Below, piece after piece: positions 1 through 64,000 of a stretch of 64,000 nucleotides of DNA; within the stretch, counting starts at the first letter, position 1; the number at the start of each line of letters is the position of its first letter. The stretch covers positions 1 to 64,000 of the forward strand of contig JAKLJG010000001.1 of the NCBI GenBank assembly GCA_023151255.1, given 5' to 3'. A model generated the notes under the pieces. That model was not told the DNA's origin. It made no database searches and saw nothing but the letters and a program-made list of their open reading frames with translations. Source of the DNA: Cyclobacteriaceae bacterium (lineage in GTDB: Bacteria > Bacteroidota > Bacteroidia > Cytophagales > Cyclobacteriaceae). A program made the position numbers and the translations under genes.

Positions 1-160
1 TAATGTTGCGGGTGGAGTCCCTTTGGGAATGATACGCCCAACGAGCTTCTCCCGCCTGTGGCGGGGCTCCACCCCGCGATGTAATGTTGCGGGTGGAGTC
101 CCTTGGGAATGATACGCCCAACGAGCTTCTCCCGCCTGTGGCGGGACTCCACCCCGCGAT
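1..160. repeat. Two tandem ~80-bp copies of a hairpin-forming intergenic repeat (1-81 and 82-160)
   Basis: Near-identical units TAATGTTGCGGGTGGAGTCCC...GCCTGTGGCGGG[G/A]CTCCACCCCGCGAT. Each has inverted ends (GCGGGTGGAGTCC / GG[G/A]CTCCACCCCGC) and an internal CCCGCC-TGT-GGCGGG hairpin. Confidence 0.9.
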
Positions 161-257
161 TTGGTGCACAAAAGTAGAACGGTCGGCCCTAAAAACCAAA
201 TAAGGTCCTTCAACCAACTAAACACAGGTTTGATTTCGTAATTTTCAAAATTCGATT

Positions 258-1253
258 TTGTGTATGGACGAATTAGGCAAATCAATACCGGTCGGTGAAA
301 GTCTGATTGAGACAGAGCATGCAGCTAAACCACCGGGCAACACACACTGCCTGAATTGTGGAACTCCGCTTTTGGGTTCGTATTGTTCGCAGTGCGGGCA
401 GAAGGACCTGCCCCGCAGACAGGCCATTGGCGATTTGCTCGTAAATTTTATCGGTTCCTTTTTTAGTTTCGAGTCGAAATTCTTTAAGACGTTTGGAACA
501 CTACTGCTAAAACCAGGGAAGATCATAAACGAGTATAACGAGGGTAAGCGCGAGCGTTACTACCATCCTGCACGAATGTATGTGTTCCACAGTTTCATTT
601 TCTTTTTACTGTTTGCCCTGATGCCTGACGAACAGAAAGTTAATCTGACTGAAGATGGGCGTAAACTAAGTAAGGAAGAAACTGCCCGGGTACTTGATAC
701 ATTAAAGACAGTTCCCTGGCAGAGCTATTCCCCCAAAACGATTGCCGAATACGATTCGATTCAAAACACCAAACCGCTGAACAAGCGCGATGGGAAGTTG
801 GAACGCTACTACCAGGAAAAATACATCTTGTTAAAGCAAAAACGCGGTTGGGACGATAAAACCATTTGGAAAAGTTTTGGTGAAAGTTTTCAGAACAACA
901 TACCCAAAATGATTTTCTTCCTGCTGCCGGTTTTCGCGTTGCTTTTGAAGTTACTTTATATTCGAAGAGACTTCTATTTTTCAGAACATTTGGTGTTTTC
1001 TGTGTTTTATTATGATTTTCTTTTCCTGGCCGGAATAGTGGGCATACTGTTTTCGCAGGTCAGCTGGCTGGAGTGGTTGAACTTCTTTGTTTTCATCTAC
1101 ATTAACTTTTATTTGTATCGGGCCATGCGAAAGGTGTATGGACAGTCGCGACTTAAGACAATGGTAAAATTTTTTGTGCTTATCTCTACCTTTTTCTTTT
1201 GCCTCATTTTTGCATTCGTTATTAATGCGGTGGTTACCCTAATATTGCTCTGA
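258..1253 (+). CDS. DUF3667 family membrane protein with N-terminal zinc-ribbon
   Basis: CLNCGTPLLGSYCSQCGQ zinc ribbon followed by LLVNFIGSFFSFESKFFKTFGTLLLKPGKIINEYNEGKRERYYHPARMYVFHSFIFF, typical of DUF3667; C-terminal TM helices. Confidence 0.85.
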   Translation: MCMDELGKSIPVGESLIETEHAAKPPGNTHCLNCGTPLLGSYCSQCGQKDLPRRQAIGDLLVNFIGSFFSFESKFFKTFGTLLLKPGKIINEYNEGKRERYYHPARMYVFHSFIFFLLFALMPDEQKVNLTEDGRKLSKEETARVLDTLKTVPWQSYSPKTIAEYDSIQNTKPLNKRDGKLERYYQEKYILLKQKRGWDDKTIWKSFGESFQNNIPKMIFFLLPVFALLLKLLYIRRDFYFSEHLVFSVFYYDFLFLAGIVGILFSQVSWLEWLNFFVFIYINFYLYRAMRKVYGQSRLKTMVKFFVLISTFFFCLIFAFVINAVVTLILL

Positions 1254-2521
1254 TGATTTTTCAATCGAAACCACCGTTAGCAGAACGCATGCGTCCATCA
1301 AAACTGGAGGAACTGGTGGGCCAGCCGCATTTAACCGGTTCGGGAGGAATTATCAGAAAAGCCATTCAGTCGGGCAATATCCCATCGATGGTCTTATGGG
1401 GCCCGCCCGGTACAGGCAAAACAACCCTGGCCAACATCATCGCCCATGAAGTGAAAAAACCTTTTTACACGCTTAGTGCCATCAGTTCGGGTGTTAAGGA
1501 CATCCGCGAGGTGATTGATCGCGCCCGGCAATCGGGTAAATCCATTCTATTCATTGATGAAATCCACCGGTTTAATAAATCCCAGCAGGATGCACTGCTT
1601 GGTGCCGTTGAAAAAGGAATTGTTACATTAATCGGGGCCACAACCGAAAATCCATCCTTTGAGGTGAACTCTGCTTTGCTTTCGCGGTGCCAGGTGTACA
1701 CACTTAATCCGCTTGCCGTGGATGATCTGCTTTTGTTGGTCAACAAGGCGATGAGCAAAGACGAAGAACTGAAAAAGCGAACAATAAACCTGAAAGCGCA
1801 CACCGCCTTGTTTCAGCTATCGGGTGGTGATGCAAGAAAAGTGCTTAACCTGCTTGAACTGATTGTTGATGCTGTGCCTGACCCGGTAATCATCACCGAT
1901 GAACTGGCTACACAGGTAGCCCAGAAGAAAATTGCTGTTTATGATAAGAGCGGTGAGCAACACTATGATATCATCTCTGCGTTTATCAAATCCATCCGCG
2001 GCAGCGATCCAAACGCTGCCATCTATTACCTGGCCCGGATGGTCGAGGGCGGAGAAGATGTAAAATTCATCGCGCGCAGGATGGTTATCCTTGCTTCGGA
2101 AGACATTGGCAATGCCAACCCCAATGCACTGGTGTTGGCCACCAGTACCTTTCAGGCGGTGGATGTGATTGGTTACCCGGAGGCCCGGATTATCCTGGCG
2201 CAATGTGCAGCTTACCTGGCCTGTTCACCTAAAAGTAATGCAAGCTATATGGCCATCGAAGACGCCATTCGTGTAGTTAATGAAACCGGTGATTTGCCTG
2301 TGCCGTTGTCGATCCGCAATACACCTGCAAAACTGATGAAAGAACTGGGTTATGGTAAAGGCTACAAGTATGCGCATCACTTTGAGGGAAATTTTGCCAA
2401 CATGGAATTTCTGCCGGAGCAATTGAGCGGAACAAAACTTTATGAACCGGGCAATAATCCGCGCGAAGAAGAGTTGCGAAAATACCTTCGCGGCCTGTGG
2501 AAAGAAAAATATGGTTACTAA
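1253..2521 (+). CDS. rarA: Replication-associated recombination protein A (AAA+ ATPase, RarA/MgsA)
   Basis: Walker [12 protein letters not shown], Walker [45 protein letters not shown]; full-length RarA architecture. Confidence 0.95.
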
Positions 2522-2551
2522 GGGCCCTCAATTGTTATCTTAACGGCCATC

Positions 2552-4633
2552 ATGAAGCAAATTCTGCTTGATACCTCTTCCGGTTTTATTCTGCTGTGCC
2601 TGGCTGGCGGGCTCGGGTATGCCGCCATCATGTATTATCGGGTTAAATACCCGTGGAACAACCCGGTAAACCGGCTATTGTTTGCCTTACGGGCTTTGCT
2701 TGCCGCATTTCTTTTCTTTCTGCTGCTGGGCCCCATTGTTAAACAGGTTGAAACTACAACGGAAAAACCGGTAGTTGCTATTCTTCACGACAACTCTGTT
2801 TCGGTTGCCGAAGTAATTGATTCGGTTGCTTTAAAAGCGCTCGCTGTCAAAATATCCGGGTTAATGGAGGCCTTAAGCAAGCGCGATTTCGAACCGGTAC
2901 TGCTCGATTTGCAAGGTGATGATTTTACCGGAGCCAAGTACACTTCGCCAATCACCAACATCCATGAAGCTTTGCGTAAAGTTTCCAACCGGCTTGAAGG
3001 ACGGAGAATTGAAGGGGTAGTGCTGATTTCAGATGGTATTTACAATACCGGACTTTCTCCGCTCTATGGCGATTACAACTTTCCGGTGTATACGGTTGGG
3101 CTTGGCGATACGTTACAACGGGCCGACCTGGCTGTGAAAGATCTGTTGTACAACAAAATTGCTTACCAGGGAAACCAGTTTCTGTTGCGTGCTGAAATTT
3201 CGGCTACAGGCTTTCGTCAGGAGCCTGTTGTGGTTTCGCTGGTGCACAACGGGAAAGTAATTGACCGCCAAACGAAGACGGTTACCGATAATGGTTTTCT
3301 GGTGGCAGAGTTTAAACCTGTTGCTGCAGACGAGGGCATACAACGATGGGATGTAGTGGTGGAAAATAAGCCCGGTGAAAGCAACTCAAAAAACAATCGG
3401 GCTTCGGTGTTCATCGAAGTAGTAAAAGGAAAGAAAAAAATCCTGCTGGTGGGCGGGGCGCCCCATCCCGATGTGAAAGCGTTACGCTCAGTAATTGAAA
3501 AGAATACCAACTACGAACTGGTTCTCCACATACCGCCCGCAAGCGATGCAGAACCTTCACTGCTGCAACCCGCTGCTGTTGATCTTGTTATTTTCCACCA
3601 GGTACCTGATGTGCGCGGCCGCCACCGTGAGATATTTCAGCGGGCGATGACCAGCCGTACACCGGTATTACTGATTCTGGGCAGCCAAACCGACTGGAAT
3701 CAACTTGGTCAATACAGCCTGCCGGTAAAGTTTGAACAACCGCCCCGGCAATTTGATGAGGTGACACCGGTAATCAACCCGGATTTTATGTTGTTTGTTC
3801 TTTCGGCTGAAGCAGGCTCAACGTTCAACACATTTCCACCGGTTAGTGTGCACTTTGGAAAGATGCAACCGGTGGCACAGGCCATACCCCTGCTGATGCA
3901 AAGGGTGGGCAGCCTGGCTACCGACAAGCCGCTGCTGGTGGTTGAAAATTCGGAGCCTCGCAAGATGGGTGTAATGCTTGGTGAAGGCTTGTGGCGCTGG
4001 CGCCTGCATGAATATTCAAAAACCGGGAACACGGCTATGTTTGATGAATTTTTTGGCAAGCTTATTCAGTTCTTGTCTACGGCCGATGACAAGCGTAAAT
4101 TCCGGTGCTTTCCGGTGAAGCAGGAGTTTTCAGAATCGGAAGCAGTGGTGTTTGAGAGTCAGGTGTTCAACGACATTTTCGAACCTGTTTACGGCAACAC
4201 GATTGAACTGGAGATTACCGATGAACTCGGAAAACGCACACAATACAGTTACCTCACAGGCCCCGGAAGCATGCGATACTCCCTGAACGGATTGAAGGAG
4301 GGTGTGTACCGGTACAGCGCTGCTACCGCAATGAATGGTGTGCGCAATGAAGTACGCGGCCAGTTTCTCGTTTCGGCCCGGCAACTCGAGTTGCTTAACC
4401 TGACGGCCGATTTTGACCTGCTGCGAAAACTTTCGGCCAATACTGGCGGCCGGTTTTACACAGTTAACCGGATAGATGATTTACAGCGCGATTTATCCGT
4501 TATTGAAGCCCGGGGTATTTTGCGCAGCAACGAGCGGTACCAGCCGCTCATTAACATGCCATGGATTTTTATCCTGCTGATGCTGCTGGCAGGCACCGAG
4601 TGGTTTTTAAGAAAATATTTTGGAGGGTATTAG
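2552..4633 (+). CDS. VWA-like/BatA-like membrane protein of unknown function
   Basis: Two N-terminal TM segments, a VWA-like region (VVAILHDNSVSV... GVVLISDGIYNTG), a glutamine-amidotransferase-like region and a C-terminal TM. Confidence 0.7.
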   Translation: MKQILLDTSSGFILLCLAGGLGYAAIMYYRVKYPWNNPVNRLLFALRALLAAFLFFLLLGPIVKQVETTTEKPVVAILHDNSVSVAEVIDSVALKALAVKISGLMEALSKRDFEPVLLDLQGDDFTGAKYTSPITNIHEALRKVSNRLEGRRIEGVVLISDGIYNTGLSPLYGDYNFPVYTVGLGDTLQRADLAVKDLLYNKIAYQGNQFLLRAEISATGFRQEPVVVSLVHNGKVIDRQTKTVTDNGFLVAEFKPVAADEGIQRWDVVVENKPGESNSKNNRASVFIEVVKGKKKILLVGGAPHPDVKALRSVIEKNTNYELVLHIPPASDAEPSLLQPAAVDLVIFHQVPDVRGRHREIFQRAMTSRTPVLLILGSQTDWNQLGQYSLPVKFEQPPRQFDEVTPVINPDFMLFVLSAEAGSTFNTFPPVSVHFGKMQPVAQAIPLLMQRVGSLATDKPLLVVENSEPRKMGVMLGEGLWRWRLHEYSKTGNTAMFDEFFGKLIQFLSTADDKRKFRCFPVKQEFSESEAVVFESQVFNDIFEPVYGNTIELEITDELGKRTQYSYLTGPGSMRYSLNGLKEGVYRYSAATAMNGVRNEVRGQFLVSARQLELLNLTADFDLLRKLSANTGGRFYTVNRIDDLQRDLSVIEARGILRSNERYQPLINMPWIFILLMLLAGTEWFLRKYFGGY

Positions 4634-4657
4634 GGCTGTGAAAAGCAATATTTTCGG

Positions 4658-4785
4658 GCTTGGCGTTCGGGCGGGTTTCGGAGTACAAAACTGTCAATAC
4701 ACCACAAAAGTTGGTGCGAGGTAGAGTGTTCAATTAACCATGTCACCCGCCAATTAGCCAAACGCCTGTTGGTAGTAGTTGTTCT
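4658..4785. repeat. Copy A of an imperfect intergenic repeat flanking a decayed gene
   Basis: GCTTGGCGTTCGGGCGGGTTTCGGAGTACAAAACTGTCAA matches 5425-5465 at about 36 of 41 aligned positions by eye. Ends form inverted arms GGCGTT..GCGGGT / ACCCGCC..AACGCC. Confidence 0.65.
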
Positions 4786-4795
4786 TATGTCGTTA

Positions 4796-5390
4796 TTAAA
4801 GTCCATCTTCTCGTTCCGATAACCATTGTTTATACTTGTTCTTATATTTCTCTTTTGTCAAAATATCTTTAAGGATAAAGTCAATACCACCGTCATAAGG
4901 CGCAACAATTTCATTTTTGTCAAATGAAACGAAAAATGCCCTTGTCTTGTCATTTGCAATTTCTCTTAAAAGCCAGTCGTGATAAGTTTGGTTTCCAAAT
5001 AGTCTGAGCAAATGCTGGTCTATAAATGTCGGGGTTGTCATATTGTTCAGGATCAATTTTATATAATTCAATATTGTCAAGTCGTACGAACGAAAAGTGA
5101 TTGAATATTTCTTCTTTGTCCGTTACGTGAATAGGCCTGTTGTCGCCCCAACTTTATTCACCCGTCACAACTAGAATTGGAGTTTCAAGTCCGAACATGT
5201 CTGTAATTATTTCGTTTTGTCTTGAAAGAAGAAGTTTCCATTCGTTTTCATTGTCTGCATATCGTTTTCATTCTGGTAGACTATGAATTCTAAACCACCT
5301 GTCTGAGTAATCGTGTTTAAACAAGTGCGAAATCGGCACAGTGTCAGGATAGTTTAAAGTCCATAATGTTTGAAATTCTTCTTTCGTCAT
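4796..5390 (-). pseudogene. Decayed DUF3885-like gene (two in-frame stops plus a frameshift)
   Basis: Reading minus from ATG at 5390: MTKEEFQTLWTLNYPDTVPISHLFKHDYSDRWFRIHSLPE*KRYADNENEWKLLLSRQNEIITDMFGLETPILVVTGE*SWGDNRPIHVTDKEEIFNHFSFVRLDNIELYKIDPEQYDNPDIYRPAFAQTIW, then a frame change into ...TYHDWLLREIANDKTRAFFVSFDKNEIVAPYDGGIDFILKDILTKEKYKNKYKQWLSEREDGL*. Confidence 0.75.
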
Positions 5391-5424
5391 CGTGTCATAT
5401 TAAAATTAATGCCAACGTTTGTGC

Positions 5425-5550
5425 GCTTGGCGTTCGTGAGGGATTTCGGGGCACAAAACTGTCAACCAACACGGAACATGAATAGAAGCAGAAAGCTCCA
5501 AGTTTGCACATCACCCCGCCTGACACAAAATCCGTGTTACCACCAGTGCT
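5425..5550. repeat. Copy B of the imperfect intergenic repeat
   Basis: GCTTGGCGTTCGTGAGGGATTTCGGGGCACAAAACTGTCAA plus a downstream CACCCCGCC...CAAA...CGTGTT segment, parallel to copy A at 4658-4785. Confidence 0.65.
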
Positions 5551-5552
5551 TC

Positions 5553-6602
5553 TTATTTTTCCATTAATTTTTGAGTTAATTTAATCATTATCTTAAAGGA
5601 AATGTCAGGATGTGCCACTTGATTTACTGTTCCAACTATGTAAATATTTTCCTTCGGACTGTAATATGCCAAAGCTCCTGAAAGTCCAGAATGTCCAATG
5701 AAGTATGGCACAGCACCTGTCGGATTAAAAATCCAAGGAAGTTTGAATAAATGAATACCAATACCCGATTTCATAGGAAAAAATATTTTGTTCCATTCCT
5801 GCAATTCGTCAATATAACTTGATGTAAATAATTTGCCTGTAAAAAATGCTTCTATAAATATTAGCATATCGCTTGAAGTCGAAACTATACCACCATCTGC
5901 ACCAAAAGAAGTCATTGCTTTGGGTATATTTAGCTGATTGCTTTTGTAATATAATGTCTTCGGTGTTTTGTCGGTTGAATCTTGATATAAATAGGTTTTT
6001 GTCAAACCAAGTGGCTTAGTAATTTTGTCTTGGCAGTTTTCTGAATATGATTTATTCGTTATGGTCTCGATAATTTTTCCTAAAAGCTGAAAATTAGCAT
6101 CAGAATAGTTGGCTTTTCCTTTTGTTCCTGGAGCAAAAAGTGGCGTCATTTTTTTTGTTCTTTCCATTGCTTGTTCAAAAGTCCAAAATTGGTCGTTGCC
6201 TTCAGTTATTTCATTTTCCAAACTTCTTCCGTTCGCTCCTTTTCCTTGAAAATAGTCAGGGAGTCCAGAAGTGTGAGAAAGCAAATGCTTAATGGTTAAT
6301 TCTTGAGAATAGTCTTTCCCCTTATAAATATGCAGACCCGATAACACTGATTTGTCAATGTATTTGCTGATTTTGTCATCGAGACTTAGTTTTCCTTCTG
6401 CTCTGAGTTTAAGAATTATCGCAGTTGTAAAAAGTTTGGTTGTACTTGCAATGAAATATGGTTGGTCTCTGGATAAATCACCCGATGTTCCTTGCCAAAT
6501 TAAATTGCCTTTTTTTAAGGCAAAAGATGTCCCGAACACTTTTTTATTGTCAATGGTTTTATCTAGAACGGCTTGAAGTGATTTTTCTTTTTCAGTTGTC
6601 AT
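5553..6602 (-). CDS. Serine hydrolase, class C beta-lactamase-like (PF00144 type)
   Basis: STTK motif (IASTTKLFTTAIIL), YSDANFQLLG, GHSGLSGALAYYS. ORF opens at 6623 but MTTEKEK at 6602 is a likelier start. Confidence 0.85.
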   Translation of the reverse strand: MTTEKEKSLQAVLDKTIDNKKVFGTSFALKKGNLIWQGTSGDLSRDQPYFIASTTKLFTTAIILKLRAEGKLSLDDKISKYIDKSVLSGLHIYKGKDYSQELTIKHLLSHTSGLPDYFQGKGANGRSLENEITEGNDQFWTFEQAMERTKKMTPLFAPGTKGKANYSDANFQLLGKIIETITNKSYSENCQDKITKPLGLTKTYLYQDSTDKTPKTLYYKSNQLNIPKAMTSFGADGGIVSTSSDMLIFIEAFFTGKLFTSSYIDELQEWNKIFFPMKSGIGIHLFKLPWIFNPTGAVPYFIGHSGLSGALAYYSPKENIYIVGTVNQVAHPDISFKIMIKLTQKLMEK

Positions 6603-6631
6603 TTGTCCAAATATTGCTTGCATAAACCTGG

Positions 6632-6648
6632 TGTTGTAGCGCGTTTGC
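6632..6648. repeat. Left arm of a 17-bp inverted repeat flanking the 6648-7295 ORF
   Basis: TGTTGTAGCGCGTTTGC; the reverse complement of 7299-7315 is TGTTGTAGCGCATTTGC (1 mismatch). Confidence 0.75.
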
Positions 6649-7295
6649 TACTCTATTTCAATTGTTCTTTCGTCTTGCTTATTCGTCTGAAAATTACTTG
6701 TCCACCGATAAAATACTTTGTCACCATTGATTGACAAGCTGTCTAAGCAATAGGTTGGAATTGCGGATTCACACCCCAATTCTACTTTGTGTTTTAATTT
6801 CTTCTTTGTCAGCAAGTTGTAAATAGTAATTGTTGGGTCATCTTCATTACTGTCAAGATATACTACTAAGTCTCTTTCTAAGTCGATGTCATATTGATAT
6901 AAAATTATTTCTGGGTCTTGTTTCTCATTAAGCGGAAGAAATATTGTTCCCCAGCAAGGAGAACCACATCCAAATCTTAATACAATGTATTTGTTATTTT
7001 CTTTCTCAAAAATCGGTTTGTTGGTGGGTGGTGATTTACAATAAAATGTGTCAGGAAGTGTTCTTGTTAAATTTTTATTTCCCCATTCTAAGAAATATTT
7101 ATCGGTTGCTATTTTCTTATAATCCAAATAGTTATTGTCAGGAGTTAACTCTCTTTTGATGTCATGCCAATAGCACATGTCGGTGGCGTCATTTTTATTT
7201 TTTGATTGAAGCTCAGTCTGCAAGCCAGTCTTGGGTTTTGTCAGACAACTAAATAAAGCTAATGTCACTATAGCATAGAAGAGTCTCAGTCTCAT
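6648..7295 (-). CDS. Hypothetical lipoprotein (215 aa)
   Basis: Signal peptide with lipobox-like LALFSC at the N-terminus (MRLRLFYAIVTLALFSCLTK). No family recognised. Confidence 0.6.
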   Translation of the reverse strand: MRLRLFYAIVTLALFSCLTKPKTGLQTELQSKNKNDATDMCYWHDIKRELTPDNNYLDYKKIATDKYFLEWGNKNLTRTLPDTFYCKSPPTNKPIFEKENNKYIVLRFGCGSPCWGTIFLPLNEKQDPEIILYQYDIDLERDLVVYLDSNEDDPTITIYNLLTKKKLKHKVELGCESAIPTYCLDSLSINGDKVFYRWTSNFQTNKQDERTIEIE

Positions 7296-7298
7296 TTT

Positions 7299-7315
7299 GC
7301 AAATGCGCTACAACA
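7299..7315. repeat. Right arm of the 17-bp inverted repeat
   Basis: GCAAATGCGCTACAACA, inverted relative to 6632-6648 with one mismatch. Confidence 0.75.
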
Positions 7316-7370
7316 TGTGAATATACCAATTGCACAAATTTTTATTTTGTTGAACTTTGAGGGATAAACA

Positions 7371-7395
7371 AAAAAAGCGGGTTTCCCCGCCTTTT
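7371..7395 (-). terminator. Intrinsic terminator of clpC
   Basis: On the minus strand: GGCGGGGAAACCCGCTTTTTTTG, a GC stem followed by a T tract, just after the clpC stop. Confidence 0.75.
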
Positions 7396-7414
7396 CTCTT
7401 GTATACAAACTGTG

Positions 7415-9946
7415 TTACTCTTTCTTCGAAGCGGCCTTGGGCTTCTTTACCTTCAGCGTAAGAGAATCGGATTTGCCGTCATGGTCGGCCACGATGGTAC
7501 CGCCTTCTTCAATTTCGCCCTTCAGTATTTCCTCGGCCACCGGGTCTTCCAGGTATTTGGTAATGGCCCGGTTCAGCGGGCGTGCACCAAACTGGTGGTC
7601 ATATCCTTTTTCAGAAAGAAAATCTTTAGCCTTATCAGTTAATTCAACGGTGTAGCCCAGCGTGTTAATGCGGTCAAACACTTTCTTAAGGGTAATCTCA
7701 ATGATTTTGTGTATATGTTCGCGCTGCAGCGAGTTAAATACAATTACATCGTCAAGGCGATTCAGAAATTCGGGGCTGAATGCCCGCTTCAGGGCGTTCT
7801 GGATAGTTGACTTCATCAGCTCTTCTTCATTCTCGCGCTTAGACGAAGGGGCAAAGCCGATGCCTGTTCCGAAATCCTTCAGGTCGCGCACACCGATGTT
7901 GGAGGTCATGATGATGATGGTGTTGCGGAAATCCACCCGCCTGCCCAGGCCATCGGTAAGGATACCGTCATCCAGTACCTGCAGCAGAATGTTAAACACA
8001 TCGGGGTGTGCTTTTTCAATCTCGTCAAGCAACACCACCGAATACGGTTTGCGTCTTACTTTTTCGGTAAGCTGGCCGCCTTCTTCGTACCCAACATAAC
8101 CCGGAGGAGCACCCACCAGGCGTGATACAGAGAATTTTTCCATGTATTCGCTCATGTCAATACGGATGAGCGCATCTTCTTTATCGAATAAGTAGGTTGC
8201 CAGCACTTTGGCCAGTTCGGTTTTGCCTACGCCCGTAGGACCAAGGAAGATAAAGGAGCCTATGGGTTTGCGAGGGTCTTTTAAGCCCACCCGTGTGCGC
8301 TGGATGGCTTTGGTTAGTTTTTTTATGGCTTCTTCCTGCCCAATTACTTTGCCGCTAAGCTCCTCGGCCATACCCAGCAGTTTGTTGCTTTCTTTCTGGG
8401 CAATGCGGTTGGTGGGGATGCCCGTCATCATGGCAATCACATCGGCCACGTTGTCTTCGTTAACCGTATATTTTTCAGTGCGGGTTTTTTCTTCCCAGCG
8501 GGCTTTGGCTATCTCCAGTTGTTCGAGCAACTTCTTTTCTTTATCGCGCAGTTGGGCGGCTTCTTCGTACTTCTGGCTTTTCACTACGCGGTTTTTCTCT
8601 TTCTTCACATCCTCAATCGCTTCTTCCAGCTTCACGATTTCTTCCGGCACGTGAATGTTGTTGATGTGAACGCGCGCACCGGCCTCATCCATTACATCAA
8701 TGGCCTTGTCGGGCAGGAAGCGGTCGCTGATGTACCGGTCAGACAGTTTCACACAGGCTTCAATGGCCTCTTTGGTATAGCTAACGTGGTGGTGATCTTC
8801 GTACTTGTCTTTTATATTCTCCAAAATCTGCAGCGTTTCTTCCGGAGTGGTCGAATCCACCATCACCATCTGGAACCTGCGCGCCAGGGCACCGTCTTTC
8901 TCAATGTACTGGCGGTACTCATCCAGAGTGGTGGCGCCAATGCATTGAATCTCGCCACGGGCCAAAGCGGGTTTAAACATATTGGATGCATCGAGTGATC
9001 CGGATGCACCACCGGCACCAACAATGGTGTGCAGTTCATCAATAAACAGAATAACATCGGGCGATTTTTCCAGTTCGTTCATCACGGCTTTCATCCGTTC
9101 TTCAAACTGGCCGCGGTACTTGGTGCCGGCCACCAGCGAGGCCAGATCAAGTGTAACCACCCGTTTGCCAAACAATACGCGCGAAACTTTTTTCTGTACA
9201 ATGCGCAGGGCGAGGCCTTCGGCAATGGCGGTTTTACCAACGCCCGGCTCGCCTATTAATATCGGGTTGTTTTTCTTTCTGCGGCTCAGGATTTGCGCCA
9301 CGCGCTCAATTTCTTTTTCTCGGCCAACAATCGGATCGAGTTTGCCGTCTTCGGCCAGACGCGTCAGGTCGCGGCCAAAATTATCCAGCACGGGTGTGCG
9401 CGATTTTTCGGTGCCTTTCTTTTCCTTGCCTTGCGAGCCGGCTCCGCTACCGAAGATTCTTGATGATTCTTCATCCGGATCATCTGTATCAGATGCAGCC
9501 TGCGGGCCTTCGTGCTGGTATTCAAGCATTTCTTTTACGGTTTCATAATTCACATCAAACTTTTTGAGGATCTGTGTGGCCAGGTTGTCGGCATCGCGTA
9601 AAATGGAGAGCAACAAATGTTCTGTTCCGATAAGCTGGGCTTTAAATATCTTGGCTTCGAGGTAGGTGATCTTTAAAACTTTTTCGGAGGCCTTGGTAAG
9701 CGGTATGTTGGCCAGGTTTTTTACTTCGTGCGTGGCGGTGCCTTTCGAAACCTTTTCAATTTCACTGCGCAGGTCACTGAGTGGCACGCCCAGCTTTTTA
9801 AGCACACCTACGGCTACACCCTCGCCTTCGCGAATAAGCCCCAATAACAAATGTTCGGTGCCGATATAATCGTGCCCCAGGCGAAGCGCTTCTTCACGGC
9901 TAAGGCTTATTACTTCTTTAACGCGGTTCGAAAATTTTGCCTCCAT
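7415..9946 (-). CDS. clpC: ATP-dependent Clp protease ATP-binding subunit ClpC
   Basis: Two Clp_N repeats, two AAA modules ([30 protein letters not shown]), UVR-like middle domain ([18 protein letters not shown]). Confidence 0.95.
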
Positions 9947-10081
9947 ACTGTAAACGTGAATGAAATTACTGTAAATGTAAACTTTTTCGACCGGATTTTT
10001 TCAGTGGTTTTTCTGTATGCCCGGTTTAGAAAAAGAAAACAGGTTTTATGCAGGTGAAAACGTAATTGATTGCCGTTTTGT

Positions 10082-10714
10082 TCATTCGCTGGTTCGGACG
10101 GCCTTAATATAGGCGAGGGATTCCGGCCCGGTACAAAAGAGCAGGTCGATAATACTCAGGTTAGGTATGAAGGTGTTGCCAAATACCTGGGTGTAGGCAA
10201 CCGGTTTGATAAACTTTTCAAAGCCTGAATGTTTGGGGCTAATCCGGTTGCGCAAATCAATTATGCCGGTGGGTAAGTTTTTTTTGTATTCTGAACTTTC
10301 AGTAAGCAAAAGTTTCAGGTTAAGGAATTGCAGGCATACCTGCAGCAGGTGGTAATTCAGATCATATAGATGAATGAGCTTGCTGAATAGAACCTGATGA
10401 ATGGCATCGGCATAATGCTCGAAATACGGTGCATTACGGTAGGCCGATTCGATGGAGCGCCAGTGGTTGTTGAGCCATTTTTGCGAATAGTCAATGCGCA
10501 ACTCAGTAACCCGTGTGTGATTACTTTTTAAGGTAAGCGGGATAATCAGTTTTTCAACTCGGTTTGCGCCACGTATATGGCATCGGTTGCGGTACGTTTG
10601 TTTTATATAATGTTCATGTTTCTCGATGATGACTTCATCATAACCTGAAACGGCTGCAAACCAGGCCACACAGGGCAGGTAGTGAAGTTCAAGGAGGCAG
10701 CGCTTAGCAAGCAT
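10082..10714 (-). CDS. WbqC-like family protein
   Basis: LLELHYLPCVAWFAAV...HYIKQTYRNRCHIRGANRVEKLIIPL, typical WbqC-like N-terminus. Confidence 0.85.
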   Translation of the reverse strand: MLAKRCLLELHYLPCVAWFAAVSGYDEVIIEKHEHYIKQTYRNRCHIRGANRVEKLIIPLTLKSNHTRVTELRIDYSQKWLNNHWRSIESAYRNAPYFEHYADAIHQVLFSKLIHLYDLNYHLLQVCLQFLNLKLLLTESSEYKKNLPTGIIDLRNRISPKHSGFEKFIKPVAYTQVFGNTFIPNLSIIDLLFCTGPESLAYIKAVRTSE

Positions 10715-10726
10715 GGCAGTTGATTT

Positions 10727-11365
10727 TCACAACGGGTTTTCGCCAAGCCCCTGGCGGATCAGCCGGGGTTCATCACCGGTGCAGTCGATAACTGTAGAAG
10801 GTATGTTGCCACCCGGGCCACCATCAATTACCAGATCAACCACGTTTTTAACATCGTCAAAAATTTCTTCCGGGTCAGTGGTGTATTCTTTAATGTGGTC
10901 GTCATCTTTAATAGAGGCGGTAATTAACGGGTTACCAAGTTCATTAACGATAGCCAACGGAATGGCGTGAGCGGGAATGCGTATGCCCACTGTTTTTTTA
11001 TTTACACCCAGAATTTTCGGCACACTGGTACTCGATTCAAAAATAAAGGTGTAGGGGCCCGGGAGTGATTTCTTAAGAATTTTGAACACCGGAGTATCAA
11101 TTCGTTTTACGTATCCTGATGCTTCGCTTAAATCACGGCAGATGAATGACAGATCAAGTTTCTGGGGTCTAATGTCCAGCACCCGGCATAACCGCTCAAC
11201 CGCCCTGCGGTTTTTTAAATCGCACCCGATGCCATAAACCGTATCAGTCGGGTAAACAATGATACCTCCGTTTCGGAGTACTTCAATTACCCGGTTAATT
11301 TTTCTTCCTTCCGGATTATGGGGATGAACTTTCAACAACTCGGCAGGCATGGCGTTAATATACAC
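10727..11365 (-). CDS. L-threonylcarbamoyladenylate synthase (Sua5/YciO/YrdC family)
   Basis: [27 protein letters not shown]...[25 protein letters not shown]. Confidence 0.93.
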
Positions 11366-11403
11366 AGCTTACTTTGCCGGGCCACCACGTTTTACGTTTT
11401 TTG

Positions 11404-11411
11404 TATTTTTG
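11404..11411 (+). promoter_or_regulatory. Candidate Bacteroidota -7 box (TATTTTTG) upstream of mltG
   Basis: Fits TAnnTTTG; 16 nt upstream of the mltG ATG. Confidence 0.35.
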
Positions 11412-11427
11412 ATATTCTGATGCTCGT

Positions 11428-12477
11428 ATGAAAAGCGCACGTGGACTGTTTATTTTCTTGGTATTGTCGGTTCTGCTGATTACGTTGACGTTTTATGTTT
11501 ACCAGATTTGCTATACTCCGAACATCCTGGTGGGCAAAGAAAGTCAGTTGCTGATTATACCCAATGATGCCACTTTCGAGACGGTTCAAAAGTTGTTGCA
11601 CGATGGCGGCTATGTGCAGGATTTGATGTCGTTTAGTTTTCTGGCGCGCATCATGGAGTATGACCGCAAAGTGAAGCCCGGGCGTTATGTGCTGCACAGC
11701 AACATGAACAACCTGGAGGCCATCCGGTTTTTACGGCTGGGTAAGCAGGAACCGGTAGCCATCACTTTTAATAACGTACGGTTATTGCCCGAACTGGCGC
11801 AGAAAATTACACGCACTGTTGGTATGCGACCGGAAGAATTTGAAGCTGAACTGGTGCAGTTTGCTATGAGCAACCCGTATGGATTTACTAAGGATAATGT
11901 TCTTGCCATGTTTATCCCTAACACGTACGAAGTGTATTACAATATTGCACCAGCGCAATTGATTGAACGGATGCACGAAGAGTATGAGATATTCTGGACG
12001 GAAGAACGAAGAAAAAAAGCCGAAGCCATCGGGCTTACACCGGTTGAAGTTTCCATACTGGCCTCCATCGTTCAAGCCGAAACTGTTAAGCGCGATGAGG
12101 CACCTGTAATCGCCGGCTTGTATCTGAACCGGCTGAAGAAGGGAATCCCGTTGCAGGCTGATCCGACCCTGGTATTTGCCGTTGGCGATTTTACCATCAA
12201 GCGGGTATTGAATGAACACAAAGAAGTTGACTCCCCCTACAATACGTACAAATACCGCGGACTCCCGCCCGGCCCCATTAACATGCCCGAGATTTCATCC
12301 ATCGATGCCGTGCTTAACTACAACCCCAGTAACTATTTATATATGTGTGCCCGCGAAGATTTTTCGGGCTATCATAATTTTACCTCCAATCTTACTGAAC
12401 ATAACCGCAACGCCCAGCGGTATCAGCAGGCGCTTTCGCGTGAGCAGCAAAAAGCCCGGGCACAATCAAAAAAATAA
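11428..12477 (+). CDS. mltG: Endolytic transglycosylase MltG (YceG-like)
   Basis: Single N-terminal TM, ILASIVQAETVKRDEAPVIAGLYLNRLKKGIPLQADPTLVFAVGD, YNTYKYRGLPPGPINMP. Confidence 0.95.
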   Translation: MKSARGLFIFLVLSVLLITLTFYVYQICYTPNILVGKESQLLIIPNDATFETVQKLLHDGGYVQDLMSFSFLARIMEYDRKVKPGRYVLHSNMNNLEAIRFLRLGKQEPVAITFNNVRLLPELAQKITRTVGMRPEEFEAELVQFAMSNPYGFTKDNVLAMFIPNTYEVYYNIAPAQLIERMHEEYEIFWTEERRKKAEAIGLTPVEVSILASIVQAETVKRDEAPVIAGLYLNRLKKGIPLQADPTLVFAVGDFTIKRVLNEHKEVDSPYNTYKYRGLPPGPINMPEISSIDAVLNYNPSNYLYMCAREDFSGYHNFTSNLTEHNRNAQRYQQALSREQQKARAQSKK

Positions 12478-12884
12478 TGTATCAATCGGAGACAACCGTG
12501 CGTGTGCGCTATGGCGAAACGGACCAAATGGGGTACGTTTACTACGGATATTACGCCATGTATTATGAAGTGGCCCGTGTAGAGGCGTTGCGGAAGCTTG
12601 GCCTTACGTACCGTGAAATTGAAGCGGTGGGCATCATTATGCCTGTACTGGAAAACCACACGCGCTTTCTTGCTCCCGGCAAGTATGATGAACTCCTTCG
12701 GATAGTAACCACCATTCGGGAGAAGCCTTCTGTTAAAATGAAATTTGAATACGCAATATTTAATGAAGAAAATAAACTAATCAACCAAGGCGAAACGGTA
12801 CTGGCATTCATTGATCAGAAAACCAACCGGCCTACACGGCCGCCCAAAGCCATGATGGATGTACTTGATCCGTTTTTCCGATGA
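12477..12884 (+). CDS. Acyl-CoA thioesterase (YbgC/FcbC-type hotdog fold)
   Basis: VRVRYGETDQMGYVYYGYYAMYYEVARVEALRKLGLTY. Confidence 0.92.
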   Translation: MYQSETTVRVRYGETDQMGYVYYGYYAMYYEVARVEALRKLGLTYREIEAVGIIMPVLENHTRFLAPGKYDELLRIVTTIREKPSVKMKFEYAIFNEENKLINQGETVLAFIDQKTNRPTRPPKAMMDVLDPFFR

Positions 12885-13858
12885 AGTACAAATACAGACG
12901 ATACCTTTTTAAGTGGACACCCGCCCAATTAGTTGTTAACTGGATGCGCAAAATCCGCTTTAAACGGTGGGATAATGTTTCGCTGTATAAGATCATTAAG
13001 TTGTTTACGCGCAACCTGATGCAGGATGAGATAGTGGGCCGTGCCAACGGGGTGGCGTTCAATTTTATTCTGGCTATTTTCCCGGCTGTCATTTTTCTGT
13101 TTACCCTTATCCCGTACGTTTCGGCTGTAGTGCCTGAAGTGAATACACAAAGTATTATGTCGTTTCTAGAACAGATGCTGCCGGCCAGTATGTACGATGT
13201 GATTTCTTCAACCGTACTGGATATTGTGAGCAACCAGCGTGGCGGCCTGTTAACGTTCGGGTTCTTATTCTCGCTTTACCTGGCTACTAACGGCATGATG
13301 GCGCTGATGGGCGCTTTTAATGCCTGTTACAAAACAGATGACAGGCGGGGAGCTTTTAAAATGCGGTTAATTGCTACAGGGTTAACCATTAACCTGGCCT
13401 TTGTGTTGTTCCTGGCCATCATCCTGCTGGTTGTCGGGCAACTGGTGCTTAATTACCTGCAAAACAACCTCAGTGAGTTTGTATGGATGAGTAATGTAAA
13501 TGTGTACCTGCTGTTCGGGTTGCGGTTCCTGGTGATCTTCATCGTATTCTTTCTGGCGGTATCCACCATTTATTACTTTGGGCCGGCCATTCACTACAAC
13601 TGGCGGTTCTTTTCTATTGGTTCGTTTCTGGCAACCCTGTTTATCCTGCTTATCTCGTACGGGTTCTCTTATTACATCACCCACTTCGGAACGTACAACA
13701 AAGTGTATGGCTCCATTGGCGTACTCATCGCGCTGATGATCTGGATACAACTCATCACGATTGTGTTGCTGGTGGGGTACGAATTAAACGCCAGCATTCA
13801 TGATGCGGCCCGCATGCAGGCTTTATGGCACGGGCGCAGGTTCAAGAAAAACAATTAA
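12881..13858 (+). CDS. YihY/virulence factor BrkB family membrane protein
   Basis: YKIIKLFTRNLMQDEIVGRANGVAFNFILAIFPAVIFLFTLIPY and multiple TM helices. Confidence 0.92.
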   Translation: MKYKYRRYLFKWTPAQLVVNWMRKIRFKRWDNVSLYKIIKLFTRNLMQDEIVGRANGVAFNFILAIFPAVIFLFTLIPYVSAVVPEVNTQSIMSFLEQMLPASMYDVISSTVLDIVSNQRGGLLTFGFLFSLYLATNGMMALMGAFNACYKTDDRRGAFKMRLIATGLTINLAFVLFLAIILLVVGQLVLNYLQNNLSEFVWMSNVNVYLLFGLRFLVIFIVFFLAVSTIYYFGPAIHYNWRFFSIGSFLATLFILLISYGFSYYITHFGTYNKVYGSIGVLIALMIWIQLITIVLLVGYELNASIHDAARMQALWHGRRFKKNN

Positions 13859-14970
13859 TGCTTGCCGGCAATTCTCATGGCAGGCTGTTGCCCCAATTTC
13901 TTCAACAGGCGTGCGTGCCCTGCCATGGCGCCCATAAATGTAGGAATGGTTTTGTAAGGAAGATTAAACTCACGGGCCGTTTGTTCCACTATAGGCGCTA
14001 ACTTCCGGTAGTGTACATGGCACACATTCGGAAACAGGTGGTGCTCAATCTGAAAGTTCAGTCCGCCCACGTACCATGATAAAATTTTGTTCCTGTTGGC
14101 AAAATTGGTGGTGGTTCTTAATTGATGGACAGCCCAGGTATTTTCAAGTACCCCGTGTTGGTCGGGCTCGGGGTATTCGGTACCGTCAACAACGTGGGCA
14201 GGCTGAAAAATTACCGACAGGATGAAGCCCGATACCGCATGCATGGCTACAAACCCAATGAGCACCTGCCACCACGCCAGGGGCAACAGAATGGCCGGTA
14301 AAACTACAATGTAGCCGAGGTACAGCACTTTTGTGGTCACCATTATTATCCACTCGCGGGTTATGGAGGCCTGTTGCTTTTTCACCAGCCCCTCATGCTG
14401 GTATTTTACCAGCCGGGCAAAATCTTTTACGAAAACCCACACCAGGGTAAGCAGGCAATAAAGAAACCACGCGTAAATATGCTGAAAGCGGTGTGCGGGT
14501 TTCCACGGTGACTCCGGGGCCATGCGCATTACACCCCGCGGACTAATGTCTTCATCGGCATCGTGCACGTTGGTGTAGGTATGATGCAATACGTTGTGTT
14601 GAATCTTCCAGTTAAATGCGTGGCCGCCAATGATATTTAATGAATACCCGATCAGGTTGTTGACCCAGGCTTTTTTGGAGTATGCCCCATGGTTGGCATC
14701 GTGCATAACCGACAGGCCGATACCGGCCAGGCCCATGCCCATCACCAGGCACAAGGCAAGCAAACTCCAAACGTTGGTGATGGCTCCGCTGATGATAATG
14801 CCGTATGGAATGAAGTACAGCATAAACATGAAAATGGTTTTCACAATCATTTCGGCATTGGCATTCCGGCTGATGTTGTTGCTTTTGAAATATTGATTTA
14901 CCCGTTGATTTAAAGAAACAAAAAAATCCGGTTTGGTATGTGGAAATTTCAGGCTTGCCGCGCGGCTCAT
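13855..14970 (-). CDS. Fatty acid / acyl-CoA desaturase
   Basis: Histidine boxes HDANHG, HNVLHHTYTN, QIEHHLFP. ORF opens at 15042; MSRAASLKFP at 14970 is a likelier start. Confidence 0.92.
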   Translation of the reverse strand: MSRAASLKFPHTKPDFFVSLNQRVNQYFKSNNISRNANAEMIVKTIFMFMLYFIPYGIIISGAITNVWSLLALCLVMGMGLAGIGLSVMHDANHGAYSKKAWVNNLIGYSLNIIGGHAFNWKIQHNVLHHTYTNVHDADEDISPRGVMRMAPESPWKPAHRFQHIYAWFLYCLLTLVWVFVKDFARLVKYQHEGLVKKQQASITREWIIMVTTKVLYLGYIVVLPAILLPLAWWQVLIGFVAMHAVSGFILSVIFQPAHVVDGTEYPEPDQHGVLENTWAVHQLRTTTNFANRNKILSWYVGGLNFQIEHHLFPNVCHVHYRKLAPIVEQTAREFNLPYKTIPTFMGAMAGHARLLKKLGQQPAMRIAGKH

Positions 14971-15121
14971 AGGTTTTTGGATTAGAATTAGAACAACCCC
15001 AGCGTGAAGTTTATCACAATTCACGACAAGGCTATCCGTCAAATGTACGCAGATGGATGCACTAAAAGGAGCTTGAAGCCTTTTATTTTAGAAAAGGTCC
15101 TAACGTGGGTTCGTTGGTCGG

Positions 15122-15781
15122 TTAGTGAAGTCGGGCGATGATGGTTCTGCCTCCGGTAGTCTTCTGGCCAACATTTACGCAAACATCGGCAGAGAGTGGC
15201 AGGTAAAGATCTACGCGTGAACCAAATTTGATAAACCCAAACTCCTGGCCTTGTTCCAGAGTCTGTCCTTCGGTAACATAACACTTAATCCTTCGGGCCA
15301 GCGCACCGGCAATCTGGCGGAAGAGAATCTCCGTTCCGTTTTCGGTTTTTACTACAACCGTGGTGCGTTCATTTTCGGTGCTTGACTTAGGATGCCAGGC
15401 CACCAGGTATTTGCCGGCATGGTAGCGGTAGTACGAAATTTTTCCACTTGCCGGCATGCGGTTTACATGCACGTTAACGGGCGACATAAAAATCGAAACC
15501 TGTTTACACCTCCGCTTCAGGTATTCGGGTTCATCGGCCTCTTCAATAACCACCACTTTGCCATCGGCCGGAGCCAGGATGTGCTGTGGATTTTTTTCGA
15601 TGCGGATTGACGGATGACGGAAGAACTGCAGAATGAGCAAATAAATGATCAGGCTCACACCAATAACCACATTCCGAAGTACCTGCTGCTCCGGTAAAAA
15701 ATAATCGAACGCCCAGATAACAGCCACCAGGACAACCAGCAGCACAAAAAGAATCGTCCGTCCTTCTCTGTGAATGGTCAT
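15122..15781 (-). CDS. Phosphatidylserine decarboxylase family protein
   Basis: ILAPADGKVVVIEEADEPEY...VSIFMSPVNVHVNRMPASGKISYYRYHAGKYLVAWHPKSSTENERT and KFGSRVD processing motif. Confidence 0.92.
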   Translation of the reverse strand: MTIHREGRTILFVLLVVLVAVIWAFDYFLPEQQVLRNVVIGVSLIIYLLILQFFRHPSIRIEKNPQHILAPADGKVVVIEEADEPEYLKRRCKQVSIFMSPVNVHVNRMPASGKISYYRYHAGKYLVAWHPKSSTENERTTVVVKTENGTEILFRQIAGALARRIKCYVTEGQTLEQGQEFGFIKFGSRVDLYLPLSADVCVNVGQKTTGGRTIIARLH

Positions 15782-15790
15782 TGTATTGAT

Positions 15791-17065
15791 TTAGAATCCG
15801 CCCCGGTATTTGTAGGTTTTGGCTACCTTATCGATGGCTACCATATAGGCTGCAATGCGCATTGACACCTTATACTCCATAGCGGTTTTATAAACGTTCT
15901 GAAAGGCATCTTTCATAATACGATCGCTTCTGCGGTTTACACGCTCTGCTTCCCATTTGTATCCCAATCGGTTTTGCACCCACTCAAAGTACGACACCGT
16001 AACACCACCGGCATTAGCCAGGATATCCGGCACCACGGCAATACCTTTTTCATGAATAATGCTGTCGGCCTTTGATGAAGTCGGGCCGTTGGCTCCTTCT
16101 ACAATCAGTTTGGCTTTAATGTGCGGGGCGTTGGTTGCGGTAATCACGTCTTCGGTGGCTGCCGGCACCAGCACATCAACGGGCAGCGTAAGGATGTCAT
16201 CGCGGTTAATTTTCTCACCACCGGTAAAGCCATTCAATGATCCTTTATTGGCCTGGCTGTGTTTAACAGCGGCCTCAACATCAATTCCTTTTTCATTATA
16301 GTATGCGGCCGACACATCGCTGATGGCCTGCACAATCAGGCCGCGTTCGGCCAGCAAGCGGGCGGCCCATGAGCCTACATTGCCAAAGCCCTGCACGGCA
16401 CAGGTGGCTTTGTATGGATTGATCTTCATTTTTTCCATCGCGGCAAGCGTGCTTACCATTACTCCGCGGCCGGTGGCTTCGGTACGGCCAAGCGAACCGC
16501 CCAGTACAATTGGCTTTCCGGTAACTACTGCGTTCACGGTCATGCCCTGAGTTTTTGAGTATTCATCCATCAGCCAGGCCATTTCGCGCGGGCCAGTGCC
16601 CATGTCTGGGGCTGGGATATCGCGGTCAGGGCCGAAGATATCGATCATCGCGCTGGTGTACGCGCGGGTAAGGCGCTCAATTTCACCGGCCGACATTTCG
16701 CGCGGGTTGCAGGTAATGCCGCCCTTGGCTCCGCCATAAGGGATATCCACCACGGCACATTTCCAGGTCATCCAGGCGGCCAAGGCTTTTACTTCATCCA
16801 GGTTTACATGCGGATCGTAGCGGATCCCGCCTTTTGAAGGACCTAAAATGTTGGAATGAACAACGCGGTACCCTTCAAACACCCGGATGCTGCCATCATC
16901 CATGGTGATGGGCAGTGAAACAATTACCTGTTTGGTAGGTGATTTGAGTACATTATAAACTTCTTCTTCGAGTCCCAGTTTTTGTGAGGCTACATGGAAT
17001 CTCGACATCATCGCCTCAAACGGATTCTCCTTGTTGGTTAAAGGAGCCGGTTCAACGTATGCCAT
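15791..17065 (-). CDS. gdhA: Glu/Leu/Phe/Val dehydrogenase (glutamate dehydrogenase)
   Basis: GPSKGGIRYDPHVNLDEVKALAAWMTWKCAVVDIPYGGAKGGITCNP, GFGNVGSWAA. Confidence 0.93.
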   Translation of the reverse strand: MAYVEPAPLTNKENPFEAMMSRFHVASQKLGLEEEVYNVLKSPTKQVIVSLPITMDDGSIRVFEGYRVVHSNILGPSKGGIRYDPHVNLDEVKALAAWMTWKCAVVDIPYGGAKGGITCNPREMSAGEIERLTRAYTSAMIDIFGPDRDIPAPDMGTGPREMAWLMDEYSKTQGMTVNAVVTGKPIVLGGSLGRTEATGRGVMVSTLAAMEKMKINPYKATCAVQGFGNVGSWAARLLAERGLIVQAISDVSAAYYNEKGIDVEAAVKHSQANKGSLNGFTGGEKINRDDILTLPVDVLVPAATEDVITATNAPHIKAKLIVEGANGPTSSKADSIIHEKGIAVVPDILANAGGVTVSYFEWVQNRLGYKWEAERVNRRSDRIMKDAFQNVYKTAMEYKVSMRIAAYMVAIDKVAKTYKYRGGF

Positions 17066-17127
17066 AAGGATGTTAAATTTTAATGCAGCAAGTGGAAATT
17101 CTGAGTATCGGCATCAGAATCAGCGGG

Positions 17128-17135
17128 CAAAGATA
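17128..17135 (-). promoter_or_regulatory. Candidate -7 box (TATCTTTG) upstream of gdhA
   Basis: Minus strand TTTATCTTTGCCCGC, fits TAnnTTTG. Confidence 0.35.
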
Positions 17136-17171
17136 AACAATTTCCGTTCGACAGGTTTTTAAACGATGAAC

Positions 17172-18002
17172 TCAAAAAACCTCGAGGTAAGCGGCAATAA
17201 AAGGGGCTGAAATAAGCAGGCCGTCAAACCGATCGAGAAAGCCGCCATGGCCGGGCAGGCTGGTGCCGGAATCTTTTATTTCGATGCTCCGCTTCAACAA
17301 CGACTCAACCAAATCGCCAAAAGTGCCGCCAATGATGATGATCAGGCCAATCACGAGCCAGTCAACAATGGTGAGTGACGTAAAGTATAAGCTTAGCACA
17401 AAGGTCATCACTGCTGCCAGCAAGGCTCCGCCCCAGAAACCTTCCCACGATTTTTTTGGCGAAATGCGCTCAAACAATTTGTGCTTTCCGAATTTTATGC
17501 CGGCAAAATAAGCCCCGGAGTCGCTGGCCCATAGTATCAGCAAGGAGCCCAGAATGATTTGGTAATTGTAGCAGCCGCTTTCAAACACGGCATGATTTAA
17601 TAGGGCAATCGGAACGGCTACATAAAAAATTCCAAGAAAAGTAAAGGCAATGTTAGTGAATGGTTTTTTCTCCGATTTTTTATAAAGTTTAATCAGATAG
17701 GTTATCGAAATAAATGGAAACAGCAGGTAGTAATACCGGTAGCTCAGCGTGTGTTGTTCAATAAAAAACGATAAAACAAAAACCGACATGCCGCTGATGA
17801 TGCCGATTGACTTCTGGGGTATCATGCCGTCAAGGCCGGCCAGTTTATAAAACTCCAGGAGTGAAAAAAAACAAATGATGGTAAACACCCCAAAGTAAGT
17901 CCATTCGCCTAAAACAATGCAGCTAATGATAACGGCTGCACCGGCCAGCCCGGTAATCAGCCGTTGGGTAAGGTTGGTATATCTGGATAGCGCCTGTATC
18001 AA
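17172..18002 (-). CDS. cdsA: Phosphatidate cytidylyltransferase
   Basis: Polytopic; WASDSGAYFAGIKFGKHKLFERISPKKSWEGFWGG, and GDLVESLLKRSIEIKDSGTSLPGHGGFLDRFDGLL. Confidence 0.95.
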   Translation of the reverse strand: MIQALSRYTNLTQRLITGLAGAAVIISCIVLGEWTYFGVFTIICFFSLLEFYKLAGLDGMIPQKSIGIISGMSVFVLSFFIEQHTLSYRYYYLLFPFISITYLIKLYKKSEKKPFTNIAFTFLGIFYVAVPIALLNHAVFESGCYNYQIILGSLLILWASDSGAYFAGIKFGKHKLFERISPKKSWEGFWGGALLAAVMTFVLSLYFTSLTIVDWLVIGLIIIIGGTFGDLVESLLKRSIEIKDSGTSLPGHGGFLDRFDGLLISAPFIAAYLEVF

Positions 18003-18931
18003 CTTGCCGGATGGTTATTTGCCTTGTAAAGTTTTCGGAAATAATACAAAAGTCCAACAACAGCAACCACGCAACCCGCAACTAGGGGCAGTGGGGCTGC
18101 TTCATTGCTCTCCGGGTCTAGCGTTGTTATGCCCTGCTGGTAGGTGTATAGTAATACCAGCGTAAATCCATTATGAAAAAAGTGAGCAAGCATAGGCACC
18201 AGCAGGTTACCCGACCAATAATACAAGTACCCGAACAGGGCGCCCAGCAGCATGCGTGGCACAAACCCGAAGAATTGCATGTGCATGGCGCTGAACAAAA
18301 AAGCCGAAATCCAAATGGCAACGTGCGTATTTTTTAACCACCGTTGCAGTTCGTTCTGAACAAAACCCCGAAAGACAAGTTCTTCTCCGATGCCTGGTAT
18401 TACCGCTACAACAAATACACCGATAAGGAAGTCGGTGGTGGACGAGAAGGTAGTCAGAAAGCGGGTAACCTGCATTAGTTCAATTTCCTTCTGCCTGGCC
18501 CAGCGTTCAAATTCGCTGAGGAAGTCAGGAAAATCGAGGTTCATGTTCCATTCAATAACCGGTGAGATAGCAATGGTAAAGCAGGTGCCAATGGCTGCCA
18601 GTAAAACTAAACTTATTGGCAGGTTTACTTCCTTTCTGAATAGTGATCTTATGGCTTTGTGTTCGATGGCCTTCAGATACAACAGAGGGAGAGCAATCAG
18701 ACCGATAATTCCAGCCGTTGCCTGAACAATCATTAAGGCAATAAAAAGTTGCGGATTTGATTGATTATATAAAATGCCGGTGAACTCGCTGAATAAATCG
18801 CCATCATAAAATGGTGATGCAATAAGTAACCCCAATGAAGGACCAATAATCAGGAAGCCGATAGCCACCACGAAGAGTATATAAATTAAGGATGCTGCCG
18901 GGTGGCGGTCAGAAATCAGGTTTGTGTTCAT
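17999..18931 (-). CDS. CPBP family intramembrane metalloprotease
   Basis: GIGEELVFRGFVQNELQRW...ISAFLFSAMHMQFFGFVPRMLLGALFGYLYYWSG...PMLAHFFHNG. Confidence 0.92.
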   Translation of the reverse strand: MNTNLISDRHPAASLIYILFVVAIGFLIIGPSLGLLIASPFYDGDLFSEFTGILYNQSNPQLFIALMIVQATAGIIGLIALPLLYLKAIEHKAIRSLFRKEVNLPISLVLLAAIGTCFTIAISPVIEWNMNLDFPDFLSEFERWARQKEIELMQVTRFLTTFSSTTDFLIGVFVVAVIPGIGEELVFRGFVQNELQRWLKNTHVAIWISAFLFSAMHMQFFGFVPRMLLGALFGYLYYWSGNLLVPMLAHFFHNGFTLVLLYTYQQGITTLDPESNEAAPLPLVAGCVVAVVGLLYYFRKLYKANNHPAS

Positions 18932-18976
18932 GCCTGCAATGCTAATGCAAAATCTGCAAATCGTGGTAATATCCCT

Positions 18977-18984
18977 TACCTTTG
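18977..18984 (+). promoter_or_regulatory. Candidate -7 box (TACCTTTG) upstream of dusB
   Basis: Fits TAnnTTTG; lies ~20 nt before the preferred ATG at 19004. Confidence 0.4.
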
Positions 18985-19003
18985 TGGTTTTGATTGCCTG
19001 GTA

Positions 19004-20005
19004 ATGGTTCGGATTGGTCCAATTGAAGCTGGTGAATTTCCGTTGCTGCTTGCCCCGATGGAGGACGTGAGCGATCCGCCCTTTCGGGCTGTGTGCAAAG
19101 CCAACGGGGCTGACCTGATGTACACCGAATTCATTTCATCAGAGGGCCTCATTCGCGATGCCGTCAAGAGCAAACAAAAACTGGACGTGTTTGAGTACGA
19201 GCGGCCCATTGGCATTCAGTTGTTCGGCAGTAATGTCGAGCACATGGTTGAATCGGCCCGTATTGCCACAGCAGCACAGCCTGATTTGATTGATATTAAC
19301 TATGGGTGTCCGGTAAAAAATGTAGCCTGTCGCGGGGCAGGTGCGGCCTTGCTTCAGGATGTACCCAAAATGGTACGTATGACGGAGGCGGTGGTAAAAG
19401 CCACACCCCTGCCGGTTACGGTTAAAACACGCCTGGGCTGGGACGACAGCACAAAAAATATTCTGGAAGTAGCCGAACGGCTGCAGGATGTGGGCGTACA
19501 GGCATTAACCGTGCACGGCCGCACACGTGTGCAGATGTATAAAGGCCAGGCCGACTGGACGTTGATTGGAAAATTGAAAGAAAATCCGCGCCTGACCATA
19601 CCAATCTTCGGCAATGGTGACATTGATTCGCCACAAAAAGCACTGGAATATAAAAACCGCTATGGCGTGGATGGCCTGATGATCGGGCGGGCGGCCATTG
19701 GGTATCCGTGGATTTTTAATGAGATTAAACACTACCTGACGGATGGTAAACGGTTGCAGCCACCCGGAGTTGCCGAACGGGTGCGCGTTGCCCGTGCGCA
19801 TTTGGAATTTTCAATTCGCTGGAAAGGCGAACGAACCGGTGTATTTGAAATGCGCAGGCATTACACCAACTATTTCAGAGGTATCCCCGAGTTTAAACCG
19901 TATCGTACACGGTTGGTTAATGCGCTTAATGCAGAGGAATTGTTTTCTGTCTTCGATGAAATTACCGAAGTGTTTGCGGCACTCGAGCTTAACCCGGTTG
20001 CATGA
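19004..20005 (+). CDS. dusB: tRNA dihydrouridine synthase DusB
   Basis: LLLAPMEDVSDPPFRAVCKANGADLMYTEFISSEGL, DINYGCPVKNVACRGAGAALL, GLMIGRAAIGYPWIF. ORF opens at 18902; ATG at 19004 preferred. Confidence 0.93.
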   Translation: MVRIGPIEAGEFPLLLAPMEDVSDPPFRAVCKANGADLMYTEFISSEGLIRDAVKSKQKLDVFEYERPIGIQLFGSNVEHMVESARIATAAQPDLIDINYGCPVKNVACRGAGAALLQDVPKMVRMTEAVVKATPLPVTVKTRLGWDDSTKNILEVAERLQDVGVQALTVHGRTRVQMYKGQADWTLIGKLKENPRLTIPIFGNGDIDSPQKALEYKNRYGVDGLMIGRAAIGYPWIFNEIKHYLTDGKRLQPPGVAERVRVARAHLEFSIRWKGERTGVFEMRRHYTNYFRGIPEFKPYRTRLVNALNAEELFSVFDEITEVFAALELNPVA

Positions 20006-20880
20006 GCGATAGCGCAAAAAGTACAGCCGTTGTTTTGCTGATTGTGCTCTCACTCATCTGGGGCACCTCCTTTATTCTTATCAAGCAAGGGTTAAAAGTG
20101 TTTGAGCCGCATGAGGTTGGTGCCATTCGCGTGTCGGCTGCTGCCTTGTTCTTATTGCCGGCCGCCCTTTACCGGTTAAACAACCTGCGGATTAAGCACT
20201 TCGGGAAACTTTTGCTGTCAGGCATGATGGGCATTTTTATTCCGGCCTTTCTGTTTGCCGTTGCTCAAACCCGCCTGGATAGTTCAGTTGCCGGCATACT
20301 CAACACCCTTACACCCATCTTCACGATGATTATCGGGGCAATACTTTTTCAGCAGCGATTCAGGCCCGTTGCCGTTTTCGGCATTGTGCTGGGTTTTGCC
20401 GGTACGTTTATGCTGATGCTCTCGCGTGTGGGCGGAAAAGTAGAGGGGATTAATTTCTACGCCTTGCTCATTGTGGTGGCCTGTATCCTCTACGGATCAA
20501 ACCTGAACTTCATCAAGTATAAGATTGCCGATCTCAGCCCGATGACCATTACCAGTGTGGCGTTGTTGCTGCTGGGACCGTTGGCACTCGGTTACCTGTT
20601 TGGCTTCACCCGTTTTATGCAAAAGTTTGGTGAGCATCCGGGCGCGTGGGCAGCGTTCGGCTATACGGTATTGTTAGGAATAATGAGTACCGCTACCGCT
20701 ACGTTTCTGTTTAACCGCCTGGTAAAAATCAGCACCCCGTTGTTTGCCAGTTCGGTTACCTATGTGATGCCCATTGTGGCTGTGATGTGGGGCGTACTCG
20801 ATGGCGAAAGGCTTTATATGGGGCACTATATTGGTATGGCTGCCATTATTGGTGGTGTGTACCTGGCTAACCGCAGGTAG
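20002..20880 (+). CDS. DMT family transporter (EamA)
   Basis: Ten-TM pattern; SLIWGTSFILIKQGLKVFEPHEVGAIRVS; TLTPIFTMIIGAILFQQRF. Confidence 0.92.
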   Translation: MSDSAKSTAVVLLIVLSLIWGTSFILIKQGLKVFEPHEVGAIRVSAAALFLLPAALYRLNNLRIKHFGKLLLSGMMGIFIPAFLFAVAQTRLDSSVAGILNTLTPIFTMIIGAILFQQRFRPVAVFGIVLGFAGTFMLMLSRVGGKVEGINFYALLIVVACILYGSNLNFIKYKIADLSPMTITSVALLLLGPLALGYLFGFTRFMQKFGEHPGAWAAFGYTVLLGIMSTATATFLFNRLVKISTPLFASSVTYVMPIVAVMWGVLDGERLYMGHYIGMAAIIGGVYLANRR

Positions 20881-20905
20881 TTTTTTTCAGTTCAGGTTGT
20901 TCCCC

Positions 20906-20913
20906 TACCTTTG
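20906..20913 (+). promoter_or_regulatory. Candidate -7 box (TACCTTTG) upstream of purH
   Basis: Fits TAnnTTTG in the 53-bp gap before purH. Confidence 0.4.
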
Positions 20914-20933
20914 CGCCTTCATTACCTGAACCC

Positions 20934-22457
20934 ATGCAGCGAAAAATTACCCGTGCCCTTATTTCTGTTTACTATAAAGATAACCTGGAGCCGATTATCC
21001 ATTTGCTTGGTAAAGCGGGCGTTGAATTGGTATCAACAGGCGGAACACAGCAATTTATTGAGGAGCTCGGGTACCCGGTAATACCGGTTGAAACGCTGAC
21101 CGGCTATCCTTCCATTTTTGGCGGCCGCGTTAAAACCCTGCATCCGGCTGTCTTTGGCGGTATCCTTTTCAGGCGCAATCAGCCGGAAGATGAGCAGCAG
21201 GCAGTTGAATTTGGCATCAAGCCGATTGATTTGGTTATTGTTGATCTCTATCCGTTTGAAGAAACTGTTGCCGCAGGCGGCCGCGAAGATGAAATCATTG
21301 AAAAAATTGATATAGGCGGCATTTCCCTTATCCGCGGTGCGGCAAAGAATTTTAACGATGTACTTATTGTTGCTTCCCGCGAACAGTATGGTGATTTGCT
21401 GAAACTACTTACGCAGAAGAACTGCTCCACCGATCTGGATGAACGTAAACACTTTGCGGCATTGGCCTTTGATGTTACCTCGCATTACGATGCGGCCATC
21501 TTTTCGTGGTTTAATTCGAAACAGCAAATACCATCATTCAAGAAAAGCATCCGCACCGGCCGGGCGCTGCGCTACGGTGAAAACCCGCATCAGGCGGGCA
21601 GGTTTTTTGGCAACCTCGATGAACTTATCGAGCAACTTCATGGCAAGGAGTTATCGTATAACAACCTGGTGGATGCGGATGCTGCGCTGAACCTCGTTCA
21701 GGAGTTTTCTGATAAACCTGCCTTTGTAGTTATTAAACACACCAATGCCTGTGGAGTGGCCACCGCTACAACGGTTAAAGAAGCTTACCTGAAAGCCTAC
21801 CAGGCTGATACCACTTCGGCTTTTGGGGGCGTGTTGGCAACTAACCGCCCTGTGGATAAAGAGGCGGCCGAGGAAATTAATAAGCTCTTCTTTGAAATTC
21901 TGGTGGCGCCCGGCTATGATGCCGCAGCGCTCGAGTTGTTAAAAACAAAGAAGAACCGGATGATACTGGTGCAAAAAAAGCCACTGAGCGAGACCAGACA
22001 ATTTAAAAGTTTACTCAACGGAGTTATTGAGCAGGATGTGGACTGGAAGACCGAGTCGATGGCCGATTTAAAAACCGTTACCAGGCGGGCGCCCACTGCC
22101 GAAGAAGTAAAAGCCTTGCTGTTTGCAGCAAAAGTAGCCAAGCACACCAAATCAAACACCATTGTACTGGCCGTTGATGGCCAGTTGATGGCCAGCGGAG
22201 TGGGGCAAACCTCGCGTGTGGATGCACTGAAACAGGCCATTGAAAAGGCTCGATCGTTTGGGTTTGACCTGAACGGTGCCGTGATGGCATCCGATGCCTT
22301 CTTTCCATTTGCCGATTGTGTTGAACTGGCACATCAGGCAGGTATCACGGCCGTTATACAACCGGGTGGCTCGGTGCGCGACCAGGACTCCATTGATTAC
22401 TGCGATGCCCACCACATGGCCATGGTGTTTACCGGCATCCGGCACTTTAAGCATTGA
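20934..22457 (+). CDS. purH: Bifunctional AICAR formyltransferase/IMP cyclohydrolase
   Basis: LISVYYKDNLEPIIHLLGKAGVELVSTGGTQQFIEELGYPVIPVETLTGYPSIFGGRVKTLHP; FVVIKHTNACGVA; QPGGSVRDQDSIDYCDAHHMAMVFTGIRHFKH. Confidence 0.97.
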   Translation: MQRKITRALISVYYKDNLEPIIHLLGKAGVELVSTGGTQQFIEELGYPVIPVETLTGYPSIFGGRVKTLHPAVFGGILFRRNQPEDEQQAVEFGIKPIDLVIVDLYPFEETVAAGGREDEIIEKIDIGGISLIRGAAKNFNDVLIVASREQYGDLLKLLTQKNCSTDLDERKHFAALAFDVTSHYDAAIFSWFNSKQQIPSFKKSIRTGRALRYGENPHQAGRFFGNLDELIEQLHGKELSYNNLVDADAALNLVQEFSDKPAFVVIKHTNACGVATATTVKEAYLKAYQADTTSAFGGVLATNRPVDKEAAEEINKLFFEILVAPGYDAAALELLKTKKNRMILVQKKPLSETRQFKSLLNGVIEQDVDWKTESMADLKTVTRRAPTAEEVKALLFAAKVAKHTKSNTIVLAVDGQLMASGVGQTSRVDALKQAIEKARSFGFDLNGAVMASDAFFPFADCVELAHQAGITAVIQPGGSVRDQDSIDYCDAHHMAMVFTGIRHFKH

Positions 22458-22469
22458 AAGCAAAAACGT

Positions 22470-22510
22470 CCAAAATATTGCGGGTAAAGAGGTTCAACAC
22501 AATATTTTGG
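22470..22510. promoter_or_regulatory. 11-bp perfect inverted repeat between purH and mreB
   Basis: CCAAAATATTG - 19 nt - CAATATTTTGG. Confidence 0.6.
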
Positions 22511-22553
22511 TAAATTCAGCCCGAAATAGAATTCATTTATTTAAGATTACCTG

Positions 22554-23579
22554 ATGGCGCTTTTTGATTTCTTCACTTCCGATGTGGCTATAGACCTGGG
22601 CACGGCCAACACACTTATTATATATAAAGACAAAATTGTTGTGGATGAGCCCTCTATCATTGCTATCGATAAACAACACAACAAGGTGCTGGCCATTGGG
22701 CGCGAGGCCATGCAAATGCATGAAAAGACCCACGAGCACATTAAAACCATACGTCCCTTAAAAGAAGGCGTCATTGCCGACTTCCAGGCTGCCGAAATGA
22801 TGATTCGCGGCCTCATTAAAATGATTGATACCGGCCGCAGGTTCTTTCCGCCATCTTACCGCATGGTCATCTGCATACCCTCCGGTATTACCGAAGTGGA
22901 AAAGCGGGCCGTGCGCGACAGTGCCGAACATGCCGGTGCAAAAGAAGTGTATATGATCCACGAACCCATTGCTGCGGCTATCGGTATCGGCATTGATATT
23001 GAGCAGCCTGTGGGCAACATGATTGTGGACATTGGCGGAGGGACCACCGAAGTGGCTGTTATTGCTTTATCAGGAATTGTATCCGATCAGTCTATTCGCG
23101 TAGCCGGTGATACGTTTAACCGCGACATCCTGGATTACATGCGCAGGCAGCACAACCTGCTGATTGGTGAACGGTCAGCCGAAAAAGTTAAGATTGAAGT
23201 GGGCTCAGCGTTAACTGAATTGGATGACGGACCCGATGATTATGAAATCCGCGGACGTGACCTGATGACCGGTATCCCAAAAACCATCCGCATATCGTAT
23301 TCCGAAGTAGCTTTTGCCCTGGATAAGTCGGTTTCGAAACTTGAAGAAGCGGTGCTCAAAGCCCTGGAGACCTCACCCCCCGAATTATCGGCCGATATTT
23401 ACGAACGGGGAATTTATTTAACCGGTGGCGGTGCTTTGCTTCGCGGCCTGGATAAACGCCTGGCCCTGAAAACCAAGTTGCCCATCCATGTGGCGGATGA
23501 TCCGCTGCGTGCCGTTGTTCGCGGCACCGGTGCTGCGTTAAAAAATCTTCACCACTACCGGTCGGTGCTCATGACGTGA
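22554..23579 (+). CDS. mreB: Rod shape-determining protein MreB
   Basis: AIDLGTANTLIIYKDKIVVDEPSIIAID...IVDIGGGTTEVAVIALSGIV. Confidence 0.97.
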   Translation: MALFDFFTSDVAIDLGTANTLIIYKDKIVVDEPSIIAIDKQHNKVLAIGREAMQMHEKTHEHIKTIRPLKEGVIADFQAAEMMIRGLIKMIDTGRRFFPPSYRMVICIPSGITEVEKRAVRDSAEHAGAKEVYMIHEPIAAAIGIGIDIEQPVGNMIVDIGGGTTEVAVIALSGIVSDQSIRVAGDTFNRDILDYMRRQHNLLIGERSAEKVKIEVGSALTELDDGPDDYEIRGRDLMTGIPKTIRISYSEVAFALDKSVSKLEEAVLKALETSPPELSADIYERGIYLTGGGALLRGLDKRLALKTKLPIHVADDPLRAVVRGTGAALKNLHHYRSVLMT

Positions 23580-23583
23580 TTCC

Positions 23584-24417
23584 ATGGAGCGGATATTTTT
23601 ATTCATCTATCAATACCGCGCCTTCTTTACTTTTCTTGTACTGGAACTGGTTGCCGTGTGGTTGTTTCTTCAAAACAACCAGTACCAGGGCGCTCGTTTT
23701 TTTAACTCGGCAAACGGAGTGGTGGCCGCCATCAACGGGTTTTCGAAAAACATGGCCGATTATTTCAGCCTCCGGCAGACTAACCAGGCGCTCGCTGAAG
23801 AAAATGCCATGCTGCGGTACGAACTTGAAAAGCGAAACCGGCAACTGGAAAATATTAAATCGGTTACAGCTGATTCAGCCATTATCCGGCAGTATAATTT
23901 TGTGAGCGCAAAAGTGGTGAACAACTCGGTTAGCCGGTTTACCAACTTCCTCACAATAAATAAAGGAAGTGATGACGGCCTGGAACCTGGCATGGCAGTA
24001 ATCAGCCAGGCGGGTGTGGTGGGTAAAATAAAAGCAACCAGCCGCCATTATAGTGTTGTTACTTCGGTGCTTAACGTTGATGTGATGATCTCGGGTGTAC
24101 TTAAGCGTACCGGTCATTTTGGTACTGTACAGTGGGATGGATCCAATCCGGATTATATCCATCTTAAATACATACCACGCCATGTTAAGCCGGTAAAAGG
24201 CGACACCGTAATTACCTCAGGATACAGCGGTGTTTTTCCGGAGGGGATATTGATTGGCACCGTATCGGATGTGCAGCTAAGCCAGGAGGCACCCTTTAAC
24301 CTGGTAATAGTAAAACTGGCGCAGGATTTCCGCAGATTAGCGTGGGTAACGGTGGTTCGCAACCGGTTGCTTCCTGAATTAGATTCGCTTGAACTTCGTG
24401 TATCCAACTTCCAATGA
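23584..24417 (+). CDS. mreC: Rod shape-determining protein MreC
   Basis: N-terminal TM, coiled coil, DDGLEPGMAVISQAGVVGKIKATSRHYSVVTSVLNVD; position in the mre operon. Confidence 0.93.
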   Translation: MERIFLFIYQYRAFFTFLVLELVAVWLFLQNNQYQGARFFNSANGVVAAINGFSKNMADYFSLRQTNQALAEENAMLRYELEKRNRQLENIKSVTADSAIIRQYNFVSAKVVNNSVSRFTNFLTINKGSDDGLEPGMAVISQAGVVGKIKATSRHYSVVTSVLNVDVMISGVLKRTGHFGTVQWDGSNPDYIHLKYIPRHVKPVKGDTVITSGYSGVFPEGILIGTVSDVQLSQEAPFNLVIVKLAQDFRRLAWVTVVRNRLLPELDSLELRVSNFQ

Positions 24418-24926
24418 ACCGGTTTGGCATATTTCAGGCTGTATTATTTTTTGTTTACCTGCTGGTACAGGTCATGCTGTTTAAGAATGCCGTGTTCTTT
24501 CATACTGCATTTTGTTTCTTCTACCTTGGCTATCTGCTGCGGTTACCCGTAGAAACGAACCACCTGGCCTTGATGGGCGTGGGCTTTGGCATGGGCTTTC
24601 TGGTCGATCTATTTTACGACAGCCTTGGTTTGCATACCATGGCCTGCGTACTGATTATGTACTTGCGACCTTATTGGCTTTCGGTACTTACACCTCAGGG
24701 AGGTTATGATTCAGGAGCCATACCGGGCGTTGCACATTTTAGTTTGCAGTGGTTCTTTGTTTATGCAGTACCGCTTGTTTTACTTCATCATAGCGTATTG
24801 TTCTTTATCGAAGCGGGTGGATTTGATTATTTTTGGCTGACCGCTGGTAAAGTCGGTGCCAGTATCTTATACACATTGCTCGTGCTGGTAATGGTTGAAG
24901 TTCTGTTTGCCGGAAGAAAACGATGA
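24414..24926 (+). CDS. mreD: Rod shape-determining protein MreD-like
   Basis: Small polytopic protein between mreC and PBP2; MGFLVDLFYDSLGLHTMACVLIMYLRP. Confidence 0.85.
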   Translation: MNRFGIFQAVLFFVYLLVQVMLFKNAVFFHTAFCFFYLGYLLRLPVETNHLALMGVGFGMGFLVDLFYDSLGLHTMACVLIMYLRPYWLSVLTPQGGYDSGAIPGVAHFSLQWFFVYAVPLVLLHHSVLFFIEAGGFDYFWLTAGKVGASILYTLLVLVMVEVLFAGRKR

Positions 24927-26752
24927 ACGAAGGGAGAAAAGAAATTATCCGTGCTCTGGTGGTATTAACCGGGTTGGTATTTCTGGTGAAGTTATTCTTC
25001 ATTCAGATACTTGACGATCGGTATGCGCAACTGGCCGACAGCAATTCTATTCTGAAAGAGATTGAGTACCCTTTTCGCGGATTAATTTACGATAGAAACG
25101 GGAAGTTGTTAGTATACAACTCACCGGAATATGATCTGCTGATCGTTAGAAAAGAGATCGGCAATTTTGATTCTGCTGCCTTTTGCAAAATCTTTGATTT
25201 GACCCGTGAAGAATTACGTTTAAAGTTTAAGGAACTCCGTGCCCGAAAGGAGTACTCGCCTGTAAAGCCCACCTTGTTTATCCGGCAATTATCGAATTAC
25301 GATTTTGCCAAAATTCAGGAACACATCGATGAATTTCCGGGCTTCTATATCCAGCCGCGTACAACACGCGCATACACCACCCATTCGCTGGCCAACGCCC
25401 TGGGCTATGTTAGCGAAATCAGCAAAACACAACTGGAAAACGACTCAACAAAAATTTACCGCCAGGGAGACTACATCGGGCAGAGTGGAATCGAGGCACA
25501 GTATGAACATGTACTGCGCGGTAAGCGGGGTGTACGGTTTAAACTGCGCAATGTAAGCGGTATTGAAAAAGGATCATTTAAAAATGGCGAGTTCGACACC
25601 CTTTCTGTACCTGGCAATGATTTGATTACCACCATCGATCTGGATTTGCAGGAATATGGTGAGCAACTTCTAAAAGGTAAAGTCGGCAGCCTGGTGGCTA
25701 TTGAACCGTCAACGGGCGAAATACTATCCATGATTTCGGGGCCATCGTATGATCCGACTCTTTTAACAGGCCGGAAATTCAGTTCTAATTTTATGCTCGT
25801 GAGCAGCGACACCACCAAGCCGTTGTTTACCCGGCCGCTGATGGCTATGTATCCGCCTGGTTCCATATTTAAAATTGTTCAAACATTAATCGGTTTGCAG
25901 GAAGGGGTGTTGCGCCCGGATACCCGCTTCCCGTGCGACCGCTCCGTGGTGAATTGCCACAACCATCCGAACCCGTGCGATTTGCACATGGCGGTACAGT
26001 ATTCGTGTAACCCCTATTTTCACCAGGCTTTCAGGCGTATCATCAACCAGAACAAATCGCCAAATACATTTATTGATTCGCGCATCGGGCTTGAAAACTG
26101 GCATAGCTATGTTACCCGTTTTGGTTTAGGGCAACCGCTGGGTGTTGATCTGCCCAGCGAAAAAGGAGGACAGATGCCTACCAGCACGTTGTACAATCGG
26201 ATTTATGGTGAGGGGCGCTGGAAGTTTTCAACCATTTATTCGCTGGCTATCGGTCAGGGCGAAATGCTGATAACCCCCGTGCAGATGGCTAATCTGGCGG
26301 CCATTATGGCCAACAAAGGATACTATTTTACCCCGCACCTGGTTAAGGAAATACTGGGCAGTGAGCAGCAGCCGGTAGTAACCAAACATGAAACAGGTAT
26401 TAAGCCAGAGTACTTCGCTTTTGTTCAGGATGCCATGAGCGATGCGATTTACGGCACGGCCCAACGCGCGGTAATACCGGGTATTGAATTGTGTGGCAAA
26501 ACCGGTACGGCCCAAAATCCACACGGGTATGATCATTCCGTATTTATGGCATTTGCCCCGAAGGATAATCCGAAAATCGCCATTGCTGTGTATGTGGAAA
26601 ATGCAGGATGGGGTGGCCGGGCGGCTGCCTCCATAGCAAGCCTGATGATTGAACGCTACCTGACCGGTGAAGTGAAACGCCTGGCGTTGCAGGAGTATGT
26701 TATGAAGGGCGACTTTCTGGATAAGGTTACACAAACACCTTCAACCGAGTAA
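24923..26752 (+). CDS. mrdA: Penicillin-binding protein 2
   Basis: FRGLIYDRNGKLLVYN, YPPGSIFKIVQTLIGLQEG, CGKTGTAQNPHG transpeptidase motif. Confidence 0.95.
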   Translation: MNEGRKEIIRALVVLTGLVFLVKLFFIQILDDRYAQLADSNSILKEIEYPFRGLIYDRNGKLLVYNSPEYDLLIVRKEIGNFDSAAFCKIFDLTREELRLKFKELRARKEYSPVKPTLFIRQLSNYDFAKIQEHIDEFPGFYIQPRTTRAYTTHSLANALGYVSEISKTQLENDSTKIYRQGDYIGQSGIEAQYEHVLRGKRGVRFKLRNVSGIEKGSFKNGEFDTLSVPGNDLITTIDLDLQEYGEQLLKGKVGSLVAIEPSTGEILSMISGPSYDPTLLTGRKFSSNFMLVSSDTTKPLFTRPLMAMYPPGSIFKIVQTLIGLQEGVLRPDTRFPCDRSVVNCHNHPNPCDLHMAVQYSCNPYFHQAFRRIINQNKSPNTFIDSRIGLENWHSYVTRFGLGQPLGVDLPSEKGGQMPTSTLYNRIYGEGRWKFSTIYSLAIGQGEMLITPVQMANLAAIMANKGYYFTPHLVKEILGSEQQPVVTKHETGIKPEYFAFVQDAMSDAIYGTAQRAVIPGIELCGKTGTAQNPHGYDHSVFMAFAPKDNPKIAIAVYVENAGWGGRAAASIASLMIERYLTGEVKRLALQEYVMKGDFLDKVTQTPSTE

Positions 26753-26753
26753 C

Positions 26754-28028
26754 ATGCGCAGGCAGGAAGATATATCCGGAAAAATGGATTGGCTCACCGT
26801 GCTCATTTACCTGGTGATGGTGTTGCTGGGCTGGCTCAATATCTATGCTGCAGTATATGATGAAACCGTACATCCCAGCATTTTTGATTTGTCGCTCAAC
26901 AGTGGCCGGCAATTGATATTTATTGCCGTATCGGGTATCATCATTTTGGCAATCCTGGTGGTGGACATGCGGTTCTATGAGGCAGCTGCGTACCTTATTT
27001 ACGGTGTGGTCCTTTTTCTGATGGTGCTGGTGCTGGTGGTGGGCAAAGAGGTGGGCGGCAATAAGGCGTGGCTCGGATTTGGTTCGTTTGGCGGCCAGCC
27101 CTCGGAGTTCGCCAAATTTGCTACAGCCCTGGTGGTAGCTAAATTTATCGGTTCCATCGGGTTTCGCATGGATAACTTTCGTAACCAGGTTATTCTTTTT
27201 GCCATGGTCGGAATTCCGATGGTGGTCATCCTCGCTCAGAAAGACACCGGCACCGCGCTGGTGTTTACCGCTTTTGTTTTGGTTTTCTTCCGCGAGGGGA
27301 TGTCGCCTTTCCTGATGATTGTTGGTATTGCTTCGGCTTTTATTTTTATTCTTACGCTGTTGGTCGAAAATGAACTTTACTTATACGGAGGCATTGGTGT
27401 TATTCTGATTATTTCCATCCTGGCTGGGAAGAAAAAAATTAAACGCATAGCCCTGCTCACCCTGGGTGCGCTGGCTGTGGCGGGGGTCATTCAAAGTGTC
27501 GATTATGTAATTACCGATGTGCTTAAACCACACCAACAAAATCGTATTCGCGCGCTAATTAATCCTGATGCCGACCCCTTGGGCTATGGCTGGAATGTTA
27601 CGCAATCAAAAATTGCCATTGGCAGTGGCGGATTTTCAGGAAAAGGTTTTCTTGAAGGCACACAAACCAAGTTTGATTTTGTGCCCGAGCAGAGCACCGA
27701 CTTTATTTTTTGCACCATTGGCGAAGAACACGGCTGGCTGGGCAGCCTGGTGGTGATAGGGTTATTTGTTACGCTGCTGTTGCGTGTTGTTTACCTGGCC
27801 GAGCGGCAGAAAAACCGGTTTGCCCGGGTGTATGGTTACAGCGTGGCCAGCATTTTCTTTTTTCACTTTGCTATTAATATCGGTATGACTATCGGCTTGT
27901 TTCCGGTTATCGGCATACCGTTGCCCTTCTTCAGCTACGGAGGTTCCGCACTTTGGGGCTTTACCATATTGCTGTTTACCCTGCTCAAGTTGGATGCCCA
28001 CCGCGGCCAGGTGCTGCAACGGCTGTAA
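26754..28028 (+). CDS. rodA: Rod shape-determining protein RodA (SEDS)
   Basis: QPSEFAKFATALVVAKF, EQSTDFIFCTIGEEHGWLG, GIPLPFFSYGGSALWG. Confidence 0.95.
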   Translation: MRRQEDISGKMDWLTVLIYLVMVLLGWLNIYAAVYDETVHPSIFDLSLNSGRQLIFIAVSGIIILAILVVDMRFYEAAAYLIYGVVLFLMVLVLVVGKEVGGNKAWLGFGSFGGQPSEFAKFATALVVAKFIGSIGFRMDNFRNQVILFAMVGIPMVVILAQKDTGTALVFTAFVLVFFREGMSPFLMIVGIASAFIFILTLLVENELYLYGGIGVILIISILAGKKKIKRIALLTLGALAVAGVIQSVDYVITDVLKPHQQNRIRALINPDADPLGYGWNVTQSKIAIGSGGFSGKGFLEGTQTKFDFVPEQSTDFIFCTIGEEHGWLGSLVVIGLFVTLLLRVVYLAERQKNRFARVYGYSVASIFFFHFAINIGMTIGLFPVIGIPLPFFSYGGSALWGFTILLFTLLKLDAHRGQVLQRL

Positions 28029-28030
28029 GC

Positions 28031-28489
28031 CTACTCGTTTAACTGGATGATTTGCCTCGCCAGCTTAGGAAGTTCCTTTGTTGATTGAGGTTCGTAAGGC
28101 ATCGAAAGGGTAACAACTACCGATTGATTGTTTACTCTTCCGTGAGCAATAAAGATACAGGACTGCTCGGAGGATGTTCTGGTCGTTAACTTAAATCCTG
28201 TTGATTTAGTATTCAGGAGCCTACATTGGATTTCAGTTTTCTTGTAACGTTTTTCTTGTTGGCGCTTAAGCAGAAGATCCTGTGCAATATAATCGTGTGT
28301 GTTCTCATCAACATGAAGCCAGCTTAAATCATAGCCTGCACACTTCAGGTAAGTTGGCGATTGTGGTGAGCAATCACCGGGCACATCGAATTTTTTCCCG
28401 CAAATTATTACTGAGGTAATCCTGCTGAAATAGGCTACCAGAAGGAACGCGATAAAAACGCCAAGAAAGAAAATAGTACGAAAGGTCAT
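28031..28489 (-). CDS. Hypothetical membrane-anchored protein (152 aa)
   Basis: N-terminal TM then soluble domain. No family recognised. Confidence 0.55.
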   Translation of the reverse strand: MTFRTIFFLGVFIAFLLVAYFSRITSVIICGKKFDVPGDCSPQSPTYLKCAGYDLSWLHVDENTHDYIAQDLLLKRQQEKRYKKTEIQCRLLNTKSTGFKLTTRTSSEQSCIFIAHGRVNNQSVVVTLSMPYEPQSTKELPKLARQIIQLNE

Positions 28490-28536
28490 GACGATACTTT
28501 ACACTTGATCCTGCCGGCAGGCGGCTGGTAATCTGC

Positions 28537-29736
28537 TTAAGGCGTGTTTACCTCATTAAACCCGTCATTTGGATTCACGTCTGTCCAGCTCATTGGATAG
28601 TTCTTATCAAGAAATTCCAATGCATCGGTGGTGAGGTATAACGGTTTAAAGGTATCGATCATTACAGCCAGTTCATGAGTTTCTTTAGCGCCAATACTTT
28701 TTTCCACCGTGCCGGGGTGCGGGCCGTGCGGCAATCCGCCAGGGTGCAACGTGAAGGATCCGCGCTCAATACCCCTGCGGCTCATAAAATTTCCTTCGGC
28801 ATAATACAATACTTCATCGCTGTCGATGTTGCTGTGGTTGTAAGGCGCGGGGATGGCCAGCGGGTGGTAATCGAACAGCCGCGGAACGAATGAACAGATC
28901 ACAAAATTGTGTGCCTGGAAGGTTTGATGTATTGGCGGAGGCATGTGAATGCGACCGGTAATCGGTTCAAAGTCGTGGATGGAGAAGGCGTACGGCCACA
29001 GGAAGCCGTCCCAGCCCACCAAATCCAGCGGACTGTAATCGTACACGTAGTGATGCAGGTAGCCCTGCTTTTTAATTTTCATCAGGAACTCACCCTTGCT
29101 GGTGTCAGTGATCAGTTCGTGCGGAGGCCGGATATCGCGCTCGCAGTAGGGCGAATGTTCCAGCAACTGGCCCAGGTCATTGCGATAGCGCTTAACTGTT
29201 TCAATCGGAGAGGCCGCTTCAACAATGAGCAGGCGCAGCGGGCCCTGTTCTTCAAACTCGAACTTATAAATTACCGTGCGGGGAATAACAACATAATCGC
29301 CCTGCCGGATTTCCAGTTTACCGAATTGCGAAATGAGCACGCCTTTGCCATCATGGATAAAAATCACTTCATCGCCTTCGGCATTTTTGTAGAAATAGTC
29401 CATTTTCCTTTTTCTCGGAGAGCAGATGGCAATGGAACAATCGGCATTCTTCAAAAGCACTTTGCGCGCATCCAGGTAATCTTCCCCGGTTGTGCCCACT
29501 TTCGATGTATTGAGGTGGGTCTGGCGGAGTCCGTAATCATCAACGATTTTCGGCCCGTATTTTACAGGGTCTTTCAGTTGCTTGATGCGGGTAGGCGGGT
29601 TGATATGGTACAGGTTGGAGTAAATACCGGAGAAGCCCTCGGAACTGACCAACTCTTCTTTGTATAAACTTCCATCGGGCTGGCGAAATTGGGTATGGCG
29701 CTTGGGCGGGATGTTTCCCAGTTTGTGATAATACAT
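28537..29736 (-). CDS. hmgA: Homogentisate 1,2-dioxygenase
   Basis: YYHKLGNIPPKRHTQFRQPDGSLYKEELVSSEGFSGIYSNLYHINPPT; C-terminal HEL metal-binding region (KETHELAVMIDTFKPLYLT). Confidence 0.92.
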   Translation of the reverse strand: MYYHKLGNIPPKRHTQFRQPDGSLYKEELVSSEGFSGIYSNLYHINPPTRIKQLKDPVKYGPKIVDDYGLRQTHLNTSKVGTTGEDYLDARKVLLKNADCSIAICSPRKRKMDYFYKNAEGDEVIFIHDGKGVLISQFGKLEIRQGDYVVIPRTVIYKFEFEEQGPLRLLIVEAASPIETVKRYRNDLGQLLEHSPYCERDIRPPHELITDTSKGEFLMKIKKQGYLHHYVYDYSPLDLVGWDGFLWPYAFSIHDFEPITGRIHMPPPIHQTFQAHNFVICSFVPRLFDYHPLAIPAPYNHSNIDSDEVLYYAEGNFMSRRGIERGSFTLHPGGLPHGPHPGTVEKSIGAKETHELAVMIDTFKPLYLTTDALEFLDKNYPMSWTDVNPNDGFNEVNTP

Positions 29737-29753
29737 AACACGGTAATTTAGTG

Positions 29754-29779
29754 AGGTTAAGTTACTAAAAATTTAACCT
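29754..29779. promoter_or_regulatory. Inverted repeat AGGTTAA-N12-TTAACCT upstream of hmgA
   Basis: 7-bp perfect arms directly upstream of the hmgA start codon. Confidence 0.5.
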
Positions 29780-29805
29780 GGCCTTCGCTTGTTATAAATG
29801 AGCCT

Positions 29806-31434
29806 TTACATGGCTGACCGATCCAACTCAGGAATGCGGTCGAACAGTTTTAAAGCCTGTAAAAATATTTCGTTGGTTTCATTCAGAATGGGGTAGAGAC
29901 CCTTGTTGTTCCAGATTTTGCGGGCAATCTGGGCTTTTACATGAATCTGGAAAAGTTTCTTTTTGGCGTTCAGTTCGTTCAGGTCGGGCTTTACTTTATT
30001 GCGCTGGCCCACTTTTACCAGGTCGTTCAGCATCGGGTCGGTCACAACAAATTTTGTTAAGAAATGCTCGAATCCCTTTTTCTCCAACTCGGCCTTGTTT
30101 TTCTCGGCATAGGTGAATGTGTACTCCTGCAAGGAGGTGGAAGTGTACAGTTCATTCAAGTAATGGCTGTTCAGTGTGGTATCTAAGGGTACAAAGTAAT
30201 CAGGCATAATGCCACCACCACCGTAAACGGTGCGGCCGTTGGCTGTGGTGTACTTCAGCGAATCGTTGAACTTGATGCTGTCGGCATGGAAGAATTCACC
30301 TTTTTTATACCGTTCCATTATATCGAGCGCATACTCATCTTCATCGGTATAGGGTTTTTGAATGCTGCGCCCGCTGGGCGTGTAATAACGCGAAATTGTC
30401 AGGCGCAGTTCAGAGCCATCACTTAAATCAAACGGATGTTGAACCAACCCTTTACCGAATGTTCTCCGGCCTACAATCAGAGCCCGATCATTATCCTGTA
30501 AGGCTCCGGCCAGAATTTCGGAGGCCGATGCGCTGCCTTCATTCACCAGGATGATCAGCGCTCCTTCTTCGAAGATGCCCCGCTTGGTTGAGGTGGCATT
30601 GGTGTTAAGCCGCTTGTCTTTGCCGTTGGTATAAACAATCTTCTTGCCTTCTTTCAGAAAATCATCAGCCATATCAATGGCCACATTCATGTAGCCACCC
30701 GGGTTACCCTGCAGGTCGAGCACCAGTTTCTTCATGCCGGCCTGCTGCAATTCGCTGAATGCTTTAGTGAATTCTTCGTAGGTAGTGGCCGCGAAACGGC
30801 TTATTTTAATGTAGCCGGTTTCGGGGTCAACCATGTAGGCCACATCTACCGAATATTGTGGGATCTTATCGCGTATGATGGTAAACGTAAGTGGTTCGGT
30901 TACCCCACTGCGTTTAATGGTTACTTTCACTTCGGTACCCCGCGGGCCCTTCAACAATTTCATTACATCGGCATTGGTAATGCCGATGCCGGCCACATTT
31001 TTCTGGTCCACTTCAATAATTTTATCGCCCGACCGGATACCCAGTGCTTCCGATGGGCCCCCGCTTAGCGGAGCAACTACCACGATGGTATCCTGAAAGA
31101 CATTGAATTCAATGCCGATGCCGTCAAAGTTTCCGCGAAGGTCTTCGTTGGCGGCTATCCGGTCGGATGCCGAAATAAAAGCCGAATGCGGGTCGAGTTT
31201 AGTGAGCAAGTGCTTGATGGATTCATCCACCAGCTTGTCGGTTTTGATGTCATCCACGTATTTATCCTGGATGTAGGTAAGCACCTCGCGGAGTTTCTGT
31301 ACATCCTTGCCCACATCGCCCGAAGGCTTACGGTAGCCAAAACTGGCGCCCAGAAAAATGCCGGCCGCCAGGCCAAAGAATAGAACAAACGGTAATCGGA
31401 TTTGATTGGGGGTGTTCTGAATGTTCTCGCTCAT
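29806..31434 (-). CDS. S41 family C-terminal processing peptidase (CtpA-like, PDZ)
   Basis: N-terminal TM; LDPHSAFIS; PDZ domain; LVNEGSASASEILAGALQDNDRALIVGRRTFGKGLVQ. Confidence 0.94.
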   Translation of the reverse strand: MSENIQNTPNQIRLPFVLFFGLAAGIFLGASFGYRKPSGDVGKDVQKLREVLTYIQDKYVDDIKTDKLVDESIKHLLTKLDPHSAFISASDRIAANEDLRGNFDGIGIEFNVFQDTIVVVAPLSGGPSEALGIRSGDKIIEVDQKNVAGIGITNADVMKLLKGPRGTEVKVTIKRSGVTEPLTFTIIRDKIPQYSVDVAYMVDPETGYIKISRFAATTYEEFTKAFSELQQAGMKKLVLDLQGNPGGYMNVAIDMADDFLKEGKKIVYTNGKDKRLNTNATSTKRGIFEEGALIILVNEGSASASEILAGALQDNDRALIVGRRTFGKGLVQHPFDLSDGSELRLTISRYYTPSGRSIQKPYTDEDEYALDIMERYKKGEFFHADSIKFNDSLKYTTANGRTVYGGGGIMPDYFVPLDTTLNSHYLNELYTSTSLQEYTFTYAEKNKAELEKKGFEHFLTKFVVTDPMLNDLVKVGQRNKVKPDLNELNAKKKLFQIHVKAQIARKIWNNKGLYPILNETNEIFLQALKLFDRIPELDRSAM

Positions 31435-31564
31435 AAAAATTTTACGATCATATCGGTAAACGACTTACAGGCCAAATAGTTTGCCTGTGCGCAAAAATGG
31501 TAAAAATCAATTGAACCGTATGGCATGTGCCTTTTTAACGGTGAATATCTATATTTGGAGGCGC

Positions 31565-32320
31565 ATGAGTACATCGGCATTATCGTTAAAACGAATTTCA
31601 CAGTTGGTGGAGGAAAATTATGTACATGCGTATGTGCTGTACTATTTCGGCATCCGGTTCGATGACTACCCGGAGCATACGTTGGAGAACGTATGCGCAG
31701 AAAGGGGTTTGAACCTGAAACAAGTGGTAAAAGAGTTGGAAAGCCCCGGATTACTTCGCGAAGAACAAGTACCCCTGGTTACATACCCTGTCGATTTAAT
31801 TATCGAATACCTGAAGCACGCGCATTTTATGTTCATTAAACATAAATTGCCCTACATTGCCAGGCTGGTAAACGATTTTAAGGCCGAGCATGATGACTAC
31901 CGCTTGGTAGAACGCGATTTAAAAGTGGTGTTCCCTCTTTTTGTTGAAGATTTTATTCATCACATCTACGAAGAAGAGGATACCCTCTTCCGGTATATTC
32001 TTGCATTGGATCGCGCTTCAAAAGGAAAATATATCCCCACTCGCCTGTACTACCTTATCGAAAAGCATTCCGTGCAGAAGTTTGCCATAGAGCATGAAGT
32101 GCACGATGACGAAATGGAGGGTATCCGCAGAATAACCAGCGATTACACGTTGCCTCCCCTTGCCCCCCTGCACGTAAAGGTTATTTACAACGAGTTAAAG
32201 GAATTTGAGAAGAGCCTGATTACCCACGCGCGCATTGAGAATGACATTCTCTTTCCTAAAGCGATGGCCCTTGAAGCCAAAGTGAAGCAGCAGTTCTTCG
32301 ACAGCATTCGCTTTAACTGA
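31565..32320 (+). CDS. Hemerythrin-domain protein, ScdA/RIC-like (iron-sulfur cluster repair type)
   Basis: N-terminal ScdA_N-like segment (YYFGIRFDDYPEHTLENVCAERGLNLKQVVKELE) and hemerythrin-like H/E pattern (HAHFMFIKHKLPYI, HHIYEEEDTLF, EHEVHDDEMEG, ITHARIENDILFP). Confidence 0.75.
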   Translation: MSTSALSLKRISQLVEENYVHAYVLYYFGIRFDDYPEHTLENVCAERGLNLKQVVKELESPGLLREEQVPLVTYPVDLIIEYLKHAHFMFIKHKLPYIARLVNDFKAEHDDYRLVERDLKVVFPLFVEDFIHHIYEEEDTLFRYILALDRASKGKYIPTRLYYLIEKHSVQKFAIEHEVHDDEMEGIRRITSDYTLPPLAPLHVKVIYNELKEFEKSLITHARIENDILFPKAMALEAKVKQQFFDSIRFN

Positions 32321-32733
32321 TGGGCAGAATCCTGGCCATTGACTACGGACTAAAACGCACTGGCCTGGCGGTTACCGATCCGTTGCGGATAATTGCTACT
32401 GCGTTGGAAACAGTTGCTACGGCCAATCTGCTTACCTACCTGAAAGCCTATTGTGATAAAGAGCCGGTAGATGCCTTTGTTATCGGCATGCCCAAAACAC
32501 TCAGCAACCAGGATTCGGCCACCGCGCCAGAGGTTAGGAGGTTTATTCAAACACTTCGTACAGAGTTTCCCGTTATCCCAATACATCAGGTGGACGAACG
32601 CTTCACCAGTTCAATGGCTCAACGGGCCATGATTGAAGGCGGGATGAAAAAGAAAGACAGACGGGTTAAAGGAAACGTAGATAAGATCAGCGCAGTGTTG
32701 ATGTTGCAGGCGTTCATGAATTCAACCCGCTAA
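32320..32733 (+). CDS. ruvX: Putative Holliday junction resolvase RuvX/YqgF
   Basis: GRILAIDYGLKRTGLAVTDPLRIIATALETV, VIGMPKTLSN, VDERFTSSMAQRAMIEGGMKKK. Confidence 0.93.
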   Translation: MGRILAIDYGLKRTGLAVTDPLRIIATALETVATANLLTYLKAYCDKEPVDAFVIGMPKTLSNQDSATAPEVRRFIQTLRTEFPVIPIHQVDERFTSSMAQRAMIEGGMKKKDRRVKGNVDKISAVLMLQAFMNSTR

Positions 32734-32763
32734 CAAGCGTACTACAACCGTTTCAATATTTCG

Positions 32764-32771
32764 TACTTTTG
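32764..32771 (+). promoter_or_regulatory. Candidate -7 box (TACTTTTG) upstream of def
   Basis: Fits TAnnTTTG; 21 nt before the def ATG. Confidence 0.45.
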
Positions 32772-32792
32772 CAGTCAGCTTAATAGTATGTA

Positions 32793-33362
32793 ATGATTCA
32801 CCCCATTGTTGTCTATGGCGACCCCGTACTGCGGCAGCGTGCGTGGGAGATAGAAAAAGGAGCCGACATTACCGAACTGGTTAACGATATGTTCGAAACC
32901 ATGCATGCGGCTAACGGCATCGGACTGGCCGCTCCCCAGATTGGAAAAAGTGTGCGCCTGTTTGTGGTTGACGGCACCACCCTTAACAAAGATGCCGAGG
33001 AAGCCGAACCGGGTATGGAGAATTTCAAAATGGCTTTTATAAACCCGGTGATGCTCGAAGAACTGGGTACCCCCTGGGAATTTGAAGAGGGTTGTTTGAG
33101 CATTCCGAACATCCGAGAAAGGATTTCGCGTAAGGACACCGTGCGTATTCGTTATTATGATGAAAACTGGAACCTGAAGGAGGAAGAATACGATGGCATG
33201 AAAGCCCGCATCATCCAGCACGAGTACGATCATATTGAAGGAAAATTATTCATCGACTACTTGTCGCCATTAAAGAAACGCCTGCTGAAAGGAAAACTGG
33301 GCGACATCAGCCGGGGTGAGGTGGATACGGAGTATCGCATTCTGGCACCACTAAAGAAGTAA
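32793..33362 (+). CDS. def: Peptide deformylase
   Basis: GIGLAAPQIG, EEGCLSIP, QHEYDHIEGKLFIDYLSPLKK. Confidence 0.96.
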   Translation: MIHPIVVYGDPVLRQRAWEIEKGADITELVNDMFETMHAANGIGLAAPQIGKSVRLFVVDGTTLNKDAEEAEPGMENFKMAFINPVMLEELGTPWEFEEGCLSIPNIRERISRKDTVRIRYYDENWNLKEEEYDGMKARIIQHEYDHIEGKLFIDYLSPLKKRLLKGKLGDISRGEVDTEYRILAPLKK

Positions 33363-33372
33363 TTCAGGTACG

Positions 33373-34515
33373 GTGAAACTTCAATCGCGCCTTCCCGATA
33401 CAGAAACCTCCATCTTCGCCATCATGTCGAAGTTGGCAGTCGAGCAGGGTGCCATTAATCTCTCGCAAGGCTTTCCTGATTTTGCGGTTGATCCGGTATT
33501 GATTGACCTAATTCACCGGTTTATGAAGGAGGGTTACAATCAGTATGCACCCATGCCCGGAATGCCTGCCCTGCGTGCTGTTGTGGCTGATGTGATTTCA
33601 AAAACCTACAACCGAACGATAAACGCTGAAACAGAAATTACCGTTACCGCAGGCGGAACACAGGCCTTGTTTGCCTCCATTGCCGCCTTCATCCACCCGG
33701 GCGATGAAGTACTTGTGTTTGACCCGGCCTATGACTCGTACAATCCGGCCATCCGCCTCAATGGCGGAGTGCCCGTGCACATCAATCTTACTTATCCTGA
33801 TTTTTCGATTGACTGGGATCTGGTAAAATCAAAAATTACCCCGCGCACCCGTCTGATTATGATTAACACCCCGCACAACCCCAGCGGTGCGGTGCTTTCA
33901 GCAGCGGATTTACGTACACTGGAAGCCTTAGCGGACGAATATGATTTGATCGTGTTAAGCGATGAGGTATATGAGCGCATTATATTTGATGGCCTCCGGC
34001 ACGAAAGCGTGTTGCATTACCCGAAATTGGCGGCACGCAGCGTGGCTGTGTTCTCGTTTGGCAAAACCTTTCATGCCACGGGCTGGAAGGTGGGCTACAC
34101 CGTTGCCCCTGAGGAACTTACACGCGAAATCCGCAAGGCCCACCAATTCATCACCTTTTCGGTAAACACACCCGTGCAACTGGCGCTTGCCGAATACATG
34201 AAAGAGCCGCAGCATTACCTGAACCTGGGAACATTTTACCAGGCCAAACGCGATTATTTCCTGGAAGGAATAAAAGGATCATCCTTTGAGCCCATCGCCT
34301 GCCATGGCTCATACTTTCAAACACTGTCGTACCGGTCGGTCTCTTCTTCCCCCGATCGGCAAATGGCCGAAGAACTAACGGTTAAACATAAGGTTGCTTC
34401 TATTCCGGTTTCTGTGTTTTATAACGACAAAACCGATAATGGCCTCCTGCGTTTTTGCTTCGCCAAGAATGAGCAAACGCTTGATAGGGCGATGGAAATC
34501 TTAAGAAAACTGTAA
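33373..34515 (+). CDS. Methionine (glutamine-dependent) PLP aminotransferase, YbdL-like
   Basis: SIFAIMSKLAVEQGAINLSQGFPDFAVDPVLIDLIHRFMKEGYNQYAPMPGMPALR; SFGKTFHATGWKVGY PLP lysine motif. Confidence 0.88.
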   Translation: MKLQSRLPDTETSIFAIMSKLAVEQGAINLSQGFPDFAVDPVLIDLIHRFMKEGYNQYAPMPGMPALRAVVADVISKTYNRTINAETEITVTAGGTQALFASIAAFIHPGDEVLVFDPAYDSYNPAIRLNGGVPVHINLTYPDFSIDWDLVKSKITPRTRLIMINTPHNPSGAVLSAADLRTLEALADEYDLIVLSDEVYERIIFDGLRHESVLHYPKLAARSVAVFSFGKTFHATGWKVGYTVAPEELTREIRKAHQFITFSVNTPVQLALAEYMKEPQHYLNLGTFYQAKRDYFLEGIKGSSFEPIACHGSYFQTLSYRSVSSSPDRQMAEELTVKHKVASIPVSVFYNDKTDNGLLRFCFAKNEQTLDRAMEILRKL

Positions 34516-34587
34516 TTTGATTGACGATTTTTCATTTCTGAGAATTTAATCATCAATCATCAATCATAAATCTTAAAACGCTTACCA

Positions 34588-35391
34588 TTGAACCAAAAAC
34601 TGAAGATCACGCTCATCCAGTCTAACCTCTACTGGGAAGAGGTTGCATCCAACCTTTCTATGTTTGAGGAAAAAATCTGGGCCATCGGGCAGGAGACCGA
34701 TGTAATTGTTCTGCCCGAAATGTTTTCAACGGGTTTTACGATGAATGCGGCAAAACTGGCTGAGCCCATGAACATGACCACCTTTAAATGGATGAGACAG
34801 ATGGCCGCCCAAACGCAGGCGCTGATGCTGGGCAGCTTTATTGTAAAAGAAAACAACAGTTACTACAACCGGCTGCTGTGGATGGAACCCAGCGGAAATT
34901 TCAAAACGTATGATAAACGCCACCTCTTTCGTATGGCCGATGAACATCAAACCTATTCAGCGGGTGATACGCGGTTAACGGCTGAGTGGAGGGGCTGGCG
35001 CATCTGCCCGCTGGTGTGCTACGATTTGCGCTTCCCGGTGTGGAGTCGAAACGGTTATGATAAAGCAGCTGGCCGCCTGGACTATGATGTACTGGTGTAC
35101 GTGGCCAACTGGCCTTCGGCAAGGGTGGAAGCATGGGATGCGCTGCTCAAGGCGCGCGCCATTGAAAACCTCTGTTACACGGTGGGCGTAAACCGCACAG
35201 GCGATGACGGTAACGGCATACCTTACAACGGGCACTCTGCCTCGTATTCGCCAAAAGGGGAGACATTGTTTTTTGAAACGGAGAAGGAGGTAATCAAAAC
35301 CATAGAACTCGATTTTGACATGCTACAATCCTACCGCGAAAAATTTCCGGCCTGGCGCGATGCGGATGAGTTTGAGGTGACAGAATTGTGA
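34588..35391 (+). CDS. Nitrilase-superfamily omega-amidase, YafV-like (TTG start)
   Basis: Nitrilase triad region: VLPEMFSTGFTM, YDKRHLF, PLVCYDLRFPVWSRN. Confidence 0.88.
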   Translation: MNQKLKITLIQSNLYWEEVASNLSMFEEKIWAIGQETDVIVLPEMFSTGFTMNAAKLAEPMNMTTFKWMRQMAAQTQALMLGSFIVKENNSYYNRLLWMEPSGNFKTYDKRHLFRMADEHQTYSAGDTRLTAEWRGWRICPLVCYDLRFPVWSRNGYDKAAGRLDYDVLVYVANWPSARVEAWDALLKARAIENLCYTVGVNRTGDDGNGIPYNGHSASYSPKGETLFFETEKEVIKTIELDFDMLQSYREKFPAWRDADEFEVTEL

Positions 35392-35455
35392 ACAGTACTG
35401 TTCGCTTTTGTACAAGTAAGGAGGGGCCCGATCGAACAAAGAATTAATTCTATGG

Positions 35456-35965
35456 ATGTTTAAGTGTGTGGCACAATTTTTTAGCGATCACCGTGCAGAA
35501 ATAAAACTGCTGCTTATGAACGGTATATTTTACGTTGCGCTGTTTGGTTTAGCAATTTCAGTAAAGGCATCTGCACAGCAACCGGATGAATTGTACAAAA
35601 AAGTTGCTGCCCTCGATAGTATCGTTTTCACAGCGTTTAACAGGTGCGATCTTAAAACATTTGGTTCCATGTTTACAAAAGAACTGGAGTTTTACCATGA
35701 TAGGGGTGGGTTAACAGATTATTTGCATACAATTAATACCATCAAGGAAAATTGTGACCGCAAACTCGGACTTACGCGTACCCTTGTGCCCGGCAGCATG
35801 GAGGTTTATCCGATAGGTGAATATGGAGCGGTTCAGATCGCATCACACCGGTTTTGCCATGTTGAAAATGGCCGGGAAGATTGCGGAACATTTAAGTTTA
35901 TCCATGTGTGGAAGAAAGACAAGGATACCTGGAAGATTTCAAGGGTGATCAGCTATGATCATTAA
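35456..35965 (+). CDS. SnoaL-like/DUF4440-type secreted protein
   Basis: Signal peptide, then DSIVFTAFNRCDLKTFGSMFTKELEFYHDRGGLT and C-terminal WKKDKDTWKISRVISYDH typical of NTF2-like fold. Confidence 0.75.
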   Translation: MFKCVAQFFSDHRAEIKLLLMNGIFYVALFGLAISVKASAQQPDELYKKVAALDSIVFTAFNRCDLKTFGSMFTKELEFYHDRGGLTDYLHTINTIKENCDRKLGLTRTLVPGSMEVYPIGEYGAVQIASHRFCHVENGREDCGTFKFIHVWKKDKDTWKISRVISYDH

Positions 35966-36019
35966 GTTGTGATCAACCCCGCTTGTTAATTATTCAATAC
36001 AAGTCCATTGAAGAGAAAA

Positions 36020-36853
36020 TTACTTTGAGTTGCTTAACCCAAGCTCCGCCAATACCGGCAAGTGGTCAGACGGGTAGTGTTTTCCATCGTTGTCGGTAAT
36101 TACCTGGTAGTGGCGCAGTACCCATTCAGATGAGTAAAAGATGTGATCAATGGCTTTGCATTCCATAGCGCCTACTTCAAAGCCGCAGTAGGTGCCGGTG
36201 GCATCGTTTGTAGGTCTGGTATCGGTTAAGCCGTTGGCAATTTTCAGCAGGTGGGTGTAGGTTTCTTCCGTACGTTCACAATTAAAGTCTCCTGTAAGGA
36301 GTAGCGGCTGGCGTACTTGGTGCATCCCAGATAAATACCCTGCCAAAAGCACGGCACTGCCTATACGTGCTTGTTTACCAACATGGTCAAAGTGGGTGTT
36401 GGCAACCAAAAACTCTTGCTTTAGTTCTCTGTCATATAACCTGGCGCAGGTGGCAATTCGTGTAATGGCGGCATCCCATCCGATGGAGCCCACTTCGCCC
36501 GATGGAGAAAGCCAGATGGTTTCTGAATGTAAAACGCCAAACCGGCTGTTGCGGTAAAAAACAGCACTATACTCGCCTTTTTCTTTGCCATCATCGCGGC
36601 CTACACCTACGTAGGTGTAATCAGGCAATACGCGAGTTAAATCTTCAAGCTGATGGTGCAAGGCCTCCTGAATGCCGATTAGGTCAGGGCCGTACTTTTG
36701 GATAACGTGCGCTACTTTTTGAATGCGGTTTGGCCATGCATTCTCGCCATCACCCGGGTTATCAAACCGGATGTTGTACGACATAACCTTAACGGATTGA
36801 GCTTCCGCCATTGGACAACCTCCAATCAATAAAAGTATAATCAATTTACGCAT
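36020..36853 (-). CDS. Endonuclease/exonuclease/phosphatase family protein (secreted)
   Basis: VMSYNIRFDNPGDGENAWPNR, GIQEALHHQLEDL, NTHFDHVG, GDFNC, SDHLPV. Confidence 0.93.
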   Translation of the reverse strand: MRKLIILLLIGGCPMAEAQSVKVMSYNIRFDNPGDGENAWPNRIQKVAHVIQKYGPDLIGIQEALHHQLEDLTRVLPDYTYVGVGRDDGKEKGEYSAVFYRNSRFGVLHSETIWLSPSGEVGSIGWDAAITRIATCARLYDRELKQEFLVANTHFDHVGKQARIGSAVLLAGYLSGMHQVRQPLLLTGDFNCERTEETYTHLLKIANGLTDTRPTNDATGTYCGFEVGAMECKAIDHIFYSSEWVLRHYQVITDNDGKHYPSDHLPVLAELGLSNSK

Positions 36854-36927
36854 ATTACCGCTGGTGGATATGCCGCCCTGCCGGAAGATAATAATTATAA
36901 TTTAGAGTAGAATTAGCCCGATATACT

Positions 36928-38847
36928 ATGATAATCAAAAAAGCCTTTTACTTATTGATAATGCTCGTTTGCCTCGGTGCCTGTAAAACAACCGAAACGG
37001 AAGCACCTCCAAGGCAGTATTCGATCGAACAGTTCATGGATGTGAAAAACATCTTTAGTGCCGGATTTTCTCCGGATGAGAAAAAACTTTTACTTGGCTC
37101 GAATGAAACCGGAATTTACAACGTGTTTGAATTGGATATTGTGTCAGGTAATCGAAGGCAACTGACTAATTCGACCGAAGAATCGGTATTTGCCGCTTCA
37201 TATTTCCCCAAGGATGATCGCATTGTCTATACCAGCGACAAGGGCGGAAATGAGATTGATCACATTTTTGTAAGAAACCCTGATGGTTCAAGTACGGATA
37301 TTATTTCTGACTCCGCAGCCAAAGCGAATTTTTATGGGTGGAGTCATGATAAGAAATTAATGTACTATACTTCGAACAGTCGTGACCCACGTTTTTTTGA
37401 TCTGTACCGGGTAGATGTTGAAGTTGCCCCTAAAGAAGGAAATGTTTATCCTTCCATGTTGGTGTATCAAAATAATGAAGGACTTGACCCTTCAGCCATT
37501 TCGCGTGATAACCGGTATATCGCGTTAGTAAAACCAATTACCACCAACAATTCCGATGTGTATATCCTGGATACAGAATCCGGTGAACGCAAACACATTA
37601 CCCCGCACGAAGGGGATGTAGATTACAGTCCGCAATATTTTTCACCTGATGGAAAGCAACTGATTTACCTCACTAATGAGGGCAGTGAATTTATGTATAT
37701 TTCAAGTTATGATCTGGTCACTGGTGAAAAGAAAAAAATTGAAGATGCACCATGGGATATTATGTACACGTATTTGTCGCGCAACGGCAAGTATCGAGTG
37801 GTGGCTATCAATAACGATGCCCGAACGGAAATAAAGGTTTATAATGAAGCCGAAGGGGGCAAACTGGTTCAGTTGAAGAATGTTCCGAAAGGCGATATTA
37901 CCGGGGTAACTATTTCCGACAGCGAGAAGTTGATGACCTTTTATGTAAGTACATCCAAATCGCCCAGCAACTTATACCTCTATAACCTGGAAACGGATGA
38001 GATAAAGCAACTTACTAATACGCTGACACCCGAAATCAACCCGGATGACCTGGTTGAAGCATCGGTTGTTCGTTTCAAATCGTTTGACGGCCTTGAAATA
38101 CCCGCTTTGTTGTACAAACCAAAAGGATTGAAGAAAGGGGAGAAAGTTCCTGCCCTGGTGCAGGTGCATGGTGGGCCGGGTGGGCAAACCCGTCTGAACT
38201 ATAACAGCAGTTATCAGTATTTTGTCAATCAGGGGTATGCCATTTTATGCGTGAACAATCGCGGCAGTTCAGGTTACGGAAAAACTTTTTATGCAGCCGA
38301 TGATAAGAAGCATGGCGATGTTGATTTGAAAGATTGCATTGCAGGCAAGCAGTACTTACAAACACTCGATTTTGTTGAAGCCGACAAAATTGGAATTTAC
38401 GGAGGTAGCTATGGCGGATACATGGTGATGGCCGCGCTGGCCTTTGCGCCTGATGAGTTTGATGTGGGTGTTAATTTGTTTGGCGTAACCAACTGGTTGC
38501 GTACGTTGAAGAGCATTCCGCCCTGGTGGACTTCCTTTCGCGATGCATTATACACGGAAATGGGCGATCCGGTGAAAGATTCGGTAGCCTTGTATAATAA
38601 GTCGCCATTATTTCATGCAGCTAAAATTACGAAACCCTTTATTGTTTTACAGGGAAGCAATGATCCACGTGTATTACAGGTGGAATCGGATGAGATTGTA
38701 GCAGCTGCTAAAGCCAATGGTGTGCCGGTTGAATATGTCGTCTTTCCGGACGAAGGACACGGCTGGGTTAAAAAAGAAAATCAGATTAAATCGGCTGAGT
38801 CTATTTTGCAATTTCTGGATAAACACCTTAAAGCAAAGGCACAGTGA
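36928..38847 (+). CDS. S9 family prolyl oligopeptidase-like peptidase (lipoprotein)
   Basis: Lipobox LGAC; beta-propeller; GGSYGGYMVMAAL nucleophile, QGSNDPRV, DEGHGW. Confidence 0.94.
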   Translation: MIIKKAFYLLIMLVCLGACKTTETEAPPRQYSIEQFMDVKNIFSAGFSPDEKKLLLGSNETGIYNVFELDIVSGNRRQLTNSTEESVFAASYFPKDDRIVYTSDKGGNEIDHIFVRNPDGSSTDIISDSAAKANFYGWSHDKKLMYYTSNSRDPRFFDLYRVDVEVAPKEGNVYPSMLVYQNNEGLDPSAISRDNRYIALVKPITTNNSDVYILDTESGERKHITPHEGDVDYSPQYFSPDGKQLIYLTNEGSEFMYISSYDLVTGEKKKIEDAPWDIMYTYLSRNGKYRVVAINNDARTEIKVYNEAEGGKLVQLKNVPKGDITGVTISDSEKLMTFYVSTSKSPSNLYLYNLETDEIKQLTNTLTPEINPDDLVEASVVRFKSFDGLEIPALLYKPKGLKKGEKVPALVQVHGGPGGQTRLNYNSSYQYFVNQGYAILCVNNRGSSGYGKTFYAADDKKHGDVDLKDCIAGKQYLQTLDFVEADKIGIYGGSYGGYMVMAALAFAPDEFDVGVNLFGVTNWLRTLKSIPPWWTSFRDALYTEMGDPVKDSVALYNKSPLFHAAKITKPFIVLQGSNDPRVLQVESDEIVAAAKANGVPVEYVVFPDEGHGWVKKENQIKSAESILQFLDKHLKAKAQ

Positions 38848-38914
38848 GTTTGGGCGTACGGGTTACGAGGCTCCAGGCTTTATAACCCTGCCCGGTATCT
38901 CAAACCGTTTTTTT

Positions 38915-39490
38915 CTAGAAAGCTTCCACCGCTTTCACCTCACCCGGCATCATGCGGGTAAACAGGTTTTCGATGCCGGATTTAAGTGTAATCATGGATG
39001 AGGGGCATCCGCTGCAGGACCCTTGTAATTTTACTTTTACGATGCCATCAGTAAAGGAGTGATAGGTAATGGCACCGCCATCCTGTTCCACAGCCGGACG
39101 GATGTATTCCTCCAGAATGGTTTTGATCTTTTTTACTGTTTCGGTTTCTTCTTCGGTTGAGGTTGGCTCCTCCTGATTGACTTCAATAATAAACCGGCCG
39201 GCTTCCAGAAAATGTTTTATGTGGTTTTTGATTTTATCCTGAATCTCCACCCATTCCACACCTTCTTTTTTGGTAACCGTAACGAAATTGCTCATATAAA
39301 ATACCCGGTCTACAAAGGCATAGTCGAAAAGTTCTTGGGCCAGGGGCGCATTAGCCGCACTTTCACGATTCGGGAAATCGTAACTCAGGCCTTCGGGTAC
39401 CAGCATTTCATTTACCACAAACTTAAGTGAATTGGGGTTGGGATTTGATTCCAGATAAATATGAATATACTTTTGTGCGGTCATGACCAA
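38915..39490 (-). CDS. NifU family protein (Nfu_N + NifU C-terminal CxxC domain)
   Basis: ESNPNPNSLKFVVNEML; IRPAVEQDGGAITYHSF...LQGSCSGCPSSMITLKSGIE. Confidence 0.93.
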   Translation of the reverse strand: MVMTAQKYIHIYLESNPNPNSLKFVVNEMLVPEGLSYDFPNRESAANAPLAQELFDYAFVDRVFYMSNFVTVTKKEGVEWVEIQDKIKNHIKHFLEAGRFIIEVNQEEPTSTEEETETVKKIKTILEEYIRPAVEQDGGAITYHSFTDGIVKVKLQGSCSGCPSSMITLKSGIENLFTRMMPGEVKAVEAF

Positions 39491-39523
39491 TGGCTTTAAT
39501 AAATTAAACAGCAGCCGGCAAAT

Positions 39524-40822
39524 TTAGTTCACTGCAGGCTCTTTTCGAAAACCGTTCTCAGTAGTTGCAACAATGCTTGCCACAACGGTGTCGCCCGTGA
39601 TGTTTACAATAGTGCGACACATATCGAGTGGCCGGTCGATGGCGATAATCAGGGCCAATCCTTCGGGCGAAACCCCAATGGCACCAAGCACAATTACAAG
39701 CGTTATAAGGCCTGCGCTGGGTACTGCTGCTGCCCCGATGGACGACAATGTTGCGGTAAGCACAATAATCAACTGATCAACCATGGTTAAATCATGTCCG
39801 AACGCCTGAGCAATAAACACAGCCGACACGGCCTGGTGGATGCTGGTGCCGTCCATGTTAATTGTGGCGCCCAGCGGCAATACAAAGCTGGTGATTTCGT
39901 CTTTAATACCGAGGTTCTTTTCGGCACACTCCATCGTAACGGGCAGCGTGGCTGCGCTTGAACTGGTGGAGAATGCCATGATTTGTGCGGGCAAAATTCC
40001 TTTCTGGAATGTTCTGTATTTTATGCGGGTGAACAACCGTAGAGCCAACGGGTAAATAACCACCACCATCAACGCAAGGCTCAGCAGTACGGTAAAGGCG
40101 TAAATCCCCAAGGCACTGAACAACTCAAGTGCCTGCCTGGGGTTGTTTCCGGCAACATCCACCATTAATGAAGCCAGCAAGGCCATTACCCCAATGGGTG
40201 CGTACTGCATCACCATGTCTACAATTTTTAATATTACTTCATTGGTGCCGTCAAAGAAACCTTTTACCGGTAATCCCTTTTGTTCAGGCGCCATAATAAG
40301 CGCAATGCCGAACAGGATGGCAAAGAAGATAACCTGCAGCATGTTGCGGTTTGAAGCGGCCGCACCAAAAATGTTGTCGGGTACAATGTCAACAATAACC
40401 TGCAACGGACCGGACTCTTTTAGTTTTTGCGCATCCGTAACCTTCAGGTTAGCATCTTGTGCATATTTGCTGGAAAGTTCAACCTGTTTTTCTTTCGACA
40501 GGAAATTTCCCGGCTTAATGGTGTTTACTGTAAGTAAGCCGATCGTGATGGCAATAACGGTGGTAATAAGATACAGGCCCATGGTTTTGCCACCGATGCG
40601 CGAGAGTTTAGAAATATCTTTCAGGTTTGATATGCCGCTGATCAGCGAAACCAGGATAAGCGGAATAGCAATAAGCTTAAGCAGGTTGATGAAGATAGTC
40701 CCGAATGGCTTTACCCAATCGGTGATAAACGGGCCCAGGTTAAAAAAGATGGCGATGGTGCCCAGCACGATGCCCAGAAACATCCCGATAAAAATGCGGA
40801 TGTGCAGCGGAAATTTTTTCAT
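39524..40822 (-). CDS. Dicarboxylate/amino acid:cation symporter (paralog 1)
   Basis: AFSTSSSAATLPVTMECAEKNLGIKDEITSFVLPLGATINMDGTSIHQ. Confidence 0.93.
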   Translation of the reverse strand: MKKFPLHIRIFIGMFLGIVLGTIAIFFNLGPFITDWVKPFGTIFINLLKLIAIPLILVSLISGISNLKDISKLSRIGGKTMGLYLITTVIAITIGLLTVNTIKPGNFLSKEKQVELSSKYAQDANLKVTDAQKLKESGPLQVIVDIVPDNIFGAAASNRNMLQVIFFAILFGIALIMAPEQKGLPVKGFFDGTNEVILKIVDMVMQYAPIGVMALLASLMVDVAGNNPRQALELFSALGIYAFTVLLSLALMVVVIYPLALRLFTRIKYRTFQKGILPAQIMAFSTSSSAATLPVTMECAEKNLGIKDEITSFVLPLGATINMDGTSIHQAVSAVFIAQAFGHDLTMVDQLIIVLTATLSSIGAAAVPSAGLITLVIVLGAIGVSPEGLALIIAIDRPLDMCRTIVNITGDTVVASIVATTENGFRKEPAVN

Positions 40823-40888
40823 AAAGCAGAAACCCTATCCGCGCAATTTATAGGTTTGATTGGCCAAACAAGCTACCGGTCAACAGAT

Positions 40889-42169
40889 TTATTTAGCACC
40901 TGAAATATCCGGTTTCAATTCCCCTTCGGCCCCGGCAATAACGGTGGCTACGGTGGAGTCTCCGGTGATGTTTACCACGGTCCGCAGCATATCCAATGGC
41001 CGGTCAACCGCCAGAATAAGGGCCAGGCCTGTGGGGTCAAGGCCTACGGCTTCCAATACAATAATCAGCATGATGATGCCTGCGCCCGGCACGGCCGCTG
41101 CTCCAATAGAAGAGAGTACGGCTGTCATCAGAATGGTTAGCTGCTGGCCCAGGGTTAAGTCGAGCCCGAAGGCCTGCGCAATGAACACAGCCGACACGCC
41201 CTGGTGAATGCTGGTGCCATCCATGTTAATGGTGGCGCCAAGCGGCAAAACAAAACTGGATACTTCATCGGAGATGCCAAGCCTTTTCTCGGCACAGTCG
41301 ATGGTTACCGGAAGCGTAGCCGCACTTGAACTGGTGGAGAATGCCAGCACCTGTGCCGGAAAAATACCCCTGATAAACCGCAGGTAGGGCATCTTGGTAA
41401 ATGCTTTCAGAATAAGCGGGTAGGTAACAAAAACCATCACCGCCAGGCCCAGTATTACATTCAGGCTATACACGCCCAGCGCCTTCATAAGTTGTAAATC
41501 AATATTCAGGCTGGCGAGCAAAGCAAACACACCAACCGGTGCGAAGCGCATAATCAGGTCAACGATTTTCAGGATCACTTCGTTGGCGCCTTCAAAGAAT
41601 GATTTTACAGGTTTGATTTTCTCGGGTTGAGCCAGGATCATGGCAATGCCAAACAGAATAGCGAAGAAGATTACTTGCAGCATGTTGGTGTTGTTCGATA
41701 CCGCACCAAAAATGTTGTCAGGCACAATATCAACAAGTACCTGTAGCGGCCCCTCTTCTTTCAAATCATGCGCAGAGGAAATCCGGTTACCGATATCGGA
41801 GGCATATGCTTTACTGAGTTCCTCTCTTTTTTCAGGCGTTAAAAATTTTCCCGGTTGAATAATGTTAACCAGCACCAACCCGATGGTTACGGCCAGAACA
41901 GTTGTGGCCAGATAAAGGCCAATCGTTCTGCCCCCAATGCGCGATAGTTTGGATACATCGGAAAGATTGGAGATGCCGTCTATGAGGGAGAAAATGATGA
42001 GCGGAATGGCAATAAGCTTAAGGCCGTTGATAAAAATGGTTCCCCATGGTTTTATCCATAGTGCAGTAAATTCAGCCAGGCCCAGGCTGGTGGCACTGAG
42101 GCCCCAGATCATGCCCAGTGCCATGCCGATAAGAATTTTTCCGTAAAGGGGAAGTTTCGGAAACTTCAT
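40889..42169 (-). CDS. Dicarboxylate/amino acid:cation symporter (paralog 2)
   Basis: AFSTSSSAATLPVTIDCAEKRLGISDEVSSFVLPLGATINMDGTSIHQ; strongly similar to the adjacent paralog. Confidence 0.93.
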   Translation of the reverse strand: MKFPKLPLYGKILIGMALGMIWGLSATSLGLAEFTALWIKPWGTIFINGLKLIAIPLIIFSLIDGISNLSDVSKLSRIGGRTIGLYLATTVLAVTIGLVLVNIIQPGKFLTPEKREELSKAYASDIGNRISSAHDLKEEGPLQVLVDIVPDNIFGAVSNNTNMLQVIFFAILFGIAMILAQPEKIKPVKSFFEGANEVILKIVDLIMRFAPVGVFALLASLNIDLQLMKALGVYSLNVILGLAVMVFVTYPLILKAFTKMPYLRFIRGIFPAQVLAFSTSSSAATLPVTIDCAEKRLGISDEVSSFVLPLGATINMDGTSIHQGVSAVFIAQAFGLDLTLGQQLTILMTAVLSSIGAAAVPGAGIIMLIIVLEAVGLDPTGLALILAVDRPLDMLRTVVNITGDSTVATVIAGAEGELKPDISGAK

Positions 42170-42223
42170 ACCCTTAAAAATAAGAGTATTTGTTAAAGAA
42201 GCGGCACTTGATTAATAGTAACC

Positions 42224-43627
42224 TTACCAGCTGCTGCTGGCGCCACCGCCACCCGAGTCGCCTCCGCCCCAGCTCCCACCACTATCGCTGGAGGATGAAC
42301 TGCTGTCGGAAGAGGAAGCAACCAGCATAGGAATGATGTACTTGTCGATGTGGTGATGGCCGCAGTGCAGGCACGTGCGCTCCTCTTCACCGTAGCCGTC
42401 AGCGCTGTAGGTGGCGCTTTGGATGGTTCGCCTGGCGCCAAAGTAATAGGTTAAAAAATTGCATTTCGGGCAATGCGTAAATTTTGTGGTGGCATTTGGA
42501 TAACGCAATGACTCTATCGACCCGCACGCTGCGCACCGCCAAACGTCATGATCAACCGTGCCTGCTTTTTCTTCGGCAATCTGGCCCGAGTGCATAAACT
42601 CATCTTCTTCTGCTTCCGATAATTTCTGCATGGTTGACTGGCATTTTTTGCAGATAAGCGGACGGTTCCGGTAATAATCTCTTTTTTTACGCCAGTTCAG
42701 GAAAACAAAAATCATCGGGATGAAGGCGACCACCGCAGCGCTTATCCAATACGATTTCTGCTGGTTAAGAAAGTTGTAAGCATCCTGCTGCCCCAGTTCA
42801 TTTAGCATGGATTCAGAAACCCGCATCGCCCTGAAATAGCGCTCGATAAAAAATGTAACCATCAGGATATACATTCCCACCAGAAAAACTAAAAACGGAG
42901 GTTCAAGCACGGTAGTAAGGATAACATATAAACCGGGTACCATCGCGTAATATAAAAACCACCGCTTCCACGACAGCCTGAACCGGTCTATTGACCGTGA
43001 TGAACCTTTAATTAACCGGCTGATTGCCACGATAATTAAGATGATTCCATAAATCCCGCCCAGAAAAAAATACAGCCCGCCAATTCCGGCAACAGCATCA
43101 GTTTGTGCCATGATTTCTTCAATCGCTTCGGGTTGTTGCAAAATATTTACCGTGGCTTCAATACCGCGCAGCATGCCGGTGTTGTAATCGCCATTTTTAA
43201 AGTGAGGCACCATGTGCCGTTGCTGAATGCGCTTGCAGGTGGCATCGGTTAAAATACCTTCCACACCGTAGCCGGTATGAAAGCGGATGGTGCGCTGATC
43301 GAGAATGAAGAGGATTAATAAGCCGTTGTCGTTACTGGCCTGCCCGATGCCCCATTGGCGAAATAACCGCTGGGCGAAATCAACATGATCATCGCTGCCG
43401 ATAGACGGCAGCATAACCACGGCCACCTGGGCGGTCGCATTTTTTTCCAGGTCGGTAAGCAGTTGGTTGATGCGCGCAACTGTAGTGTCGTGCAATATGC
43501 GGGCCGGATCGCTTACGTAGCTGTTGTTGATAAGCTTAGTGTTGGGAACGGTTTCTACGGTATAGGTTTGCGCATAACCAGCCGTGATAAATGCAGCTAC
43601 AACGCAAAGCGTAAAAATTTTTTTCAT
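42224..43627 (-). CDS. TPM domain-containing protein (YgcG-like) with zinc-ribbon and Ser/Gly-rich tail
   Basis: N-terminal TPM domain (VSDPARILHDTTVARINQLLTDLEKNATAQVAVVMLPSIG), two CxxC ribbons, SSSSSSDSGGSWGGGDSGGGGASSSW tail. Confidence 0.9.
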   Translation of the reverse strand: MKKIFTLCVVAAFITAGYAQTYTVETVPNTKLINNSYVSDPARILHDTTVARINQLLTDLEKNATAQVAVVMLPSIGSDDHVDFAQRLFRQWGIGQASNDNGLLILFILDQRTIRFHTGYGVEGILTDATCKRIQQRHMVPHFKNGDYNTGMLRGIEATVNILQQPEAIEEIMAQTDAVAGIGGLYFFLGGIYGIILIIVAISRLIKGSSRSIDRFRLSWKRWFLYYAMVPGLYVILTTVLEPPFLVFLVGMYILMVTFFIERYFRAMRVSESMLNELGQQDAYNFLNQQKSYWISAAVVAFIPMIFVFLNWRKKRDYYRNRPLICKKCQSTMQKLSEAEEDEFMHSGQIAEEKAGTVDHDVWRCAACGSIESLRYPNATTKFTHCPKCNFLTYYFGARRTIQSATYSADGYGEEERTCLHCGHHHIDKYIIPMLVASSSDSSSSSSDSGGSWGGGDSGGGGASSSW

Positions 43628-44698
43628 TTAAATTTTTGAAAGTTTAGACAAGAGCAGAAAGTCGGCAAGCACCAGTGCAGCCATGGCCTCAACAATGGGC
43701 ACGGCACGGGGCACTACACAGGGATCGTGCCGGCCTTTTCCTTCAACGATAACTTCATTCCCTTCAACATCCACACTTTGTTGATCCTGCATGATGGTAG
43801 CCACGGGCTTAAAGGCCACGTTAAAGTAGATGTCTTCGCCATTGCTGATGCCCCCCTGGATGCCGCCCGAGTGATTCGTTTTCGTGCGGATGGTTCCTTG
43901 GTCGTTTACAAACTCATCGTTGTGTTGTGAGCCGCGAAGGGTAACACCATCAAACCCGCTGCCGTATTCAAAACCTTTTACCGCATTAATGCTGAGCATA
44001 GCTTTGCCCAGTTGGGCATGCAGTTTATCGAACACGGGTTCGCCCAATCCTACCGGAGTGTTTTTAATTACGCAGGTAACCACACCACCAACCGTATCGC
44101 GGTCAAGGCGCACCTGGTCAATAAGGGCAATCATGTTTTCGGCTGTGGCCGGATCAGGACAACGAACAATGCTGCTCTCAGTTTTTGACAGGTCAAGTTG
44201 CATATACGGAGGTGCCTTAACGGCACCCACCTGCGAAACATAAGCTTGTATTTCGATGCCGACTTTGTTCAGCAATAATTTGGCGATGGCACCGGCAGCT
44301 ACCCGTGCGGCCGTTTCGCGTGCGGAACTCCGTCCACCGCCCCGGTAATCGCGCAAGCCGTATTTGGTTTGGTAGGTATAATCGGCATGCGAAGGCCTAA
44401 ATGTTTTTTCCAGGTGGTTGTAGTCTTTGCTGCGCTGATCGGTATTCTCAATTAGCAGGGCGAGCGGTGCACCGGTTGATTTTCCTTCAAAAACACCGGA
44501 GAGGATCTTAAATGAGTCGTCTTCCTTACGTTGCGTTGTAATTTTTGATTGCCCTGGCTTCCTCCGGTTAAGTTCGGATTGAATGAAATCCTCATCAATC
44601 CCCAATCCGGCCGGACAGCCGTCAATCACCACCCCAATGGCTGGGCCGTGCGATTCGCCAAACGTGGTGATGCGGAAGAGTGTACCGAAGGAGTTCAT
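43628..44698 (-). CDS. aroC: Chorismate synthase
   Basis: [53 protein letters not shown]. Confidence 0.97.
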
Positions 44699-44700
44699 CT

Positions 44701-44773
44701 AATTCAAAGTTCGAGGTTCAGGGTTTTAAGTTAGAGATTTCAAAATTCATTATTGAACCTTAAACCTTGAATT
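44701..44773. repeat. Imperfect inverted repeat between aroC and BatD-like gene
   Basis: AATTCAAAGTTCGAGGTTCAG ... TTGAACCTTAAACCTTGAATT. Confidence 0.6.
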
Positions 44774-46208
44774 ATTTCCGTAAGACAAGATATGCCGAAC
44801 CGGCCATGATTACGAGAATAAAGGCATTAAGTACCCATCTAATCCAATCGGGTTCAGCAGCGTTTTTCAATGAATTATCGGCCGTGTTGATTTTGTCGTA
44901 GAATGATCCGCCATCTACCGACTCAATGGCTTCATTTTTAAGGCTCTCGCCTTCAACCTGCACGGTGGTTTGCGCAATAAGGGTGTCGTACGATTTTTTA
45001 GCTGGGTTAAAGAATACCCACCGGAAATAATCGCCCAGGTTATAATTGCCCGGTTCTTTTGGGATAATAAAATAGGTAAATGATTTGGAGCCGGTTATCC
45101 GGCTGCCGTTGCGGCTGATGGTTTGTCGTACGTTGGGTTCATAAAAATCGAAGTAACTGTTTGATTCAGCAGCCGGCTTATTAATGCCTGAAATATTTCC
45201 TTCGCCATATATGTTGAATTCGTATGAAACGCTTTTACCGGTTTGCAGATTGCCGGCATTTATTTTTTCGTCAAGGTGGTAATCGCCCACAGCCACCAGG
45301 TCGCGCAACGGGTGTGGTGGTAGTTCTTTTACAATTACCGTTTTTGGTTTGCTGTAAAATGTTTTAAAATCTTCCTGACGGTTTTGGCCAAAAAAGGAAG
45401 GGTTCTTGGCTACCTTGTACTTAATCATTTCCAGCGGCACACTGGGGAAGTGAATAGGTTCGGTGTTTAACGGAAAATACGTGGCCTGGTAAATTTTGTA
45501 TTGTGTATAGCCTTTGCCGTTCAATTCAACCCGGGTGCCTTCAATGTTTTCGATGGAGAAATTTTCTTCCCAGCAGTTTTGTGGTTTTATCTTTTTAACA
45601 ATTTCAGAAACCTGTTTGCTAATCTGATACCAGTATAGTGGCGCCTGATTCGACTCAGCTACATAAAAAGCAAGGGTGGTATTAAAGCCTTCGCCAACGT
45701 AAACCTCGTCTTTGTTGGTGGTGAGTGCAAAGAAGGCGTCTTCTTTAATGTCAATAAATTCAGTGGGCGGGTTACCCATGAAGTCATCGCGTTCAAAAAA
45801 ACTTCTGAACGGATCGCGTTGCTGCTGCACCGGAGGTCCTACTTTTACACGCTTGCCCGGTGACGATAGTACCTGGTCGTTTACCGTCATCTTAAAAGGA
45901 GGAACAACTACAACGCCCTGCTTCAGCGGGGCATAGGTCATAATAACACTTTGCGATGACGAGACCTGGCCGTTAACGATATTGGTTTGTGATGAGGTTG
46001 ACTGTCCACGCTTGCGGAAGCCGGCAATTTCAGGGAAGTTATCGAAATTTTTCAGCCGGTCGTTTTGTACGGTAACGGTAATGGTCCAGGTTTGATTTTC
46101 GCCTATTTCATCAGGTCCCAGCGTAATCTGGATGTTTTGTGCCCGGCCGGTTAAGGCCGGCAAGGTAAGTAGAACCACGCTTGTTAAAAAAAATCGCCTC
46201 ATTATCAA
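44772..46208 (-). CDS. BatD family protein
   Basis: Signal peptide, IQITLGPDEIGENQTWTITVTVQND...VVVPPFKMTVNDQVLSS; C-terminal TM. Confidence 0.85.
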   Translation of the reverse strand: MIMRRFFLTSVVLLTLPALTGRAQNIQITLGPDEIGENQTWTITVTVQNDRLKNFDNFPEIAGFRKRGQSTSSQTNIVNGQVSSSQSVIMTYAPLKQGVVVVPPFKMTVNDQVLSSPGKRVKVGPPVQQQRDPFRSFFERDDFMGNPPTEFIDIKEDAFFALTTNKDEVYVGEGFNTTLAFYVAESNQAPLYWYQISKQVSEIVKKIKPQNCWEENFSIENIEGTRVELNGKGYTQYKIYQATYFPLNTEPIHFPSVPLEMIKYKVAKNPSFFGQNRQEDFKTFYSKPKTVIVKELPPHPLRDLVAVGDYHLDEKINAGNLQTGKSVSYEFNIYGEGNISGINKPAAESNSYFDFYEPNVRQTISRNGSRITGSKSFTYFIIPKEPGNYNLGDYFRWVFFNPAKKSYDTLIAQTTVQVEGESLKNEAIESVDGGSFYDKINTADNSLKNAAEPDWIRWVLNAFILVIMAGSAYLVLRK

Positions 46209-46340
46209 TCTCTGTACCAGATTTATCGTTACAAAACTAAAAATGTTCTTTCAGTTCAATTAGTGAGGTGCTAAATTTAACTGTTTCAAGAACGCAGCAA
46301 TTTTTTATAATAACCAACCTGTCAAAAAAAAACTGCTGAC

Positions 46341-46526
46341 ATGCTGAATTATTTCAAGTCTATCCTCACCAAGGTGAGTTTTGATGCCCGACTCTTTGAG
46401 AAGGAGTTGCGCAAGGCCCTGAAAGTTTTAATCCGCGAAGAAGTGCAGGAGCTCAAACAGTGGTGTTATGCCCGGTTTGGGAGTCAACACGAAGCCATTC
46501 TTAACCGATGCTTCGTGGCAGCGTGA
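46341..46526 (+). CDS. Small hypothetical protein (61 aa)
   Basis: MLNYFKSILTKVSFDARLFEKELRKALKVLIREEVQELKQWCYARFGSQHEAILNRCFVAA; followed by a strong terminator-like hairpin. Confidence 0.55.
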   Translation: MLNYFKSILTKVSFDARLFEKELRKALKVLIREEVQELKQWCYARFGSQHEAILNRCFVAA

Positions 46527-46870
46527 ATGGTATGTTTAACCCGGGTCCCGTTAAAAAGCGGGACCCTTTATTTTTATATAGTGTGAAGCGGATACCCCGT
46601 GAAGCTGTAATCTGGCTGGTGGCCTTACTGGCATTGGCGTTGACCGATCCACAGGCCGGAGGGCATTTCACACTTTGCCCGCTGGCCCAAGCCGGAGCCA
46701 CATTTTGCCCGGGTTGCGGACTGGGTCGTTCAATATCCTTATTTTTTCACGGTGATTTTGCTGAATCCTGGCGTATGCATCCGTTAGGAATTGTGACGGT
46801 AATTGTTTTATCTTATCGGATTATATCACTTTTCCAAAACGCATTTAAACCCCATGGCCAAAGTAACTGA
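46508..46870 (+). CDS. DUF2752 domain-containing protein
   Basis: FTLCPLAQAGATFCPGCGLGRSISLFFHGDFAESWRMHPLGI typical of DUF2752. True start probably downstream of the hairpin (e.g. GTG at 46583). Confidence 0.75.
   Translation: MLRGSVNGMFNPGPVKKRDPLFLYSVKRIPREAVIWLVALLALALTDPQAGGHFTLCPLAQAGATFCPGCGLGRSISLFFHGDFAESWRMHPLGIVTVIVLSYRIISLFQNAFKPHGQSN
46543..46575 (+). terminator. Intrinsic terminator after the 61-aa ORF
   Basis: GGGTCCCG-TTAAAAAG-CGGGACCC-TTTATTTTT: perfect 8-bp GC stem plus T-rich tail. Confidence 0.8.
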
Positions 46871-47195
46871 TGTATTACCCGAATTAGCCGGTGAAGAACT
46901 GGTATATGTTCAGAACCTGATGAAAGACTGGACAGACGATAAAGCCCGCAATTTTGCTAATGTGTACCGCACCCGCAGGCGCGACCCGCAAATGATTTTG
47001 ATTCTTACGATAATCGGATTTTTCGGTGTGGCCGGTATTCAACGGTTTATTACCGATCAGATAGGGATGGGGCTGCTTTACTTCTTTACTGCAGGGCTCT
47101 GCTTTATTGGTACAATCATCGATTTGGTAAACTATCAGAAACTAGCCTTTGAATACAATCAAAAGAAGGCCAACGAAGTGACTGCAATTATTTAG
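46854..47195 (+). CDS. TM2 domain-containing protein
   Basis: ILTIIGFFGVAGIQRFITDQIGMGLLYFFTAGLCFIGTIIDLVNY. ORF opens at 46803; ATG at 46854 preferred. Confidence 0.85.
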   Translation: MAKVTDVLPELAGEELVYVQNLMKDWTDDKARNFANVYRTRRRDPQMILILTIIGFFGVAGIQRFITDQIGMGLLYFFTAGLCFIGTIIDLVNYQKLAFEYNQKKANEVTAII

Positions 47196-47203
47196 CAAGT
47201 ACG

Positions 47204-48397
47204 TTACTGTTCAAAAAAGCAAACCGACCCGCCTACCCAGGTTTTGTTCTTGTTAAACTTAACCCCAATCATTTCGCCACGGCTTAACCGGGCCAGGTTG
47301 GTAACCGGTGTTGGCCGTGCTTTGCCCGGCCCCCAGATATACAGCATCCTGATTTCCGTTTTCACCAGGCCATCCGGTGCCTGAATCACCGGTTCATAGA
47401 CCACCTTGCGTTGTATCAGATAGTTTTTCCGTTCATGCTCAGGTATGCACTCTAAATCGGATTGCGTTACATGAAAGATGATGCCGCTTCCCGAAAAGGA
47501 AAACAGGGGCTTCAGTACATAATTTTCAAGGTCTTCAGGGAAAATTTTGTAGTCATTAAGAAAGCAGCATTCGGGAATGAACTCGCTTTTTATAAATGGC
47601 ATGGTGAATTTACTAATCCGGAAAAACCAGTTGGGGTGCCCGGCCCACTCCACATCAACTTCTTCGGTCAGGTTAAACTGCAAAGTCAAATCCTTGCGGG
47701 CAATCAGTTCATCGAATATAACGCGGTTATAAATTCGCTTTACCTGTATTTCGCGGCCGTTTTTTTTATAAAAAAGTTTTGCGCCTGAACGCCTCAGATT
47801 ACCGATGTGTACAGGTTCAATACCGGTTAGGTGTTTGGTAATAACAAAATCGATAGCAGTATTTTGTTGGAGCGGATCAATTTCAAGCAGAATTACTTCA
47901 TTCGGATCATGACCGTTCAGTAAAATGGATGTTAAAAACGATTGGTACTCTTTCCGGTTTAGCCCAAAATGCGATTGAACCGTATCGGGTACCGGAAAAT
48001 GCTTGCGGTATTGTTCCGAAAGAAAATCCTGCCAGCCGAATAGCGAAGGAAATCCCTGCATCTCAATCAGGCGGGGCTGTAACTGCCCGTCAGCATCTTT
48101 CACCAGGGCAAAGTCGAGCGCCAGAAAAAGCATGTGGTTGTCTTCATTTGGAACCTGAAGATTTTCCGGGATAGCGCGTTCAGTCAATTTTTTGAAGTCA
48201 GGCCTGACGATAAAATCAACAATACTTTCGGCTGCTTGCAGTAGTTTTTGTTTGAGGGCCCGGTCAACAAACACGGGGGTTTCGGCCACTCTGAATTTTA
48301 TCGGGAAATTAAAGTGCCTGTCGAGAGACTGAACAAAGGCGATGTACTTCTCTTCTGAGAAAAATTTGTTGTACTGTTCGCGCAGGGCTTTGATCAT
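47204..48397 (-). CDS. Predicted ATP-grasp-type enzyme of unknown substrate (amidoligase cluster)
   Basis: RLIEMQGFPSLFGWQ...FVLKPLFSFSGSGIIFHV...YLIQRKVVYEPVIQAPDGLVKTEIRMLYIW, resembling C-terminal ATP-grasp core motifs; start overlaps the stop of the next gene. Confidence 0.6.
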   Translation of the reverse strand: MIKALREQYNKFFSEEKYIAFVQSLDRHFNFPIKFRVAETPVFVDRALKQKLLQAAESIVDFIVRPDFKKLTERAIPENLQVPNEDNHMLFLALDFALVKDADGQLQPRLIEMQGFPSLFGWQDFLSEQYRKHFPVPDTVQSHFGLNRKEYQSFLTSILLNGHDPNEVILLEIDPLQQNTAIDFVITKHLTGIEPVHIGNLRRSGAKLFYKKNGREIQVKRIYNRVIFDELIARKDLTLQFNLTEEVDVEWAGHPNWFFRISKFTMPFIKSEFIPECCFLNDYKIFPEDLENYVLKPLFSFSGSGIIFHVTQSDLECIPEHERKNYLIQRKVVYEPVIQAPDGLVKTEIRMLYIWGPGKARPTPVTNLARLSRGEMIGVKFNKNKTWVGGSVCFFEQ

Positions 48398-49215
48398 AAC
48401 ACCGTTAGTCGGGTTGCGGCTGCCTGGCGAAGAAAGGTGGGAATAATGGTTTTGTAAGTTCGTTTGATCTTATCCGGATCGTTGAGGTACTTCAGCATTT
48501 CCACGTATTTCTTTTCACCGTGCCGTTCAATGATCCCTTTTTTCTTGTCTTCGCGCAGCAGGTACTTAAACATGCCGTCATAGTCGGCCTCGGGATGAAA
48601 CTGCATACCCACGATGGCATCGTCAAACCGGATGCCCATCACGGCCCGTTCCAAATCAACATGAGGTCGTTCTTTTTCAATGCACAGTACGTGTGCACCG
48701 GTGGCCAGCATGCGGGGGCTGGGTTCGGTTACCTGGTAAAAGCGCGAATCTACGGCATAAAAGGGGTCGTCCAGGTTTTTAAATAGCGGTTCATGGCGGG
48801 CCTCTTTAGTTTTATGGATGGGAAATATGCCAAACGCTTCGCTGCGTCTTTTGCTTACCTTACCATATTTATAATGCCTACAGTAAATCTGGAAAGAGTG
48901 GCAGATGAGAAAAACAAACTTCTTTTGTTGCGGGTGCTGGCGGTTGTGTTCCCGGATAGTATCCATCAGCCTGAAATAATTGGCTTCCCATTCGGAGCCT
49001 TCGCTGGCCAGCGGGCTGCCCGGCCCGCCCGAGGAAATGTAGATATCGTAATCGGGTGAAGCGATTTGATTTTTTAGGCGCACATCAAATACCTCGTACT
49101 CCACCGGAAATGATGATTCGGCCTTAAATTGTTCGACCAACTGCACAATGCAGCGCATTCCTTCGTTTTCTTCACCCTCGTATAAATCCAGTATGGCAAT
49201 GCGGATGGCATTCAT
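48394..49215 (-). CDS. Type 1 (class I) glutamine amidotransferase
   Basis: DIYISSGGPGSP, nucleophile region FVFLICHSFQIYCRHYKYG, and GMQFHPEADYDG (His-x-Glu); 4-bp overlaps with both neighbours. Confidence 0.85.
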   Translation of the reverse strand: MNAIRIAILDLYEGEENEGMRCIVQLVEQFKAESSFPVEYEVFDVRLKNQIASPDYDIYISSGGPGSPLASEGSEWEANYFRLMDTIREHNRQHPQQKKFVFLICHSFQIYCRHYKYGKVSKRRSEAFGIFPIHKTKEARHEPLFKNLDDPFYAVDSRFYQVTEPSPRMLATGAHVLCIEKERPHVDLERAVMGIRFDDAIVGMQFHPEADYDGMFKYLLREDKKKGIIERHGEKKYVEMLKYLNDPDKIKRTYKTIIPTFLRQAAATRLTVL

Positions 49216-50309
49216 AATCCTGCTATGGTTTGTTCGGTAATATAATCAACAACTTTTTCCAGGCTGTCGGTTTGCTTAAACACGGCTAACTGTCGGTCGG
49301 CTCCGGTGCCTTGTTTCAGCATGGTGTAAACATAATTAATTGCTTGCCGGCTTCCCAGTTCATCCACTACGTCATCAACAAATTCAAGCAGCTCATTAAT
49401 CAATGCACGGGTTTCTACTTCCTCCTGCTTGCCGAAGTCAATCAGTTTGCCATCAATGCCATAGCGACTTGCCCGCCACTTGTTTTCGTTAATAAGTGCG
49501 CGGTTGTACACAATAAAACTCATGTTTTGCTTGCGCAGTTTATACAATTTTACCACCAGCGCCTGAAACAAGGCCGTTATGGCCATGGTTTCTTCCACTC
49601 GCATGGGTACATCGCAGATGCGGAATTCGATGGTATCGAAGAAGGGATGTACGCGTATATCCCACCAGATTTTCTTGGCGTTGTCGATGCAGCCGGTTTT
49701 GATAAGCAGGTTTACATAGTTTTTGAAGTCGTCCCAATCATTGAAATAATCAGGTAAACCGGTGCGCGGAAACTTATCGAACACTTTGGTACGGAAGGAT
49801 TTGAAGCCGGTGTTGCGGCCCTCCCAAAACGGGCTGTTGCAGGAAAGCGCATACACGTGCGGCAGAAAGTAGCGGATAGTATTCACAATGTGAATGGCCA
49901 TGTTTTTATCGGAAATGCCCACGTGCACATGTAAACCGAAGATGAGGTTTGAACGGGCGGCCTCCTGCATTTCATTAACAATCTCATCGTAGCGCGGGTT
50001 GGGCGTAATCAGTTGTTTTGACCAGTGGGAGAAGGGGTGTGTACCGGATGCGCCAATGCGCAGGTTCATGGAGCGGGCAATGTCGCTAACCAGTTTGCGC
50101 AGTTTGCTGATGTCGCTGCGGGCTTCTTCAATGTTGCGGCAAATGCCGGTGCCAACCTCAACTACGGCCTGGTGCATTTCGGCTTTTACATGGTCTTTCA
50201 ATACCTGTTGTGCCGCCTCAACAATCTTCTGGTCGTGCGAGGTGAGTTCCCGGCTCACCGGGTCAATCACCATGTACTCTTCTTCAACGCCTAATGTAAA
50301 TTTTTCCAT
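49212..50309 (-). CDS. Carboxylate-amine ligase, YbdK/GCS2 family
   Basis: FTLGVEEEYMVIDPVSRELTSHDQKIVE...GASGTHPFSHW...FGLHVHVGISDKNMAIHIVN...EFRICDVPMRVEETMAITAL. Confidence 0.9.
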   Translation of the reverse strand: MEKFTLGVEEEYMVIDPVSRELTSHDQKIVEAAQQVLKDHVKAEMHQAVVEVGTGICRNIEEARSDISKLRKLVSDIARSMNLRIGASGTHPFSHWSKQLITPNPRYDEIVNEMQEAARSNLIFGLHVHVGISDKNMAIHIVNTIRYFLPHVYALSCNSPFWEGRNTGFKSFRTKVFDKFPRTGLPDYFNDWDDFKNYVNLLIKTGCIDNAKKIWWDIRVHPFFDTIEFRICDVPMRVEETMAITALFQALVVKLYKLRKQNMSFIVYNRALINENKWRASRYGIDGKLIDFGKQEEVETRALINELLEFVDDVVDELGSRQAINYVYTMLKQGTGADRQLAVFKQTDSLEKVVDYITEQTIAGL

Positions 50310-50350
50310 AGCTTCACCCCCTACCCCTCTCCAGCGAAGAGGGAGAAACG

Positions 50351-51340
50351 TTATTTAGATTTTGCTTTTGACGTAGTCCTGGAATTTCTTTTAAGAAAAG
50401 TTGCCACTGAGTCGGAAACAAATGTTCCCCAGGTCAGGTTGTCTGAATTCGGTTTTTGTTGTTGCGCCCGTTCGATGGCCATTTTCGCGGCATGTTCAAC
50501 CACCCATTCAAAATTTTCCTGGCCAACGGAATTGACATCGGCATCGGGAGCAGGGTTGCAAAAATCGATGGCATACGGAATGCCTCCGCGCACGGCCATT
50601 TCTACCGTATTGAAATCATAGCCAAGTGCCTGGTTGAGTTGTAGTACATAGTCGCGTACTTTTTTAACCAACTTTTCCGAGGCTGGGCCGCTGGTTACCA
50701 CGTACCGCAAATGATGGGGGTTGCGCGGCTCGTATTGCATTACACGAACATAGTTGCGCCCAAGGCAGTAGCAGCGGAAGTATTCTTCGAAAATAATTTC
50801 TTCCTGCAGCATCATTACGAGTTGGCCGGTTTCTTTGTAGGCTCTGAAAAAATCGTCCATGTTGTTGAGTTTGTACACGCTCTTCCAACCGCCACCGGCA
50901 TGGGGCTTCATGTAAGCCGGCCAGCCGATGTATTCAAAGATCTTTTCCCACGACAGTGGAAAATTCAGGTTGCTGAACGATGAATCGGTAGTGTCGGTTG
51001 GTTTATCGTGCGAGGGAAGGATAACCGTTTTCGGTACAGGTACCCCGATTTTCACAGCCAGCGCGTTGTTAAAAAATTTTTCATCGGCACTCCACCAAAA
51101 CGGGTTGTTGATTACGGCTGTTCCGGAAATGGCGGCATTTTTTAGGTAGGCCCGGTAAAAAGGAACATCCTGCGAAATCCGGTCGATAATCACGGCATAA
51201 TCGGTCGGTTCGCCTTGTTGAACTTTGTCGATCAATACCGGTTCGGCCTTAATGTCTTTCAGGCCGGCTTTATTAACACGCTCAATAAAAGCTTCAGGGA
51301 AAGAGCGCTCCATGCCAAACAGAATTCCAATTTTTTTCAT
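50351..51340 (-). CDS. ATP-grasp (RimK-like) ligase
   Basis: MKKIGILFGMERSFPEAFIERVN...WPAYMKPHAGGGWKSVYKLNNM...VMMLQEEIIFEEYFRCYCLG...YAIDFCNPAPDADVNS. ORF opens at 51487 but MKKIGIL is the natural start. Confidence 0.8.
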   Translation of the reverse strand: MKKIGILFGMERSFPEAFIERVNKAGLKDIKAEPVLIDKVQQGEPTDYAVIIDRISQDVPFYRAYLKNAAISGTAVINNPFWWSADEKFFNNALAVKIGVPVPKTVILPSHDKPTDTTDSSFSNLNFPLSWEKIFEYIGWPAYMKPHAGGGWKSVYKLNNMDDFFRAYKETGQLVMMLQEEIIFEEYFRCYCLGRNYVRVMQYEPRNPHHLRYVVTSGPASEKLVKKVRDYVLQLNQALGYDFNTVEMAVRGGIPYAIDFCNPAPDADVNSVGQENFEWVVEHAAKMAIERAQQQKPNSDNLTWGTFVSDSVATFLKRNSRTTSKAKSK

Positions 51341-51345
51341 AGTTG

Positions 51346-52056
51346 TTATTTTATCAGTGAGAGGTAATGCGGAAACATTTCGCGCCACGCGGGCCAATCG
51401 TGCGGGCGTTCGGGGCGTACATCCAACCAGTGGCTGATACCTTTGTTTTTCAGGATGACCGCCATTTTTTCGTTGGCTTCCCAGCACATATCGTGAGTGC
51501 CGGTACCAAGCACCACAAACATGTCATTGAAAAACGGGTTTTGGGCACCGGGCAGAAAATCGGGTGGGTTATTAAAGTACACGTTGTCATCGTAATAGCC
51601 GTCAAGCTGGCTTTTGATGTCAAATGCTGCGCCCATATTGAGAACATACTTCACTACTTCGGGGTGGCGAAATGCAAAATTGGTGGCGTGGTATCCGCCA
51701 AAACTGCAGCCGGCAGTGGCAATGCGGTGCACACCGGTTTCCCGCTGCATAAGCGGCACCAGTTCGTGCAATAAAAACTGGTCGTACCAGATGTGATTCT
51801 TTACCCGGTCGGCCGGATGAATGTTTTTGTTGTACCAGCTCATTGAGTCAATTCCATCCGGGCAATAAATTTTTACCAGGCCTTCATCCAGGAACCACGC
51901 CACACTATCAATCAGCTTAAAATCTTTGTTTTCGTAATAGCTGCCCATGGACGTAGGGAAAAGCATAACCGGGTATCCGCGTGTGCCAAACGCCAGGGTG
52001 CCGATCTCGCGCCCAAGGTTGGGGCTGTACCATTTATGAAAATGCTCGTGGGGCAT
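51346..52056 (-). CDS. Esterase / alpha-beta hydrolase (PF00756-like)
   Basis: Nucleophile elbow GCSFGGYHATNFAFRHPE; LGTGTHD; terminal HDWPAWREMFPHYL His. Confidence 0.85.
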   Translation of the reverse strand: MPHEHFHKWYSPNLGREIGTLAFGTRGYPVMLFPTSMGSYYENKDFKLIDSVAWFLDEGLVKIYCPDGIDSMSWYNKNIHPADRVKNHIWYDQFLLHELVPLMQRETGVHRIATAGCSFGGYHATNFAFRHPEVVKYVLNMGAAFDIKSQLDGYYDDNVYFNNPPDFLPGAQNPFFNDMFVVLGTGTHDMCWEANEKMAVILKNKGISHWLDVRPERPHDWPAWREMFPHYLSLIK

Positions 52057-52132
52057 GGCAGCGGCTGTGGAGGGTTTTGGTAAAATTTTATTTTTGCTGC
52101 CTTAAAATAAGCAATTCAACTCAATATCGGTT

Positions 52133-52945
52133 TTGGATACCCCGCAATTGTACCATCTTGAACAGTTAACTGATGTCCATTCTAAGTTACTGGGGCGCGA
52201 TACGATTGTGGATATTTATCTTCCACAAGCGTTTGAAAAGGCAGATAATCCATATCCTTTGCTGATTCTCAATGACGGCCAGGATGGTAAAGCCATTGAA
52301 TTGAAGGAGCGCCTTGAAGAATTGAGCAAGTCGCAGGCTATTCGCAATGTAATCGTGGTGGCTGTGCATGCCGGAGATCGCCTGCAGGAATACGGAGTTG
52401 CTTCACGAAAAGATTATAAAGGCCGCGGGTCTAAAGCTAAAGACTATACGCGGTTTATCATGACCGAACTGGTACCCTATATTCACTACCGGTATCCTGT
52501 TTCGGAAAATAAGACCGATCACGTGATTGCCGGATTTTCGATGGGTGGTCTTTCGGCTGTTGATATAGCATGGAATAATGCCGATTATTTTGGAAAAGCC
52601 GGGGCGTTTAGCGGATCGTTCTGGTGGCGTAAGCGCGATGCTAAAAGTATTCTCTACAGTGATAAGCGTGATCGACTGATGCATTTGCAGATTCGAAATG
52701 GAAAGTTCAAGCCGGGATTAAAGTTCTGGTTTCAAACGGGCACACAGGATGAGCTGAGTGACCGCAACGAGAACGGAACCATTGATTCTATTGACGATAC
52801 GCTTGATCTAATTGCTGAACTGACAAAAAAGGGTTACCGGCCTTTTCAGGATATTCAGTATTACGAAATTGAAGGGGGCAAACATAACCTCGAAACCTGG
52901 AAGCAGGCGTTACCTGCGTTTTTGAAGTGGGCGTTTGGAAGTTAA
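52133..52945 (+). CDS. Esterase / alpha-beta hydrolase (PF00756-like), divergent from the amidoligase operon
   Basis: LILNDGQDGKAIELKERLEEL, nucleophile elbow AGFSMGGLSAVDIAW, GTQDE, GGKHNLETWKQALPAFLKW. Confidence 0.85.
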   Translation: MDTPQLYHLEQLTDVHSKLLGRDTIVDIYLPQAFEKADNPYPLLILNDGQDGKAIELKERLEELSKSQAIRNVIVVAVHAGDRLQEYGVASRKDYKGRGSKAKDYTRFIMTELVPYIHYRYPVSENKTDHVIAGFSMGGLSAVDIAWNNADYFGKAGAFSGSFWWRKRDAKSILYSDKRDRLMHLQIRNGKFKPGLKFWFQTGTQDELSDRNENGTIDSIDDTLDLIAELTKKGYRPFQDIQYYEIEGGKHNLETWKQALPAFLKWAFGS

Positions 52946-52949
52946 TGGG

Positions 52950-54305
52950 TTAATGTGCCGATGTGGAAACGAATTGGATGTTACGTTTTAAGCCTTTGAA
53001 ACCTGTTCGTTTAACGGCTGATTTTTTAAACAACTTTTGAAATACTTCTTCGGTTAGCTCCAGCCAATCGGAGTTATTCATTCCGGCTGTTTGTGGATGC
53101 GGATTGAAGCGCGGCTCGTGGTGTGGCTGTGCAAAGCGGTTCCAGGGGCATACCTCCTGGCAGATATCGCACCCGAAAATCCAGTTTTCGAATTTACCTT
53201 TTACCTCAGCCGGTATTTCCTCCCTTAGTTCAATTGTAAAATATGAAATGCATTTGCTGCCATCCACCACATAGGGTTGAGGAATAGCCTCTGTGGGGCA
53301 GGCATCCATGCAGGCCGTGCAGGTGCCACAGTAATCTTTTATTGGGCCATCGTATTCCAGTTCAAGATCAACAATCAGTTCGGCCAGGAAAAAGAAACTG
53401 CCCATAGACCGGTTTAGCAGCAATGAATTTTTTCCAATCCACCCGATGCCCGAACGCTTTGCCCAGGCCCGCTCCAGCACCGGAGCTGAGTCAACAAAGG
53501 CGCGACCGTTTATATCGCCCAACTTTTCGCGCAGCCGTAACATGAACTCCTTCAGCTTGTCTTTAATCACGAAGTGATAATCTTCGCCATAGGCGTACCG
53601 GGTAATTTTCAGGTTGTGCCTATCCGTTAGATCTTTTGCAGGAAAGTAATTGTAGATAAGACTGATCACGGATTTTGCCCCGGGAATCAATTTGGTAGGG
53701 TCGAGGCGCTTTTCAAAGTGGTTGGCCATGTAAGCCATTTTGCCGTGGTAGTTGCGCTTCAGCCACTCTTCGAGTTTGGGCGCTTCGTCTTCAAGGAATT
53801 CGGCTTTGGAAATACCGCAATAACTGAAGCCGAGTTGGGTGGCGGTGTGTTTGATGAAGGTTGTACGGGAAGACACCCCCCTTTGTCCCCCCTCAAGGGG
53901 GGAAATAGTACCGCCCCCTTTGAGGGGGGCAGGGGGGGCGTTTAACTTTATCCAATCTGCAATTTTTGATACAACCATTTCAGTTCGGTTGCGAACTTCG
54001 CGGTCATCAAACCGCAGAAACCGGACACCGGTTGTTTCAAGTTTTTGCTGCCGTTTTCGATCGCTGCTTTTGGCTTCTTTTGTTAAATGACTTTCGCCAT
54101 CAATTTCAATAGCCAGCATAAGTTCATGGCAATAGAAATCCACGATATAATCTAACAAGGGTACTTGCCGGTGAAACTGGTAACCAGCGAGTTTTCTCCT
54201 TCTGATTTCATTCCATAATATAACTTCTGATGCTGTTGCAAACTTTCGCAATTCACGCGCCTGGTTGCGCAGATCTTTACGGTATGAAATCAGTTTGTTT
54301 CGCAT
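52950..54305 (-). CDS. queG: Fusion ORF: N-terminal DUF559 endonuclease-like domain + epoxyqueuosine reductase QueG
   Basis: N-term: [55 protein letters not shown] (DUF559). C-term: [62 protein letters not shown] (QueG). Possible QueG-only GTG start at 53876. Confidence 0.88.
53874..53940. repeat. G/C-rich palindromic mini-repeat inside the DUF559-QueG ORF
   Basis: CACCCCCCTTTGTCCCCCCTCAAGGGGGGAAATAGTACCGCCCCCTTTGAGGGGGGCAGGGGGGGCG: nested CCCCCC..GGGGGG palindromes, translated as [23 protein letters not shown]. Confidence 0.85.
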
Positions 54306-54347
54306 AGGGAAAGACAGCGATTTAGAATCAGCTCAGGTATAGGAGTT

Positions 54348-55379
54348 TCAATCAAACAATCCCGGCCCCTTGCTTCGGGGAGGAACAATTTTCAAATGCT
54401 TATAGGCACGCTCGGTTACCTCTCTTCCGCGTGAAGTACGTTTAATGTATCCTTCCTGAATTAAGAAAGGTTCATATACCTCTTCAATGGTTTCACCTTC
54501 TTCGCCAACGGCTGTGGCTATGGTGGAAATACCCACTGGCCCGCCTTTAAATTTTTCGATGATGGTTAGCAGAATGCGGTTATCCATTTCATCCAAGCCG
54601 TTTTCATCCACATCCAAGGCTTTCAGTGCCAGTTGGGCAATGGCTAAGGTAATGGTGCCATCGCCTTTAATCTGGGCGAAGTCGCGGGTTCTGCGCAGCA
54701 GGTTGTTGGCAATGCGCGGTGTGCCGCGGCTTCTGCGGGCTATTTCAAAAGCAGCCTCCTTTTCAATTGGCGCATTAAGAATGCCGGCCGACCGGTGAAT
54801 AATTTTAGTGAGCAGCGCAGAATCATAATACTCCAGCCGCGAATTGATGCCAAACCGGGCCCGCAGGGGGGCGGTAAGCAAGCCCGCGCGTGTGGTGGCA
54901 CCAATTAAGGTGAAAGGGTTCAGTCCGATTTGGATGGATCGTGCATTCGGACCGGAGTCGAGCATAATGTCAATTTTAAAATCCTCCATGGCTGAATAGA
55001 GGTATTCCTCCACCACCGGGTTGAGGCGATGAATCTCATCAATAAACAGCACATCGTTGGTTTCAAGGTTCGTAAGTAAACCGGCAAGGTCGCCCGGTTT
55101 ATCGAGTACGGGGCCTGAGGTAATTTTAATGTTTGAACCTAATTCGTTGGCAATAATGTAGGAAAGCGTGGTTTTGCCCAGGCCCGGGGGGCCGTGCAGC
55201 AATACGTGGTCGAGCGATTCGCCCCGTTGTTTGGCGGCCTGTACAAACACACGGATGTTCTCAACGGTTTTATGCTGGCCGGTAAAATCAGCAAAGGTGA
55301 GCGGGCGCAAGGCCTTCTCCATTTCCTTATCAGCCGCTGTTAATGATTCGCTGTCGCCCTTCAGGTAGTCTTCACGCAT
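54348..55379 (-). CDS. ruvB: Holliday junction branch migration DNA helicase RuvB
   Basis: [76 protein letters not shown]. Confidence 0.97.
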
Positions 55380-55392
55380 ACTGGTTATTTTG

Positions 55393-55400
55393 CAAAAGTA
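55393..55400 (-). promoter_or_regulatory. Candidate -7 box (TACTTTTG) upstream of ruvB
   Basis: Minus strand ACGTACTTTTGCAAAA just upstream of the ruvB ATG; fits TAnnTTTG. Confidence 0.4.
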
Positions 55401-55471
55401 CGTATTTCATGAACTTCCTTAATAAGCAACATTGTTGCATTAGCTGAATTGGGCTAACTTGCCACTCGCTT

Positions 55472-56512
55472 ATGAGTAATCGTACTAAAAACATTCTTTA
55501 CACAGGTATTCTTTTACTAAGTGTGTTTATCGTTTATCAGTATCGGAATCGATCACAGCATCCGGTTTTCATTGAAGGAAAAACCATGGGCACTACCTAT
55601 CACATTACCTATTTTGATACAGATAGGCGAGACTTTAAACTTCAGGTTGATTCTATACTTAACGGGGTTAATCAGGCTATTAATACCTATTTGCCACAGT
55701 CTGAAGTAACACGGTTCAATAAAGGTACTGGGCCCGTAAAATTTGAACTGCCTTATTTGCAGCAGTTGCTGGAACGCTCACAGGAAATTGTAAGCGCCTC
55801 TTCAGGAGCGTTTGATCCAACCGTGATGCCGCTGGTGAATGCATGGGGATTCGGCCCGGCCGAACCGCTTAATCCGGATAACCTCGAGATAGACTCCATC
55901 CGTGAGTTTATCGGTTTCGAAAAAGTAGGCTTCAATGCCGACAGTGTGTGGAAAACCGATGCTCGCACCCAGCTGGATTTTGGTGGCATAGGCCAGGGTT
56001 ATGGAGCTGATGTGGTTGTCGAGTTTCTGAAAAGCAAGGGCATAACCGATATGCTGGTGGAAATCGGAGGAGAGGGAATGGCAGTAGGCCGTAACCGGAA
56101 AACCGGCAGACCTTGGGAAATAGGCATTTTGGATCCCAACTCCACCCGCGAAGATCAGTTTTTCAAAGCATATGTATCACTCGAGAACAAGTCGTTTACT
56201 ACGTCCGGTAATTATTTTAACTACCGCGAAATTGACGGCAAGAAATTTTCGCATACCATCGATCCACAATCGGGTTATCCGGTAAACAATCCGCTGTTGA
56301 GTGTTTCTGTTTTTTCGGCCGATGCTACTTCAGCTGACGGCTGGGCTACAGCACTGATGGTGATGGGCGTTGAAAAGGCCATGGAGGTACTCCACCATCA
56401 CCCGGAACTGGACGCTCTGTTAATGTATTCTGGCGACAATGGTTTAATTGAGATGTTTATTACTCCGGGAATTGAGGATCAGGTAACTTTAAAAAAGTAC
56501 GCATGGCATTGA
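55472..56512 (+). CDS. apbE: FAD:protein FMN transferase
   Basis: KTMGTTYHITYF, GAFDPTVMPLVNAWGFGP, DFGGIGQGYGADVVVEFL, HTIDPQSGYPV, TSADGWATALMVMG. Confidence 0.94.
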   Translation: MSNRTKNILYTGILLLSVFIVYQYRNRSQHPVFIEGKTMGTTYHITYFDTDRRDFKLQVDSILNGVNQAINTYLPQSEVTRFNKGTGPVKFELPYLQQLLERSQEIVSASSGAFDPTVMPLVNAWGFGPAEPLNPDNLEIDSIREFIGFEKVGFNADSVWKTDARTQLDFGGIGQGYGADVVVEFLKSKGITDMLVEIGGEGMAVGRNRKTGRPWEIGILDPNSTREDQFFKAYVSLENKSFTTSGNYFNYREIDGKKFSHTIDPQSGYPVNNPLLSVSVFSADATSADGWATALMVMGVEKAMEVLHHHPELDALLMYSGDNGLIEMFITPGIEDQVTLKKYAWH

Positions 56513-57258
56513 AACTTTCGGTACTTTTTTTTACACCCCTGCTTGCAGGCTTGCTTATTTATTTTTTACCTGAAGGCCGAAACCGTAACTACCGGCTGCT
56601 GCTGGTGTTTGCCGGATCGTATTTATTTGGCATTACCGTGGTGCACATCCTGCCGGAACTTTACCGGAACAACGGTGAAGTAGAATTAATAGGCTTATTC
56701 GTATTGGCCGGTTTTTTCCTGCAGCAGCTACTCGAATACTTTACCTCCGGAATTGAGCACGGCCATATTCATACGCAGGATCATGCCCATACTCACTCGC
56801 ATTATCATCACCAGGTTTCGGCCATTGTGCTGCTGCTGGCGTTGTGTGTTCATGCTTTTCTAGAAGGTGCCATGCTCGCACAACCGGCAACCATGGGTTT
56901 TAATTACGATGTAAATGCCATCTTGCTGGGCATTGCCTTACACCGCGCCCCGGCAGCTTTTGCGCTGATGACGGTTCTTTCCTTTCAACTGCATTCCGCA
57001 CGTAAAGCCTTACCTTACCTGGCAGTTTTCTCTATTGCCGCACCAGCAGGTTTGCTGATAAGTACCTACCTGACAGAAGCGGAAGTACTGACTACCTCCG
57101 GCCTCACCTTTCTCTACGCTCTGGTAAGTGGAAACTTTCTGCACATCTCGACTACCATTGTTTTTGAAAGCAGTCCGGAGCACCACTTTAATGCACGCAA
57201 GCTGGCCGTGGCCATTATTGGGGCTTTAGCTGCTGTAGCGGTTGAGTACATCCTTTGA
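56503..57258 (+). CDS. ZIP family metal transporter
   Basis: His-rich cytosolic loop EHGHIHTQDHAHTHSHYHH; HAFLEGAMLAQ; GIALHRAPAAFALM. Confidence 0.88.
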   Translation: MALKLSVLFFTPLLAGLLIYFLPEGRNRNYRLLLVFAGSYLFGITVVHILPELYRNNGEVELIGLFVLAGFFLQQLLEYFTSGIEHGHIHTQDHAHTHSHYHHQVSAIVLLLALCVHAFLEGAMLAQPATMGFNYDVNAILLGIALHRAPAAFALMTVLSFQLHSARKALPYLAVFSIAAPAGLLISTYLTEAEVLTTSGLTFLYALVSGNFLHISTTIVFESSPEHHFNARKLAVAIIGALAAVAVEYIL

Positions 57259-57364
57259 CATACTATAATGAAGATGGAAAATCGTTAACCAATTATTCAT
57301 CATTTGCCTCACATTCTTTATGTTGATGATGGCAGAGAAAGCAAATAACCGCTATTTTCAAACC

Positions 57365-59257
57365 ATGAACATCATCCGATCATTTCAGGATTACACAACC
57401 CAGTATAAAGCGAGCATAGCAAACCCTGAAGATTTTTGGGCCGCAGTTGCGAATGATTTTTCATGGCGAAAAAAATGGGATAAGGTTTTACAATGGGATT
57501 TTCATAAACCCGAAGTAAAATGGTTTATAAACGGTAAACTGAACATCACCGAAAATTGCCTGGACCGGCATTTACCAGAACGGGCTAACCAAACAGCCAT
57601 TATTTGGGAGCCCAACCATCCGCAGGATGAATCAAAATACATTACCTACAAAGAGTTGCTCGAACATGTTTGTCGGGTAGCCAATATGCTTAAAGCGCAT
57701 GGCGTACAAAAGGGCGACAGGGTGTGCATTTATATGCCGATGATCCCGGAAACCGCCTATGCCATGTTAGCCTGCGCACGAATAGGTGCCGTACACTCGG
57801 TGGTATTTGCCGGGTTTTCGGCAGGCTCTCTCATCGACCGGATTAATGATGCTGGTTGTAAACTGGTGCTGACGGCCGATGGCGCCTACCGGGGCGATAA
57901 AACCATTAACCTGAAAGGCATTGTTGATGAAGCGCTTGAAAAATGCCCGACTGTTGAGAAAGTAATTGTTGCCGAGCGCGTTAACTCAAAACCCGCACTT
58001 AAAGCCGGTCGCGATTTCCGGTGGAATGAAGAAATCAGTAAAGCGAGTGCTGATTGCCCGGCTGTTGAAACCGATGCTGAAGATCTGTTATTTATACTGT
58101 ACACCTCCGGCTCAACCGGCAAACCAAAAGGCATGGTACACACCTGCGGAGGCTACATGGTGTACACCAATTATACCTTTCGAACAGCGTTTCAATATCA
58201 GGAGGGTCAGGTGTACTGGTGTACGGCCGATGTGGGCTGGATAACGGGACACTCGTACATTATTTACGGGCCGCTTTCGGCCGGGGCAACTACGCTGATG
58301 TTTGAGGGCATTCCCTCCTGGCCCGACTGGGGCCGGTTCTGGCATGTGGTTGAAAAGCATCGCGTAAACATTTTTTATACGGCCCCAACCGCCATCCGGT
58401 CACTCGAAAAAGCACCGCTCAGTTTTGTTAAACAGTACGATCTGCATTCCCTTAAAATTCTGGGCACCGTGGGCGAGCCCATCAACGAAGAGGCCTGGCA
58501 CTGGTACCATGAGCACATCGGCCAAAAGCGCTGCCCCGTTATTGACACCTGGTGGCAAACCGAAACAGGCGGGTTTATGATTTCACCCATTGCCAGCGTT
58601 ACCAAACTTAAACCGGCTTTTGCTACCCTGCCCTTGCCAGGCGTGCAGCCGGCTGTTATGGATGAAAAAGGTAATGAACTTACAACGAATGAAGTTGAAG
58701 GGCGCCTGGCGATAAAATTCCCCTGGCCTTCCATGGCGCGCACTATTTATGGCGACCACCAGCGGTTTAAGGAAACCTACTTTTCAACGTTTCCGGGAAA
58801 ATATTTCACCGGTGACGGCTGCAGGCGTGACAGCGATGGGTATTACCGCATTACCGGAAGGGTGGACGATATCATTATTGTATCCGGTCATAACCTGGGT
58901 ACAGCCGAAATTGAAAGCGCTATTGATGAACATTCGGCTGTGTGCGAATCGGCTGTGGTAGGCTATCCGCACGATATAAAAGGGCAGGGTATTTATGCTT
59001 TTGTAATCTGTTACGATAAACCTCATGAGGAAGAGAACCTGCGCAACGAGATCCGTGAAATTGTTTCAAAAATCATCGGCCCTATTGCCAAACCCGATAA
59101 GATTCAGTTTGTGAGCGGCTTGCCAAAGACCCGTTCGGGTAAAATTATGCGGAGGATTTTGCGTAAAGTTGCCGAAGGCGATACCACCAACCTGGGCGAT
59201 GTAACAACGTTGCTTGACCCGGGCGTGGTGGACGAGATTAAAAACGGAGCTTTGTAA
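57365..59257 (+). CDS. acs: Acetyl-CoA synthetase (acetate-CoA ligase)
   Basis: LLFILYTSGSTGKPKGMVHTCGGYMVYT, TWWQTETGGFMISPI, GRVDDIIIVSGHNLGTAEIESA, KTRSGKIMRRILRKVAEG. Confidence 0.96.
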   Translation: MNIIRSFQDYTTQYKASIANPEDFWAAVANDFSWRKKWDKVLQWDFHKPEVKWFINGKLNITENCLDRHLPERANQTAIIWEPNHPQDESKYITYKELLEHVCRVANMLKAHGVQKGDRVCIYMPMIPETAYAMLACARIGAVHSVVFAGFSAGSLIDRINDAGCKLVLTADGAYRGDKTINLKGIVDEALEKCPTVEKVIVAERVNSKPALKAGRDFRWNEEISKASADCPAVETDAEDLLFILYTSGSTGKPKGMVHTCGGYMVYTNYTFRTAFQYQEGQVYWCTADVGWITGHSYIIYGPLSAGATTLMFEGIPSWPDWGRFWHVVEKHRVNIFYTAPTAIRSLEKAPLSFVKQYDLHSLKILGTVGEPINEEAWHWYHEHIGQKRCPVIDTWWQTETGGFMISPIASVTKLKPAFATLPLPGVQPAVMDEKGNELTTNEVEGRLAIKFPWPSMARTIYGDHQRFKETYFSTFPGKYFTGDGCRRDSDGYYRITGRVDDIIIVSGHNLGTAEIESAIDEHSAVCESAVVGYPHDIKGQGIYAFVICYDKPHEEENLRNEIREIVSKIIGPIAKPDKIQFVSGLPKTRSGKIMRRILRKVAEGDTTNLGDVTTLLDPGVVDEIKNGAL

Positions 59258-59267
59258 AATTAATAAC

Positions 59268-59615
59268 ATGGAAATATCAGGAACAATAGTAGGCCTGTTG
59301 CCGCTTCAAACCGGCCAGGGTAAAAACGGAGTTTGGAAAAAACAGGAATTTATCCTGGAAACACCGGGTCAATACCCTAAAAAAGTGCTTATGCATTTGT
59401 GGGGCGATAAGGTTGATGAAATAAAAATTTCGACTGGTGATAAGATTACCGCATCTGTTAATATCGAAAGCCGCGAATACAACGGCCGCTGGTACACCGA
59501 TGTACGGGCGTGGAAGGTGGTTAAACAAAATCAGGGAGCAACACCCCCCGCCAATTCATCTGCCGATGATCCATTTGTTTCGGATGCAGGCGCTACCGAT
59601 GATTTACCGTTTTAA
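59268..59615 (+). CDS. DUF3127 domain-containing protein (SSB-like OB-fold)
   Basis: MEISGTIVGLLPLQTGQGKNGVWKKQEFILETPGQYPKKVLMHLWGDKV and acidic DDLPF C-terminus. Confidence 0.85.
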   Translation: MEISGTIVGLLPLQTGQGKNGVWKKQEFILETPGQYPKKVLMHLWGDKVDEIKISTGDKITASVNIESREYNGRWYTDVRAWKVVKQNQGATPPANSSADDPFVSDAGATDDLPF

Positions 59616-59758
59616 TTACCGGCTTCCTTTCACGGATTTTTAAGCAGCTTCAATGTGCAGATTGTTATAGGCAGTTGCTTTTACTTGATGATATAAGTCA
59701 TTCATTTTCATAAAAAGTTCTCACATTTTGACCGGTGCAGCTATAAAAATTCAGCTTT

Positions 59759-60961
59759 ATGAAAATGTTTAATCCAGCCCAGGAAATTCAGAATCTCCAG
59801 TTTTTCGGAGAGTTCGGTGGAGTCAACCCGTCTATTGAGGACTCATCCACTTACACCTTTCTTCAGGCCAAAAAAATGAGTGAGCTTTTTGAAAAGGAGA
59901 TTGAAGGATGCTACCTCTACTCGCGCCACATGAACCCCACCAACCGGTACCTGTCGCAGGCGCTTGCCAAAATGGAAGGCACTGAGTCGGCCCTCGTTAC
60001 GGCATCGGGTATGTCGGCTATTACGTGTACGTTGCTGCAGTTGTGCAGTGCCGGTGATGAGATTATTTCCAGTCGGATGGTGTATGGCGGCACATATGCC
60101 TTTTTAAAAAATGTTGCTCCGCGGTTTGGCATTACCACCACGTTTATTGATATGTGCAACCCGGCCTTGATTGAAAAGGCAATTACGCCCAACACGCGGG
60201 TTGTGTATTGCGAAACGGTTAGTAATCCATTGTTAGAAGTTACAGATTTGAAAACCGTTTCTGCCATCTGTAAAAAGCATAAACTGAAACTGGTTGTTGA
60301 CAATACGTTTACGCCCCTCATTGTAAGCCCTGCTCAATTCGGAGCCGATGTAATTATTCATAGCCTCACCAAGTTTATCAACGGCACAAGCGATACGGTA
60401 GCCGGGGCCATTTGCGCCAGCCATGAATTTACGCATCAGTTAACCGATGTTAATTCAGGAGCGCTGATGCTGCTGGGGCCGGTGATGGATAGTTTGCGTG
60501 CGGCATCGGTCCTTAAGAACCTTCACAGCTTGCCGGTACGTATGGTGAAGCATAGTGAAAATGCCTTATACCTTGCCGGAAAGTTAAACGAATCGGGTAT
60601 CCGGGTAATTTACCCCGGGTTAGCAACTCATCCGCAACACAGCCTTCTTAAAAACATGCACCATGCTGAATTTGGTTATGGCGGTATGATGGTGATGGAT
60701 ATGGGAACAACCGAAAAGGCCTTTGCCCTGATGGAAGAAATGCAACGCCAGAATGTAGGCTATTTGGCGGTAAGTTTAGGTTTCTATAAAACGCTGTTCA
60801 GTTCTCCCGGAGGAAGCACATCCTCTGAAATACCCGAAGAGGAGCGCCACGCCATGGGTATGTCGGACGGGTTGATACGCATGAGTGTGGGTTTGGATCA
60901 TGATCCGGACATCACGTACAAAAAAATACTTAATTGCTTTAACGCAGTGGGTGTTCGCTGA
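59759..60961 (+). CDS. Cys/Met metabolism PLP-dependent enzyme (methionine gamma-lyase / cystathionine gamma-synthase type)
   Basis: CYLYSRHMNPTNRYLSQALAKMEGTESALVTASGMSAI; DNTFTPLIVSPAQFGADVIIHSLTKFINGTSDTVAGAI. Confidence 0.9.
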   Translation: MKMFNPAQEIQNLQFFGEFGGVNPSIEDSSTYTFLQAKKMSELFEKEIEGCYLYSRHMNPTNRYLSQALAKMEGTESALVTASGMSAITCTLLQLCSAGDEIISSRMVYGGTYAFLKNVAPRFGITTTFIDMCNPALIEKAITPNTRVVYCETVSNPLLEVTDLKTVSAICKKHKLKLVVDNTFTPLIVSPAQFGADVIIHSLTKFINGTSDTVAGAICASHEFTHQLTDVNSGALMLLGPVMDSLRAASVLKNLHSLPVRMVKHSENALYLAGKLNESGIRVIYPGLATHPQHSLLKNMHHAEFGYGGMMVMDMGTTEKAFALMEEMQRQNVGYLAVSLGFYKTLFSSPGGSTSSEIPEEERHAMGMSDGLIRMSVGLDHDPDITYKKILNCFNAVGVR

Positions 60962-61997
60962 TCCGGTCGGCCAGAAATGCCTCGAGTCGCAACAGCAAGT
61001 GAAACTGGTTGTTGCTGCGGTGAAAATTCTGTTCGGGGTAAGCCACTTTATAATATACGTCCCCCGATAAATAATCGGTTGTAAAGCGCAGGCACTGCAT
61101 GTAAATCATCAGCAAACCCGCATGATGGATGAATTGGGTTTCCGTTTGCGTAAAGGAATTGCCCAAGCCGGCCAGGTATCCGCTGATTAACGCATCGTAA
61201 TAAGGTTTTCTGATTTGTAGTGAATCTACGTGAGGGGCCGTTTCGCTGACGTTACCGGCTACACTTCGCACCAGGTCACCGATGTCGGAAAAAAAGTATC
61301 CTGGCATGACCGTGTCCAGGTCAATCGGACAAATCGGGTTTTTTGTTTTCACATCAAACAGAATGTTACTCACTTTGCAATCGTGGTGCATGATACGCAA
61401 CCGGAACTCCGGGTTGGTCTTTAGTGCGTTGTAAAATTCAACCAGCCATTTTCTGGATTGCAGGCCCTCAATTATTGTTTTGGCTCTGGCAAGCCGTTCG
61501 GAAATAGCTTTTGGTAGGGCATTTTCAAACTGTTCATATCGCCAGATCAGATTGTGAAATCCCGGAATGACCGTTTCAATTGATTGGGTGTCCAGGTCGG
61601 CCAAAGCATTTGAAAATGCACCAAAACAGTGAGCTGCTTTATACGCCTGTTCAGGAGGCATGTTACTGTTTTCGATGTAGGAGTTTGGAATGAACTGGGT
61701 GGCTCTCCAAATGCGGCCACCGTCATCAGTGTATAAAAAATCACCAGTAGTGGTTTGAACAGGTTCCGGTATCCTGAACGAGGTTTTTTTGTTAAGATGG
61801 TCGAACAGGATTTTGTAGTTGCTCACAATCTTTTGCGGCTCGGTAAATACGGCCGTATTTATTTGCTGAAGTACAATGGCTTTGTCGCCTTCCGTTACTT
61901 TGTAGGTATTGTGTATCAGGCCCGAAGTGAGCAATTCCAGTTCAGGCTGATTATATTCAAAAGCCTGTGCCGCCCTGCGTATTATTCTTTCATTCAT
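60939..61997 (-). CDS. Phosphotransferase family kinase, NahK-like (candidate N-acetylhexosamine 1-kinase)
   Basis: IMHHDCKVSNILFDVKTKNPICPIDLDTVMPGYFFSDIGDLVRS; adjacent to a GH109-like gene. Confidence 0.75.
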   Translation of the reverse strand: MNERIIRRAAQAFEYNQPELELLTSGLIHNTYKVTEGDKAIVLQQINTAVFTEPQKIVSNYKILFDHLNKKTSFRIPEPVQTTTGDFLYTDDGGRIWRATQFIPNSYIENSNMPPEQAYKAAHCFGAFSNALADLDTQSIETVIPGFHNLIWRYEQFENALPKAISERLARAKTIIEGLQSRKWLVEFYNALKTNPEFRLRIMHHDCKVSNILFDVKTKNPICPIDLDTVMPGYFFSDIGDLVRSVAGNVSETAPHVDSLQIRKPYYDALISGYLAGLGNSFTQTETQFIHHAGLLMIYMQCLRFTTDYLSGDVYYKVAYPEQNFHRSNNQFHLLLRLEAFLADRISEHPLR

Positions 61998-63347
61998 TTA
62001 ATAGGCATCGGTACGTGCAAAATCATTTTTGCGGTACATCCATTGGCCGCTCGTAAAGTCCGGAAACTCTACGGTTTCATTGCCCAGTTCAATGCTTTTT
62101 TCGCTGAGCGGAGTAATGGCACTCCATGCTGCGGCATCGTACACATCCATGGGTGTGGCCACCCCGCGTTTGATCGATTCAACAAAAGCATGAAGTACAA
62201 AGAAATCCATACCACCATGGCCGGCATCTTCGGCATCTTTTGTCCAGCGTTGCCACAGGGGATGGTCGTACTTATCCAGGTATGGTTTGGCATCTTCCCA
62301 CCGGTGCGGTTGTGCACTTGTTCCTTCAATGTAGATGGATTTGTTTACGTCCATCCAGATGCCTTTGGTTCCTTGTACACGGAAACCCAGCGAATAGGGA
62401 CGTGGCAGGTTGGTATCGTGCTGCAACAAAATGGTTTCGCCATTGGCGCAGCGGATTTGGGTGGTTACTACATCGCCCAGTTTAAATTCAATTTTTGCAT
62501 TGGGGTGATCAGCTCCGCCATTTTTAACAATGTATTCATGCAGGCCGCGTGCTTTTGAGGCAAACGAATTAAGCGAAAGAAAACGGTTACCCCGGTTGAT
62601 ATTAATCATTTCGGCCAGCGGCCCGATGCCATGAGTGGGATACAGGTCGCCATTTCGATGTACTGAATGATGCGTACGCCAGGCGGCTTCCGAAAATCCT
62701 TTTTCACCAAACTCAACCCCGCCCCCATAGGGGTTTTTACCATCGTTGAATTTTACTTCGCGCAGGTCGTGCTGGTAGCCGCCCTGCAAATGAATCAGTT
62801 CGCCAAATAAACCCTGTCGCACCATGTTCAGCACAGCCAGTACATCCCTGCGGTAGCAAACATTTTCGAGCATCATTACCTGGGCACGGTACTTTTCGGC
62901 TGCTTTTACTACATCCCAGTGATCTTGTAATGTAATACCAAGCACTACTTCAGTACCTACGTATTTGATATCCGCCTCGAGGCATCCGATGATCATGGGT
63001 GTGTGCCATTCCCACGGGGTGGAGATAATCACACCGTCAAGTTCTTTCAGCTCAAGCATTTTACGCCAGGCATTTACATCGCCTGTATAGATTTTAGGCA
63101 TGTTTTTGCCCGACTTTTTAATCATGCTGGTGGAGGTTTCCAGCATGCGATCGTTGATATCGCAGATGGCTATGATGTCTGTGTCTTTTCTGCGCAAGGC
63201 CAGGTCGAGGTGATTCTGTCCGCGCAGGCCTACACCAATGAATCCTAACCGCACATTCTTGTTTTGTGCAAACAAATGGGCTGATGGAAGTATGGAAAAG
63301 GCGGCTGTTGCCAGGCCCGTGTTCTTTACAAAATTTCTGCGGTTCAT
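61998..63347 (-). CDS. Gfo/Idh/MocA family oxidoreductase, GH109 (alpha-N-acetylgalactosaminidase)-like, exported
   Basis: Exported N-terminus MNRRNFVKNTGLATAAFS; Rossmann LGFIGVGLRGQNHLDLALRR; HSVHRNGDLYPTHGIGPLAEMININRGNRF characteristic of GH109-like proteins. Confidence 0.82.
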   Translation of the reverse strand: MNRRNFVKNTGLATAAFSILPSAHLFAQNKNVRLGFIGVGLRGQNHLDLALRRKDTDIIAICDINDRMLETSTSMIKKSGKNMPKIYTGDVNAWRKMLELKELDGVIISTPWEWHTPMIIGCLEADIKYVGTEVVLGITLQDHWDVVKAAEKYRAQVMMLENVCYRRDVLAVLNMVRQGLFGELIHLQGGYQHDLREVKFNDGKNPYGGGVEFGEKGFSEAAWRTHHSVHRNGDLYPTHGIGPLAEMININRGNRFLSLNSFASKARGLHEYIVKNGGADHPNAKIEFKLGDVVTTQIRCANGETILLQHDTNLPRPYSLGFRVQGTKGIWMDVNKSIYIEGTSAQPHRWEDAKPYLDKYDHPLWQRWTKDAEDAGHGGMDFFVLHAFVESIKRGVATPMDVYDAAAWSAITPLSEKSIELGNETVEFPDFTSGQWMYRKNDFARTDAY

Positions 63348-63379
63348 ACGCCAGGGGTTGAAAGCGAAAAATAGGAATA

Positions 63380-63412
63380 AAAAAAGAACCCTGACGGGTA
63401 AGGCCAGGGTTC
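63380..63412 (-). terminator. Intrinsic terminator of the ribonucleotide reductase gene
   Basis: Minus strand: GAACCCTG-GCCTTACCCGT-CAGGGTTC-TTTTTTT. Confidence 0.8.
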
Positions 63413-63434
63413 GGTTAGTAGTTCGTGGGCTCGC

Positions 63435-64000
63435 TTAACTACCGCATGCCTCGCAGGCATCGGGGTTATCCAGCGAGCAGGTCATGTCGGCTTTCTTTTG
63501 TTCGAAGTCGGCCACCGGCTCACCATATGATAATGCCTGCTGGCCTTGTGGTGCGCCATTTGTTGCAGGAACCGGAGTCTCAGCGGCAGCCATGGCTGGC
63601 TGCTGTATGGCTGATTTATCCAAGGTGAACTTGATGGCATCGGCTGCAGCAGTTGAACGCAGGTAGTACATACCGGTTTTAAGGCCCTTCTTCCAGGCAT
63701 AAAAGTGCATGCTGGTAAGTTTGCCGAAGTTCGGGTCTTTCAGGTGAATGTTCAGGCTTTGCGACTGGCAGATGTAGGCACCGCGGTCGGCCGACATATC
63801 GATAATGGCTTTTTGTGAGATCTCCCAAACGGTTTTGTAGATGTCTTTGATGTTCTGCGGAATTTCAGGGATGGGTTGCACTGATCCGTTGGTGGCAATC
63901 AGTTTCTGGCGCATGGTTTCGTTCCATAACCCCAGATCAATCAGGTCTTTCATTAAATGCTTGTTGGCAATGATGAATTCACCGGAAAGCGTTCTGCGGG
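63435..64000 (-). CDS. nrdA: Ribonucleoside-diphosphate reductase alpha subunit, C-terminal part (truncated by window edge)
   Basis: Open through 64000 ([29 protein letters not shown]...[49 protein letters not shown]) with redox-tail CEACGS. Confidence 0.93.

Follow-up and report, generated by a model that had tools for sequence, protein, structure and literature searches.

Organisation of the six-gene locus

A compact group of genes coding for three putative amide ligases, a protein of the class-I glutamine amidotransferase (GATase) fold and two putative esterases, found in the window (the whole stretch of 64,000 nucleotides from a Cyclobacteriaceae bacterium analysed in this study), raises the question of whether these genes act together and, if so, what kind of compound they would make. 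A first-pass annotation of the sequence had proposed a single pathway in which the ligases form amide bonds, the GATase either supplies ammonia or cleaves a gamma-glutamyl intermediate, and the esterases release or trim the product. Checking the sequence confirmed all six open reading frames, five on the minus strand and est2 diverging from them (Table 1), as well as both four-base ATGA overlaps and the shared intergenic region, given before as about 75 bp and amounting to 76 bp between the est1 and est2 starts. Promoter scans of this divergent region showed no match beyond chance level. The atgA reading frame as mechanically called starts with a GTG at 51487 and would run into est1; the start conserved among homologs is the ATG at 51340, giving a protein of 329 aa.

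Table 1. Features of the six-gene locus (positions in the window).
Feature	Position	Strand	Description
est1	51346..52056	-	236 aa; alpha/beta-hydrolase, putative esterase; first in operon
atgA	50351..51340	-	329 aa, ATG start; RimK/LysX-like ATP-grasp ligase (activity predicted)
GCS2	49212..50309	-	365 aa; YbdK-family carboxylate-amine (gamma-glutamyl) ligase (activity predicted)
GATase	48394..49215	-	273 aa; class-I glutamine amidotransferase fold, probable gamma-glutamyl peptidase
atgB	47204..48397	-	397 aa; ATP-grasp ligase, eukaryotic glutathione synthetase/GspS/YgiC structural group (activity predicted)
est2	52133..52945	+	270 aa, TTG start; divergent putative esterase, belongs to unit
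ATGA overlap, GCS2 stop/GATase start	49212..49215	-	read from the sequence
ATGA overlap, GATase stop/atgB start	48394..48397	-	read from the sequence
Divergent intergenic region est1/est2	52057..52132	.	76 bp, read from the sequence; presumed promoter region

Conservation and inheritance as a block

The gene order est1-atgA-GCS2-GATase-atgB was identical in 55 of the 55 fetched loci that carry all five genes on one strand, and est2 diverged upstream in 39 of them. The three ligase genes (atgA, GCS2 and atgB) were found together in 84 of 297 Bacteroidota genomes, and the genera that carry the cassette include Pedobacter, Mucilaginibacter, Runella, Dyadobacter and Algoriphagus. Conservation of the neighbourhood across Bacteroidota is supported. 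Across the same 297 genomes the ligase pairs co-occurred with Fisher p values of 1e-54 to 6e-61, and each pair was present together though unlinked in 34–40 genomes. The −4 overlap between GATase and atgB recurred in 23 of 70 gene pairs, and that between GCS2 and GATase in 6 of 64. Overlaps of four bases between start and stop codons are widespread in bacterial operons and alone constitute weak evidence.

In the window's own genus the site was empty in 7 of 17 genomes. All six genes were gone from these sites, est2 included, and atgA and GCS2 were not found elsewhere in the empty-site genomes, which fall into three groups interspersed among the filled ones. Since the order is constant, the genes co-occur genome-wide and genomes of the genus have either the whole block or none of it at one site, the arrangement is not a chance one. 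The proposal of one pathway is backed by the co-occurrence even of unlinked genes together with the all-or-none behaviour of the six-gene block, and the loss of est2 with the five other genes at 7/7 empty sites makes the second esterase a member of the unit. The TM2/DUF2752 gene pair located at 46508-47195 was rejected as a unit member, because it remains at three empty sites and is absent from one filled site.

Assignment of the three ligases

The GCS2 protein matched Pfam PF04107 with an E value of 1e-63 (215.8 bits against a cut-off of 21) and belongs to NCBIfam NF010039 (552.5 bits against a cut-off of 371). The GhExE motif, described in PMC2588565 as the Mg/ATP signature of GCS2-type ligases, reads G7-V8-E9-E10-E11 in the window copy, with G7, E9, E10 and E11 conserved in at least 95% of 110 homologs.

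The only models matched by AtgA were the NCBIfam RimK/LysX models TIGR02144 (E = 8.8e-7, 28.3 bits) and TIGR00768 (E = 3.7e-6, 26.5 bits), both below their cut-offs of 275.6 and 143.4 bits, respectively. Residues K145, E247, D259 and N262 were invariant among its homologs. The R2K clade of ATP-grasp proteins was discarded as an assignment, being matched once and weakly by one AtgA homolog (E = 0.017).

No family in Pfam or NCBIfam was matched by the AtgB of the window, and its homolog in locus L103 gave a GSP_synth match under the cut-off (E = 0.0018). In a profile search of the PDB the sole match was YgiC, a weak one (E = 0.027). The AlphaFold2 (AF2) model of AtgB (pLDDT 93.8) was used for a structural comparison, in which each of the 15 PDB entries matched below E = 1e-3 fell into the eukaryotic glutathione synthetase/GspS/YgiC group (best 9.1e-14), the proteins represented being glutathione synthetase, GspS, YgiC, YjfC and Cp1B only. 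Identity to the matched structures was 10–15%, with TM-scores of 0.5–0.63 normalised to AtgB length. As modelled, AtgB folds like glutathione synthetase and the peptide-polyamine ligases, and would belong structurally with them. The earlier count of three amide ligases in the cluster is sustained, their activity being predicted.

The GATase-fold protein and the esterases

The GATase protein matched PF00117 with 33.1 bits (Pfam cut-off 22.8), and its Cys-His-Glu triad (C105, H207, E209) was invariant in 42 sequences. The top four PDB matches of its AF2 model (pLDDT 93.7) were chains of GGP1, the gamma-glutamyl peptidase of Arabidopsis (E = 1.7e-13, TM 0.71 by query length), GGP1 standing ahead of other GATase-fold proteins by a narrow margin; it was not among the profile-search matches of the GATase up to E = 10. 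The GATase gene was absent from 34 of the 84 three-ligase genomes of the Bacteroidota sample. An M29-type peptidase is encoded in six of these 34, in five of them within the cassette, and the M29 homolog, lying for example at 8285-9301 of locus L099, was confined to the GATase-lacking three-ligase genomes (6/6, p = 0.003). In several loci it sits between GCS2 and atgB, in the GATase position, and the M29 peptidase seems to replace the GATase in the six genomes.

The GATase could be an ordinary glutaminase giving ammonia to AtgA or AtgB, the product then being an amidated peptide. The PF00117 membership and the intact triad would fit this role, and the ATGA overlaps with GCS2 and atgB are compatible with subunits of a single complex. 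We regard it as improbable, since an obligate ammonia partner would not be expected to be missing from so many three-ligase genomes, although free ammonia could stand in for it, since an M29 peptidase, incapable of providing glutamine-derived ammonia, is found in its place, and since the nearest solved fold is that of a hydrolase, a gamma-glutamyl peptidase. The GATase is probably a gamma-glutamyl hydrolase and not an ammonia donor. Between the two roles offered by the first-pass annotation, gamma-glutamyl cleavage is favoured, and ammonia supply is disfavoured by the missing GATase genes, the apparent M29 exchange and the nearest fold.

Both esterases matched Pfam PF00756, est1 with an E value of 3.9e-7 and est2 with 1.7e-33. 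Residues S118, D189 and H219 of est1 were conserved in at least 95% of 90 homologs, and S136, D206 and H251 of est2 were conserved among its homologs.

Proposed pathway and comparison with known systems

With moderate confidence, we propose that the six genes form a self-contained pathway by which a small compound, a gamma-glutamyl peptide or peptide-amine, is both assembled and turned over, following a logic like that of glutathione. GCS2 would activate the gamma-carboxylate of glutamate and join it to the amino group of a compound X, as expected from the chemistry of its family, and AtgB, judging from its fold, would then activate the free carboxylate of gamma-Glu-X and couple it to an amine Y, which could be a polyamine or an amino acid. 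AtgA may form a further or alternative amide bond. The GATase would strip the gamma-glutamyl group, as GGP1 does on glutathione conjugates, for maturation or recycling, and in some lineages the M29 peptidase may act in its stead; an M17 aminopeptidase is also encoded close to the cassette in several loci. The two esterases might take off an ester or thioester group, this step being the least certain.

In plants, glutathione is made by a glutamate-cysteine ligase of the GCS2 type and a glutathione synthetase of the eukaryotic type, with turnover by GGP1; the cassette brings together comparable proteins, GCS2 by its superfamily, AtgB and the class-I GATase by their modelled folds. In contrast to the plant system, the cassette is one operon and includes one more ligase as well as a pair of esterases, AtgB matches none of the curated sequence models, and the host also has a bacillithiol synthase. 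The E. coli peptide-spermidine ligases YgiC and YjfC and GspSA share the modelled fold of AtgB, but AtgB is only 14–15% identical to them by structure, with E = 0.027 by sequence for YgiC, and has no amidase domain. PMC2588565 describes, in proteobacteria, a carboxylate-amine ligase adjoining a GATase-like thiol peptidase, for which peptide synthesis was proposed. That pair resembles the cassette in combining a GS-fold ligase with a GATase-like hydrolase; it differs in ligase family, and the passage on it mentions no ATP-grasp pair or esterases.

In the Puu polyamine pathway, PuuA adds a gamma-glutamyl group which PuuD, a hydrolase of the class-I GATase fold, removes. As in that pathway, the cassette would put a gamma-glutamyl group on and take it off again, and it might serve amine or xenobiotic handling, with GCS2 adding gamma-Glu, later enzymes modifying the conjugate and the GATase deglutamylating it. 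The location of a GATase with a hydrolase-like fold beside a gamma-glutamyl ligase and the patchy presence within the genus, as fits an accessory function, agree with such a role. It is nonetheless quite unlikely: oxidases, dehydrogenases and transporters were not found among the recurring neighbours, and the two extra ATP-grasp amide ligases, always partnered, indicate building, not breakdown. The gamma-glutamyl ligase of the cassette is also of another family than PuuA.

In another scheme, protein tagging, the ligases would attach amino acids to a protein, and the tag would be edited or taken off again by the GATase, the peptidase and the esterases. It has precedents in RimK-type enzymes and in a relative of GCS2, the Pup ligase, which modify proteins according to PMC2588565, and AtgA scores RimK/LysX-like. 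We consider it very unlikely, as no small conserved tag-protein gene was found among the neighbourhood clusters (ORFs of at least 90 aa clustered) and AtgB clusters with small-molecule ligases. Service to cyanophycin or another nitrogen-storage polymer is extremely unlikely, for although the cassette adjoins cyanophycin synthetase in two loci of one genus (L103 and L090), the former also with a peptidase S51 and Asparaginase_2 nearby, such genes were confined to that genus and not found beside the other loci examined. Neighbours of 870–874 aa in L092, L097 and L105 were rejected as cyanophycin synthetase, their N-termini resembling by eye the mismatch-repair protein MutS.

Within the favoured pathway of gamma-glutamyl peptide synthesis and turnover, a more specific proposal, tentative and rather doubtful, is that Bacteroidota hold an undescribed gamma-Glu-X-Y compound, similar to glutathione or glutathionylspermidine, with a dedicated cassette whose ligases would make it and whose GGP1-type gamma-glutamyl peptidase would take part in its recycling. 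The bacillithiol synthase BshC is encoded in the same genome, so the product is probably not the main thiol, and there is no obvious need for it to serve as a thiol. Co-occurrence with carboxynorspermidine decarboxylase was set aside as an indication of a polyamine substrate, 5 of 148 genomes above the family cut-off being uninformative.

A description of the six-gene cassette or its product was not found in the open literature. Because the cassette is compact, present in named genera and naturally missing from close relatives, one metabolomic comparison could reveal the product. The three ligases occur in more than one quarter of the sampled Bacteroidota genomes (84/297), and, if the proposal is true, many environmental bacteria would make an unrecognised gamma-glutamyl metabolite besides bacillithiol.

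Gene Content and Protein Families

The cassette, five minus-strand core genes and a divergent sixth, is carried by an assembly of 3.17 Mb whose closest named relatives are Cyclobacteriaceae MAGs. Searches with family models identified GCS2 as a clear YbdK-family ligase, placed the glutamine amidotransferase-fold protein (GATase) above the PF00117 threshold, and assigned both putative esterases, est1 and est2, to PF00756. The first ATP-grasp protein, atgA, was only distantly RimK/LysX-like, below the cut-offs of both models, and the second, atgB, matched no curated family model. Alignments of homologs showed the expected catalytic residues to be conserved in est1, est2, atgA and GCS2. The mechanical ORF of atgA opens at a GTG within est1; the ATG at 51340 is the start kept in relatives. 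A C-rich stretch (CACCCCCTACCCCTCTCCAGCGAAGAGGGAGAAAC) between atgA and GCS2 may be a dispersed repeat element.

Location of the cassette, its variants and adjoining features (L, fetched homologous loci; G000, the window's own genome)
Feature	Location	Strand	Remark
est1, atgA, GCS2, GATase, atgB	47204-52056	minus	core genes
est2	52133-52945	divergent	
C-rich stretch	within 50310-50350 (gap between atgA and GCS2)		
DUF2752 + TM2	46508-47195		vary independently of the adjoining cassette within the genus
queG ORF	52950-54305		451 aa; extra N-terminal part attached via low-complexity linker
Sister arrangement	L053:4986-8950		permuted ATP-grasp about 450-480 aa in all four
Sister arrangement	L055:5659-9063		est1 homologue not detected
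Sister arrangement	L060:5235-9328		
Sister arrangement	L061:5089-8963		
Cyanophycin synthetase	L103:10785-15465		peptidase S51 and Asparaginase_2 downstream
Cyanophycin synthetase	L090:12684-15314		
Distant GCS2 paralogue	G000:C11:429138-429929 (L002:1462-2697)		411 aa; PF04107, 85.9 bits; preceded by a 278-aa ORF on the same strand

Conservation and Co-Inheritance

All five core genes were found on one strand in 55 of 136 atgA-bearing loci, invariably in the order est1-atgA-GCS2-GATase-atgB (55/55), with est2 divergent upstream in 39 of the 55. No neighbour family other than those of the cassette occurred in more than 16 loci. Named carriers of atgA include Runella, Dyadobacter, Arcicella, Mucilaginibacter, Pedobacter, Sediminibacterium, Cryomorpha, Portibacter and Algoriphagus. 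The conserved order is not due to chance.

Nor is the co-occurrence of the ligases. Five of the proteins served as queries against one common set of 297 Bacteroidota genomes, weak matches to GCS2 (≤41% identity) and atgA being excluded from the count. GCS2 and atgB were both present in 87 genomes, one alone in 6 and 5, and neither in 199; Fisher tests, which ignore kinship, gave p = 6e-61 for this pair, 9e-56 for atgA/GCS2 and 1e-54 for atgA/atgB. Since these pairs were unlinked in 37, 34 and 40, respectively, of the genomes sharing them, the association is more than a mere neighbourhood effect. All three ligases were present in 84 genomes, 50 with GATase and 34 without. In nine of the 297, atgA and GATase were present and GCS2 and atgB both missing; in six more a more distant GCS2 was located elsewhere.

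Within the genus, atgA was found in 10 of 17 genomes, the window's own counted. In the other seven, queG adjoins BatD with at most a TM2/DUF2752 pair between them, and all six cassette genes, est2 included, were absent from this interval (7/7); cassette-type GCS2 was absent from these genomes, two of which gave weak paralogue matches only. In a tree from four flanking genes the empty genomes formed three groups interspersed among the filled ones. The simplest reading is repeated loss of the entire block, by which est2 belongs to the unit and TM2/DUF2752 does not. The match to the window's queG spans only about 300-330 residues in several genus-mates.

Other arrangements were also observed. In the sister arrangement a circularly permuted ATP-grasp protein, flanked by est1, atgA and GATase, is present instead of GCS2. 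Several loci also have an M17 aminopeptidase and a third ATP-grasp protein close to the cassette, and cyanophycin synthetase adjoins it in one genus. Weak second GCS2 matches, similar to the window genome's own paralogue, occur in several further Bacteroidota genomes.

Predicted Folds and the M29 Substitution

The atgB model, built from 55 sequences (pLDDT 93.8, pTM 0.91), gave 15 matches to solved structures at E < 1e-3: glutathione synthetases or glutathione-synthetase-like proteins (yeast, human, nematode), a putative glutathionylspermidine synthase, GspSA, YgiC, YjfC and the ligase Cp1B. YgiC was the sole match in a sequence-profile search (E = 0.027). In the literature YgiC and YjfC are described as peptidylpolyamine synthetases and Cp1B as a ligase that forms pseudodipeptides (PMC12568646).

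The top four structure matches of the GATase model (42 sequences, pLDDT 93.7) were Arabidopsis gamma-glutamyl peptidase 1 (GGP1), with a small lead over other GATase-fold proteins; this enzyme removes the gamma-Glu residue of glutathione conjugates (PMC6243137). The C-H-E triad was invariant in the 42-sequence alignment, and the nucleophile motif of the window copy is C-H-S-F-Q. At four loci (L096, L099, L110 and L072) the position between GCS2 and atgB is occupied not by GATase but by a 339-342 aa protein; the two of these proteins that were scanned were M29 peptidases by Pfam. Close M29 homologs (≥59% identity) were found in six of the 297 genomes, all with three ligases and no GATase (p = 0.003 among the 84); the gene adjoins GCS2 in five and lies on another contig in the sixth (G242). 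That a hydrolase takes the place of GATase agrees better with hydrolysis by GATase than with ammonia supply.

Proposed Pathway

Content, order, co-inheritance and conserved residues are the observed basis of the model; the folds are predicted. From family chemistry, GCS2 would form gamma-Glu-X, atgB would extend its carboxylate with an amine, atgA would add one further amide bond, and GATase or the M29 enzyme would dismantle or mature the product; an esterase step, the least certain, is suggested by family membership. Such a pathway would be glutathione-like in logic, but atgB lies outside the curated sequence models. Because of this, because atgA fails the RimK/LysX cut-offs, and because the genome encodes the bacillithiol synthase BshC, an enzyme expected in many Bacteroidota (PMC6282198), the cassette is not glutathione biosynthesis by membership.

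In a 2008 study, a carboxylate-amine ligase family beside a GATase-like thiol peptidase was described in proteobacteria and peptide formation proposed (PMC2588565), and a 2009 amidoligase survey may list the present neighbourhood. The present analysis is the source of the predicted folds, of the comparison of empty sites and of the M29 substitution.
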